Source: Tubulanus polymorphus (lineage: Eukaryota > Nemertea > Palaeonemertea > Tubulaniformes > Tubulanidae). From it: DNA of 64,000 nt. The position numbers and the translations under genes are program-made. The stretch is taken from NCBI RefSeq assembly GCF_964204645.1, contig NC_134026.1, positions 21,408,650-21,472,649 on the forward strand, in the 5' to 3' direction. The notes under the pieces are model-generated. The model was not told where the DNA came from, made no database searches, and worked only from the letters and a program-made list of their open reading frames with translations. Below are positions 1-64,000 of the stretch, in pieces; within the stretch, counting starts at the first letter, position 1, and the number at the start of each line of letters is the position of its first letter.

Positions 1-598
1 TCCGAGTATGACCAAGTATAAATAAACAAGTGCATAAACCACTTGATGAACTTGTGATTGAATAGGGAGTCCAGTCAGTAGTGCAAAATCATCTCAAATC
101 TTGGGACTCGCCTTAGAATGTTAAATTTGGCCATAAAACCAAAATGAACTAAGACTGGTCTTAAATCTAAGTATTGACTGCCCGACAAATGCCCTGGGCC
201 CGGTTCCACAGTTGTGAATTAGAGTTAACTCTGAGTAAAGATCAGTTCATTTTCAAAGTTTTAACTCTAGGGTTAAATTTAACCCAGAACTGTGGAACTG
301 GATCCTGGTCGTCCAGTAATCTAAAGGTTAATCCACAACTGTGTAACGTTAAGTTATTTATTTAGACATCAAGACTAAAGACTATTAGAGACTAGTCTGT
401 AATACCTGAATTTCTTTTGTCACATTGATGCTAAGTAAGGATACTGAATATATCGTTTTGCATGCAAGCCATGCAGACAGGATAGGAACAACGATAACAT
501 GAATACAAACTACTACCGATAACAGAAGTTTCAACTTTTTTTTGACCTGATAAAAAATTCTTGTTTTTTTTTTTGCGTGATTACTTCGTTCTCTTTTC
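1..598. other. Flotillin-2 3' flank with palindromic repeat
   Basis: No coding exon is seen here. A minus-strand AATAAA hexamer at 357-362 lies about 240 bases beyond the flotillin-2 stop codon and is a candidate polyadenylation signal. Positions 196-304 form an imperfect palindrome (described separately). The flanking bases 95-180 resemble one arm of another palindromic repeat found near 34.1 kb. Confidence 0.5.
196..304. repeat. Palindromic MITE-like element
   Basis: The left end reads GGGCCCGGTTCCACAG and the right end reads CTGTGGAACTGGATCC, so the ends are inverted copies around a short centre containing AGTTAACTCT-type words. It shares the GG(C)CC(A/G)GTT terminal word with palindromes at 6133, 34072 and 61920, which suggests one non-autonomous family. 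No coding capacity. Confidence 0.55.
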
Positions 599-3500
599 TT
601 ATGCAACAGCTCCGGGGATCTTCGAAAGAACCTACGAATGCACAAAACAAAAAGACGGGTTATTCAAAATGAGTAAGGACTACTTCAATAAATACCTCCC
701 CCACTTTTTATCTTATATTATAGATAGAAACCGGTAATAAATCAACATCAATGTTGACCCGTCCAAAAAGACGGTCGCTTCAATGAAACGACGATGAACA
801 TCAGGGATTATCGTGTTATTCTCCAGCTACTAACAACTCACCTTTGATAAATCCACACCAGTCAACGCCTGCACGGTCGGTGGTAGTGAACTGATTAATT
901 TGCTGACCTCCGCCGATGTTCGATCGTCACCGATCATTACTATTTGATCGGTCTTTGCCAGTGGAGCGGCGACTTCAGCTGCCACCTGAAAAATTACCGG
1001 CGCGTGAAACGCTGAGTTAAAAGGCGCGGCTAACGGCATTGTAAACAAACAGAAATGACTTAAAATGCAGCAGCGCATATTACCCTCGGGAGTTTGACTT
1101 ATTACATAATGAATAGGGAGCCACGGGCCATATAAACGGTCAACAGTTATGGAGTACAGGTGATTCTTTGAAGATGGCCGCGCGGTTTAGTCCAGCCCCT
1201 AAATCAATTAAGCGGCTCACACAACAGACGGAGGACCTTATCGAGTTGGTCAGTAAAAGTTCAAGGCGCACGAGAAAGTCTCGAAGATAATTATCGGCGA
1301 CTGACCTTAGGTAGTGTGTCGAGTACGAGATTCAATACGGCTGCTTCTCCGTATTGTTTATATGCGGCTGCCTTTAATCTCATACGTTCGGCCTCCGCTT
1401 TACCGACTGCTTCGATAGCGCCCGCTTCCGACTGTCCGATCAGTTTGATTTTCTCCGACTCGGCGCGAGCTGTTTCGACTGTTTGAGTGCTGGAAAATGA
1501 CGATCGCAAATTCATCAAAATCGTCTACTATTTAGAGGCGAATGCAAATCTAGCCTTACAAAAATATCATTCAATTACCAATTGAGTATCATCCCACGCT
1601 ATCAGTCAATTTATAAAACCACGGAAGAATCCCAACAATTAAAACTTCATGATTGAATAATAGCTGTACTGTCACATGATTTGACCTGTGTAAATCTTGC
1701 TGTACTCATATTCAAATAATTTGTTTAATTCTACTGTAGGCTTGACTTAAAAACCCCTTGAGCATAAAACCCATTGAAGCCCAATCGAGCATAGCAAAAT
1801 TCATGGTACAATTTTGGAATAAATTTGATGTCATTTTTCATCTTATGGTACAATTTTGGAATAAATTTGATGTCATTTTTCATCTATCGAAAACTACGAC
1901 TTCAAACATTCGACGAAGGACCAACATTGGTCATGTGTCATAGATGCCAATTACTGATAACTGATTTTTCAAAATTTTCTGATTCTTCTATGGTTTTTGA
2001 AAGAGGATACGGAGGGTTCGAAAGACTTTCGAACCGTCCTCCGAAACCGGTTTACCATCATCGAATTTCATATAGAAACGAACACGTCAAAACTCACCGT
2101 TTACCCTCGGCTATTTGTTGCACTTTGTAAGCCTCCGCCTCGGCGGGACGTTTCACCGTACCGATCAGCTCTTTTTCCTTACGTAGGATTTCTTTCTCTT
2201 CGATTTCAATCTGTTTTTTACGTTCAACGACCTCGATTTCGATTTCCTCACTACGGATTTTTTGTCGTTCTTTCGCTGCCTGCAGTTCGTACGCCAATTC
2301 AGCCTCGGCTTTCTGAAGAACAATACGATGAATGATCTGATAATTTTCAGAAATTTTCTAGTCAAAGTAATCAACAATTCGAGATTTAAACATCAGGATT
2401 AGATTAGGTTTTGCTCATGGATTGTCTATTGTAGCTGCAACCATTTCTAATCTGTTATACCAATTCCAATTCCAATTCAAATTCAAATCTTCTCGGGTTT
2501 TAAAGGGCATCCACTGGAAATTTACCAGAATTTATGTACCTTTGCATTAACTTCCATATCAAATTCAGATTTCTTCATTTGGTAATCTTTGACAGAGTCG
2601 GCTATTTTAGTATCGGCGGAATATTTCACATCCATCTTTGCTTTTTCACATTCTGCTTCCTACAATAAGAGAAGATACTTCAGATGCAACAGTTCTTTCA
2701 CAAAAATTTTTTCAGGCATTTTAAGCAATACTTTAGGCATTGTCTTTTTTGATAATGGGATTGATTGAACCACAGGTGATTGGTGGTGCAGATTTTATTT
2801 TGGATACTTAGGTAATATAACCGTGGTATACATTTTTAGATTGACAACTAATACTGAACTTTAAGTAACAAATTTGATTTACGTAATAAAATCGACGTAT
2901 ACACGAATGAGCTTCTTTTTCTTTTGATGTTGAAATGGGGATGATTTCCTTAGTTATTCATTTCATAGAGTGATTTGGTTTGGATTGATACTTATTTGGC
3001 GTGACCCATAACTAACCCATTGCACAAAGATACCGAAACATGAACAAAACATGGGGCAACTTTTTAACCCAGTTAACTCAACTATGGGTCAGTCATATTA
3101 CACTGTCATGAAACCTACCCGAATTCCAGCATCTCGGTTGGCTTCAGCGACGCCGATGTCGGCGTCACGTTTAACGACGGCGGTTTGCGCGCGACCGAGC
3201 GACGATAGGTACTCGACATCGTCGTAGACATCTTTGATCGTAAAACTGAGAATTTCGATGCCCATTCTGCCGACGTCAGGCGACGCAACTTCTCTGACGA
3301 GCTGAGCGAATTTATCTCGATCTTGATACACATCTTCTACTGTTAACGTACCTTTAAAAATACATTTCGTTATTAATAGTTAATCTACTTCCATGAATTA
3401 AGGGTTATTCCAGGCCAGGTTTTATAGACTGGTATTAACTTTAACTCAGGGGCTAACTCTTGAAACTCTTAGGACCGGTTTTAAAGACTGGTATTAGAAT

Positions 3501-4934
3501 GAATTAACCCAGAACCCAGAAGAATGCCAGAATTTAAAAAAAATTATAATGTTAGTTATTATTTTGATTTTCCCATTAATACGCATGCGCAATCTACAAG
3601 ATTTTGATGATTTGCAAAACAATTTTTATAAGGTTTTTCTTTTGTAAAGTGCTGACAATTCAAAACAAAACGATCGCTGTTGTGCTACAGTCAATTTGAA
3701 GAGAATAGCTGATATGCGTGCTCTGCACGTCAGCCGCACACAAAGTGACGCAGTAGAAGCGTGCATAGCACGTCCATAGCACTGAAAAGGTTAAGTTAGC
3801 CCCAGTGATAAAACTGGCCCCAAAGTATAAGACAAGTTTCCTAGGAAAGGTTACTCTATAATAAGGAATACATTCGTTAGTAAATTACTAATTTTTGAAC
3901 TGGTCTAGAATCGAACCTTCACGTACCTAATATAGCTCTGAGGTGACCTTCCATAGTTTGTAAGATGACCGACTCGATTTGTTGCGGAGACTTGCCGAGA
4001 AACTGTTCGCAGGCAGTAGTTAACAGTTCAGATTCGGTCATGACTTTCACCTGGGCGACACCAGTAACGGTCAGTGGTACGCCTTCGGATGTTTCGACGT
4101 GCTCGCAAACTGGATTCAGGGTCATCACTTCGAGAGAAATCCTGAAAGATGAGAGATCACGACCATCGGAACAAAATAATCCAGTACTGTTTTATATTTC
4201 GAAAAATCAGTAGTTGATGTCCAACTTATCAAGATAAATAAATAAACAAATACAATGAACAAATATTTTACTATAATTTCTATCATGTACTAGTTCTTGT
4301 AGTAGGTTATATTTTTGAGGGCATTGCAATTCAAAAACCCCTGTCCCCTAATCACTGATAATTGCAAGATGGGTTGGACACCTAGGCCTTGCCAGGCATC
4401 CATTTCATCTGTGATGATGATAACCATCATCATGTGGATGGTGCCAGTGCATTATCATATGATTTCTAAATCACAATCGTTTTTGGCACATCAAATGATC
4501 AACAATAGTTGATATTCCCAACTAATACAACATTGACTTCTACGTAAGTTCAGTGCTTCATTTTCTGTGCATTCTATCAATGACTTAGTGTGTGAATGAT
4601 TCATTCATCTGACGATAGACGATTGTCCACCGACACCGATATCGCTCTAGTGAAACAATTTTTCAAATCTTAACGACGGAAATCTAAATATACTCACGCT
4701 TGGACATCAGTAACTAAACACCATGCCCAACCCCAGCCTCCAATAATCGTCTTTTTGCTTTGAGCGCCGCAACATCCACCTGTGGAAGGGAGTGAAATAA
4801 GTAAATAAGATAAGATTTTCATTTCATTGAATCAGTGAAGGTCACCAATCTTTAAGCGCATATAATCTACTTCTGATTCACTAACCAGAGATGATAAGGG
4901 CCTCGTTAGGACCGACGGTGTGTATATTTCCCAT
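599..4934 (-). CDS. FLOT2: Flotillin-2 (reggie-1), complete, 9 exons
   Basis: Scaffold protein of membrane microdomains on the inner face of plasma and endosomal membranes. Coding exons in transcript order: 4886-4934, 4698-4779, 3927-4141, 3119-3351, 2540-2659, 2098-2312, 1306-1489, 842-985, 599-631. All junctions are GT/AG, phases agree, and the product is 424 aa, close to vertebrate flotillin-2. It starts MGNIHTVGPNEALIISGGCC: Gly2 allows N-myristoylation and Cys19/Cys20 match the palmitoylation pair, but the Cys4 of vertebrate flotillin-2 is Ile. The SPFH (PHB) domain covers about residues 1-190 (GVAQVKVMTE, EGHLRAILGTLT, DVGRMGIEILSFTIKDVYD). The Ala/Glu-rich coiled-coil flotillin domain follows (EIEIEVVERKKQIEIEEKE, RPAEAEAYKVQQIAEG, EAVGKAEAERMRLKA). 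The final exon is only 33 bases and encodes VLSKIPGAVA then TAA. The gene is divergent from PPP4C. Family identity is very secure; the tiny last exon rests on its acceptor, frame and resemblance to flotillin C-termini. Confidence 0.95.
1803..1885. repeat. 42-bp tandem duplication in a flotillin-2 intron
   Basis: Two consecutive copies of a unit starting ATGGTACAATTTTGGAATAA and ending in TTTTTCATCT. They are identical over almost the whole length, so the duplication is recent. It lies in intron 6 and has no coding role. Confidence 0.85.
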
Positions 4935-5758
4935 TTTACACAGCTACGTCAGTAGAAATCACTTTCGAAATCGTCAAAACGAGTAAAAAACAACTCTCGT
5001 TGACAAGCAAAAAATTCAATGGCGTCAAAATATTGATCGAGCGCCGACAATATCGATAGTTTGTATCTGAATCGACCTAGTTTTTCAACCTTTAATTTTG
5101 CCCGATTAACAACAATTAATTGCGTTAGTAAATTACCGTCGGCATCTTTGGCGCCGCTCAAAAATGTCCATAATTTCAAATAGGCGTAGGGCCTAGGCCT
5201 ATACGCCAAAAAAGTAAAATGACTCGATCATTTTTTTCAGAACTCAAAACTCATTGTTTTGGGTTCGAGCCTATCGTGACGATTTTAATGCCTTTATTCA
5301 TAATTCTTTTGAAAATGATATTCCACAATGTACTTATCAAAAATGTATTGTTTATGACGTCATAGTTTGATCAACTATCCCATGGCTATGACGTCATTTC
5401 AGGTCATTATAGTTCAGAGAAGAGAAGCGGAAGCGCTGTGTGTGAGTGACTTTGTATCCGATCGCTTTCTCGGGGAGAAAATATACCTAAAATTCCCTTT
5501 TTAAAGCATACCCGAAGCCTCATTATTTGTCTATAGAATCTGCGACGTGGCAATATTTCGAACAGGTAATAAATCAAGCCGTTTTGGTTCTCGTAATTCG
5601 TAAAATCCACCCGGGAAAATATTTCACGGGAGAAGAGTAGTCTGTGAATAAATTGTTGAGTTTTGCTAATCTCGATTAAATTTTAGATTATGGACTTTAT
5701 TCTTTTATTTTCAGTGCATTTTGGTTTGGGCCATCATTGAAAATTGAAACAACTAAGG
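4935..5758. promoter_or_regulatory. Divergent promoter interval of FLOT2 and PPP4C
   Basis: The start codons of flotillin-2 (minus) and PPP4C (plus) are about 825 bases apart, so both promoters and 5' UTRs must lie here unless non-coding first exons exist further out. Two perfect TGACGTCA palindromes are at 5355-5362 and 5389-5396. No clear TATA box was identified next to either start. Confidence 0.55.
5355..5396. promoter_or_regulatory. Pair of CRE/ATF palindromes
   Basis: TGACGTCA occurs twice in 42 bases (5355-5362 and 5389-5396), each preceded by TA. This is the full cAMP-response-element/ATF-CREB consensus. Its place in the PPP4C/FLOT2 shared upstream region, about 360-400 bases from the PPP4C start codon, suggests use as an activator site. 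Function is inferred from the motif only. Confidence 0.5.
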
Positions 5759-8700
5759 ATGGCTGATTGTAGTGACTTGGACAGGTATTAAAAGGCTTTA
5801 CGAAATTCTCCAGAAGCGCAGCGCAGGGGAGGGCTGTCTGAATATCTGCAATATCGGAATATACTGGCCTGAGTTTAGATACTGAATTTTCTATTGCCTC
5901 CAATTTTCTCAGTCGCACACCTTAGTGCGCATGTGAACAACCTTCCTGCTATAAGGCACTATTGTAGCTATTGGTTGGCCTTTTATGGGATGGTCAGGTT
6001 TATAGGTATATAATACATGTACATCTCTTCATTCGCACTTTTCAACTTTCCTAGTGTGGCTGGTCATGGGTGTCATCCGTAGGGGCTGCAAATACCCCTA
6101 CAAAGATCTCCATTCTCACTTGCTTACCATCAGGGGCCAGTTGCTCAAGAGTTAACCAGTTGATAGTTGACAAAGTGACAATTAAAACAATGTTTATTGT
6201 TACTACGGTATCTATCCACTGGTTATCTTTAACCAACTTTTGAGCAACTGGCCCCGGATGATTATTTCCTTGATTATCCAGAAGAGGGTTTGCATAATAA
6301 TGGAATTTCTCGGGCAACAAATAGCTTCCAATCCACTGCCCCCTTTACGAGATCGGTTTGAGCCTTCCGAGCTAACTTAACGAATTAGAAAAATTAATGT
6401 ATTTTCAGGCAAATCGAACAGCTACGACGCTGTGAAATAATAAAGGAAAGCGAAGTGAAAGCGTTATGCGCGAGGGCTCGAGAAATTCTTATTGAAGAGA
6501 GCAATGTTCAAAGGGTCGATTCACCAGTAACGGTAAGTGATACGCGAGCCAACAACGGAATATATTGATTAATTCTCATGTTAAGCCACATCGTCACCCT
6601 CACTCACAACCCGGGATTAAAACCCCTACAGGGACCCTATAACTCCTTGATTCCCTAAAATCTAAATTGTGATGTTAAGGGTTGGGATTTTTTTTTCACC
6701 AAAGTAGGTGGCTATACTGAATAATAAATCAAGGTTATAGGATAGATATGTGCTTGCAAAACCACCAAATTAACGGATTACTGAGACACTACCAATTTAG
6801 GAGGACTCAACAGCGATTGGGATGACGAAAGTGATGCAGACACGTCCTAAAAATTTGAAATTTTCACCTTTCAAACTCTTTTTATGCAGGAATGACTGAT
6901 AGATCTGTAGGGACCCTGCCCTTCATTTGTCTAATTAATCGTCGAAGGATTTTAAGACTGACTAGCTACAGACTAGTCAGCCTTCGAGACTCGCAAATTA
7001 TTTGAGTCTACAATATAGTTTCTTTTCTGTTGCAGGTGTGCGGTGATATACACGGACAGTTTTACGATTTAAAAGAACTTTTCAAAGTCGGCGGCGACGT
7101 GCCGGATACTAATTATCTATTCATGGGCGACTTCGTAGATCGAGGGTTTTACAGCGTCGAAACGTTTTTACTACTATTAGCTTTGAAGGTACGAACTTCT
7201 GGTTGAAAACAAAAAGAAATTCACTTTCTCCATTACTAGACCGATCAATGACAGAAATGCTATAATTTAGGTCAGAATTGTTGTTCAATTGTTGGACCAT
7301 TGACAAAATTTCTGCTGCTAACTAGAGCATCGATTGTAGACTCACCGTTGACTGTCCGATGATTTATTTCGTTCATATGTCTCGCCTGATAAAGCTGAAT
7401 TGAAATCAGTGAAATCTTGGAAATATAATTGATTAATCAGCGATGACGTTTTAATTCAGTTCTATTTTGTTGTCTTCTATACATTCTATATACATTGAAA
7501 TCACTTTTATTTCCTTGATATCTTTACTAGGGACAAAATAAAGAATTTTCCTGCCTATTTCAATTCAAGAATTGGACTCAAAATCTGTATTGTTGTACAG
7601 TATGTTTTTTGTTTTGTTTTTTTTTTAAATATTTAAAAGACGATTGTGTTGTTATTTGAAGGTACGTTACCCCGACCGAATCACGTTGATTCGCGGAAAT
7701 CACGAAAGTCGACAAATCACTCAGGTCTACGGTTTCTACGACGAGTGTCTACGTAAATACGGCTCAATCACGGTGTGGCGTTATTGCACTGAAATATTCG
7801 ACTACCTTAGTTTATCGGCTATCATCGATGGAAAGGTAGGTTGTATGAAGCATTTCCGAAAATGAGGCAGTTACTCTGTATTTCGTAGTAGTAATGTTAT
7901 TTAGGAGGGTTCTTTACTCATTGCTTTCGATGATGCCTGAAAACAGAAGGCCATTCATCATGTGTTCACAATTTGTATCTGATTTTGATGGCACTTTCGA
8001 AAAGAAGCATCTTTTGAAGCAGAACACATGTATTTGTGGGTGAAGGGGCAAAATTTACTTTTTTTTCTGAATCTGATGTGCACAATGCTTTGATGTCTAC
8101 CTAAATGTATTGCATCATTTTCCATGATTCCTTTCTGAAAGGTCCGTTCATTATATAAGCCTACTAGCAAATACCCAACCACAGCATGAGTACCGGTAGA
8201 AATGGCTAGAAAACAGTAACTTCATTGAGTTACAAAATGCTATTGTTTGGGTTTTTCATTGAACATTGACATATGTTAACTGCCTTAGGTCATTCTACCT
8301 ATATTCCGAGTCATGTATTACCAAATTTGATGACTAGGTGCCATGGCTTTAAGAGGAGTAGCATGACAAACATTTTCTCACCACCATCATAGTATGATGT
8401 CAACACATTGGCTAATGTGCATAGACTAGGTGCTGGATAACTCGGTCTGTCTTGATTGACTGTTTAGTCAGTTAAGTTTATTGACGTTAACATTGAATTG
8501 CTATTTACTTCGACAGATATTTTGTGTTCACGGTGGTCTGTCGCCTTCGATTACGACTTTAGATCAAATACGTGCTATCGATCGAAAACAAGAGGTGCCA
8601 CACGATGGTCCTATGTGCGATCTACTGTGGTCCGATCCAGAAGGTAAGACACTGGTACAAACTGCAACCATAGTCACAGTTATCCTTTGAACATTTATCT

Positions 8701-10052
8701 ATGAAGTCTCGAAACTGTTAAAATTCTAATTTTGGTTTCTATTGCTGAAATCAATGGTTTTCTGTAAGACAGTGAACTATGTGTTAAATGTGTTAAGTTT
8801 TTTAACTCGTATATGTCATGGCAGCCATTGGTTTCCAATGATATTACATTTTCCATAAAGACGTAATCTAAGTCGTATAATTCAAGTTGCTTTATTTGAT
8901 TCACACAACTTACATACCATATACCGGTAACTAATCCAGGATCTATCATCAACAAAGTTGTGGTACGGTAGATTTTGAAATGAATGTCTAGAAGAGCCAT
9001 TTTAATTTAGATTAAGTGATTGGCAGTAATTTTGCCACATGTTTTACTTAAACTACCTTGGTAATTAGAAAGAAACCCAGAAACCATAGAAATGTTGAGG
9101 AAGGAATTATCCCCGATGTTGAGAATGTCAATTTATCTATTGCAGATACTCAGGGTTGGGGTGTAAGTCCTCGCGGTGCTGGATTTCTATTCGGCGTTGA
9201 CGTCGTCGCTCAGTTTAATTCTGCCAATGATATCGATCTGATTTGTCGAGCACATCAACTCGTGATGGAAGGTTACAAATGGCATTTTAACGAAACCGTG
9301 CTGACAGTTTGGTCGGCGCCGAATTACTGTTACAGGTATGTTGGATCGCAATTGTTTTCTGTACAGGGTCCAGTTTCATGAAAAAGTTTACGCTTTTAAA
9401 AGGGTGAAGTTTGAATTGTTGTCCTCGTCGAAAATATAAGGCTGCCACTGGCGATTACACCAAAATTTGAGTAACCTTTTTCGTGAAACTGGAAATTTCA
9501 TTGGGTAGTTTCTTATTTAATCAAATCGGAATGGTAGAACTCTTTTAAAGAAAGACTGAAACCCAAAATAGATCTTGGTCCATCTGCCGTGTTATGAATC
9601 CCTGCTTTAGGTGTGGAACTATTGATTCCTATGGTTGTTAAATAACAGCCGGATATCACTAATTAGACTCTGAATATAAAACGAAAAATATTCTTAATCC
9701 AAGTTAATACAATAATTTCTGAAGAGAGAATCTGTGTGAAATCAGTTAATGGATAATTTCCAAACATCTATTCCTGAAATTGCATACCTAATAGACAATA
9801 GATTTCAGACGATATCAGAGTATCCTGAAAAATTCAAAGTATGCAGTACTCTAGTACCGGTACATGTAGTTCTAGTCCTCCAGCCCGAGAACTTCAGCAA
9901 TGTTTTGTATATTGTTATTCAGGTGCGGAAATGTCGCTGCAATATTGGAACTAGACGAACACTTACAGAAAGACTTCACGATATTCGAAGCAGCGCCACA
10001 AGATACGAGAGGTATTCCATCCAAAAAACCGCAGGCCGACTACTTCCTTTGA
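5759..10052 (+). CDS. PPP4C: Protein phosphatase 4 catalytic subunit, complete, 7 exons
   Basis: PPP-family Ser/Thr phosphatase, the catalytic core of PP4 complexes that act in DNA-damage signalling, centrosome function and splicing. Exons: 5759-5784, 6409-6532, 7036-7188, 7662-7835, 8517-8643, 9146-9335, 9923-10052. They sum to 924 bases, giving exactly the 307 aa of vertebrate PP4C. Metal and phosphate-site motifs are intact: [17 protein letters not shown] and RGNHESR; downstream HGGLSP and YCYRCGN also fit. PP4 rather than PP2A or PP6 is indicated by [10 protein letters not shown] near the start, KESEVKALC, and the C-terminal [13 protein letters not shown]. The terminal YFL is the motif carboxymethylated by LCMT1 in PP2A-like enzymes. 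The first exon encodes only MADCSDLD and part of an Arg. A candidate AATAAA is at 10187-10192 and another at 11603. Identity is nearly certain. Confidence 0.97.
6133..6255. repeat. Palindromic MITE-like element in PPP4C intron 1
   Basis: The left end GGGGCCAGTTGCTCAAGAGT and the right end (reverse complement GGGGCCAGTTGCTCAAAAGT) are almost perfect terminal inverted repeats. Further inward, GTTAACCAG and its inverse also pair. About 123 bp, no coding capacity. Confidence 0.75.
6790..6925 (+). repeat. Dispersed repeat, copy without insertion
   Basis: The segment containing AGGAGGACTCAACAGCGATT, later AAATTTGAAATT, and GGAATGACTGAT...CTGTAGGGACCCTG matches the reverse complement of 61885-62120. 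The latter carries an extra palindromic element. This copy lies in PPP4C intron 2. Confidence 0.6.
9367..9492. repeat. Inverted-repeat element in PPP4C intron 6
   Basis: CCAGTTTCATGAAAAAG at the left and CTTTTTCGTGAAACTGG at the right are inverted copies about 125 bp apart, typical of a small MITE. No coding capacity. Confidence 0.55.
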
Positions 10053-11116
10053 GGACGCGGAAAATTGCTTAGGACGATTATCGATATAATGCGCATAGTA
10101 AAGTTGACGTTGAACATTTAACATCATCTCGAAAAGAAAACAACATAAAAAAGTACGTCTTCAACTGTCCCGTATGAAATCGCACAATAAATCGGATTGT
10201 TGTCTTCGTGTCGACCAGGCTGTTTAAATTTGTTATGTCGCGCAATATGAGTGAGTGGTTGCATTTATACATAAAGAACGATGAAAGAGTGTATGCGACT
10301 GTGCGTACGTCGGGTCAAAGGGCTATTAAAACTAGCCCTTCTTTCCTATATAGATAGACTTGTTGGCATAAAAGATTCTCATTCTTGATCGGTTTGCGTG
10401 GACGAGAAGGGCCAGGAAAAAAATGTATAATATTGTATAGGTTTTGAATTTAGTTATTGGTGAAGTCTTGTGAATCTCATTGATGATGACGCTTCCAAGT
10501 AATGTATATGAATTTTGAAATGCTGGCTGTAAATTGAGGGGATTTCATCAATTTACTAACCTCAGTACTATAGCTTTGCAATACTTCTTGTCAAAGAAGT
10601 ATCGTTGAGGGAATGTCAATTTTCGACATGTAATCACTTCTTGTTCATGAAACTTGAATTTGTCAAACAAAACCGATCAAGAGTAAGAAATCCTGTGTGT
10701 CAACGCTAAGTACATCAGGGAAGTCGTACCCAGTAAGAGAATCGGCACAGTTTTGTTGCGTACATACGTTGTTTCGGTATTGACATCGTTACAATCTGCA
10801 GATGTATGAATGTTTACTTGGGTGTATTTTATCGACAACAAGGGACCACATTTAACTCCAAACTGCGAGTGCGCGAGTGTTGATTTGTAGAGCAGCAGTG
10901 TATGAACCATGAACAACCTCAGGATCAACAGGATAAATGCTGATGTTTGAGAGACGATTGTTTGTCCTTCCGCGTTGTAAATTGTTCAGTTCGAGTCTAG
11001 TCCGAACTTAATCCGAAATACTATGTATGTTAGCCTTTGACCATGCCTTAGTTTAGTGACGATTAATGAAATGGTTTTGTCACACTTATTCATTTGAAGC
11101 TGCTACATGTACTAAT

Positions 11117-11273
11117 ACAGTAGACTGACTTCTTTACTCGGTACTGGTCGAAATTCAAAACTGCTCAAATGGATGAATTTTAGAAAGATAACATTCCATT
11201 TTTAACTGATCATCAATATTCAGTCGTGAAGTATTCACAGTTCCATCGCTACTGAGTAAAGCAGTCTACAGTA
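11117..11273. repeat. Inverted-repeat element
   Basis: The left arm ACAGTAGACTGACTTCTTTA with CTCGGTA pairs with the right arm TACTGAGTAAAGCAGTCTAC with AGTA. The arms are about 25 bases and about 105 bases apart. It looks like a MITE in the PPP4C downstream region. Confidence 0.45.
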
Positions 11274-12382
11274 CATTGAAAAAGATATTTCTTCAGAGTG
11301 AATGTTCATGTTATAATACCCATATTTTGGCATCTTCCATTATTTGCACTTTTACAACCATACGTTTCTCAATGGTGATCTAAAAAGGATGATCGCTGGG
11401 AGACTTATTCGATTATTTCTTGTAAAATTATGAGTGAGGAGCTGTAACAAATTTAATCTCATCGAAAGCAATTTTTCTCCACCTTAATGAGTTTTGTCTA
11501 CCAAAGCCCGTATATTGTAGGTCATTCAACCAGCTGATGCTGTGCTTTCAGTTGAGTAAGTTCTTTCTGTAAATAATATATAAACGAATTTTAAGTTATG
11601 AAAATAAAAATGCGGACCAGAATAAAGAGAAATGGACGAGAGGTTTCGTATCTCTGGTTTTGGTTGAAATTTCTTTTAAAATCCTCGCAATTTGCGACAG
11701 CAGCTTGGCGAACGTGAAGTGATCTTATGAATTTCAGTCGAGATGACCTGAAAATTAACGCAGCTCCTCCCTTCAACTATGCAGCCTGGACGCACCCCGT
11801 TCATAGATATGTGATTCTTCTCGATTGAAGTCTGGACAATCACTTTTAAAAGTCGTCGTAAAATGTTTTTTAGTCTGGCACTTGTCACCTTATTTTTTTG
11901 ATTCAAAATAACTGTTAGAGCTTCGACGATCAAAAATTTTAATAGCTAGTATTGAATGGCTGAAGGGTCGGCCCAGGCTGCAGCTTTGATACCTGCATTA
12001 ACTAGGTGCTATCATCAAGATTTGCAGCTATAAAACAACATTACATATTGACGGGAGATACTACTAAAAGGATATGTATCATTTCAACAATGTAAAATCC
12101 GTATTTATTATATGGAAGATTTTAAAATAAAATACTGTGATTATTCTTCAATAGAGTAGTTGGCTTGTATGTTTTTTCTTTGGCCATACACTAGCTAAGT
12201 TTACGCAGTGTTAGTGTTTTCAACTCCGGACATAGTGTTTTACGATGCATAAAATGGTTAAATGAGCTGGACACCAATAGAGTTAATGCAGCTATGTGCT
12301 TTTTTGAATCGACTAACTTCACATGTAAAACCTCTACCAGGTGACTGGTTGACTGATATTAATCTCAGCATTCATTAGTTGA

Positions 12383-12475
12383 TAAGTAAAAACCAACAGT
12401 TGATGATCAAAGTATTTAGAGCTGAAACAGTCAGAAAACACATGTTTTCATCATCAACTGTGAGATTTTACTTAT
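12383..12475. repeat. Short inverted repeat
   Basis: TAAGTAAAAACCAACAGTTG with ATGAT is inverted as ATCATCAACTGTGAGATTTT with ACTTA, with roughly 45 bases between arms. Probably an old MITE or foldback fragment. Confidence 0.45.
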
Positions 12476-13032
12476 GACCAGGTATCTGGCCATCCATGAC
12501 ATTGACTGTACGTTGTCTATCTATTGCATGTGGTATTTTCTCGTGAGTGTCCAATACAGGTATTAATGGAATCTAGAAATTTAGAGATAATGGTTGTGGT
12601 GTAGCATTTACATTACTAGATTCGTAGAGGAGCCAGGTGTAAAATAAACGAGACGAGTAGTACTTTGTAGACTTACTAGTTTATTTTACGCACAAGCTTT
12701 GGCTACTAGTGTACAGTAGCTTCATATCCCTAGGTTTAAAATATTACAATAATTCATTTCTCATTGAATCACGTACTGATAAAGAAACACGTTGTCAATA
12801 GCATTATCCGAAGTCCCTGAGTTTTCCTAGCTTTAAGTAAAATTTCTCAAATTCCCTGAGTTTTCCAACTCTAATTTATTTAAAATAGAGGACGACAATT
12901 TGTAGATTTGAGGTACCGTCTTAAATAATCATATGACTCAACTTGTAGATGAAGTTTCATTTACATTGAACAACTTCAGGCAAGTTACTCAAAAAAACAT
13001 TCCCCGCACCAAGTATGACAGTGTCAAATCCG

Positions 13033-16000
13033 TTAGAGGGAACTTTTTGGAACCATATCAAATCGTTTCATGCTGAAAGGTTTCATATCATAAGCCGGTT
13101 TTTCACCTGTAACTAACTGCTTTAACAGTTTACCAACTACTGGCGCCAACTTGAATCCATGACCTGAAACGAGATATGAAAACTTTGCATGAATTGTCGT
13201 TTGGGGCCACTAAAAAGCCAAGTATGTAACATGCAACTGTAGAGCAGGATGTAAGTATTTTTTCAATCTTTTTAGGACATACATGAAGTATTTCGAAATA
13301 TCAACACAACGAGCAGGGTTTAAAGCAGTCATTGAAATTTGGGTCAGTTAGTCTTTGACCGTCATCCAGGAAAAATGAGGGGTATGAATAATTATAAATT
13401 TTCTAGGCAAGCCAAGAGTTGAAAAGTGCGGCCAATTAAAATCCAATAATGCGGGTGATCAGTGAGCCCATAGGGGAGGAACAATTTGAATCTTACTTCA
13501 TAATAAGAATTAAATTTATAAACCATGGACTCTAAAAACGAAGATTAAATAGAACACTCACCTGAAAACCCAGCACCAATCACAATGTTCCTATGTTGTG
13601 GATGATAGTCTAGGACAAAGCCTTCATCAGGGGTCATCTGGTAAGAAAACAGCAGACAATCAGCAGATTCTGAATACAATGCAACAGTGTCTTAAATGTA
13701 TGGGACTTACTAACTAAATTTTTTCCAGTAAATTATCTATGATGGATATTTAACGGAAAATTTATAACTTAATTTTGTTCAAGTTATAGTACATAACAAG
13801 ATGACTTGACTAACTGATTTTAGACTGAACGAAGAGTGTTCAATCCTATTGAATAAGGGTTGCCAATTTGGCAAGATTCGATAAAAGGAGTACATTGACA
13901 TCGTATTTGAGCAACTGCACGGTATAGTCTGAATCCCAGACGATGTACAATAGTTAGAAACTTACTTACAGTGTAAATGCAAGTCTCGATAATTGAAGGC
14001 ATCTGCTCCAATCCAGGAAAATGATCTTTTACATACTCGCATATCCTCTCTAAATATTCTTTATTTTGGGTTTTGTCACGATCATCAGGGTCTATCTCAG
14101 GACCCCCATGGAATGCCACCTAGAATTATCAACAAATTCGATATGACAACTGATTTTGATTTCTTAGGGTACAGGGAATAGTTCAGAGGCATTCTTTCCA
14201 ACATAGTTTAGCTCTGGGGCACCTCTGAGATGAAATAGGTGCCACCACCAGTGGCAACCAGGCATTCCAAAAAGTATAAAGCAAGAAAACTTCGGGGACA
14301 TTAAGTTTGTCTGCCAATGAAACAACTAAACCTGAAATTCTAGTACTGGTATTTACCTTCATATGATGTGGGTATTCATACGGAGGAAGGGTATAAAATG
14401 AAGAGTTTTCTCTATAATCATTATGAAGTGTAATTGGAGCGCATGATAAATCATAAGTTCCTGGAATCTTCTCTTTGAAATAACAGACCGTTACACGTAC
14501 AGGCTGGTGAAATAAAGTAAAACTATTAATTATCATATTCGCATCAATTAATCAATTAAATCAATTAGTTCATGTTGGTAATAAATCTAGTTTATTGCTT
14601 GACCAAATTAGGCAATCTATTACCTTGATGTGAAGAGAAACTCTGAGTGGTTTCAGTAACTTAGTCGTCCATGGTCCGGCGGTTATAACAACTTTTTTAG
14701 CTCTGTACAGGTTTTTATTTGTGTGTATATCGACTACATCACCAGGGACAATTTGCAGCACCTTTTCACCATCATGTAGAACTCCACCGAACCTCTTAAA
14801 CAGGTTCTTGTTAAGAAAAGAGAATAATACATGTAAATAAGAACTTTAATGCTTGAGCTTAGGCTTAAAGTTTTACATGCTGCAGTAAACTTATTTGGTT
14901 AGAACAATCATCCTTCAACCTATGGTACCTGCACAGCGAGTAGGCATTTATCAGCTTTCAAAATCCCAGCTTCTTGGTCCAACAAGAAAAGATCTGCATC
15001 TTCTTTGAATCTGAACATTGGATATTCTGACCGCACTTGCTCTTTAGTCAAAACAATATGTTTGGCATTGTTTTGAACCATTGATTTTCTGATACTTTCG
15101 CCTTGTTTAGGATCGTTAAAAAAACCAACTACCAACATCGCAGTCTGCCTGTAATTCGAAGCTTGATAACGTATGTGTTTAATTACTCAGTATATATTTT
15201 CAAGCATCTCTGCTTTTCATACTTGTACAATTCCTGACCAGTCATGTTTTCAATCCTTGACCACTGTCTGTAGGCCTCGCTCATCATTTTAGTGTAAACA
15301 TCGTCATCATAGAATTTCCTGATAATTCTACTGGAGCCATGAGAACTACCTCTCGAATGAGGTAAAAAAAACTGTAAAAATCAAAAATTCCAAACCATCA
15401 CTTGCTTCGATTGTAGCTTTGGAAGATATTCCAATGCTCTGCAAGACATTCTTCATTAGTAGGCCTTTATTGACTTAATATGCTTATGAACATGGTCTTA
15501 TAGTTGCAAACTGTTTTAAGGCCGCACACGCATACCCAATACCGGTTAAAGGGCCCAGTGTAAAAAACATTCACCACTTCAAGGTTAATCAAGGTTATAA
15601 TAACGCGCAGTGTTTCAGTAGTTGAATGGATCTACACTTAAAGCATCTGCTTCAGAGACTATCCGCACACATTTTTAGACGCTTCTATTTAGTTCATTAT
15701 GTTATGATATATTATGGGCTCATCAAACTACAACAGTACATAGCGATCCTCAATATCTATGGAAGGTCCTTTTTTGCCACAGGGACTTGTCACAATTGAT
15801 AGTAAATGAATAAAACCAATATCAATGACCAGGTCCACTATCCCTGTATAATGTAAATTATTTTATTGTACAGTTGCAGGGATACTGGTACCCCCATCAT
15901 TGGTCTCATCCATTATCAATCATGACAAGTCCCTGTGTTTTTTGCAGTCTGACTGATGCCATTTTAGGTTTTATAATAATCATTGTTTTTCCCAGTCCCA

Positions 16001-16354
16001 ATAATGACTTCTTTTTTCCTATCTCAATAGATTTCAAGCATCTGCTTCGATCCATCAGATAGATGAGTTATTTTTCAATCTTAAATTTGTACCCTCTAGA
16101 TACATTAACGACGATTTAAAAGGCCGCCATTTTGTATCGACGATCTGGGGTCTAACGTAATTTAGATGACGGGTTCAAAGAACAACGGCTAGACCAGGCT
16201 ATATCATGCAATCTTGACTTTGACGATATGGGGTTCCATAAGAAGGTACCTGTTCCAACAGAAGAGTTGTGTTGCCATCGCGTGCCAACTGATAAGCAGT
16301 GCAGGACCCTTCAATTCCTGCTCCTATTACCGCAACGTCAAAAATAGTCGCCAT
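13033..16354 (-). CDS. PIPOX: Peroxisomal sarcosine/L-pipecolate oxidase, copy 1, 8 exons
   Basis: FAD-dependent amine oxidase of the monomeric sarcosine oxidase family; family members oxidise sarcosine or L-pipecolate and release hydrogen peroxide. Exons: 16250-16354, 15223-15371, 14929-15148, 14624-14806, 14357-14503, 13970-14119, 13562-13637, 13033-13163. Phases agree and give 386 aa (vertebrate PIPOX is about 390). The N-terminus has the Rossmann FAD motif [16 protein letters not shown] with LLLEQ ending strand 2. [17 protein letters not shown] is the family signature. The Cys of ETCIYT followed by [10 protein letters not shown] matches the covalent-flavin Cys of the family, and [16 protein letters not shown] is the conserved C-terminal flavin motif. 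It ends in KSSL, a weak fit to a peroxisomal PTS1. A paralogue with the same exon phases lies directly upstream. Substrate choice cannot be read from sequence. Confidence 0.93.
15771..15949. repeat. Foldback/MITE element in PIPOX copy 1 intron 1
   Basis: Arms of about 75 bases are inverted: the left holds CACAGGGACTTGTCACAATT and the right holds its inverse (CATGACAAGTCCCTGTG). The inner parts ACCAATATCAATGACCAGGT and ACCTGGT-like words also pair imperfectly. This is a non-coding hairpin-forming element. Confidence 0.6.
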
Positions 16355-16864
16355 CTTGATGATCATGTGACCCACAAACGTCATTTTGTGGGTTCGAGTC
16401 CTGTATAATTCATGAGAATTCCATTCGTTTTTTCAAAGATTCTTTATTGTACAAACATTCGTAAATAATTATAAAGGTGTCTTATGTAAAATTACTGACA
16501 AATTGCTTAAATACGAACAAATTACAGTCAGTTGGTCTCCAGATTAAATGAACACCATCTTCTTTGACATTGATTTATGAACTAAATCAATTTCAACAAT
16601 CTGTTTCCATGCCCACGACTGAAAAATTATTTTCTTTTCAAAACTCATGGTTTCTAGGCATGGAAACATACTGTTAAATATTAAGAAAAGGAGACTTGAG
16701 CAATTCTTCAATAAAGTGTAAAATGGAAATAAATGGTTTATTCAGACTGCACAATTTCACTGGTTGCATTAACACCAAATCAAAGTGTGTTTATGCGATT
16801 GATCCCTGAAAAATCTAATCTGTACTTTAGATCCAGTGGAACTGGGTGGTCCCATTAATACAGA
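16355..16864. other. Spacer between the tandem oxidase genes
   Basis: About 510 bases hold the promoter of copy 1 and the 3' UTR of copy 2. A minus-strand AATAAA at 16737-16742 lies 123 bases past the copy 2 stop codon and is its likely polyadenylation signal. No other gene or repeat was recognised. Confidence 0.5.
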
Positions 16865-19800
16865 CTAGAGGGAGCTTTTTGGAACCTTGTCAAATCGATT
16901 CATGCATAAAGGTTTCATATCATGAGCCGGTTTTTCACCAGTGACTAGCTGCTTCAACAGTTTACCAACTACTGGTGCTAACTTGAACCCATGACCTGTC
17001 ATAAAAGATAAATTTAGGGATGAAATATGAAAAATATGAGCTTATCTAGTTAAATGCAAGATTCAATTCAGGGGTTCTCACCTGAAAAGCCAGCGCCTAT
17101 CACAATGTTTCTGTATTGTGGATGGTAGTCTAGGATAAAGCCTTCATCAGGAGTCATCTGGTTGAATGAAAAAATTGAAGTAGAACATAGTATAAAGTAG
17201 GCCTACTGGTGCATATAATCAGGAGGAAAAGTCAACTATCTGGACCCTATCCCATACTTGGCAGTTGAATTAGACCCATAAGTAAGTCAAGGTTCTGCCA
17301 GTACTTAGAAGCACACGTTTAAGTTAGACTCCATGAGCAAATAATTGGAAATGAACTTAATATTCTAACTTTAGTCTCAACCTTAGTTTATAACTGTGGA
17401 AGTGCCGGGTCCTGCATAAATACATCGGTAATAAATGAACATAGTACCATAGTAACTTACAGTATATATGCATGTTTCAACAACTGAAGGTACAGGCTCC
17501 AATCCAGGGAAGTGCTCTTTAACATGCTCTACACATCTTTCGATGTACTCTTTGCTGGCCTCCGCTTTATTATCACGGTTATCAGGATCAATATCTGGAC
17601 CACCATGGAATGCTACCTACGATCATAATAAAACCAGAAGGCACTGACAATACTGGCGAAAGATTTCAGTGTTCCTAATTTCATTGTGTCTCAGTGTTAG
17701 CTGGCACACTCTAATGAATTACCTTTGTGTGCTCATGGTATTCGTATGCCGGGATTGTATAGTAAAACATCTTTGTATTAAAGTCCTTGAAAACTGTTAT
17801 GGGACATTGTTCAAATCCATAAGTTCCTGGAATCTTCTCTTTGAAATAGCAGACCACTACGCGAACAGGCTGAAAATGAGGTATGGTAAATCCTATGAGT
17901 ATTACAGATATATTGAAATGTTCAGCTTTAATGCCAGTTAATATAGTAACCTGGATGGGAAGTTTGACTCGCAGTGGTTTCAGTAACTTTGTCGTCCATG
18001 GTCCGGCGGTTATGACAACCTTTTTAGCTCTGTACAGGTTTTTATTTGTGTGTATATCGACTACATCACCAGGGACGATATCCTGCACCTTTTCACCATC
18101 ATGTAAAACTCCACCGAACTTCCTGAATAGACCCTTGAACAGAAAGAAGATCAAACAAACTTATTCAATCTATAGATATTTGTGATTTATCAGTTACACA
18201 GCCTTGAGGTCCTGATGATTATCATGTTAATGTATAAACAGTTCATATATTTTGTACTTCGATAATCATTTAAAAAATCAGAACAAATGAAATAAAATAC
18301 AACTCAGATCAATTGACCTTATAAATATTGGTTCTATTAGTATTCAAAATTTTTTGTCCTGAATTGTTTGATTCAATCAGACTTCAGGCAATTCATCATC
18401 TATTAGTGTTTGTGAAAATGAAACAGGGGGTCCTTAGAGAGCCCAAGGCCTTTTTTCAAATTACTTGGAGTATAAATCTGCCTCCCAGAATTCTGCAAAA
18501 ATCATCTAATTGAATAAAATTCTTTCTGCTATAACCGTCATGATTTTCAATCTAGTAACTTTAAGTTATGTTCGTCTTAATTTTCAATCTTATGATTTGC
18601 CAAAAATGTATTTCTTTTTATTTCTCCCATCAATTGAGTCAAATCCATCAAAATTTTCACTCCTTTTTAATTCTTTTTTTCTGCAGTCCTTCCAAGGATT
18701 AGTGTGGAAAATACTCAAATAATCAAAAAAATAATTTTAATTTTTCCTGTTCCCTTTCATCGTACAACGCCTATTATAATAACCTTTTTTCCCTTAGCCC
18801 TCCCATTTTTTCTTACCTGTACAGCAGCAAGGCATTGATCAGCTTTCAAAATTCCGGCCTCATGATCCAGCATAAAAAGATCGGCATCCTCTTCATACTT
18901 GAACATCGGAAACTCTGACCGCACTTGCTCCTTAGTGTAAACTCTGTGCTTGACATTGTTTCGAACCATTGATCCTCGGACAATTTGGCTCTGTTTACGA
19001 TCCTCGTATAAACTAACTACCAACATCGAAGCCGGTCTACAATTGAAAATACAGTTAGCCTGTTTGTTCATAGTTGTAACTGCTTTAAGTATTGAATGCC
19101 ATGAAGAGAAAAACACGCTAGATCTTAAACGACTGCTTTTTTTCTTAACGTATCGGGTGGATTACTTCCACCAATCTTCAGAATTTATTCTAAATTGAGA
19201 TATGATTACAATTCGTGCAGGGTCGCTCTAACTCACACCATATCACTCATTTACCACTTACCACTCTGATGATGGGTAGAAGTATTTCATCGAAGCGTTA
19301 GAAAAAAAACAAAAGCAATTGTTTTAGATCTACATTGTGGGTTTCTCCACCTGAGGCTCAATATAGGGGGAAAAAAAGCTTAGCACTTTTGTCATATTAC
19401 TGTAATATAAGTAATATGAGTAATCAAGGGCTAATCTGTTATTTTACCATATGTAAGTAACCAGTAGCTATCCTTAGTAATCTATAGTAATATGAAGTAA
19501 TAACATGTAATGGATAGTAATCTATAGTAATATGAAGTAATAAGACATAATGGATAGTAATCTATAGTAATATGAAGTAATAAGACGTAACGCATAGTAA
19601 TCTATAGTAATATGAAGTAATAACATGTAATGGATAGTAATTTATAGTAATATGAAGTAATAAGATGCTTCATATTACTATAGATTACTATCCATTACGT
19701 CTTATTACTTCATATTACTATACATTACTATGCGTTACGTCTTATTACTTCATATTACTATAGATTACTATCCATTACGTCTTATTACTTCATATTACTA

Positions 19801-20599
19801 TGGATTACTATGCGTTACGTCTTATTAGTACTTCATATTACTGGACAATACTACGTTACTGTCACACCACACTATATCAGATTAAAATACAATACTTTTC
19901 TACTGAAAAAATTTCATTCGCATTTAATATTACTTGAATTACTTATATTACAGTAATATGAAAAAAGTGTTAAGCTTTTTTTCCCCCTATAATGAGCCTT
20001 ATATAGGTTTCTCTCTTCAATACAATTAGCCTATTGAAAGTTAGTTAAAATCTCAACCGAGTTATGTAGCTCAATGCATTCTCGACATACTTGTACAATT
20101 CCTGACCAGTCATGTTTTCAATCGTTGACCACTCACTGTAGGCATCACTCATCATCTTAGTGTAAACTTCATCCAAATAGAATTTCCTGATGACCCTAGT
20201 CTGGCCATGAGAACTACCCCTCGAATGAGGTAGAAGAAACTGAAATTTAGAATGGTTAGTTCAATAGTTGGTCTGGGGAATGAATGAAATAGGCCTCTAG
20301 CGGCCACAGGTCGGGCCTGACACAAAAAGTTTTTGACCCAGTATCCTAGGTACTATGAATAAAAATACCTTTTATATATAGTACCTAGGATACTGGGGTC
20401 AAAAACTTATTGTGTCAGGCTCCCTGTGGCCTAGCTAGCGGGAGGGCCTAACTAGGCACCACACCGACCGACGTACCTGTTCTAACAGAAGTGTTTTGGT
20501 GCCATTGCGAGCTAATTGATAAGCAGTACAGGACCCTTCAATCCCTGCTCCAATCACAACAACATCAAACGTACTTTTATCATCAGCATTTGACATCAT
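16865..20599 (-). CDS. PIPOX: Peroxisomal sarcosine/L-pipecolate oxidase, copy 2, 8 exons
   Basis: Tandem paralogue of the preceding gene with the same eight exons and the same phases: 20477-20599, 20091-20239, 18817-19036, 17951-18133, 17723-17869, 17461-17616, 17082-17157, 16865-16995. It encodes 394 aa. The start adds a short [10 protein letters not shown] leader before the FAD motif [17 protein letters not shown]; either of the two adjacent ATGs could be used. The SRGSSHG signature, ETCIYT covalent-flavin Cys and [16 protein letters not shown] are all kept. Exon 6 is 6 bases longer than in copy 1. Exon 4 is almost identical to exon 4 of copy 1 in DNA, while other exons have diverged more. 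The C-terminus is again KSSL. Two foldback elements sit in introns 1 and 2, and a transposon lies just upstream. The gene is divergent from RRP12. Confidence 0.93.
19354..19999. repeat. Large foldback element with internal 40-bp repeats
   Basis: A 646-bp inverted structure in PIPOX copy 2 intron 2. The outer arms start AGGCTCAATATAGGGGGAAA and the right end is its inverse with one mismatch; the pairing continues through AAGCTTAGCACTTTT and TCATATTACTGTAATATAAG. Inside, about four to five tandem units of roughly 40 bases (core TAATCTATAGTAATATGAAG) run in one orientation to about 19667. A similar number then run in the opposite orientation to about 19850. The whole could form a very long hairpin. 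No coding frame and no certain target-site duplication. Confidence 0.85.
20304..20429. repeat. Perfect-arm MITE in PIPOX copy 2 intron 1
   Basis: CCACAGG at the left and CCTGTGG at the right bracket inverted arms containing GGCCTGACACA, GTTTTTGACCC and AGTATCCTAGGTACTA. The loop is only about 20 bases (around GAATAAAAATACC). Nearly the whole element is palindromic. Confidence 0.8.
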
Positions 20600-20779
20600 C
20601 TTTCATTTCTTGACAATTGTAGGTTTGACAAATGTCAAATTTGTTGGGAGGTCACCACACGACTGTCATGTGAGCAAATATGATCGACATCTGAAAAGTA
20701 GCACCACCTGGAAAATTGCTAATAAGATTGATTGCCTATCAAATTCTTATTTGGAACATATATTTTGTATATTCAAAGT

Positions 20780-23334
20780 TATGGAAGACCTCGGACGACA
20801 TACGAGATATGAGATATAACATACGAGATATGAGATGCAACATACGAGATACGACATATGACATACGAGATACGACTTATTTACAGTACGGTGTCTCTCC
20901 GCTAGCGCCACCGCAGTGTATGTTTTTCAATATTTACTGCATATAAATCGTTTAACATGGTGACGCGTACAGTCATCGTCAATTATATGAAAACCAACAT
21001 AGTCAACATTTAGAAAAACAAATAGATTTCTTTTGGATAATGGACACCTGGACCGGACACAACGATATTAGGCCATACTGTGAACACCCTGGACTAATTA
21101 GGCGCGCCGGCCGTTCCTCTCCCGCGGGCGACGAAAAGTTTTTCAAATCACAAAACTAAAAAGATATCAAACTGTTCAAGTTCATAATATTATGCTATTT
21201 CTTGTCTTCCTTATGGTCTGAAAACGGCCTGGTGTTCAGGAGCCGGGGTTCCGGTTACTCAATGCCTGCAGAAAAAATAACTACTGTTCACCGCCCGCCC
21301 GTAACCGCCGGCTTTTCTGCATCAGAAATCAAAATTCTAAAAAAAACTCCGCAGCCGGAAATCCCGGCCCCCTTGTACCCCTCCTCCGCTGTTTGACACC
21401 CCTGCCTGAGTTCTTGAATCCCAAACAACCCGGGAACCCGTACATCGCCCTGGTATCCAGATTAAGAACTCCCGTGCTCTCTCTCAAGGTTTGAAATCCC
21501 CAGCTAAATTCCATCCCTATCGAGCTACCGGGGCAGACTGGTGAGTCCACTAGACCAGCCGTTGAGAGTCGAGACTGGCCAGTTTTCGCTAACCGTCAGG
21601 GCAGTATGCGGCACTGTCTTTCTGAAGCCATAGTCTGGGGTACTCCCCTGAAAATTTGTTCAATTTAGGTACTTGTGTATTCTGAGGGCTTTTTGGCTAT
21701 CTTTTTTTCTGACATCTTTCATGAAAAGGGCCAATGGCTGAATCTGAATAACTTTCATAATCGGAGAATCCAATTTAAGATCATTCTTATCAATTATCAT
21801 GGCCAGTTTTAAAACTGTTTATTGACAAAAGTACAGGAACCACATAAATAAGTCTTCAGCAAAACACAAGAGCTCTTACATTTGTAAAGATAAGAGATCC
21901 ATGGAAATATCAAGTAACATTTCTTTAGACAGGAAATTAGCGGAACACCGGAACGTTGCTCGTATGGTGCGTTTGCACCCGTCGCAAAAAACGTCGTGAT
22001 AAACGAAATCAGCTGGACTAGGGCCAGGAGCTGAGAGTGATACAATGGAACTCCATTCTGATATTTAGGCCAAAAAAAATTGATACCTTGTTTCTCCGCT
22101 CTGCTGAGCTTAAATGTTGACCCGGCCGGCCGCCTATCTACCCTATACATTACTTTTTTTTAAATCGTGATCAATTTCACCATAACAGACCCGGCCGCTA
22201 TAGAAATGAACTGTTTATGAATTTTATCATATTTTACAAAAATGACCCGGCCGCTGCGGAGAAACAAGGTATCATTTTTCTTTAGCCTTAATGAATAATT
22301 CATTCAATAAATTTATGTTATCTTTAGTATTTTTAATTCATGTCCATGTTTCAATTCATTCGTTGAAATCATAGTACACTAAACAGATTCCGCGTTCGCG
22401 GACTTTTTTTAAAACTCTTTGGTCATCGGCATTCGTAATATACATACATCTTTCACTCTTCATCGAAAACCCTCGATCGAACGCGAAGTTTAAACCCTTG
22501 ACTAGGTGCAATTGTTAATGACCACCAATTTGAAGGGGCCATGGCTAACTCTTTTTGAGGGATTTTTGTACACTCAAAAATGGAATTTGAGGCGTTTTTG
22601 GTGGATTAAGGGGCTGTAGCCCCGTATTTGGAGCCAACTCGAATCACCGGACCATCGGTGTCTCACACTAAGAGTGGCCCACTGACGTCTCATCGCGAGA
22701 AGCCGGTCCCCGGGAGTGGTTGATCGAATATTTTTAAATATTTTTCGTTTCAAATGAAACGTTTTTCGCATATTGATATTCATAGTTAATGTATACGCCA
22801 CTGCCTGCGCACGTGTCGTGGTATGCGCCGCAACGCCGAGAGGAGGCCTTTTTATGCGAACCAGCAAAATCGAAATAGATTAGCTATTTAGATTATATAG
22901 CCGATTAGTGCAATTAGCATAACCGGGTATGTTGGTTGATAAAAACGCCAGGTAGAAATTATTCAATTATGGCCTACTCAGCAGCGACTTCTACTGAGAA
23001 CACCATATCGGTTGGATTAGATAATCGGCATACTTGCTCGCCGAGCGAGTATGCTGAGTATGCTAATCGATTATGATAACCAATGTTCATAAAAATGACG
23101 GATTATGACATAATCCATGCTCATAAAAACGTTTTGCATACTCGAATATACTAATCGAGTGTTCATAAAAAAGGCCTCTAAGTTGAAAAATATACACTGC
23201 GGTGGCGCTAGCGCACGGACACCCGTACTGTAAATAAGTCGTATCTCGTATGTCATATGTCGTATCTCGTATGTTGCATCTCATATCTCGTATGTTATAT
23301 CTCATATCTCGTATGTCGTCTGAGGTCTTCCATA
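20780..23334. mobile_element. 2.55-kb non-autonomous DNA transposon with long TIRs
   Basis: Both ends carry about 150-bp terminal inverted repeats, almost identical. They start TATGGAAGACCTC and contain a run of short repeats such as ACATACGAGATATGAG and ACATACGAGATACGAC, then TTATTTACAGTACGG and GCTAGCGCCACCGCAGTGTA. The element is flanked by a 6-base direct repeat CAAAGT (20774-20779 and 23335-23340), consistent with a target-site duplication. The interior contains a nested inverted repeat (22082-22274) and several palindromes. I recognise no transposase or other protein domain in it, so it appears non-autonomous. It lies between the divergent PIPOX copy 2 and RRP12 genes. Superfamily is not assigned. 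Confidence 0.85.
22082..22274. repeat. Nested inverted-repeat element inside the transposon
   Basis: GATACCTTGTTTCTCCGC at the left is inverted as GCGGAGAAACAAGGTATC at the right. The 193-bp interior holds three ACCCGGCCG words in the same orientation or its complement. It appears to be a small element inserted in, or a structural part of, the larger element. Confidence 0.65.
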
Positions 23335-23480
23335 CAAAGTGGCCAATTAGTTTTTGATTCGGTTCATGATGAAAGCAATGAATTATGAATTGAATTGAAT
23401 TGAGAGCTGAATCGTCCTCCGCTGCTTTTGAAAGAACACTAGCGCATCCACATGGTTTTCACTTCCGGGTTCTGAAAATC

Positions 23481-26400
23481 ATGAAGGGTCGTAATAAGAT
23501 ACCTAAATCGGCTCGCAAAGCTGGTGCCAAAGGCAACAATAAGCGATGGAAGAAAGGGCAGAGTAGCAGCAGTAATCCAGAAACAGTAAAATATCGACAA
23601 AATGCCCGAAGCCGCTTTTTCAACAACCAGAAATCTGGTTAGTATTTTTTCCATACCGACCGACGCCGACGGCGTTCTTTCTCTTCTTTATTTGCTTGTG
23701 CCGTGGCTCGTTTCAATAAGAATTTAGATAATCAAAGTCTATCCTGCATCCAGATAAAGCCTCTTTATGCCTAAATTCTCCCTAACCCAGTCAGTGTCTA
23801 GAGGATGAGGCGTTGTATGTGTGAAGTTAGGCCCAAATCGGCAAATGAAGAACTCAAAAGGAGATTTAGCCATCTTTGAAATGGAGCCTATAACAGGCTT
23901 CTCTGTATTCTATGGATATATCCTAATTTGTTCTTTTTCTTAGGTCCAAGTGACTTAACGATTGATGCTATTACCAAACATAACCAGGCTCATCGAGACA
24001 CCGACCCAGCTGTTGATATTGACAATGAAGACGCAATAAGTGATCACGCCAAAACATTCAATACCTGGGCTACAAACTGGACTGATTGTACAAATGCAAC
24101 ATTCTCACGAGTCCATAGATTCTGGTCATCCAATTCAGAAATGCACAAGGAGGTTTGTTTTCCTTGGGCTTTCTACTTTAAATTGTCAGATTGAATGATT
24201 CAAATCTGTGACAGTCCTACTTATTTTCTAGTTGTTGGCGGTTTTAGCAGCGATTACTGAAGTCATCAAATCCCGAGGAGGAAAGGAGACGGAAACTGAA
24301 TATTTTGCAGCATTGGTTAGTATCAATTCGTACATTTATCACAGTATCCTACATAGTAATTTCTTTCACTGGGGCTCACATAGCATTGACACCCATAAAT
24401 CAGATAATTTGAGTCTTCTATTTAGTTATGAATGGACTTAAGGCCTGTTTTGATTGAAAAGTTATTGTTCCGGTAAATGATTTAGGTAATGGCTACTAGC
24501 TATGAAATGAATGTTTTTTCAACTTCTGTAGATGACCTCAATTGAAAGTGTTGATACTGAAGAATCTTTGGCAGCAATTGTGTACTTACTCAGTTTGGTG
24601 ATTAAAAGGTAATTTATAGAATCCTAATATGAAAATAAGTCGACTTTTTAGCCACTTGAGGCATAACCCCGTGGGTTATGGCGTTCAATTTCTGTATTGT
24701 TCATCTGTCCAAGATGATAGAAAATAGAATCCGGGGAAGTTTGAAGACTCTTAAATGGATTGTCTTGATCTTTGGTTTGAGGCCTATTTGTATCTACGCT
24801 GATACATCTGCTTCCCAAAAATAGGCCCGATCAGAACCAATTGGCCATTGTTGTTTGCCAAAATCAGTGCTTTTTACACATTTTTGATCAACAAATCCAT
24901 TTTTATTTACCGTTTCATCATGAAATTCTCGAGTTGACTATGACCAATAGTTTATCTAACCGAATTTTAATTCATTCCTTCAAAATTAATGTGTTAATAA
25001 TAGCGTTCTGTTAGTAAAAGATGTTTTATTTGTTTTAGACTTCCGTTCAATGTGCTGAAGGCCAAATTTTCTGAAATCGCTAAAACATTCTACGAAGTTT
25101 TGTCGCAGCACGCTGATTCCAATCATACGTCATTTCTCAAGTCGGTAAGAAGATTCAAAACAGTGTTTTGAGTCTAGACAAACCTACCCCCTACTTCTAC
25201 ATTGGTAGTTAGTAACTGATGATTGTTATCATTTTACTGTAGATATTTAAATGTTTGGCACAAGTATTCCGGGTGCAAGATGCCGTTGTGTGGAACGATT
25301 CATCCACTACTCAGATGTTTAATGGACTACTTTCCTTCGCAATTCACACTAAACCAAAGGTCTGTATCCTTATTGAATAGAACTGATTAAATGATCTCAA
25401 TTTCAAGCAGAATTATATGCCCTGTTGTATTTTGGACCACAAAATTGAAAGGAATCATATTTCATCAATCATATTTACATAATACTAGAGCCTACTTCTT
25501 ATAATGCAGTTAATAATTGTTTCCTTTATGGCCTTTGGCCTATGTCTCACTAGAATGGATGAAACTTCAAATTTTTCTATGGAACCCTGGCTACTATACC
25601 TATAATGAATCAATTTCAAATCAAGATATTTCCTTTTTGCTTCCATAGGTTAGAAAAGGAGCTCAGGAAGCAGTTTGTGCTTTGTTGAAAGGGAGTCCAT
25701 TCATGTCGCAACCGAACGCCCCTTCTCACCATCCTGCAGCTGCATTGACGGCAAGATTCTGCGTGAAGCACATCGAAGAGAGCGGAGGTACAGTATCATA
25801 TATTTAACACACGGTTACCACTTACCTGGAAAAATTGGAAAACTCAGGGAATCAGCGGATAATGCTATTGACCACATGTTTCTTTATCAATACGTGACTC
25901 AATGAGAAATGAATTAATTGTAGGCAACTCAGGGAATTTTGTGTAATCAGTTGGGAAAATCAGGGAAAACTAAGTGTTAATGGGTGGAAAGTGGCTACTC
26001 TGTAACGGGATGCAAGTCGAGCATATCGCATTGATCTATATATTTCAATTGCTGTCTGTATTGTAGGCTTGGATTCATCTACTACAACATTACACGTGCT
26101 CGGATTCCTAAAGAACATCATGGGAACATTCCCGAAACAGAGTACGAAGTCTGTGTGCGAGGCTATACTTCGTGTGATGACGCTCAGCAATGTGGTACCT
26201 TTCCTCGTTTATTACCGATCTCGAACCCTAGCCTTTTTTCAGTGTTTTGATAAAAACTTTGTGAAAATTCTTTATAGTTAATCACTTCGCAAGCTATGCA
26301 AGCGTTACACAGAATGTTTGTGTCTCAACCGAAAGAAAGTTGCTTATCGACTGAATTGAACGCGCAGCTTATCACGGTAAGAAAGTTCTATCGTATTCAA

Positions 26401-29400
26401 ATTAAAAACTTAGAACTTAGTTGCTAGCTTTTATTCTCGACCCTGAGAGAAAATGGAATATTCTGATAATTCTTCCCTCTTTCACATTCTGTATTATAGG
26501 CATTGTATGATTATCAACCTCAAGAAAATGACATTCAGCCATCTATTGCTTGGTTAACGGTCATGGAGAAAGCTCATCTTAATTTAGCCAAGTAAGTTTT
26601 CACTTAATAATATATCATTATGTATTGGAATCTACTTAAAAATGTGCACATTTTCATCGGATACAAACAATGTTTAGGTTAATGATTAATGATTTCTAGA
26701 TCGGACGAAAAGCTGTTTTTCGGTCATCTGCCTAGAATTTATACCTCATGTATGAACTGTTTACGAACTGAGAAACCTGAGGTCGCTGACTCCGCTTCGC
26801 AAGTTATGAAAGTAAGTATCAACATCAGGAGATATTTCTACATCTCTCGCGCTGGCAGATGTACCACCGTGTCTGTGGCGGTACAGAGGGTTTTATGTCA
26901 GAATTAAGTGGTGAATTCCCAGAAAAATGTCTGTCGCCTCAATCCAGACCAGTATGCATGAAAGCGAAGTGGCTTCTAACTAAGTAGTGAATCTGTAAAT
27001 GTTTGTATTTGGATGTTGAATAGAAATTTCAATTTTTATCGCAGCAACTTTTAACAGAAGGGATAGAACCATTGATATCGTCCGCGACGGATGGGTCGTC
27101 GCCGAATGATAGTATCGTGAAAACGTTTCGATGTCTCGAAGCTGGTTTGAGCTATCAGTATCACTCGTCGTGGGGTATGGTGTTGAAAACGCTAGCCATT
27201 GCCTTCAAGGTACTCGGAAAGAAATACCAAAAAATCATGCACAAGGTAAATATCAGTCGTCACTATATCTCTAAGGAGTTTGCAAACATTTTTGAAGCAT
27301 GCTTAGTCGTGTGGTCTTATTTCAGGCTCTAGTTTCGATGGCTGATTTAAGGGACAGTTTCCAGTTCGCCTATAAGGGAGAGCTTGATCACGCTATAGGC
27401 ATGGCCATACAAACTATGGGCCCTCGTGTTGTGCTTGGTGCGATACCTCTGCAAATCAATGGTGATGAGTAAGTAGAAAATAAGATAGCTAATCGTAAAA
27501 AAAATAAGACAGTTCAAGCTTCATTTTCGTCAATATTTTATCACGTATTCCAGAGCTGATAATATCGACTTTCCGAGGAGCTGGCTTCTACCGGTTTTGA
27601 GGAACAACATCCGCAACACGGAACTAGCATTTTTCATATCGTATTTCCTACCATTGGCTGCCAGAATACGAGCAAGAAGTAAGATATGGTGTTTAATTAT
27701 GCAACTTATCAGAAAATTAACCATTGAGCTTGAATCTGAATATAGAAGATGAATACTGTGAATCAAAGAAATCTGTGGATTATTTGGAACCAGAGACATC
27801 AATCTAGATTTATTTATGAAAATGAAGACAAAACAGTGCAGTCAACTGATTGATGGGGATTAAAAGAATTTGATTGTATCTGCTCAAAAATTCTTCTCAG
27901 GTACAGCATTAGAACAAGGGGATCGTAATGCAGAGTCAAAAGCCTACAAGACAATACAGTATCAAATATGGCTGTTACTCGGTGGTTTCTGCACTAGACC
28001 AACAGATATTAAACAGGTATTAGAATCAAAAATCTTTTATACCGAAGACATCGGACACAATTGAATTGAACCAGTTACTTGCACTTGATTTAGGAACATA
28101 TTGTATAGAATTTGAGAAATTATCAAGATGATCCATCATTTGTTTTTCATGTTTTCTAGTCATTTGCTGGTTTGGCTAAAGTTCTGGGTACAGCTATTTC
28201 GGATCACATGGATTTAAGAATGGAAGTGATGTCGGCCTTAAGAAAATTAATCACAAACAGTATTGATGATGGTAAGGTCAAGGATCTCATCAAGTTGTGT
28301 TCGGGAAATGAATTGTAGTAAAATTGCTTCCGAATACAGTCAAGTCTGTTTAATTCGTATTACTTGGAAGTGTGATATAGATTGTATGCAAAATATGTGA
28401 CTGAACCACTATAGGATTAGCAAAAGCTATTGAAATACTCAATCAACAATTAAGTGAAAATACGAATTGATTATTATAATGAATTAAGTAGATTTGGCTG
28501 TAGTTTGCAACTGCATTTCGTAACAAAACACAAACAATATTTTAGAGGAAAGTCGAACAGAGCTCAGTCGATTTGCCAAGAATTATCTGCCGATATTATT
28601 CAACGTATTCACCACTGAACCGGCTGACCCGAGGGCTAAAGATTACTCGCGCCTCGCGGTTCTCGAGACGGTGAAAGTTTATCTACAGATAGCTGACTCG
28701 GCCGTAAGTCTTGAAACTGAATTCCTGACAAAAGTCTCAAAGTTCTGAACCATTGAAATAAAATATGATTATCTGTTTTGCAGCTTGTCACGTCATTTTG
28801 CGATAAATGCATAGAACGCTTAACGGACACTGAAAGTTCTGACTTTAGACGGTTAGTATGTATTCACCGGTCGTGAACCAATACATCAATTTGAAATAAG
28901 AAGTCATCTAGGGTATTAGTTTGAAAAACAAGGCAATGCATGTGCATTTAAAGTATGGAAAAAATATCTTAAAACCTTCAACATGTAGATACCCGCAAAT
29001 TATATGACCCTAACCTTTGCCTGAAATTTGACGATGTTGATAATATGATATTTTTCAGCCATGCTATGATGGATTTATTGATTGTCATGATTCCGTACAT
29101 AAACGTAAAGCAAATCAAGAAGATCTGTGGCTTGATTTCACCGCATTTCAAGGTATTTTCACAACTATCATCGCTCAGTCAGAAAAAACGCGTTGTCGTA
29201 TTTCTAATGAATCTTATTGGTATTTTTTTTTCAGTCTTCGGACAAAACGATGCAAAAGAAGACCTATCGCATTTATGAAGAAATCTGCGCAGCGAACTCT
29301 GAAAACTGCATGGCGTACATTAAAAAGAATCTGTCCCATGTACAGAGTGTATTACTGAAAACTCTGTCTACATCAAGTGCATCTTCAAAAGCAGTAAGTT

Positions 29401-32400
29401 ATACTATATTATATCAAAGATTGTTTTCTCCTATGTTTTTGCCTCCTTATAGCTCAGTTGGTATTTTAACAAACTTTCGCTTGTTCCTTTCAGCCGAGAT
29501 TGCGATGTTTGATAAACATATTCAAGCAGTTGCCAAGTCCCGAAGTGGAGTTCTTGGAAACAGTTTTACCAGAAGCTATTCTGTGCACGAGAGAGGTCGC
29601 TGAAAGAGCACGGGCTGCTGCATATAACCTGCTAGTCGAAATGGGCGAGGCCTCGTTACGATGGTCGGAAAAGTCGAAACCAGGTAATTTATATGATACA
29701 AATTTACAAAAAGGATTCCATTTACCATGAGAAATTTATCCAAAAAATGATTTAGTGCCCTTCATTCAATTCATATGATCGGTATTTTTCAGATGCTGTT
29801 ACTGATTATCTACAGTTAGTTATGGCTGGACTGCTTGGCTCACCACACATGATATCAACTACTCTTCATGCATTGACCAGACTGCTCTTCCAATATAAAG
29901 GTATGATTTCTTTTTGGCTTTTTAGCCCACTTGAGTCCCAGCTGGCTATTTGTGTTCACTTTTCGTCTGTTTGATTGTGTTGTGGTTTAACGTCATTGAT
30001 TTCATTGTATGTTCACCAGGGGGTCTTGAAGATTGAAATTGTCAGATTGTTGAGCATTTCAAACCACTTTCCTAGCGGGCATATTGTCCTTGGAGCCTTA
30101 CTAGTATATTAGATGATAAGTATAAGAGTTATAGGAAACTAAAATGTCCAAATTGGTTCAACTGTATAATTTTGTGTTCTATCATCACCTCATTCATCTC
30201 ATTTCGCCCCATCCTGAAAGTTATTGCTGTACGTGTAACTATCATCTTAGCCCTGTGAGGTTGATGCATATTATGTGTAATCAATTTCTCGTATTTGTAC
30301 GATAATTCATAAAAAAATACTAGAGCGTTATCGTGCTCAACGTCAATGTCTTTGTTACAGATTGTATTTCGGAGAATACGTTGTCGGAACTCATGTCGAA
30401 CATGTGCATCCTACTGACATCGAAAGCCAGAGAAATAGTACAAGCTGTGTTGCCGTTCTTCAAGGTGCTTCTGGGATCATTCCCTGAGTCTCGATTGGCG
30501 AAGTATTTAACTGACATTGTAAGTTTTAGTTCACCGGTAGAAATGCTGGATATTTTCTTAGTATTTCAAGGCCTGATTGAAGATTCTTTTTGGTTACGCT
30601 CGTACAGGTTTCGAGTCTGGTTTCGATGAAAGATGAGTGTCACCACCATTTCCGATTCAAATCGAAGGAGATTTTTGAAAAACTGGTGAAGAAATTTGGG
30701 TAAGATCATAACATGCATTAAAGATTTTCCTTCACCGTTACAAAACAACAACAGTGAGTTGCAATTTGATTTGAATTTTATGTACGATACAGGTTTGAAA
30801 CGATCAATCGTTTAGTGCCGGAATCCCATAGTAAAATGTTAGTGAATATACGTAAAACGCAAGAACGACAGAAACGCAAGAAACAAGCGGCAGAAAACGC
30901 AGAGGACAGCGACGCGGAGATGGGTGAAAAAATGCCAGCGATTCCAGAAACGTGAGTTTACTGTATACATTCTTGGGCTAGGAATCTGCATACTTGAGTA
31001 TGATTTGAATTCATCTCGTCAAATTTTGTCGATAATCACATTTAGATACATGGCGGAGCATTCTCCGCTAAAGCCCGACATCAACAAGTAATGTTGGATC
31101 TGGCTTGAGCAGAGTTGAGTGTATCTGCCTCATCTCATCCTATCACGCCATGAAGGATAAATTGGGCTTTGTTTTCGTTTTAGGATTGAAGAACTGCTGC
31201 GAGACACCGATTCTGAACTAGAAAATGACGACAAAGATGACAACATGAAAGGAAAAAAGAAAAAATTAACGAAGAAAGCCCAGCAAGGACAGAAATCCGG
31301 CGCAGCTTGGTTGAAAGAGGGCGGCGATGAAGAAATTCTTGATTTCATGGATCCGTCTATCTCGAAGAAGGTTCTAGGTCAGTCAAACAATAACGAAAAT
31401 CATTTGATTACAAAGTTAGCTTAATATCAATTCATTTTAGATATTGATCTGGTAAATTTGCATATTATTAGCTACGAAGCCCGATGACAAAAAGGCGGAT
31501 AAACAAGCGCTGAAACACGACTTCAAAATGGCTCCCGATGGAAAATTAATCATCACCGAAGATAAAGAAGAATCGGCCACACCCAGTACGAGTGAGTTCA
31601 GGGGAAATAGATGTCGAAATTGATGATACTCCAGGAATATTCAAGGAATTTTGTTAAAACAAAAAGCTGAAAATTGGGGAACAGTCAGGGATTTTTGTTG
31701 AGATGGCTGGATTGCGTGTAAAATCAAACAGTTTCCGTCTATGTCTTATGTATTTGACTGTGTTAATTGATTGGATTGTTAACAGATTCAAGTCAGGGAA
31801 AACAATGTACATGTCAGGGGATAGTAAGGGAAAATAAGTGGACTCATCGCCTTTGACAATCGCCTGATTTGTTTAAAATGTGAATTCAAACTGTCCTGGT
31901 TGTTAGGATCTGAGTGTTACTGGTATACTATTCAATACTGTCTTCATTGTGTAATGTACCAGAGTATGTATCATAGGTAAGAAAGAAGCAGCTGCAGTCG
32001 ATGATCTCGATGAACTTATCGAAGCTATGGCCGGACCTCAGAAAAAGAATCGAAAACGAAAAGTGGAAGACATTGCAGGTGTTGATGATGACGACAACAC
32101 ACCTGCCCCGAAATATCAAGGTTAGCAATAACTATAAAACTTTTCAAAGGTTTTGCCATTTCTTCAACACTTTATACGTTGCATAACTTGTTGCACCTCA
32201 GCCTTCTATTGTTTAATTTTTTCATAGCTGGTGGAAAAGGTATTCATAGGCCGATAAAGAAAGCTACGAGAAAAGGACCCGACATGCAAGATGGTACAAG
32301 CTTTAAAGCAAAGGTAACAGTGCGTGTATTTAAAGATTGTATTTGCGGAAAAGGTTCATCAATATATATCATTTTTTGTTTGATTTGGTTTTCAGAAAGC

Positions 32401-32663
32401 TGGAGGGGATGTAAAGAAAGGCAAACATGATCCATTCGCATATGTTCCTTTGAACTTTCAGAATCTAAACAAAAGGTTAGTCGATTGTTGACGAGTGATT
32501 ATTACTGAAAATTATGGATTTATTCTAAATGGCTGCTTTAAGTTATGAGAATCTTATTGTTTTTATAAGGAAAAGGGCAAAGGTCGCGGGTCAGTTCTCG
32601 AATTTCGTGAAAGCTGCAAAAAAAGGCGCTGTCAAAGGAAAGAAGTCGAAAGCCAAGAAATGA
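23481..32663 (+). CDS. RRP12: RRP12-like ribosome biogenesis protein, about 31 exons
   Basis: HEAT-repeat nucleolar protein required for maturation and export of pre-40S (and pre-60S) particles. Exons: 23481-23637, 23944-24152, 24232-24315, 24532-24608, 25039-25144, 25243-25359, 25649-25787, 26067-26194, 26278-26376, 26500-26591, 26700-26811, 27045-27245, 27326-27468, 27554-27678, 27901-28016, 28160-28271, 28546-28703, 28784-28851, 29059-29152, 29235-29393, 29494-29683, 29793-29900, 30361-30518, 30608-30699, 30793-30951, optional 31046-31087, 31184-31377, 31472-31591, 31977-32120, 32228-32313, 32396-32475, 32570-32663. Frame is continuous, giving about 1320 aa (1306 without the 42-base exon); human RRP12 is about 1300. 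RRP12 hallmarks are [13 protein letters not shown] and ARSRFF near the start, the NUC173/HEAT region ([30 protein letters not shown]), acidic and Lys-rich C-terminal stretches, [17 protein letters not shown], and the basic C-terminus. AATAAA is at 32725-32730. Start ATG 23481 is 147 bases from the transposon end. Confidence 0.95.
29919..30105 (+). repeat. Dispersed repeat in RRP12 intron 22
   Basis: Starts near TTTTTAGCCCACTTGAGTCC and contains TTCACCAGGGGGTCTTGAAG and TTGAGCATTTCAAACCAC. The same words recur in order at about 33330-33525. A related start, TTTTTAGCCACTTGAG, is at 24645. The class is not assigned. Confidence 0.6.
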
Positions 32664-33329
32664 AATAGAAAGGTTTCTTCAGAAGTCGTTTGTACAGCTG
32701 TGATATAGATTTGTTAAATATTTGAATAAAAACATCAGTTATGAATTGAACATAACGTAGGTATTGAATTTCGTGTTCTTCTATGGAAACGCAAGTTCCT
32801 CACCATTTGTAAATTGTAGTGCTACAGCAGTTTAAGTTGAAATTTGTAGTAGATCACTTGTTACCCATCAACTGAAGATCGGTTTTACTGTCTAGACTGT
32901 GGATAACCTTACAAATTGTCAGGATTGCTGCGAGAAATCTTAATGATGCAGATGATTAGTTTTGGGGATTTATTATCTACCCATGAAAGATATCTGGGGT
33001 ACAGCGATACCTGGGATACAGGGACTATTCGGACATTCAGCTAGTGAGTCACACTGTTACTGTGTAGGTGTTGATCAGCTGCCTCGCCTCGATCCAGGCG
33101 TATGACACTAACTCGGGTCAAATCAAATATTTCATCAAAGATATGAGTTCTATGCCCAGGTACAGTATGCCATGTGCCTTGGTGAACAAATACAGTAATG
33201 ACCTTGATTGAAACTCACCACATGGAGAAGATGCATGTACCAATATATAACAAACATTAAAAATATTCCACTGAAGCATCTTCCAAACTTTCCAAAATAA
33301 CTAGATTCCATCTATAGCAGACAGATGGA

Positions 33330-33525
33330 CGGACAGACAGATGAAAAGTGTAGCCTGCAAGTCCCAGCGGGTAGTAGAATAATTTAGTATTTCTATGATT
33401 GTGGCAAGTTAAAAGGTCATTGATTTCAGTATGGTCACCAGGGGGCCTCGAATATTGAATTGTTAGATTCTTGAGCATTTTAAACCACATCCCAGGTTGG
33501 CATGGTGTACATGGGCCCCTAGTTT
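33330..33525 (+). repeat. Dispersed repeat, second copy
   Basis: Shares GTCATTGATTTCA, TCACCAGGGGGCCTCGAA and TTGAGCATTTTAAACCAC with the copy in RRP12 intron 22. The copies differ at many positions, so the family is old. Confidence 0.55.
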
Positions 33526-34071
33526 GTCAAAGAGTCGAATTTAAGATATCCTCTCCGAATGAACAAATTTATAGCATATTACATATATAAAGGATTTATT
33601 TTTATAAAAGTAGATATACAATAATAAATCACAATCATCGGAATGTTTACTTCATTTACAAACTTGATTATACCATAATTATTTCCTCCGGCTTCTTTCG
33701 ATAGATGGACATGTTATAATAGCATAATTGGTGTAGTTCAGATAGAGGAATGCTAATACAAGAGATAGATATGGTGGCAGGATAATTAATGAAGAATACA
33801 AGTAATAAATTAAACGATAAAATCATTTCAACTGGATGGATTCGTAATAGTATAAAATCAGTGTAATTATATACAGTGTCATTATGGAAGGAATAAATGA
33901 TACACGCTCCAGTCAACTTTATCTAACCCTAGAACAATTGAGGTTACAATAGCCCGATTTCTCGGGTCACTCTTAGCTTATGCTTATGAAACTGCTAGAT
34001 GCTAGACATCCCTTTGGTAAAAGTTGACACTGGTCCGTTAAACTGGCCCCCAGCGTCCAAACAGAAACTCT

Positions 34072-34211
34072 GGGGCCAGTTGCACAGTCGTGACTTAAGT
34101 CCAAAAGTGGTCTTAAATCTTAAGACTGGTCTCGGGTTGTTAAATTGGCTATAGAACTAAGTTGGTCTTAGACTGGTCTTAAGTCTAAGCCATGACCATG
34201 CAACCGGCCCC
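34072..34211. repeat. Palindromic MITE-like element
   Basis: Left end GGGGCCAGTTGCACAGTCGT; right end, reverse-complemented, GGGGCCGGTTGCATGGTCAT. The interior pairs through CTTAAGT and AAGACTGGTC words. Same terminal word as the elements at 196, 6133 and 61920. Confidence 0.75.
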
Positions 34212-35626
34212 TGGTCCTATCATAAATTCTACAGTAAAACTTGTGCAAATCGAAAAATCCTTGATGTGGTCAAAATAATGAAAACCGGAATGTTCCCGTT
34301 CATTTTCTAGACAAATTCCATCTCTAATTTGAATTTCTTAAGTCTGAAATGATTGCCTTAATAGGACAAATATTCAATCTCCAAAATGCTAAAATAAAGG
34401 AAATCATATTTTCTAAGTTGAACGTTTTTCTTTTGTTTTATAAGGCACTCCTCATAGACAATTCAATTCAAAATTTATTGCTTCTGTATAATAACATAAT
34501 TACATAGGCCAGACACATAAAACAGACTTAACCTAGCATCGAATGAAAGCAAAATAGGCAGATAAAAGTTACTAATCAAGAGTTCAATTAGATTCTATGT
34601 TTTCTAAATCAGACTTTCCTAAAAAGTCCCAAATCTGACTTGTTCTTAGTCAGATTTTATCTTAGTCAGACGCCATACACGAAAGAATCTCATTTTCATC
34701 AAACCAAAAATCTATATATATAAACAAATGTAGGCTTATTCTAACCTCACTATAGCATTGAAAGCGATCATCATTCTAAAATTATCAAACATTATTTTAA
34801 ACCATTCATTTCCCCTCATCTACTAATAAAATTTTGCAAATACGATTTGCGGTATAAATATAACACTATATCAGTTCCCTGTACAAAATTCTCTATAAAA
34901 TAATAGACATTGTACATTAATATACATTGTATAGCAATAAATAGGAATAAACAACGATCGTCGCTGGAATGTTTAAAATGTTCTGAGACCATTAAAAGTT
35001 CGTTTAATTTTTTATATTTCTAAGTTATTACATGATCTATCAGTGAGAAATCTGGATTTCCTATCCAAATATTTGGACAATTATTCATCACTAGATCACT
35101 GTATTGATAAATTGATGTGGAAAATTTTCAAACCTGACAAATTTAATACTATGCTAAAAATAGAAATATGATTTCCACATTACTCGTACATTGATTAATA
35201 TATACGTGAGTAAAATCAATCAAAATTGAGCTTCGAGTAATCGCGCAACATCAATAAATCTTCGAAATCATTGTTAAATCGTTTCAAGGATGGTATAATT
35301 GTGATTAAAACAAATAGATGGATACAATTAAACCTCGTTTTAACGCCATCCTTTTTCACACCGCCTTTAACGAAATTTAGGACGGACCCACGTGATGACT
35401 GATACAAACGCCTTCTTCGTAGAACGTTCTTCGGAGAACGAAGTGACCTAATGTGACTATGGTGCTCGTCGGGATAACTTATCAATACTCTCCAATCCAA
35501 TGTTCCCACCCAAAAATCCATGAATTTTTTCACTTAACCTCATACTTAATACATAACTGTGAACAATATATCAGACGGTCTCAGAAAACTGTCGAAGCTT
35601 CATAAACAGGTTTAACCGTCATAAGC

Positions 35627-38600
35627 TTACCAGTGTAAGAAAATGATGCTGAAGGCAAGAATTACCAGGTGGAACAGAGCATAAATCGGCGTGATCGCTT
35701 TCGCTCCGCCTACCATGTATCCGGTCGTACACTGGAAGTGATTGATTCTCTTCAACACAGACATGAACTGTTGGCCGAGGTAGTCCTTGTAGTTCTGCAT
35801 TTCGGGCGGAATCGACACCAGACGCACGGCTGAGTCGGAGAAAATGAGGTCGTACTTGTCGAAACCGGAGTCGAACATCTGAAATTCTTTGTTTCTGTTA
35901 CGGGAAACAAAAAAGACATCGATGAAAGATACGGTAATAAGACATGATAAACAACAATTAGATGCCCAGCGTTCTCCACAAGACCTTTTAGAGATTCATT
36001 TTTACATGCACACCTCTGAAAATCACCCCTTATAAAATATCTACTGCCCCTAACAGCGTGGATATGAATATTCTATCAATGCTGATAATTGCTTTGAAAT
36101 ATATTCATCATCATCATCTTAATCATCATCATCATCAATTGACGGATCCATCGGAGGCTTTACAGCCTATTAATATCCACTTCGATGTCTCGCTTTAAGT
36201 TGCAATACGGCAGTAACCCAGCTTTCGCTTGGAAAAACAGCTTTGATTAATCTTGAGTAATTTCGCTTTCAAGACACAATTTACCCTTGTTGTACTAGGG
36301 CAGGCCAAGAAGTATTGAACTAATGTGACAAATAGAAGATAACCCCGAAATTTAGCATAACCCTTAGCTTTTCTGAGAGTTCGAAAGCCTTGCTACTTCA
36401 GCAGCCACGAGGTCATATACTTAAAACAATGAATGCAGCCCCCTTGAAAATTCCAGCATATGGAGAACACCAGATGTGGGGACATACAAGCGAGTTTTGA
36501 AAGAATAATGCACTTACCCATCGGAGGCAAAGAATGACTGCCCGTAATTCAAGAATTTCCAGAGAATCTTGCGTTCCCAAGGTTGCTTATAACCTGTAAT
36601 AGATCGGCGAAAATAAATCAGTGGAAACTGAGCATCCCGCAAACCACTTACATCAACCCCGAAAAATACACCAGGAACTGAATTTTGTACCTGCGGTGAC
36701 GACGGCAGGCGCTTTGATCTGCTGCAGATGACAGTTGCGCCAGTCATCAATAGGTCCTCGAGTTCCGTCCATGCACAACAGCTCGTAGTCATCGGCTCGA
36801 CGATTTCTAGCCCAGTAATCGGGATTCCTACCGCCGGTGTTATCGCGGGCTACCGTGTGACGAGTGAACGAAACATCTCCACCGTCTAATCAAAATTTAT
36901 GGGTTGAAAAAACTCTTCAGTTGAGAGAAAATCATGCATTCGATAAATGAGAAATTTCTTTTTACAATAATGTTGTGCTATGGTTTTTCTGTGGATGCAT
37001 TAAGTGATCATGAGTACCAGTATATGAAAATTTTTGTTCAGCACAGGAGGGGGGGGGGGGGTAATATTTGGCAAATAGCCTTTTTCGATTTGACAGAAAA
37101 ATCTTAAAATCAGGACGGACATTGAATGGAAATTAATTACCTTCGACGAGGCACCTGAACGATCCACTGTCGCCGAAGTACAACTCCCGACTGTTTCTCT
37201 GACATTTGTCACTGCCTCCCGAGGCGCACGCCTCGCACAAATTGATTCTATAACGGTCCGGCTTGTATCGTTCATTCAGTACTCCGGGCGCACAGGCCTT
37301 GAAGAAAAATTCACCTGAAATAAGAAGACATCGCTAATGAAATTCTAATAATAATTGACATTTATATAGCGCAGGTATCCTTACAAGAGTGAGTTCAAAT
37401 TCTCTCAAAATTTGGTATTATCACCCCCAGCCTATAACTCTACTCTATGAATTAGTCATCTCTCCATGGGGGAAAGTAACATCTGAGCAGCTACTCAAAG
37501 CTCAGGAGTCATATATCAGGCCAGGTACCCATTTACTCCTGGGTGGAGAGAGGCAATGAGGATAAGTACCTTTTCCAGGGCCACTACAATAATGTATCGG
37601 GTTCAAACCCTGGCTTCCCAGAGTCGAACGCACTAACCACACGCCCACACCGCTTGCTCAAAAATTCTACCTTATATCTCATCGTTTGTTAAATTATATG
37701 ATGTCTTCAGTATGAAAGCCGAGATATTTGAAAACGATATTTCTATTCATTGGGATTATATTTTACATCTTTGAATGAAGAAGAGACTTACCGATAGCGT
37801 CGTATAAGTTACAATCGTCGGGTCTGATTAGAATCTGATTGGTTTCGATCAGCGTGGAGACGGGTATCACCCATCCCGCCGCCATATTCACACCCGAGAA
37901 ACAAACCCGCCGCGCTAAAAACGATAGAACATTTCGTTCAATTATCGAGTCGACATCAGGAAATTAATTCAAGGGACAATTGAAATTCTTTTAACATATA
38001 TTTAAAGAAATCCATTCCCATTATATTCCCATATATATCCACATTTCAGCACAAATGGTCATTGAATGCCCCATAAGGATCAATATGATCTGGATTAAAA
38101 ACAGGATTTGACGTAGACAAGACTGTTCGATAATTTTCCAATCCATGACTGGGTTTGTCTCGAAATGTTCGGCCAATTCTTACATCACAGCACGACGCTG
38201 TTAATAATTGATCGACCAACAAAAATTTTATATACCTTTCAGATTGAAAATGGAAATGTCCGGATTACTTTTTCGTACGATCGCAACCGCGTACTGCATT
38301 GCCTCACCATCGCCGTAGTCTTCAGCCGCAATCGGCACGAGATCGTAATATCTACAAATACGAGCAAGTATTTCACCGATTAAACGAAGGTGGTATCAGG
38401 ATAATTGCCCCCGGACAATTGCCCCCAAATTAAATCTTTATAATCTTAAAGTAACACAGATATTTACTTCAAATTAATTAGACTAAGTGAAGTGAACTAA
38501 TTCTAGCTAGAGTTTTTACTCTAGGACTGCTTTAAAGTTTTTGATTGGCTAAAGTAACACTAAAACTAATTCCAATAAATAAGCCAACGTAAGTTATGCA

Positions 38601-41600
38601 CAAATAAGTGGACTTATTAATTTTCCTTTAATTTGGTAAGTGAATTATAATTACACGAGGACTGATTTAAAGTTTTTGATCTGCACACAACATCAGTAAT
38701 TCTATATCTTATAAATCTATATTCAATAATATAGAAATGAATTTCTAAGTAAAGTATTTAGGTGGTGTTAATCCAAATCAAAAAGGATCTTATTCGGGGG
38801 GCAATTGTCCTAGAATCAACTAAGGTAGCACTATCAACTGCAGCAAAACATTAAGCAATGCAGCCCATATACCGGTATTTCATCTACCTAGTACCTCCAA
38901 AATTTGAAAGTGTTTAAAAGATCTCATTAGAAAATAAAGATGGTGGGTTCAATCTGATTTTATGCAAGATATATGATAATTCCATGATGTCCGATATTAA
39001 TTCTTTAGAAATTTGTTTTTTACTAATCATTTAAATTCTGTATACATTTGTATAGTGGGATTTAAACTTATTATCCGTTACCCACGTCAGAGTGTACGGG
39101 CTATTCTACCACACACCATCTTCGATTAGATGAGAATTCAATTGACTTACTTTCCAGCGTTATAGATGTCGGCTGCATCCAATGTAATCAAATCGGCGTC
39201 ACCGTCTTTGATCTTTTTCATACAATCCTGCGTGGAATCGGCGAGAATGCAGCTCAGTTCGGGCTTGATGCGACGCGTTTTAAACGCCATCGTCATCATT
39301 TCGCATTTTTTCATTTCGTCCTCGGAGATGACGCACCAGCGAGCGCGCGGGATCGGACACATTTCTAGTACATCCAATTTCTTCATATACTCAGGTCCTG
39401 AAATATAACGAGTTCATAGTTTACAGTTGCCAGCTACACAGAACAAAATTACAATGAGTCATTTAGGGCAACTTTTTATTTTCAAGTATAACAATTCTAG
39501 GACCCTTTTTTGATATCTGGGGCTTCCATTGTCTTAAGGGCTACTGTCTGATTTATGGACTCCATCTTGATAAGTTTTGTAAAACTGAACCTAGGAAACA
39601 GTTTAAGTTTGTCAGTTACTTCAAATCTGCCAATAACAATCCTCTCAAATCATTTCGATATAATGTGACATTTTCGAGGTTCATTCATGCAATCGAAAAA
39701 AAAAAAAACTGATCCTACTCACCAACCCATTTATCGTAACTGCTTCTGGATCCGACATCGACAAGCTCTGTTGCATCATCGGACAACATCAAATTATTTC
39801 CGGTATAATTCCCAAGCGTTCCTTGCCAATTGGATGCAAACAGATCAAATCTATTATTGTACGGACCAGCGGGACCAAAATAACCAACCAAATCGATGAT
39901 GAACTCCTTCAAATCGGCCATATGCGCGTCGTTGGCTGGACCAGTCGACGCGAGCACCTGCGACGCTACAGTACCCCAGTTACAGCTCATGTAACTGTTC
40001 AAGTCTTTGCGCGATCCATCAGGACACAAAAGAACAAAATCCTGAAATGTACCAAATTACAGACGCTATTTCCAAGTCAAAATTCATAGCTTCATTATAT
40101 TTATCCCTAAATGTGGAGGAAAATCTTTTTTTCAATTATGAATACTTTGTCACAACTTCTGTAGATGGAATTGAGTCGTGAACATTGGTATGTCAAATGA
40201 TTAGATAGCATGGCTTCACTGAAGTTCAACCCGGTAGGGCGCCAGCTTTCTTATATTTTACAATGAAAATGAATAAAACAGAGGCCAGTTCTCAGAGGTT
40301 GAACCAAAAAATAACTAGTCTAAGTTGGTGGCTTCAGGTCGGGATGATCGATTGTGAAATGATCATGTTTAAAACAACAAACTGAATGACATAACTTAAT
40401 AATAGTATTCAACCTACACTTTCTCTAAACGGGCTGGTCGTTCCATTCGCACCGACAATCGCTTCAATTATACCGGCTCGTAAGAACGCCACATCTCCTG
40501 TACCGCTCGCCATGCAGTTAAACGCTCCGACATAGTTGGCAAAAGTGTCGTTTGATGTACAATAGTTTTCTTTCTTCCCACTACATAATTCACAAGCTTT
40601 CATCGGATTCATACCTGAAAATCATACGACCGAGTGGAGAATTTCTTTTCTAAATGTTGACATGTACCCACAAACCTCCTATCCACCACGCGTTGAGGAC
40701 AGGACAAGTCCTAAAACTTGAAGATTGCTAATTTGTTTCTACCGTAAATGTATTGGTCAAAATGTATTGTAAGCAGACAAGGGAGGCATCTCTAGTTGTA
40801 ATCATTGAGTCATAGAGACCTACTAACCGTAGCTGTTATAGTATCTACTAAGCACCGACGGTACGCACATACTGCCGAAATGATTGGCAACTGATTCGAC
40901 ATGCAGGTTACACTCTTTCACTTCAATTATACCCATCTGCAATAACTGTGAAACTGGTAACGTCCATCCAGCTCCCCAGCCCATACCTGCAGAGTTAATC
41001 ATCATATTGTCATTATAAAATAAGAGGGAGTCCAATTTCAGAATTAGTTAAAGTCAGGCCTAGTCTAAATTTGTGTCGTACCTGGTGAGCATATTTTCTT
41101 TCCTTTTAACGTGTCTTTGTTGACGTCGGGATTATCTCGCCTTGCCACCATGACCGCGTGCAAATCCGTTTCTGCAAAACAAAAGTGAATCAATGAATCA
41201 GTCAGTGAATCAATATCATGCTATAGTGGTTGGTGATCAAATAAGAAATTGCACTTCCGATACACTATAACCTTCAAAGTTTATTTACGATAGACGCAAG
41301 AGTTTAGTTCAGTAAAATTTTGAAAGAAATTATGGCAATCTTTTTTCTTTCATTCCCTCAACCCACTGGAGCACCACGCAGGGCATTACAGCGGGTTCGA
41401 TGTTTCTTTATCCCAACAGGGGAGAGACCAGAGAAGAACCTTCGACCAAGAAAATCTTGTCGCTACCAGGGTTTGAACCCATAAACCCTGGATCGACGAG
41501 ACCAGTGATCGGCAGCTTGACCTACTCGGCCACTGCGCCTCTCGACACTGATTATGATAAATAAAAATGAACGTGTATATTGACTCATTAAGACTCCCAT

Positions 41601-42470
41601 CCCTTAGGTTTCACAAGGGTTCAGAGGAGGCACATGCACAAGAACTTCTTTTAACACAAGATTTTTGTCTTCCTGAGTATAGAGGACTGATTACACAGAA
41701 CAGCCGCATCAAAAACCTGTACGAACCCCCTATTTTGTCAGGCGACAGGATCCCTTTCTAAAATCTATATCGTCCTGCAAGCCTACAACCGGGTAGATAA
41801 CAACTCACCCATTCCATATCTCTCAGCCATCAGAGGTATAAGACGGAAATATCGGCCAGCCATGACCATTTCACCGGCATCTAAAGACACGAGGTCGGCT
41901 TTTCTATAGCGTACGAGACTCATGCAGGTGAAACGATCAGCGTTTCTGACGACGATACATTCCAGAGTGAATCGCACCATGTAGATCTGTACAAACTTTT
42001 TCATTTCCAAACATTTTCCTTCTTCGGCAACCGTAACGCACCATTTAACAACTTGAAAAAAAAAGAAAGACCTTTCAAGGATCTTGTGTATACTTTCAAA
42101 TGAGTGAAACGGTCAAGACTGAGGAAGCAAATAAGATTAATTTTAGGTAGGCCTCACCTCGGCTCAGGTCTCTGTAATCATAATTATAAACTTGGCCTCT
42201 AACTATATTTTGAGTGGCCATACTACAAATCATACACACAAACTATGAATCAGTTTTTCACTCAAATTACTGAGTAGAACTTTTATAGTACCAGTCTTTT
42301 TATAGTGGAGAAAGAGGGTCAAAAATGAAATAATCATATTTATTCTTTTGCCAAATTTGGGCCTACCTACCTTTCCTGGTGCTAGGATTTCGATTACCGA
42401 ATTGGCCATCACATTGATTTGTCAATGCGACCAACACAACCAGCAAACACCCAAACGCAAATTTTATCAT
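35627..42470 (-). CDS. Transferrin-family protein, melanotransferrin-like, 13 exons
   Basis: Two-lobe transferrin, predicted extracellular and GPI-anchored. Exons: 42371-42470, 41809-42051, 41082-41171, 40828-40986, 40418-40614, 39723-40041, 39151-39397, 38236-38351, 37792-37914, 37141-37314, 36691-36885, 36518-36593, 35627-35894. Frame is continuous, giving 768 aa. An N-terminal signal peptide (FAFGCLLVVLVALTNQC) is followed by the N-lobe (from VVKWCVT, about residue 34) and the C-lobe (from ARWCVISEDEMKKC, about 385). The C-terminus is a hydrophobic tail (IYALFHLVILAFSIIFLHW), as in GPI-anchored melanotransferrin. For the last exon only the acceptor at 35895 keeps frame, adding NKEFQ before MFDSG. 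N-lobe: Asp (LDAGE) and the second Tyr (ANYVGAF) remain; the first Tyr and the His (FLRAG) are missing. C-lobe: Asp (LDAAD), first Tyr (QYAVAVV) and His (FTRH) remain; the second Tyr is Asp (GDSGSF). The anion-binding Arg is absent in both (GWGAGW, NMAAGW). Iron binding is therefore doubtful. Confidence 0.92.
37339..37690 (-). repeat. tRNA-derived SINE in a transferrin intron
   Basis: On the minus strand the head reads like a tRNA: an A-box-like TGGTTAGTGCG followed by a B-box GGTTTGAACCC about 40 bases later. It ends with a tail CGCTATATAAATGTCAATTA then TTATTAG, a 3' end common in marine invertebrate SINE-like repeats. Length about 350 bases, non-coding. Confidence 0.65.
38398..38811. repeat. 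MITE with GGACAATTGCCCCC ends in a transferrin intron
   Basis: The left end holds GGATAATTGCCCCC followed at once by GGACAATTGCCCCC. The right end GGGGGGCAATTGTCCT is inverted. The 414-bp interior is AT-rich, with GCTTTAAAGTTTTTGATTGG and a related ATTTAAAGTTTTTGATC. No coding frame. Confidence 0.7.
41341..41543 (-). repeat. tRNA(Ser/Leu)-derived SINE in a transferrin intron
   Basis: Reading the minus strand from 41543, the head GGCGCAGTGGCCGAGTAGGT resembles the 5' half of a class II tRNA (A box TGGCCGAGTAGG). GGGTTCAAACCC is a B box, set after a longer variable-arm-like stretch. The tail ends in GAATGAAAGAAAAAAG. Mismatches in the acceptor region argue against a functional tRNA gene. Confidence 0.7.
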
Positions 42471-44403
42471 TTCATCGGTTCAACGACTTATTACTTGAAG
42501 GATGGTTAAAGTCCTCCAAAATTTATGATTGAAAAATCGAAAATTCTGAAAAATTGAACCAAGGAACACCAATCAGCGTACGCGTGCGCGATGAAAAAAG
42601 TGCCGTTAACGTTAATCCAAACTGAAATGAAAAGTCTTTATAATTATCTCTATAGTATCAAATAACATTTCTCTTTGATTTTCTAAATACAAACACAAAT
42701 TTAAGAAAAAAGATTTTAGATTTAGATGCAAAATATGACTTGTAACGCGTATAGATTTGCTGTTGGTGCTGCCATCTCAGATCGGGGCGTTGACGAAATG
42801 ATTCATACTATTCAGGTTCGAATCCTGAGTTATTTAGAAAAATATATTGATCGTGAATGACTTATTTATGTTCACCATTTCAGAGAAATGGAACAGGGAA
42901 ATCACAGAGTTGTTCTAAATGTTGCAGGGACACATCTGTGGTTGATTTCACTCAGGTCCCCTTAACAGAAATGCTAAAGTGGTTTTTTTTTCAAATAAGG
43001 ACAGGTATACATCGAGCGAGTGCTCAGGTGCGGGGGATACATGAAATACCCTATCTTTCCACATCAACTCAACTTACTCATTTTGGTCAATCAACAAGAT
43101 AATTTATGAAATGAGTTGTTCAATGCCTCAAGCGCAATAAATGATCGGTCGGACCAGATCCATTCTGAGAATATTTCAAAAGTACCGGTACGACTATGTT
43201 GCGTAGCCTTGTGCGGGATCGCCACAACACGGATATAACGCAGTTCCGCACTCAAATTCGCCGTCATTTCCAATTTCCACTCAAATAAAAATTCATGGTT
43301 CAAGAAATTTTATGGTTCAAAAATGCCTGTGGGAAAATGCATCTATGAGCAGCAAATTCAAAAAAGTTTCGTGGCCCCAACCTCCGCATCGAACGTGTTT
43401 GCTCGCTGGTGACACCACCGACTTATTGAAAAAAATATTCCACTAATCCTAGGCCTCTGGTCGTACCATTCCAAAATTGCTTCCGCAAGCCCTGAAGTAT
43501 ATCATCTGCAGAAGTTGGCTCCATATGTAGGGAGCCCGGAGAGGTGACATGGTGAAGATTTTTTTTTTTTTCGTTCGAACGAAATGTTTTTCGAACGGGT
43601 TGTAAACGGCTGGGACTTAATTGTCTATACCATTAGGTAGAATTTGAAAAACTTAACGTTCCCATGAAAAGAACATATCTTTTTTATGTCACCTTTGGGG
43701 CTTCACATTTGGTATTCAATATATTTACATTAATGTACATTCAATAACAAATGGAGTCAATTTCGTCCGTCTTTTATATCCCGAGTGCATGAGAATATAA
43801 CGATAGGAAAAAGGAAAGGCATTTCGAGCATCGTCACGAACTGAAATTGCCGTGACCAACAACCGTGACGAAGATAATATAAATCATGCTGTTTTCAGCC
43901 GCCAACGAACAATGTTATTTAGTTGATCTTTAAGTGATTTTTTTTTCAAATCGCCGATGTATATTTGGGAACAAAAGCATACACGTTTCTTCCAGTTGCC
44001 ATGTCCAACTGTGTGTCACTTGTAGAGCCGATATACTGAAAGTCAAATATGACAAACAAAAACGAAACATGTCCGCAATGGCCATACATCTCAGATACAA
44101 AATACCGGTTTTTTTTACTCGTGTCTACTGAGAATAAGAAAAGATAGCCGAAACCGAAGACGGCTACAGCGAAAACAACAGACGACATGGCTTGCGGTTC
44201 GCGTGAAAAGGTTTCGGGCATGGTGAATGTATCACTTACAACCTCCCTCGGATGCTGGGTATGAACCCTTCCTTCTCGGTGGTGGTTGTCAGGTCTGATC
44301 CATTTGATCCGTTGAATAGTCATAACCGAGCACCAATTGATACATGTTCGGATGAAATCAAGCTCGGAAAATATAATTGATGATCTTCAACGCGACCGTT
44401 AAC

Positions 44404-44685
44404 CAGGGGCGGATCCAGACGGGAGCACAAGGAACACCTGCTCCCGTCGCAATTTTCCCGTGCCCTTTTGAAAAGACAATATTATCCAGGGCACTTTTTC
44501 CACCCGCGACATCAATTCTTAAATTGCCCCCGAGTGCCTAGAAATTGCATCAAAAATTGCACTGAAATTTCCAAATGTTCCAGACCATTGTTTTGGCTGT
44601 GTGGATACTTATAACTTGCCCTTTTTTCATCATATTATGTTCATATTCATTTTCTGTCAAAGTCTGCCCCTGGATCCGACCCTGA
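44404..44685. mobile_element. hAT-like non-autonomous element
   Basis: Begins CAGGGGCGGATCCAG and ends CTGGATCCGACCCTG, which are inverted copies. Terminal CAGGG is typical of hAT elements, so the superfamily is suggested but not proved. About 282 bp, no transposase frame, no clear 8-base target duplication. Confidence 0.5.
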
Positions 44686-45901
44686 GAACGTACCAGTCTT
44701 TAATAATAGTGAATTTTTTGTAATGACAGGCCTCCGCATATCAACGCGTACTGACGCGGTTAGACGAGAAGATATCGAATACTCACAGTTTATGCCACAA
44801 ATCCTTTTTTTATGAATCAACATTTATGATTTTCAGTGGCGCATGATAACAGCTAAATCAAAATTATCAGGAAGTTATCATATATACGCATTGACTTAGG
44901 AGTATGAATTTAATCAAATGATTATGGATTCATGTGTTTCATAGTCAAAGTATCCGAGACTTTGAATCAACTAGTTAAGCACAACTGTTTCGGCAGCCCA
45001 AGTTTAGATTCAGATACAATAGCACACCCGTCAGTCACACTTAGTAAATAACAAACATTTTTCTTTGCATCTGCTTTTAGTAGAGAAATTCTGCCATGTC
45101 CTTCCTTGGACTTATTTCTTTTTCCGGTGAACTAACTTTCATTTGTTAAATTTCATCGGAAATTGCTTGTGTGTGCGTGTGTGTGTGTCGGGGGTGGTTG
45201 TTGAACATAAATACACGAAATGACGTCACAGAACATCCGCATAGTGCCATCGTTCGGCACGATGCGCGAAAACGAAATCCATTCACATCTGCCCGATGGA
45301 ACCGTATACATAAAAAAATTCGATCGTATTTTTTTTAAAATCTCGTCCATTTGATTTTCACTTTCCTTTAAATTAACTCAAACAAATGTGGTATAAAACC
45401 ACGAGGCAAGTATGTAAATCGTATACGAGTTGTCCTCGGCCGTCAAATCGAAAAGGTCTAACATGTATGCTGAAAATTCATCAACGATGATATACACATG
45501 TATTACTTTCAAAATAAACGTTAGATTTATTCAAATAGATATATCTGTGAGGCATGCAATGATAACCGTACATTTATGAAGGCTATTAAACGGATAGACG
45601 GTCGAGCGACCATCACTTTTTTCATCGCCGACTATTCGGTAACAGTAATCTGCATGTGACAATAATCACCAAGGTTACACGGAAAATTTCTCAAAGGCTG
45701 CACGCGTGTGTTTATTCATTCTGTACAGACGACACCGCCGGCACCGTGGAGCGGGATGGGAATGGGTAGGGATGGGCAGGCTCCAGAGATAGATAGGTTA
45801 CACGAACATAGATACAAATCCCGTAGAATACCGTAGAGAAATTCACCGAATGAAATATCTGTTACATATTGTGACGATACATTTGATATTGAAAAACTGG
45901 A

Positions 45902-46133
45902 TACCTCAGGGGCGGATCCAAGGGGAGGGTGCATGGGGTGAAATTTCACGGGAAAATAAAACATATTAAACTGATACCTAAAAAGTTTAGATTCATAAGT
46001 TTGAACCTCCAAAAATGAGTTCATGTTTTGGAATGAGCATTCTCTCGAGGTGCCCTATTATTTCTATATATGATGTGCTCTATTTTGGGGATGCACCCTG
46101 AATCAGACCCTAGATCCACCCATGTACCTCAAA
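45902..46133. mobile_element. hAT-like non-autonomous element, second family member
   Basis: Starts CAGGGGCGGATCCA and ends with AGATCCACCCATG, an imperfect inverse. The right half (GAGGTGCCCTATTATTTCTA, then ATGATGTGCTCTATTTT) is shared with a fragment at 47340-47483. No coding frame. Confidence 0.5.
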
Positions 46134-46622
46134 CATTCTTAGCCTTTCAGGTCACGAAATACGTTTATCGATACATATTGCGATTAATATGATATAACAG
46201 TCTCTTTCGCTATGATAGCATTTTTTTGTTTTACATTTATCTGTTGTTATTAAGAACTAAAATAAAGATAAGAAATGCAAATATTTTCAATATTTCAATA
46301 TTGGTTATAACACACAGTATAGAATAAAATAAATTGATATGACTTAAGATTGACTAAAATCGTTGACCCGCGCGAAAAGCAAACATAAAATCATTTGATG
46401 CGTAAATACAAATAATGTTTGATAGATAAAATCAAAAATACATTGTATTTTTTATAAAATACATAGGAATATTGGCAGTGGTAAAATTAGAGATCAGTGG
46501 TAAAAAAAAACTTCACATAGGATATATCAGGGGAATATAAAAACGATTTCTTCCAAAGCTTTGTTCAGAAAAAAATCGTGTTCACTTGCCGTGTGTCATC
46601 TAAGAATATTCCCTGCACACCG

Positions 46623-46653
46623 TGACGTCATGTACTATATACATGTGACGTCA
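46623..46653. promoter_or_regulatory. Pair of CRE palindromes downstream of the PEBP gene
   Basis: Two perfect TGACGTCA sites at 46623-46630 and 46646-46653 flank a near-palindromic TGTACTATATACA. Another TGACGTCA is near 45220. Regulatory use is inferred from the motif only; they lie about 270 bases past the stop codon of the neighbouring gene. Confidence 0.35.
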
Positions 46654-46921
46654 CAGCAGCTATAATCTCTTCTCCGATGCGTGTAAAACACACGCAGACA
46701 CTATCACAAATCAACAATCTCGATATATAATCGAAACAAATATAAATTACATGAAATGAATTAACTGAAAATACTGCAGGGAAATAGAGATCGTTTCAAA
46801 AAGACCATATCGTTATGCGTTTCAATTTCAAAATAGAGTATTGCATGCGAGGCGCGCGACCACTGTGGCGCGGTTTCGACAAAAACACGGTACGAAAAAA
46901 ACCCAATGAACTGTTGTTTTT

Positions 46922-49900
46922 TTATTGTTCGTCAGAGCATGGGTTGCTGTAACCGGGAACGTTTTGACAGACGGCGTCCTCGCCGAAACCGAGAACCTTT
47001 CCGAATTTATACCGCACGTACCAATCCGGTTGAACGGTCATCCACGATGCGCCGACGAATTTCAGGCCCTTATCGGATACAAAATTTTCGACATCGAACA
47101 AACACCTACAATGAAAAACGAGATTTGTTTTAACACCATATGCCGCAGACGGGGTAAAAATATACGAGTATATTTCACAAAAAAAAACAAGAAAATCAAC
47201 AGAATAAACAAACCACACAAAGCGTCATATTGACATTATATGCGTGGTAAATAACACTCGATTCGCATAAAAGGATTTAAAGATTTTTCAATTTTGTTTT
47301 GTGGCATCTGCGTTTGGTTTGATTCAATCGTTTAGAATCATTTTGTGGTAATGAGTTTAGATTCATAAGCTTGTTCTCCGCTTGAGCTTTCTTCCGAGGT
47401 GCCCTCGTAATTATATATGATATGCCCTTTTTTGAGGTAGCACCCTTCCCTCGGACCTTAGATCCGCCCCGTATGGCTCTGCGTAAGGAACGTATCAAGA
47501 ATCACGTGCGCATTTTTTTTATGATTGGAAGAGGCCTTTTTCGTTGCGGTAAAAGGGGAAGGGGAATTGCGGAGGGAGAGTTGGAAACATGCATGCCTAA
47601 CGCATGTAATGTAATGCTATATACTCATCGGTACTCTCGTGATGAACTGTCAGTAATGGGCACATAAAACGAGTGATGTTTTTCGCCTGTTGTAATTAAT
47701 TTTGTCGCCTTACCCAGCAATTATAATTCCCGCAACGGCATCAGGCCATTAAGGCACTTGTGAACACCGTAGCGATGTATGTGTATATGAGATAAACCAT
47801 TGCAGCTGCCAGCAATCAAACTGTTCCCAACTTCCGAGTAATAATCATAGTATTATCTGATTTTGTGCGAATTATTTTATTTTGATTGGCTCCGAGTCAG
47901 AGAATGCAGAGATGCCGTGTTTATTGACTTGCTCCTCGCCACTCACACCTAACCGTGCGGACCATGAAAATTGGTTGAAAAGTGTGGTGAAAATAAGAAA
48001 TTGTTAAGAAACCCATAACGCAAGTTCTAAAATTTAAGCTTCAAATCAAAACATGAAATAAGAAACTTTCTAGACATCTTGGACTTTCACTTTTTCACTT
48101 TTTTCTAGGTCGTTTCGATGGAAATGTGTATAACGTCGTTTTTTATTTCAATTTTGGTACCGGATGAAACGGTCGAAAAATCTCCAAATTGAAGAACTGA
48201 ATAAAAAAAGATCGCATGCAACTCACCGTCCTTTAAAAAGTGGGTGACAGTTGTCATAGGCATATTTCGCTAAATCCTTAGCAGTTAACGACGTAGTTGC
48301 TTCCGTATGCTCGTACACGACAAAATGATAGAAATGTTTTGCGTCAGGTGGTAGCGGCCCGATGTATTGTATAAGTTCTCTACCCGTGTTGCCATCGCCA
48401 TTTTTTATGTCAGTCAGCACCCAATGCAGCAACGGCTTGCGATAAGTTCCGGCGGATTTATCTTTGACGTCTGCGGCTAGGAATAAAACTGTGTGTCGTT
48501 TTGCTGCAGAGAAAAGTATAATCTTCAGTGTTTTACAAATGCATTTTTCGTTTTTTACATTTTTCTTTAGATCATATCATGAAACATATGATAATGATTT
48601 GATAATGATTTTCATTAACCATTTTGAATCATAATAATTGTACAATAGTAATACGAATACAAAAATTCAAGACGCCTGAAGAAACCTTTTATGATTTATA
48701 GGATATTCATTCCACCTTTCCATATTTTGTTGCGAAAATAAATCCAAAATCTTTAATTCGATCGAGATGACTCTGAAAACTGTATGTCATCTGACCGATA
48801 GACAAATGTATGCTATTGGGAGAAAATATTCGTATCGATTCCGTTCCGAATCTGAATATGATTATCGATGGGCCATTATTCATCCAACTATAAGTGTATA
48901 TGACCTGTCTAAAGGCCGCTCGGTTCGGCACCTTTTTACTCATGCAACACATCTAGCGATGTACGAGAACTGCAATGAATGAACTCTCTCAATGGCCATT
49001 CTAAAGCGCCATGTAATGGGACATGTCGACCCTTCCAAGGCCGTATTAAAGCATTGCGCACCGCGAGACCTAGTTCACCTAATATGTTGATTATTCACAC
49101 GAAACGACCATAAAACTACGATTTCCGTCGGTTTCTCAATACTTACTACTAATTTTTTGTTCTTTAAATGGATAAAACGCGCGAGGTATGATGTTGATAG
49201 TTGGTGGGTAACCAGTTCTAGCATTCACCGAGTTCACGATTCCGCTGCCAATTGGATTCAAATAAACGGTTTCCTCTCTATAAACAAACATATAATAAAA
49301 AATTATCTCTTCTCGCAAAATTATGAAAGATGATATTCTTCACGACTTAAACTTTAATTCAAGGCGTTAGTGTTATTTCTATTTTTGAAACGAATACAGC
49401 TCCACAGTTAACCAGATGAATTCATATGAAGAAATCACAACGAAAAACACCGCATAATATGTAGCAATCAGTATTATTAAAATGAGATTAAAAAGAAAAT
49501 CGGTATAAAGTTGGGGGATTGTATAATCACGTATCCCGTTTCCATCTAATTTCAAGCTTATTGGAATATCCCTTCTGCTGCATATCCGACTTTAGGCGGA
49601 TTTTCATTTTAATCTCATTTTAACAATACGATTGCTACATATTATCCGGTGTTGTTCGTTTGTGTTTTTGCGCAAATGTAATTTTGTCGAACGATAAAGT
49701 GCAATTCAAATTGAAATCCATCTATGTAAGTAGACGTTTTACGAACATAGAGCATGATATTTGTAATGCCCAGTGGATTGAGCATACGCAGTCACGACAC
49801 AAGCGCAATCGCCAGGGGTGTATTTGATTCAGAAATTAATTAAAGTGAACTTTGAATTACAGTTTCATTAGCAACCTAATCGTTTTTAATCACCACAGAT

Positions 49901-52900
49901 GCGCATTATACCCATGGTATTAAATCATTGTGTCATAATCATGTGGGCAGTCGACGCATGCTTAAACGCTATTTTATAGTTGAGTAGGCGAAATCCGCGA
50001 AGTGGGTATAAGTAATCAAGAATTAAATCCCGGCCATGTCACTCAAAGTTGATGGGTTAATAGAATTTTTTGTTTTACTTTTCAAAAATTAAGTATTTTA
50101 TCTCGGATATTCTTATTTCTACCTAACCGCCATACGAACTTTACCGAGTTAGTTTGTATTAAATTCATAAAATACGATACAGTCTATCTGTATGCATATA
50201 CGGATTACTTGAATGGTCTTCGTAACGGATAGGTTTGCGCTGCATCGCAGTTCGTTAATATTTAATCGTATATTTCAGGGACGAAGCCCATTAATGCCAC
50301 TTGCTTCCTGGGAAAATGCGAAGAAGAATACGTACTTGTAAGAATGCGTCCTGCAACAGACGTCGAACTGTATGGCGGAAGTCGTGAACGAAACATTCAG
50401 GAATGTCGTCTGACTAACATGAGCGGGGAGAAAACTGCGAAACGGTTCTTGTTGTCGTTCTCCAGTTGCTAATGAGCAAATAAGAAAAAAACGGATGGGT
50501 TTAGGTGACTCACGTCTAAGTAAATAGGATGACTAAAACTTCCCAGTAAAACGTCTTATGTTTGTATAACCTATACATATTAGGCTTTACACGAAACATT
50601 TTCTTCCATGGATACACCATACAAGTATACTAAGATAACCTTATAATTTAACCGCTTTATTGATACAAGTTACAAATCATGAGATAAAGACTTTGATGAA
50701 GATGTATTTCACGTCACAAATTAATTAGATTGATGATAAAAACACGCAAATAAGATTCGCGAAAATATATTCTCTCGTTGGTTATGCATATTATCAATTA
50801 CTTTATGTAATTCGACATCGGAAACTTACCTTCTTTTACGAAGTGTGGGCAGTTGTTCACGAATCCGGTGTCTAAAGCTTCTTGCGCTGAATACTTGTCG
50901 AACGATATCATAATCCAATTCATCGCTACGGGACCTTTATATAATGAGGAAATCTTAGAATATAAGTCTAAAGCTTAATTGAAAATTTTGGTAATCTTTA
51001 TTACGTATTACCTTGTCTAAAATACATTTTGTGTAATGCATATACATGTATATATAGCAAAAAAATGAAGACTTACCTACTAGCTTAGATTTATCGACGA
51101 ATTTCTTGAGTATTGATTTCGGTAGTGATCTTAGGTTTCTGATATCGGCGGACGACTTTCCCTTCTGTTTGAACAATATGAACAGGTAGGGATTCGCTAT
51201 TGGACGGAAGTTCAACGGTCGTTTATACGGAACCAGTTCCTAGAACAAATTTGTATAGAATTGATAGAAAAACCTGTGGAAAAAATAATCGTATACAGAT
51301 TGTAAAACATTATGGTATTTTGGGAAATTGAAGAGAACTAAATGCCATCATATTGAAGGACCCAATTCACAGATTTGCAGTGTTATTACTTTTCAAGGGC
51401 GGATCTAGGAATCTTTGAAGGGGGTAGACCTGAAAATTGGAATGGACATTTTATTTGAAAAGGACAGATTTGGAAGTGCGAGGGCTGCAAGCGCGAACAT
51501 TCGTTAGGGTTCTGGTGGCCCTCCCAGAGAAATCCAGGATCAAAAGGGGCATTTCTGGCCCTCATCACTTAACAGGGCCCATTCGGATTTGTTTTTCATC
51601 TTTAAGCTTGTCATGCAAAAAATGTTCCAGACGTTTTGGCAGGCACGTTCGAATTTGGAAGGGGGTAGACCATCACCTCCTAAAGCCGCATCTGGGAGTA
51701 TAATGTATTGAAATTTACTCGTAGTGCAGTTACATAACAATTAGAAATCTTCAGAATATTAGATCACAATGTGAAAACGAAATAAGTTTGATTCTAAGTT
51801 ATAGTAACCCACACTCGCGGGACGTAGGTCTCGATGTTGCGTTGGCGAATATATTTTTGCCGATGGTCTCCGTCGTGGAAAGCATATAGTTTATTCCGCG
51901 GGGTACGATGCTAATGGTGCGACGCGAAGAATCATTTATTGTTCACCGATGAATTCCGTGAAAAAAACACTCGGAAATATTATCTTTTTTTCTAAAGGTA
52001 AATGGATCCGCGGGGAGCTGAACGACGAAAACACGGTACCGACTACGAACAGCGGAAAGCGTGGTTGGCTTTCGTGATAGTTTTAATTAAGTCGTTGGAC
52101 GTTATGGTAAACAGTCCAAACACGATTAGAGCTTCCCCTCGTCGACTATACTTATATATAACATCCTAAATTTCATCGTCGCACAGCCATTGATCAATTT
52201 ATTATTCCACATGTAAATCGTATCAAAGATCATTCCCATTAAAGTAGCAATATGCTATATTAGAAAATGTTTTACCGTGTATGTAGTTCATAATAGAATT
52301 TTGAAATGAGATTCTAAAATGAGATTCTTATCAAACATAAATCCCCGAGGAAAAAAATCAAACCTCATCATTATGTATAAATTTATTGCATCTAATGGAC
52401 TGGTCAATATTTTATAGTCTAACTCTGATTGTTGTTCACAAATTAATACCTGCAGTCGTGGTCTATCAACAATGGCTACAGACCAATTGCCAATGGTTTC
52501 GATTCTGAAGACGCAGTTATAGAATAAGATCGTTTTAGAAGAGTAAATCATTTCATATTCTTAACTTCGCTGCACCTCTAACCATGGACTCTATCTAAAA
52601 ACTTCGTTAGAGTGCTTTTACCTTCAAAGATAGAACTATCTTCGATCGTTTTATAGACCATTATCCCGGGGCTGGATTCTAACATCAGCCCCTATACGGT
52701 ACAATAATATATATTTGGTTGAATCATTGAGTGTAATATGGAAACATCACTGGTTAACATTTGAATAGCTTCCTCCGAGCAACACTGACTGATTTCTGTA
52801 AAACTGTTCTTATATAGGTGATAATGATACCAACTTACCTTTCCTTGATTAAGAGTGTTTCCCGGAATGTCGACCCATAAACCGTGTATATTTCCGAGAC

Positions 52901-54555
52901 CCGCGTCGACTATGATCAACGTATGCAAAGTACGCCCGCTTTTGCCGGTCCACGAAATCTGGGGTCTAAATCTCGTTTGCCAAGGCGTCGCTTCTACACG
53001 ACCGGTCGGATACGCGTAGAATACTTTCGAAGATTTCTGTTCCACCACGTCGTTACAGCCTATATATCTACCTAGTATATTTAGGAGAGAATTAACGGGG
53101 ATGAATCATATCTGTTGAAATTCAGTCAAAGAAAAATATTTTTCTTATTTTAGATTTTTCAATGTGGGAACTATGTACCTGGTGGTGACTTGTAGCGAAC
53201 TATCAGCCGTTTGTTTAAATTGTTCATCATTTTAGGCCCGCGTTTTCCGAACAGACGAGTTGCCAGGCTCTCCGGGCGCCGATCTGGATTGTAACAATCT
53301 ATCGGGTCTGTTTTCGCGTTGAAACATCTACGTTGCCAACTTCTGCCGAACCAGAAATAACCTTTACTCAAAGCGCGGTATTTTATTTGGAAGATCTGAT
53401 GCCCCGTTGAGCCGCAATTATTGCATTTCCCTGCGCCAGAACCTGCAAAAAGTAACCGAAATTCCGGCTTTCATTAAAGTCCGTCGGGAAAACGAAATTA
53501 GATTAAAGTTGAAACTGAATTTCTGATTGATGAGTCTCTAAGATGCCTCATCTATCTTTATTTTGCTCTCAACGCATCATGGTGATGTATAGAGCAACAG
53601 TACGGTGATAAAATCATTTCATTGTTTTTTATTTCCCTTATCGTTGAAATATCGTTTAGCGTATACACGTTTATATATTGCAACCGCTCCCAATGAATAG
53701 CCATCATCTCCGTAAATATTCGAGTAGATTAGAGAATATCGAAGAGTGCACGACTACGCGCCAATTCAAATTTCAATATTTCGGTTTGGAATATTCATGA
53801 GCTTTTTTGACGACGCTTACCCGGCGAATTTTTCAGTTTCATAGGAATATTAAATGGAGGGTTTCGTGCGCGAGACGCTATACGCGATAATGTGAAATAT
53901 AGACGGGCGGCACATCGGTGAAAAATATGTTTGATGTACAGCTCGCACGATTCGTTTTCATTAGACGAAATGATGATTGAGAAGCGAAAAGATCGCATAA
54001 AAGGATAAAATGACAACTCAATGCAATACCGATAACGACCGAACTATAGCAACCGAGTCGCATAACACTATATCCCGCATACAATAATAACATTTTGTTA
54101 TTTTGTTATGGGTTCTGCGTCCATTATTTCTTTTTCGCCATAGAAATAAGTTCATTATACCTAAATATATGTAATCATTTATTTAGTGAACAACAAAAAG
54201 AATTTAATTACACGCGCAACGGCGAATATATTCAAATTTTGATTTTCAAGATTATTTCGAGGATTCATCAACGGATAAGTTCATATACCCGCTATATACC
54301 AAAAACAAAAATTCATAAAGACTATAATAAATTTAGCCAATACTCATTTTAAAAGCGCTTAGTTTATTTTGAAAACGAATTCCCCTTAAAAAAAAACGGA
54401 AATTATATAAATTATATTTATATAATCGTTACCATCATCATTGCTATCATTATCAACAAAATAAAGAACAAATTCAACTTACCGAAAACTGATATCGAAC
54501 AAATTATGAAAAATAAGAAAAATCCGTCAAATACAGAAAGCTGGTGCGCAGCCAT
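46922..54555 (-). CDS. Secreted protein with two PEBP-like domains, 8 exons
   Basis: Exons: 54483-54555, 53179-53442, 52839-53071, 51077-51239, 50830-50934, 49147-49275, 48227-48503, 46922-47105. Phases agree, giving 475 aa. The N-terminus is a signal peptide (FFLFFIICSISVFG, cleavage likely near residue 24), followed by a Cys-containing linker (CNNCGSTGH). Domain 1 (about 110-280) follows the phosphatidylethanolamine-binding fold in order: TLHTLIIVDAG, GLWVDIPGN, YLFILFKQKGK, KLVGPVAMNWIMISFDKY. Domain 2 (about 285-460) repeats it: TVLFLAADV, LLHWVLTDIKNG, ELIQYIGPLPP, FYHFVVYEH, KFVGASWMTVQPDWYVRYKFG. The classic DPDxP and GxHR ligand-site motifs are absent in both (DAG and ADVKD; NPYLF and FYHFV). 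Ligand or protease-inhibitor function is therefore unclear. Extra Cys residues at the end suggest disulfides. A TATA-like TATTTAAA lies about 210 bases upstream of the ATG. Family assignment is by pattern, not search. Confidence 0.82.
47340..47483. repeat. Fragment of the CAGGGGCGGATC repeat family
   Basis: In PEBP intron-free 3' side of exon 8 intron: contains TTTAGATTCATAAG, GAGGTGCCCTCGTAATTATA and ends TTAGATCCGCCCCG. These words match the right part of the element at 45902-46133 in the same order. The left end is missing or degraded. Confidence 0.5.
51398..51685. repeat. Degenerate repeat starting GGGCGGATCTAGG
   Basis: GGGCGGATCTAGGAATCTTT resembles the start of the CAGGGGCGGATC elements. 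GAAGGGGGTAGACC occurs twice (near 51417 and 51657), with CCGCATCTGGGAG near the right end. It lies in PEBP intron 3 between exons 3 and 4. Assignment to the same family is tentative. Confidence 0.35.
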
Positions 54556-55697
54556 GGTAAATAATCCTGTCAAGTGTGTGAGTGAGTTGAGTACTGGTGT
54601 TCATTCAATGACACGCTGCAATAATGTTGTCTGATGTGTCTGCGTCCGTACGTATACGTATATCTATACAAATAACAGTGACAGATTGTATCTAAATGAG
54701 ATGTGTTGATCTGTCTTCGTCGGCGGAAAGTTTGATTTCTGCCGACGCGGGCTGTTTCGGATTTAAATAGCCTCGCTAATAAGGTCAATAAAGAGCAGCT
54801 TTTTGTAGAGCTGACAAGTAAAACTGATGACGTATGTAAAAGCTTCTATTTAAAACTCTACGTAAACAACCTACAAACCCATATTTGTGCATCGTTTAAT
54901 GCGACCACGTCGGCATAGTGCCTCATATTCCGCGAAATAATTCGATCATGCCCTGAATATCTAGGCTATTGCTACAATAGGAGGACGGGCTGAGCTAATT
55001 AAAACATCATTATCGGTCACTTCAAAGCACGCCCAGAGACCCTAAAATCGTTTTATTTGTGGTCATATTTCCCAATAACACTATAAATTCTCAGAAGTTT
55101 GATTTTATTGCCACAGTTTGATATACGCGGTAATATGAAAAATATTTCACGAATGTCGTAAGGAGTTGCAAGGCGTGGGATTTAAGTTCTCGGGTATCTT
55201 ATTCACATGTTTCGCTTCGTCTTTCAGTGTTCCACGACACCATTCGGAACTTTGCATTCACTATTCCCAAGACTTATCTCATTTACACATATCGAAACAG
55301 GGAACAAGGTCGTTCCAGTTGCAAGGGGACGGCGTTCTATGGCCAGAAACCCGGAAACGGCCGACACGTGTTTCGATTGCAGATTGAATATTTATTCGCA
55401 GAGAACTCTACAGGTTGGAACATCAACGAACTGAATCATGTTCAGAAAAAGTGGTCAATATTGTGTCGTCTGTACGTACTGGAATGATATGACGAACGTC
55501 CATCTAACACCTGCCCGATACGATGTAGATAAGGCAGCCAACGAAATTAACCCCAATCAGTCGCTTGCCGGTTCAGGCTGGTTGGAATATTGTTTGAATG
55601 AAGTTATATGATTTATACAAAAAATTCTGTAAATTCGACTCGACCACCGATCACACGTCACAACTAAGCTTACATCTGTACTTCGATTTCCGATTTC

Positions 55698-55805
55698 AAA
55701 ATCAAACCCGCTGTTACGCTCCCGGCAGGTGTGGTTGATTTGTGACACCAAATCAAAACAAATCAAACGGAATCTAAAAACACCTGATAAATAAAAGCCC
55801 GATTA
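55698..55805 (+). repeat. Dispersed repeat, copy A
   Basis: Contains CGCTCCCGGCAGGTGTGG, then GACACCAAATCAAA and TCAAACGGAATCTA. The same words in the same order occur at 58806-58917. About 110 bases, class unknown. Confidence 0.65.
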
Positions 55806-58137
55806 ATGTGATAGCTTGGGCGTGTGCGCGTGCGTAACATTTCCCAACATGTCACCTGCCGAAATTTTCGGGTCGGACTTACAGTCGTCAGGCTCCTCGC
55901 CAATCAATTCAAACGGCAAGTGTTAGGCGAGTTTTAGTATTTGCGTATTCGATGTTTGGTAAGACAATAAAATCGGAATTTATTTCCGAAAAACGTCATC
56001 AGGCCAGGTATTGGTGCATGTGAACGTTGTTAGCAAACTGTAGATGTAAGAATGGATTTCGCTGCTGCCTCAATGCATCCCCAGTGACCCTAATGGATCT
56101 GCGTCATCAGATGTGGTTGGTTTTAACACCTCCAACTTGTGGCTCAGCAATATTATCAATTTCCGCAACCACCATATATCTCGGTCGGTGTGTATAGTGA
56201 AATATTTTCCATATGGCGTGACAAATGTGACCAACAGATCGCCCGATGAATTATTCAAGGGGTGCGGTGATAATCTAACCGCGAGACCGCCTGAAAATCC
56301 ATTGTTGGCCAGGGAGGTACAGGTTTCCCTTGCACCCCAGTCAGGTATAGGTGATGACCCCAGAATTACGCGTTACAGTGTTTTTACTGCTCGCTTTGTT
56401 AGTTGTAGAGAGAATACCACTTTTTTCGACGGCTCTCGTACGAAGTCGCTGAGAATTGTACGTGATCACCTCGCGTAGAATACCGCGTAACCACAAGTTT
56501 GTAAAAGCATCTGTGCAACACACTGGAGATTACACAACCGCATTAAATAATTCGGTATCATTTTTTTTTCAATTTGTTAACCAGATTTCATCGTATCTGT
56601 TATTCGCCGAACGTGGTTAGTATATGGATATGTATCGGTTTTTTTCTAATGGCAACCACTGCCTCTCAGCGAAAAGTACCATTCAATTCGCCAACGCATC
56701 AATTGAAAACATGCAATTCCCTTGAATAAATATATAAACACCGTGTGCCATATGAATATCAAAATTCTCTCTAATAAGAACATTTCAGTGCAAAAATCGT
56801 TTTTGATCAAGGTCGAAGCGTAGTTCCATTCCATTGTCATCGCGCCCGGAATAAATCACATTGAAATCGGATATATACTTTGAAATCGGATGTATCATAT
56901 ATACTTTGGAAAATGAATGTGGCATCGGAAGTAGCGGCAAGGTTAACCAATTAACTGATTACAACCTTTAATTCGAACATTATTTCAAAGTAGCCGTGTC
57001 TTATATTAGAGATATTAGTCCAAAATATGGTTTCAGTCTACGCAAAATATCATGATTCGATGACAATAGAATCCATTTCCAGATGACTTCGTTTTCTATT
57101 CTAACAACTGATGAGAGTTTCAACGAGTAGGTTTTATTCTAGTCTATTAGAATTACTTAAGTGTCTTCAGAAGTCGAGATTGTGACAGATAACCGATATA
57201 CGAGCGCAACTATACCGCGCGACACACCGGGCCATGTTGCAATTATTATACTTTTCTTTCTTCACGATTTGTCCAAATATGGTCTGTCGTAGACGAAACC
57301 CTTCCCAGAAAATCAGTTGATGCTATACTCTGGGCGGTGTCTACAAATTTGCGTGAATGAACGAGTAGCCGTGAACAACAATGCTTCCATAGTACACGAT
57401 TCCGACAAATCGGAAGAACTCGCAAGAAGACAAAACATTTTTTTTATTTTCAAAAGGCAACGAGTTTAATATACCGAAAATAGCATCTATAAAAATACAA
57501 TAAAATATACAATGAAACTTGAATATATGAACGATGATGATTTCAAAAACAACTATGTCTAGACACTTTTGGCAACCCCGTCGTTTCCTTTGCCTTAGTC
57601 AAACAATGGACTCAAAGTCGTCACAATGATTAATCTCCATAAAAGAATCTTATTACTCGTTACACTTATTTTCTAGAATACACACAAGTATATAATATTG
57701 AGATTTGAACCGGCATCAATTTTCTAACCATTTCACACAGATACTAATTAGTCCCAATATCGACAAAATATACAGCATGGATCGATATGTATGTGTATAT
57801 GACCCTGTATTTTATATACATGATAAATTAATTAGGGATAGTGGTGCTGTTCATTGATACTGGATCCATACTTTATATTGAGTGTCTGTGATGTAACTTC
57901 GGATATAGCAAGGTTCATTAACAGAATATTACTTAATTAAACAATGAATAACTCCACATCATTATTCATAGAAACATAGACCTATATAAATATATACAAA
58001 CAACCATATACAAGTGAAAAACTTGTGCGTATTCAAAATATCAAACCGTTAAAAATATACAAGTATAAGTGAGCAGTGTGCAAAAATAGTCCACCAATCA
58101 AAAACCGTTGAATTTACATAATCACTATATAGTAACA

Positions 58138-58333
58138 TAAGCCGCGATCACACGAGCAAATTTGGCCCGGAACAAATGTTCGCACGGGTGCCAAATGGGG
58201 CTCGACCAAAAACGTCGGACCAGGCCCGAGCCTAATTTTAGCACCAGGCAAATGATTGCACGGGCCACACCTGGCCCGAGCCTGATCGGTGCCAATTTGG
58301 CCCGGACCAAATCTCCGTGTGATCGCGGCTATA
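58138..58333. repeat. MITE with CCGCGATCACACG terminal repeats
   Basis: Left end ATAAGCCGCGATCACACGAG; right end CTCCGTGTGATCGCGGCTAT is its near-perfect inverse. The interior is GC-richer than the surroundings and has repeated words such as GGCCCGGA and GGCCCGAGCCT in both orientations. A related element is at 62709-63015. Confidence 0.75.
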
Positions 58334-58805
58334 AACATGCCCGATAGGCACCGGAGATCCGAACCATCATTTCGATATAAGCGGTGGGTGGCGCGCTGGC
58401 CGAGTCAATTCTCTTTCATTTTCTCTCACAAGTCTGCACTTATACAAAAAGTTTTTTTCTTTAAGAAAAGTTTCGTTTCTATTAAACATCGTCTCAACGA
58501 CACCGAGTAATCAATCGTCTGCGGAAAACATTTTATGTACATAATGTTTTTGTCTCATTTGTCGATCACGACAGCCGGAAACTGGCCGGACTATCCAACA
58601 GTGCTATATTCTGTTAATCATCTTGACACTCCACCAGCACAGATAGTAGGCACACCCTTATATTGTATGGTGGTTGAATCGGGCCATACTCAAAGTTTTT
58701 TCTAATACGGCTAGACGCATTCTAACGAAGCAAACGAGACCAAAGTTTTTTTCATACAAGGTTTTTTTATGTGAGAAAACAGAAAAACTTGGGTCTGTGT
58801 ATTCT

Positions 58806-58917
58806 TCAAAAATCAAACCCCCTGATTCGCTCCCGGCAGGTGTGGTGCGTTCGTAAGGGACACCAAATCAAAAAGTCAAACGAAATCTACCAATCAAATA
58901 AATAACAGGGCCAATCC
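58806..58917 (+). repeat. Dispersed repeat, copy B
   Basis: Same family as 55698-55805: AATCAAACCCCCTGATTCGC, CTCCCGGCAGGTGTGG, GACACCAAATCAAA and AAACGAAATCTA. The copies differ by scattered substitutions and small indels. Confidence 0.65.
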
Positions 58918-61468
58918 CTATTCTAAGATTTAAAAAAACTTCTTCATCTTGTATCTAGCCGTAGAGAACATTCTTTTAGTACGCCCAGAATCAGCTACCG
59001 CATCCTTGTAATTACAGATTTGTCCAACCACACAACAACTTGTTCAATAAAGTAAGATAAAGTCTCATCTAGGATAATAATTACCGCATAACTTGAATAC
59101 ATTTCAGGCAAATGTTCAAATAAAAAAAAACGTTTGTAAAATTTTCTATAATTCAATCGATATGTTTGTCGGCTGATATAAAGCTGCTTTTATAAAAAGC
59201 GACCAATATCAAAACGTCAATGTCAGCCAAACCGCGTCCAATTCAGAATATTCCGAACACGGTCGAAACCGCGTGAATAAACAAAAACAAATTGCAATTC
59301 ACGTTTCAAAATGAATCATCGCACGATCCTCATCAACCACTAGCGCGACACGTAATTCCGCAATAATACCCGATGAGGCTTCATATTTTCTGCGCAAATA
59401 AATTCATTTTCTAAGAATAAATCGTCGACGAGACCGCCATTAAGCGCGTCGTATCTCGGGAGTATTTTTTCGCGCATTCTTTCCGTCGGAGAGCTGCACC
59501 GCCGACGCCGCATCGCGTTCACCTGCGCTTTATATACGAATTCAACGTACCAATATTTGATGGTTTTCATCGGAAAACAGAGCACAAGATCATCAAGCCG
59601 GGTCCCCAGCTAACAATATTCACGAATGAATAATTTACGAATGAATTCCCTCATGAATATTGATAATATCCTATGGTAATCGACGCCAATTTGCACGTTG
59701 CAAAAATGTTATTAGCTAATTCATCAAGAGCATATTTCCCGCACGACAAATCTATCAATTATTGATGCCAAATAATGAGGGCCTCATCATCATCGCATTT
59801 TTCGGGCACCAAAATATCATCCGTATTTTAGCAATCGAAAGTTCGAACATACCCGTGCACAGCGTCGTTCGCGGTGAAGAAAAGTTGACAACTTTGTGCA
59901 TATGTATATACTCGATGTTTAAAAATGTGTCCAAGTGAATAAATACATGCTTGTTATAAATGTAGAGACGAGCCCATGGTAAAAAAAAATAGCAAAATCT
60001 ATATTATTTTCAATTATCCACTTATTACATAAACAAAATCGAAGAGACTACATCAGTCATTTTCATATTCTCATACCGGTATAGAATCTGTCAAAGGGAG
60101 AGATTACGTAAATATCATATATTTTCGTTTAAAAAAAGTGAATGACCCAAAAGTCCGCGGTGAAAGTTCAGTAAAAACAGTAAGGGGGCTATCAATAGTT
60201 GATGTATGCGCGTATGTATGAGTATGACTCAACCACACCCAGCAAGAAAGTACGATGATTTAAGTCCGAAAGCTGATTAATTTGCTCAGTTCGGTAGCTT
60301 CCATTTACATGTAAAACTCGTTCAAATTATTTCGCGCACGACACGGCCATACATTTCTATGGTTACGCGTATGTACACCGACACCGCCATCGTTGTCGTC
60401 GTTAAGTATAAGCCGACTAGCGCGCAAGATCATCATTCAAAATATCATTATGAAATTTCCGACGCGTATTTTCACCGTGTGTACGTTAGTGCGGGTAGGA
60501 TCTAACAGCACGTAAGAAGTGTGAATCTATATTAGTGAGTTTCTTAATCAACAGGCGGTTTCGGTGACAATAAGCTCTAACGACGTCATTGTAGACAAGT
60601 AGATCATCAACCAAACTGATCACACATGTATAGAAGATCATTGAGTATAATCTAACAAGTCATGAGAGCATAAAATGTAGTCAGTAATGTCGTAGTAACA
60701 CAGTAACACTAGATACTAGATGAGATGCAAGATTCTTAAATTCTCACATTTTTTTTCACATTGCCATTTTCCGCTGAAAAAACCAGGATTTTTCACATTT
60801 TTTCATGCCAAGAAATGTTCACGTTTTTTTTTCACATTTTTCACGTACATCTCATCCTTGAAAAGTCCTGTGTACAAATTCATTCAATCATTGAAATCTC
60901 TTGACGTTCTGGTAAAACGTAGAGGCTAGGTTTACAAAATCTCACGACAAAACTTGATTGTGTGAAAGCAAAGATAATGGTCATGACATTCATCGCTAAT
61001 TTTATCTGAGCGCTCAAGCTATATTCAATTTTCTTTTGCCATAATCATAATGAAGTATCATCCAATTTCATCTTTTCAACGTTAACTAGACTTTCGCTGG
61101 TACGTCAATATCAACGATGTAAACCCACATGAATGCGTACAATAATAACAATTCAACCTAAAAAACTGGATCCAGCCATGACTAAGTAACCGGGTATGAT
61201 TCTATTTTTTTCAAAATATCTTCTTTCAATTCATGATATCCATACGAGGACTGGTAAATATATATGTACATATAACAGTGACATAAAGATGTCCAAAATA
61301 CAATAATAGGTGACATAATAGATATGTTGTTCAAAAATAATAAGTTAACATGTTTTCTTTTTTCGAGAGATTGCACTGATACGCTATCGTTCTATCACTA
61401 AGTCATTCGCATTATTTTCAGCTTGAGTACAGGAAAGATCTTTTACACACGAGGAATGATTTCGGCGA

Positions 61469-62474
61469 CTAACAATTAGAATCGCCGGCTTCAATGGGCG
61501 TTATTCCGCGATCGGTAGGATGCTGCCTAGTCTCAACAGCAGGAAAGTTAGAGTTGTCAGCCGGTCCATTATCGGAAGTAACTAATGACGGATAATCGCT
61601 TAACTGTCGTCCCGCTAACCCTTGATCATCCGGTTCATTTGTCATTTGACTTCGCGTGCTCCCTTGTCGTATTAGATTCAGCGTGCTACCTGTTGTGCTT
61701 TCCGCATCGTCCTCAAACTGGAAGTTCTGCAAATGACCGTTCCACGGTTCACCTGAATCATAGAAAACAATTATCTTAAAAATTAAGCCTGTGGCTTCAA
61801 GAGCGAAATGCATTAACCATAGAATCTATAAAAATCGTTGCCATAAATCCTAAATGACTATGTTCTAGTAACCAGTCCCTGTTACAGGGTCCCTACAGAT
61901 CAGTCATTCCTGGATATCAGGGCCCGGTTTCATAGACTGGTATTATTATTAACCCAGGGGCTTACTCAATTCAATTTCAATTGAGTTAACTCCCAGGTTA
62001 AAGATAATACCAGTCTATAAAACTGGCTCCAGGAGTTTTCAAGGAGTTTTAAAAGAATAAGTTTCAAATTTCGAGGAAGTGTCAGCATCGCAATCATATC
62101 CCAATTAAAGAGTTGACTCCTCTTGAATCGGTATGGTTTATCTCAGTTAACCTGTAAAGTTCTATTCTTATCCAATCAGCGACGAGTACTGCGGCGTCAC
62201 ATGACTTTTAGACTCGGCGATGACCTGAGTGCTCTTGAGGTTGTGAGACAAACTAATCGGCAAACGGCGGTGACGTGCAAACTACTGCTGTTCTTACGAC
62301 GATCTGATTGAGTTTTGAGTCAACCTGAGCTTGGCTTAATACCGAATATTAAAAGGAAATCTGAACCATAATTAGCAGACGCACCTGAATAATAGTTATC
62401 CGAATTGCTGTTGGTTGCTTTTACCGAAGGTTCATGATTCGTCATTGTCGTTCGCATCTTTTTGCCCTTTATCC
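61469..62474 (-). CDS. 3' end of an unidentified gene, last two exons
   Basis: Two candidate exons: 62385-62474 (acceptor CCAG, donor GTGCGT) and 61469-61752 (acceptor TTCAG, stop TAG). Their phases join cleanly (TCA G / GT GAA) and give about 124 residues. The sequence is hydrophilic, rich in Ser, Thr, Asn, Asp and Gln (for example EDDAESTTGSTLNLIRQGST), with a basic start GIKGKKMRTT. This resembles a disordered cytoplasmic tail or linker of a larger protein. The 5' exons are not identified and probably lie beyond the window end or in 62.5-64 kb. No function is proposed. Confidence 0.45.
61885..62120 (-). repeat. Dispersed repeat interrupted by a nested MITE
   Basis: The reverse complement matches the repeat at 6790-6925: GAGGAGTCAACTCTTTAATT, GAAATTTGAAAC and, after an extra block, CAGGAATGACTGATCTGTAG. 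The extra block is the palindromic element at 61920-62030. It lies in the intron side upstream of exon 61469-61752. Confidence 0.6.
61920..62030. repeat. Palindromic MITE-like element nested in a repeat
   Basis: Left end GGGCCCGGTTTCATAGACTG; right end, reverse-complemented, GGAGCCAGTTTTATAGACTG. The centre has inverted AACCCAGG...CTCCCAGGTT words. Its absence from the related repeat at 6790-6925 shows it is a discrete insertion. Confidence 0.75.
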
Positions 62475-64000
62475 CTGGAAAAGGAAAGATTATAAATTGC
62501 TTCAATGCTCGCATTAAGAACAGTCTATATATAGCCAATCTTCAAACAGATTTAATACCATTTTTTGACTTAAGGGAAACGACTCTTCAATTGGGTAAAG
62601 AATTGTCCACACTCATGGATGCTAAATCTAAACTACCATCAAACAAGTTGTTTGAAGATTACTTTATGTTAACAGTTAAAATTAACACCATCAAACTTTT
62701 CATATCTACAGCTGCGATAACACAAGCATTTTCGGCCTGTGCCTAATTAGGGCCGGAACAACTGTTAACACAGCAAATTTAGCCCAAACAAAATCGTCAG
62801 ACCCAAGCCAAGTTTTAGCAAAGGCCAAAATATTGCGTGTGAATTGCAACTCGTTCCGGAAGTGCCTCACTTCACTTTTTTATGCATTTTACAGTATCGA
62901 GTGAGTGGTTTGCATGTGAACGCACTTTTTATTTAAGCATGGGCCAAATTTGACTAGGGCCTTAACCATGCTACTTTTGCCCGGGCCAAATAATCTCCGT
63001 GTGATCGCGGCTTATAACAGTGTTAACTCTTTATTAACCCTGAGCAACCTTCCCTTTCTTCCACACCAGAAGTTACTACTGGTAATCTGATTTCAATTTG
63101 CAACATGGGAAATTTTTTGATTCAATAATTTGATCGTGTCGCATTACAAAAAACAAGTGCAGGAAAATACGATGCGATAGAAAAAAAAAACACATGCCAT
63201 TTTCATTAGAAATAAACTAAATTCACGAAGATTTAAATTCAACGTTTTCCCCCGACATTCGAAAAAACGCATATTCCGGCGTTTCGCTTAAATACCACGC
63301 GAACCGACTGCATTTCATCAAATCAGTGAACTGCCAGCAGACACATAATGTGAACGGTAGCCACCCTGACAGTCATTAAAATGGCTGTTATCCCCGTAGT
63401 TGCGTCTAATGATATTCTACGACGGTTATTTGCGGTGGTTTATGTGGCCTGTTAAATCATTAACAACAATCTATCTAGACTCTCTCTCTCTCTCTTTATT
63501 TTGACGATATGGCTATGAATGGATATGGCAACCGTATAAGCATATCGTCGGCTCAGTGAGTTCCCCGAGATAGCCAGAAGCCGCTGCGTTACGTACACGT
63601 TCAAAATCAGACGTTAACTGATAATGCGTTCGGGGGGGGGGGAAGAAAAAAGTGAAATTATCGTATCGTCGTATTAAGACCGATTGAATGATTGATATCA
63701 TCTGACGAAACGAATTTTCAATGATAAAAAAGATCTGAGGGAGTCCCGCTAGAGTTGATTACTAGAAATCTGATAGCTAACCGAATGCATATTTAACGAC
63801 GAATGGGGCTCGAGACGTTGTACGTACGAGCCGATAATGATTTGAATTCGAGTGCAAAGAGAAGATAATGGCAGCAGATATCGACTATTTTCTGTAACTC
63901 GAATTAAAATACTCAAGAACTGAGATTTTTGTAGCCGGCTAGAAGAAACCGCGCAGTTTTGAAGTATTTGATGAATAATACCGATATCTTTATATAGGAA
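62475..64000. other. Window end, no gene recognised
   Basis: Contains the degraded MITE at 62709-63015, a CT microsatellite near 63481-63495 and a G-run near 63632. Upstream exons of the minus-strand gene ending at 61469 might lie here, but I could not support one. Confidence 0.4.
62709..63015. repeat. Degraded copy of the CCGCGATCACACG MITE
   Basis: The right end CTCCGTGTGATCGCGGCTTA matches the element at 58138-58333. The left end (CAGCTGCGATAACACAAGC) is mutated. Interior words GCAAATTTAGCCC, AAATCGTCAGACC and AGTTTTAGCA match the first element. The middle (about 62850-62940) is expanded or replaced. Confidence 0.55.

Follow-up and report, generated by a model that had tools for sequence, protein, structure and literature searches.

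A gene on the minus strand of the 64,000-nucleotide stretch of Tubulanus polymorphus DNA analysed here, referred to below as the window, raises the question of whether the PEBP fold, which is normally single and binds phosphate-bearing molecules, occurs twice in one secreted protein, and of what has become of its ligand pocket there. To our knowledge, PEBPs are studied nearly always as single-domain proteins. The answer depends on whether all exons belong to one gene, whether both halves of its product are PEBP-type, and which pocket residues each half has kept.

The coding sequence (54555..46922, minus strand) begins with the ATG at 54555, ends with the stop codon TAA at 46924-46922 and comprises 8 exons, whose 1428 bases encode 475 aa; a preliminary description of this DNA had given the coordinates 46922-54555, which are exactly the start and end of this model. 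Every donor is GT, every acceptor is AG, and the exon phases are consistent throughout. Exon 1 (54483..54555; like all the others, on the minus strand) contains the ATG and a hydrophobic leader (aa 1-25, hydropathy maximum at aa 11) and has a gtaagt donor, and exon 2 (53179..53442), placed by splice phases and codon usage, encodes a basic N-terminal segment (aa 25-113) with Cys 31, 34, 64 and 74. Domain A is encoded by exon 3 (52839..53071, first part, aa 113-190, VDAGLGNIHGLWVDIPG), exon 4 (51077..51239, middle, aa 191-245, ANPYLFILFKQ) and exon 5 (50830..50934, aa 245-280, with C273 and the C-terminal strand GPVAMNWIMISFDKY), all three of them placed by the splice model and by matches to solved PEBPs in the PDB. 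Domain B starts in exon 6 (49147..49275, aa 280-323), placed by phase and open frame only, has its core in exon 7 (48227..48503, aa 323-415, AADVK..LLHW..GPLPP..KHFY), which lies in the half that matches PF01161, and ends with GASWMTVQPDWYVRY in exon 8 (46922..47105), which was placed by the splice model and also encodes the tail with C461 and C471 and the stop codon. Both motif sequences quoted in the preliminary description occur in the translation: GPVAMNWIMISFDKY covers aa 245-259, and GASWMTVQPDWYVRY stands close to where domain B ends. An AATAAA on the same strand (46921..46926) overlaps the stop codon and is a possible polyadenylation signal. The G+C content is 45% in the coding sequence versus 36% in the introns, and codon usage is coding-like and unlike that of the introns in exons 3, 5, 7 and 8, borderline in exons 2 and 4, and uninformative in exons 1 and 6.

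The junction between exons 5 and 6 is where the locus could instead be divided into two adjoining genes, exons 1-5 then coding for a secreted protein with domain A and the remaining exons for a domain B protein that starts in or before exon 6. In favour of this division, the open frame of exon 6 (ORF 49136-49339) has an in-frame ATG a short way upstream of the exon, and readthrough of exon 5 would stop after about 12 codons (ORF 50798-50974). Against it, the donor at the end of exon 5 is a consensus gtaagt, the phases of exons 5 and 6 agree, and domain B made separately would have no signal peptide despite its four cysteines; two genes are considered very improbable. Two AGs stand side by side at the acceptor of exon 6 (49275), and the splice model uses the second; splicing at the first would shift the frame and lead to an early stop.

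Elsewhere in the window, the Pfam family Transferrin is matched by exon-like ORFs at 35630-35995, 39718-40056 and 41786-42112 (minus strand, window 35630-42112), which are predicted to belong to at least one transferrin gene, located about 4.8 kb past the 3' end of the PEBP gene. Two further minus-strand ORFs, 14186-14551 and 17714-18160, have a stretch of 16 protein letters in common, and the latter matches FAD-dependent oxidoreductase (DAO) just under the cut-off, which suggests neighbouring duplicate genes of a sarcosine-oxidase-like type. An exon at 3101-3379 (minus strand) matches Band_7 with E 3.5e-10 and is flotillin-like by eye, and another at 9052-9378 (plus strand) by eye resembles the catalytic subunit of a protein phosphatase, its Metallophos match (E 0.0017) being below the cut-off.

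The PF01161 HMM search separates the two halves of the product: domain B matches with E 9e-9 (36 bits versus a curated cut-off of 24), whereas domain A alone has no match at E 10. Domain A is recognised by phmmer against solved structures, where, searched alone, it finds Hd3a best (E 8.6e-5), followed by CG7054 (E 5.5e-4) and by Tm16, FT, CEN and mL38, down to E 0.003; a reversed domain A, searched from a hand-typed copy, gave no PEBP match. Domain B matches solved plant and animal PEBPs with E 0.0019 and weaker, and the ordinary PEBP of the genome, used as query, reaches exon 7 at 31% identity with only E 0.06. Bacterial PEBPs, retrieved with this ordinary PEBP, are too distant to help: in a profile comparison, both halves are in register with the motif region and barely above shuffles (22.6 versus 21.4 for the best of 100 shuffles in domain A; 23.3 versus 19.7 in domain B). 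No relatives were found in viral contigs, and none in prokaryote genomes with domain B as query. Structure models of two single exons, 3 and 7, were of low confidence; the former (mean pLDDT 58) gave no PEBP in a fold search, and the latter (mean pLDDT 62), whose alignment contained PEBP rows, ranked PEBPs first at E 0.35 or worse. By sequence comparison, both halves are confirmed as PEBP-type beyond chance, forming two tandem domains, and the proposal of two successive PEBP segments stands, for domain B through the family profile and for domain A through the solved structures.

Compared directly, the two halves align in IHGLWVDIPGNTLNQGKELVPYKRPL and LHWVLTDIKNGDGNTGRELIQYIGPL, which correspond to the HW strand of PEBPs and are identical at 10/26 positions (E 0.002 in one comparison). 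Introns lie near both domain borders, at aa 113 and 280, as well as inside domain A (aa 190 and 245) and inside domain B (aa 323 and 415); when the alignment is read by eye, no internal position is common to the two domains and none coincides with an intron of the ordinary PEBP gene. Because there is no shared internal intron and little direct similarity, an internal duplication is indistinguishable from a fusion of two PEBP genes, and, judged from the gene structure, a fusion of two separate genes would be as possible as an old internal duplication with intron turnover.

With a mean Kyte-Doolittle value of 2.4 over aa 11-25, the leader is strongly hydrophobic; its start has no Lys or Arg. It is probably a signal peptide, as had been proposed, in view of its hydrophobicity and of the even number of cysteines in each module, and the protein is probably secreted. 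The mature protein would have ten cysteines, distributed 4+2+4 over the N-terminal segment, domain A (Cys 118 and 273, near its ends) and domain B with the tail (Cys 408, 416, 461 and 471). Such even counts are compatible with disulfides formed inside each module, and the arrangement as a whole would fit a disulfide-stabilised secreted protein. The protein contains no N-glycosylation sequon and is strongly basic, with a computed pI of about 9.6 for its mature part. The N-terminal segment after the leader (87 aa) matches no Pfam family above the cut-off; a zinc knuckle was considered there and rejected (E 0.035, below the cut-off). Within this segment, RRPESLATRLFGKR (aa 79-92, window 53179-53442) resembles a neuropeptide processing site, dibasic and with Gly-Lys-Arg, a likeness that may easily be due to chance, the segment being so basic.

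In human PEBP1, the pocket includes D70, A73, P74, Y81, W84, H86, V107, G108, G110, P111, P112, H118, Y120, L180, Y181 and L184 (PMC3338619); D72, which is part of the DPDxP motif, is outside that list. These positions were mapped by eye via PDB alignments and the ordinary PEBP of the genome, and the placement of the DPDxP loop is ambiguous, since another alignment places it differently. The proposed degeneration of the DPDxP and GxHR motifs is borne out in each domain, with VDAGLG and ANPY at the two sites in domain A, and with AADVK, where the second Asp (D72) is still found, and AKHFY, where His and Tyr remain but the Arg is replaced, in domain B. The accompanying claim that the canonical pocket was lost fits domain A, which keeps about 3/13 aligned pocket positions (D70, H86 and Y120), lacks counterparts of D72 and H118 as well as the Y81/W84 loop, and misses most of DPDxP and about nine residues ahead of the His. 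It does not fit domain B, which retains HW, G-x-x-PP and H-x-Y, with D72, Y81, H86, V107 (as Ile), G108, P111, P112, H118 and Y120 kept, and has lost the equivalents of D70, P71, A73, P74 and G110. As far as the aligned residues indicate, pocket loss is strong in domain A and partial in domain B.

Given that the second Asp, HW, G-x-x-PP and H-x-Y are kept, domain B may bind an anionic ligand, and domain A, most of whose pocket residues are gone, is inferred to be structural or protein-binding. The protein is most likely a secreted binding protein, in which domain B would bind the ligand and domain A would have a structural role or bind a partner. C118-C273 would tie the ends of domain A together. 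Domain B would form a modified anion pocket around the His, Tyr and Gly-Pro-Pro positions and bind an extracellular ligand that bears phosphate or sulfate, and the strongly basic charge of the protein would aid the binding of acidic partners. In its full form, a single-copy gene whose secreted product is stabilised by disulfides and joins a basic four-cysteine N-terminal segment to two PEBP domains that differ in this way, the proposal has, in our estimation, about an even chance of being correct. Two other readings concern the same residues. That both pockets are dead, leaving an extracellular module with a purely structural or protein-protein role, like the PEBP part of mL38, would suit the few positions kept in domain A, the presence of mL38 among its matches and the absence of D70, A73, P74 and G110 from domain B; we consider it possible, if rather unlikely, as both His, the tyrosines and the Gly-Pro-Pro loop are kept in domain B, which would not be expected of a drifting pocket. 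That the pocket of domain B is functionally intact, making the protein a secreted, PEBP4-like phospholipid-binding PEBP with an extra domain, is more doubtful: the equivalents of D72, H86, H118 and Y120 are there, but substitutions affect D70, P71, A73, P74 and the GxHR Arg.

No second copy of the tandem gene was found in the 268-Mb genome, where a search with both halves, which may miss weak matches, returned only this gene. The genome also contains the ordinary PEBP (C2:26.22 Mb), with DPDAP, HHW and GLHRY, an mL38 named by eye (C3:5.385 Mb, L010), and a further PEBP exon (C2:29.017 Mb, L013 4942-5166) with GTGFHRY and GYAYPTPPGGTGFHRYEFMLYKQ, which, by eye, likely belongs to a PEBP4-like gene, perhaps a secreted one.

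Beyond the preferred reading of a secreted binding protein, the gene might stand for an animal-specific class of extracellular PEBPs, in which a pocket-less domain A and a modified-pocket domain B would act as one unit on a new non-phospholipid ligand or receptor, an extension that we regard as unlikely. A secreted tandem PEBP in which one pocket is emptied and the other modified would offer a natural way of testing what the fold is capable of with a relaxed ligand site; the gain in general understanding would be modest until relatives and the ligand are identified.

Among known systems, PEBP1/RKIP and the FT/CEN-type PEBPs (PF01161) match both halves, and domain B is like them in its HW, GP-PP and H-x-Y; they have one domain, no leader and full DPDxP and GxHR motifs, in contrast to the two diverged domains found here. 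Vertebrate PEBP4 is secreted, as is probable for this protein, and has a single PEBP domain instead of two. The mitochondrial protein mL38, whose PEBP part serves as a structural component of the mitoribosome, likewise has the fold inside a larger protein and matches domain A, but it has one PEBP domain, and the genome has its own separate mL38. TES-26 (Tc-PEB-1) of Toxocara canis is a secreted protein in which a PE-binding domain is fused with two ShKT domains (PMC3611597), resembling the present protein, which is probably secreted, in that a PEBP is joined to an extra cysteine-containing part; it differs in having one PEBP domain and ShKT extras, the N-terminal segment here being without a Pfam ShKT match. 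Two predicted PEBP domains in one protein are described for the genome-survey gene models CqFTL2 (PMC9871630) and BjATC1 (PMC9308242), of 339 aa and 281 aa, respectively, and the quinoa authors propose tandem duplication for CqFTL2 (PMC9871630). Both share the two domains with the protein described here and belong to the plant FT/TFL family, and the available text of the two surveys makes no mention of a leader. A literature search, with most subscription journals outside its range, found no report of a secreted tandem animal PEBP; databases may well contain unnamed examples. Set beside these systems, the protein departs from the usual PEBP pattern and is still recognisable as a variant of this familiar family.
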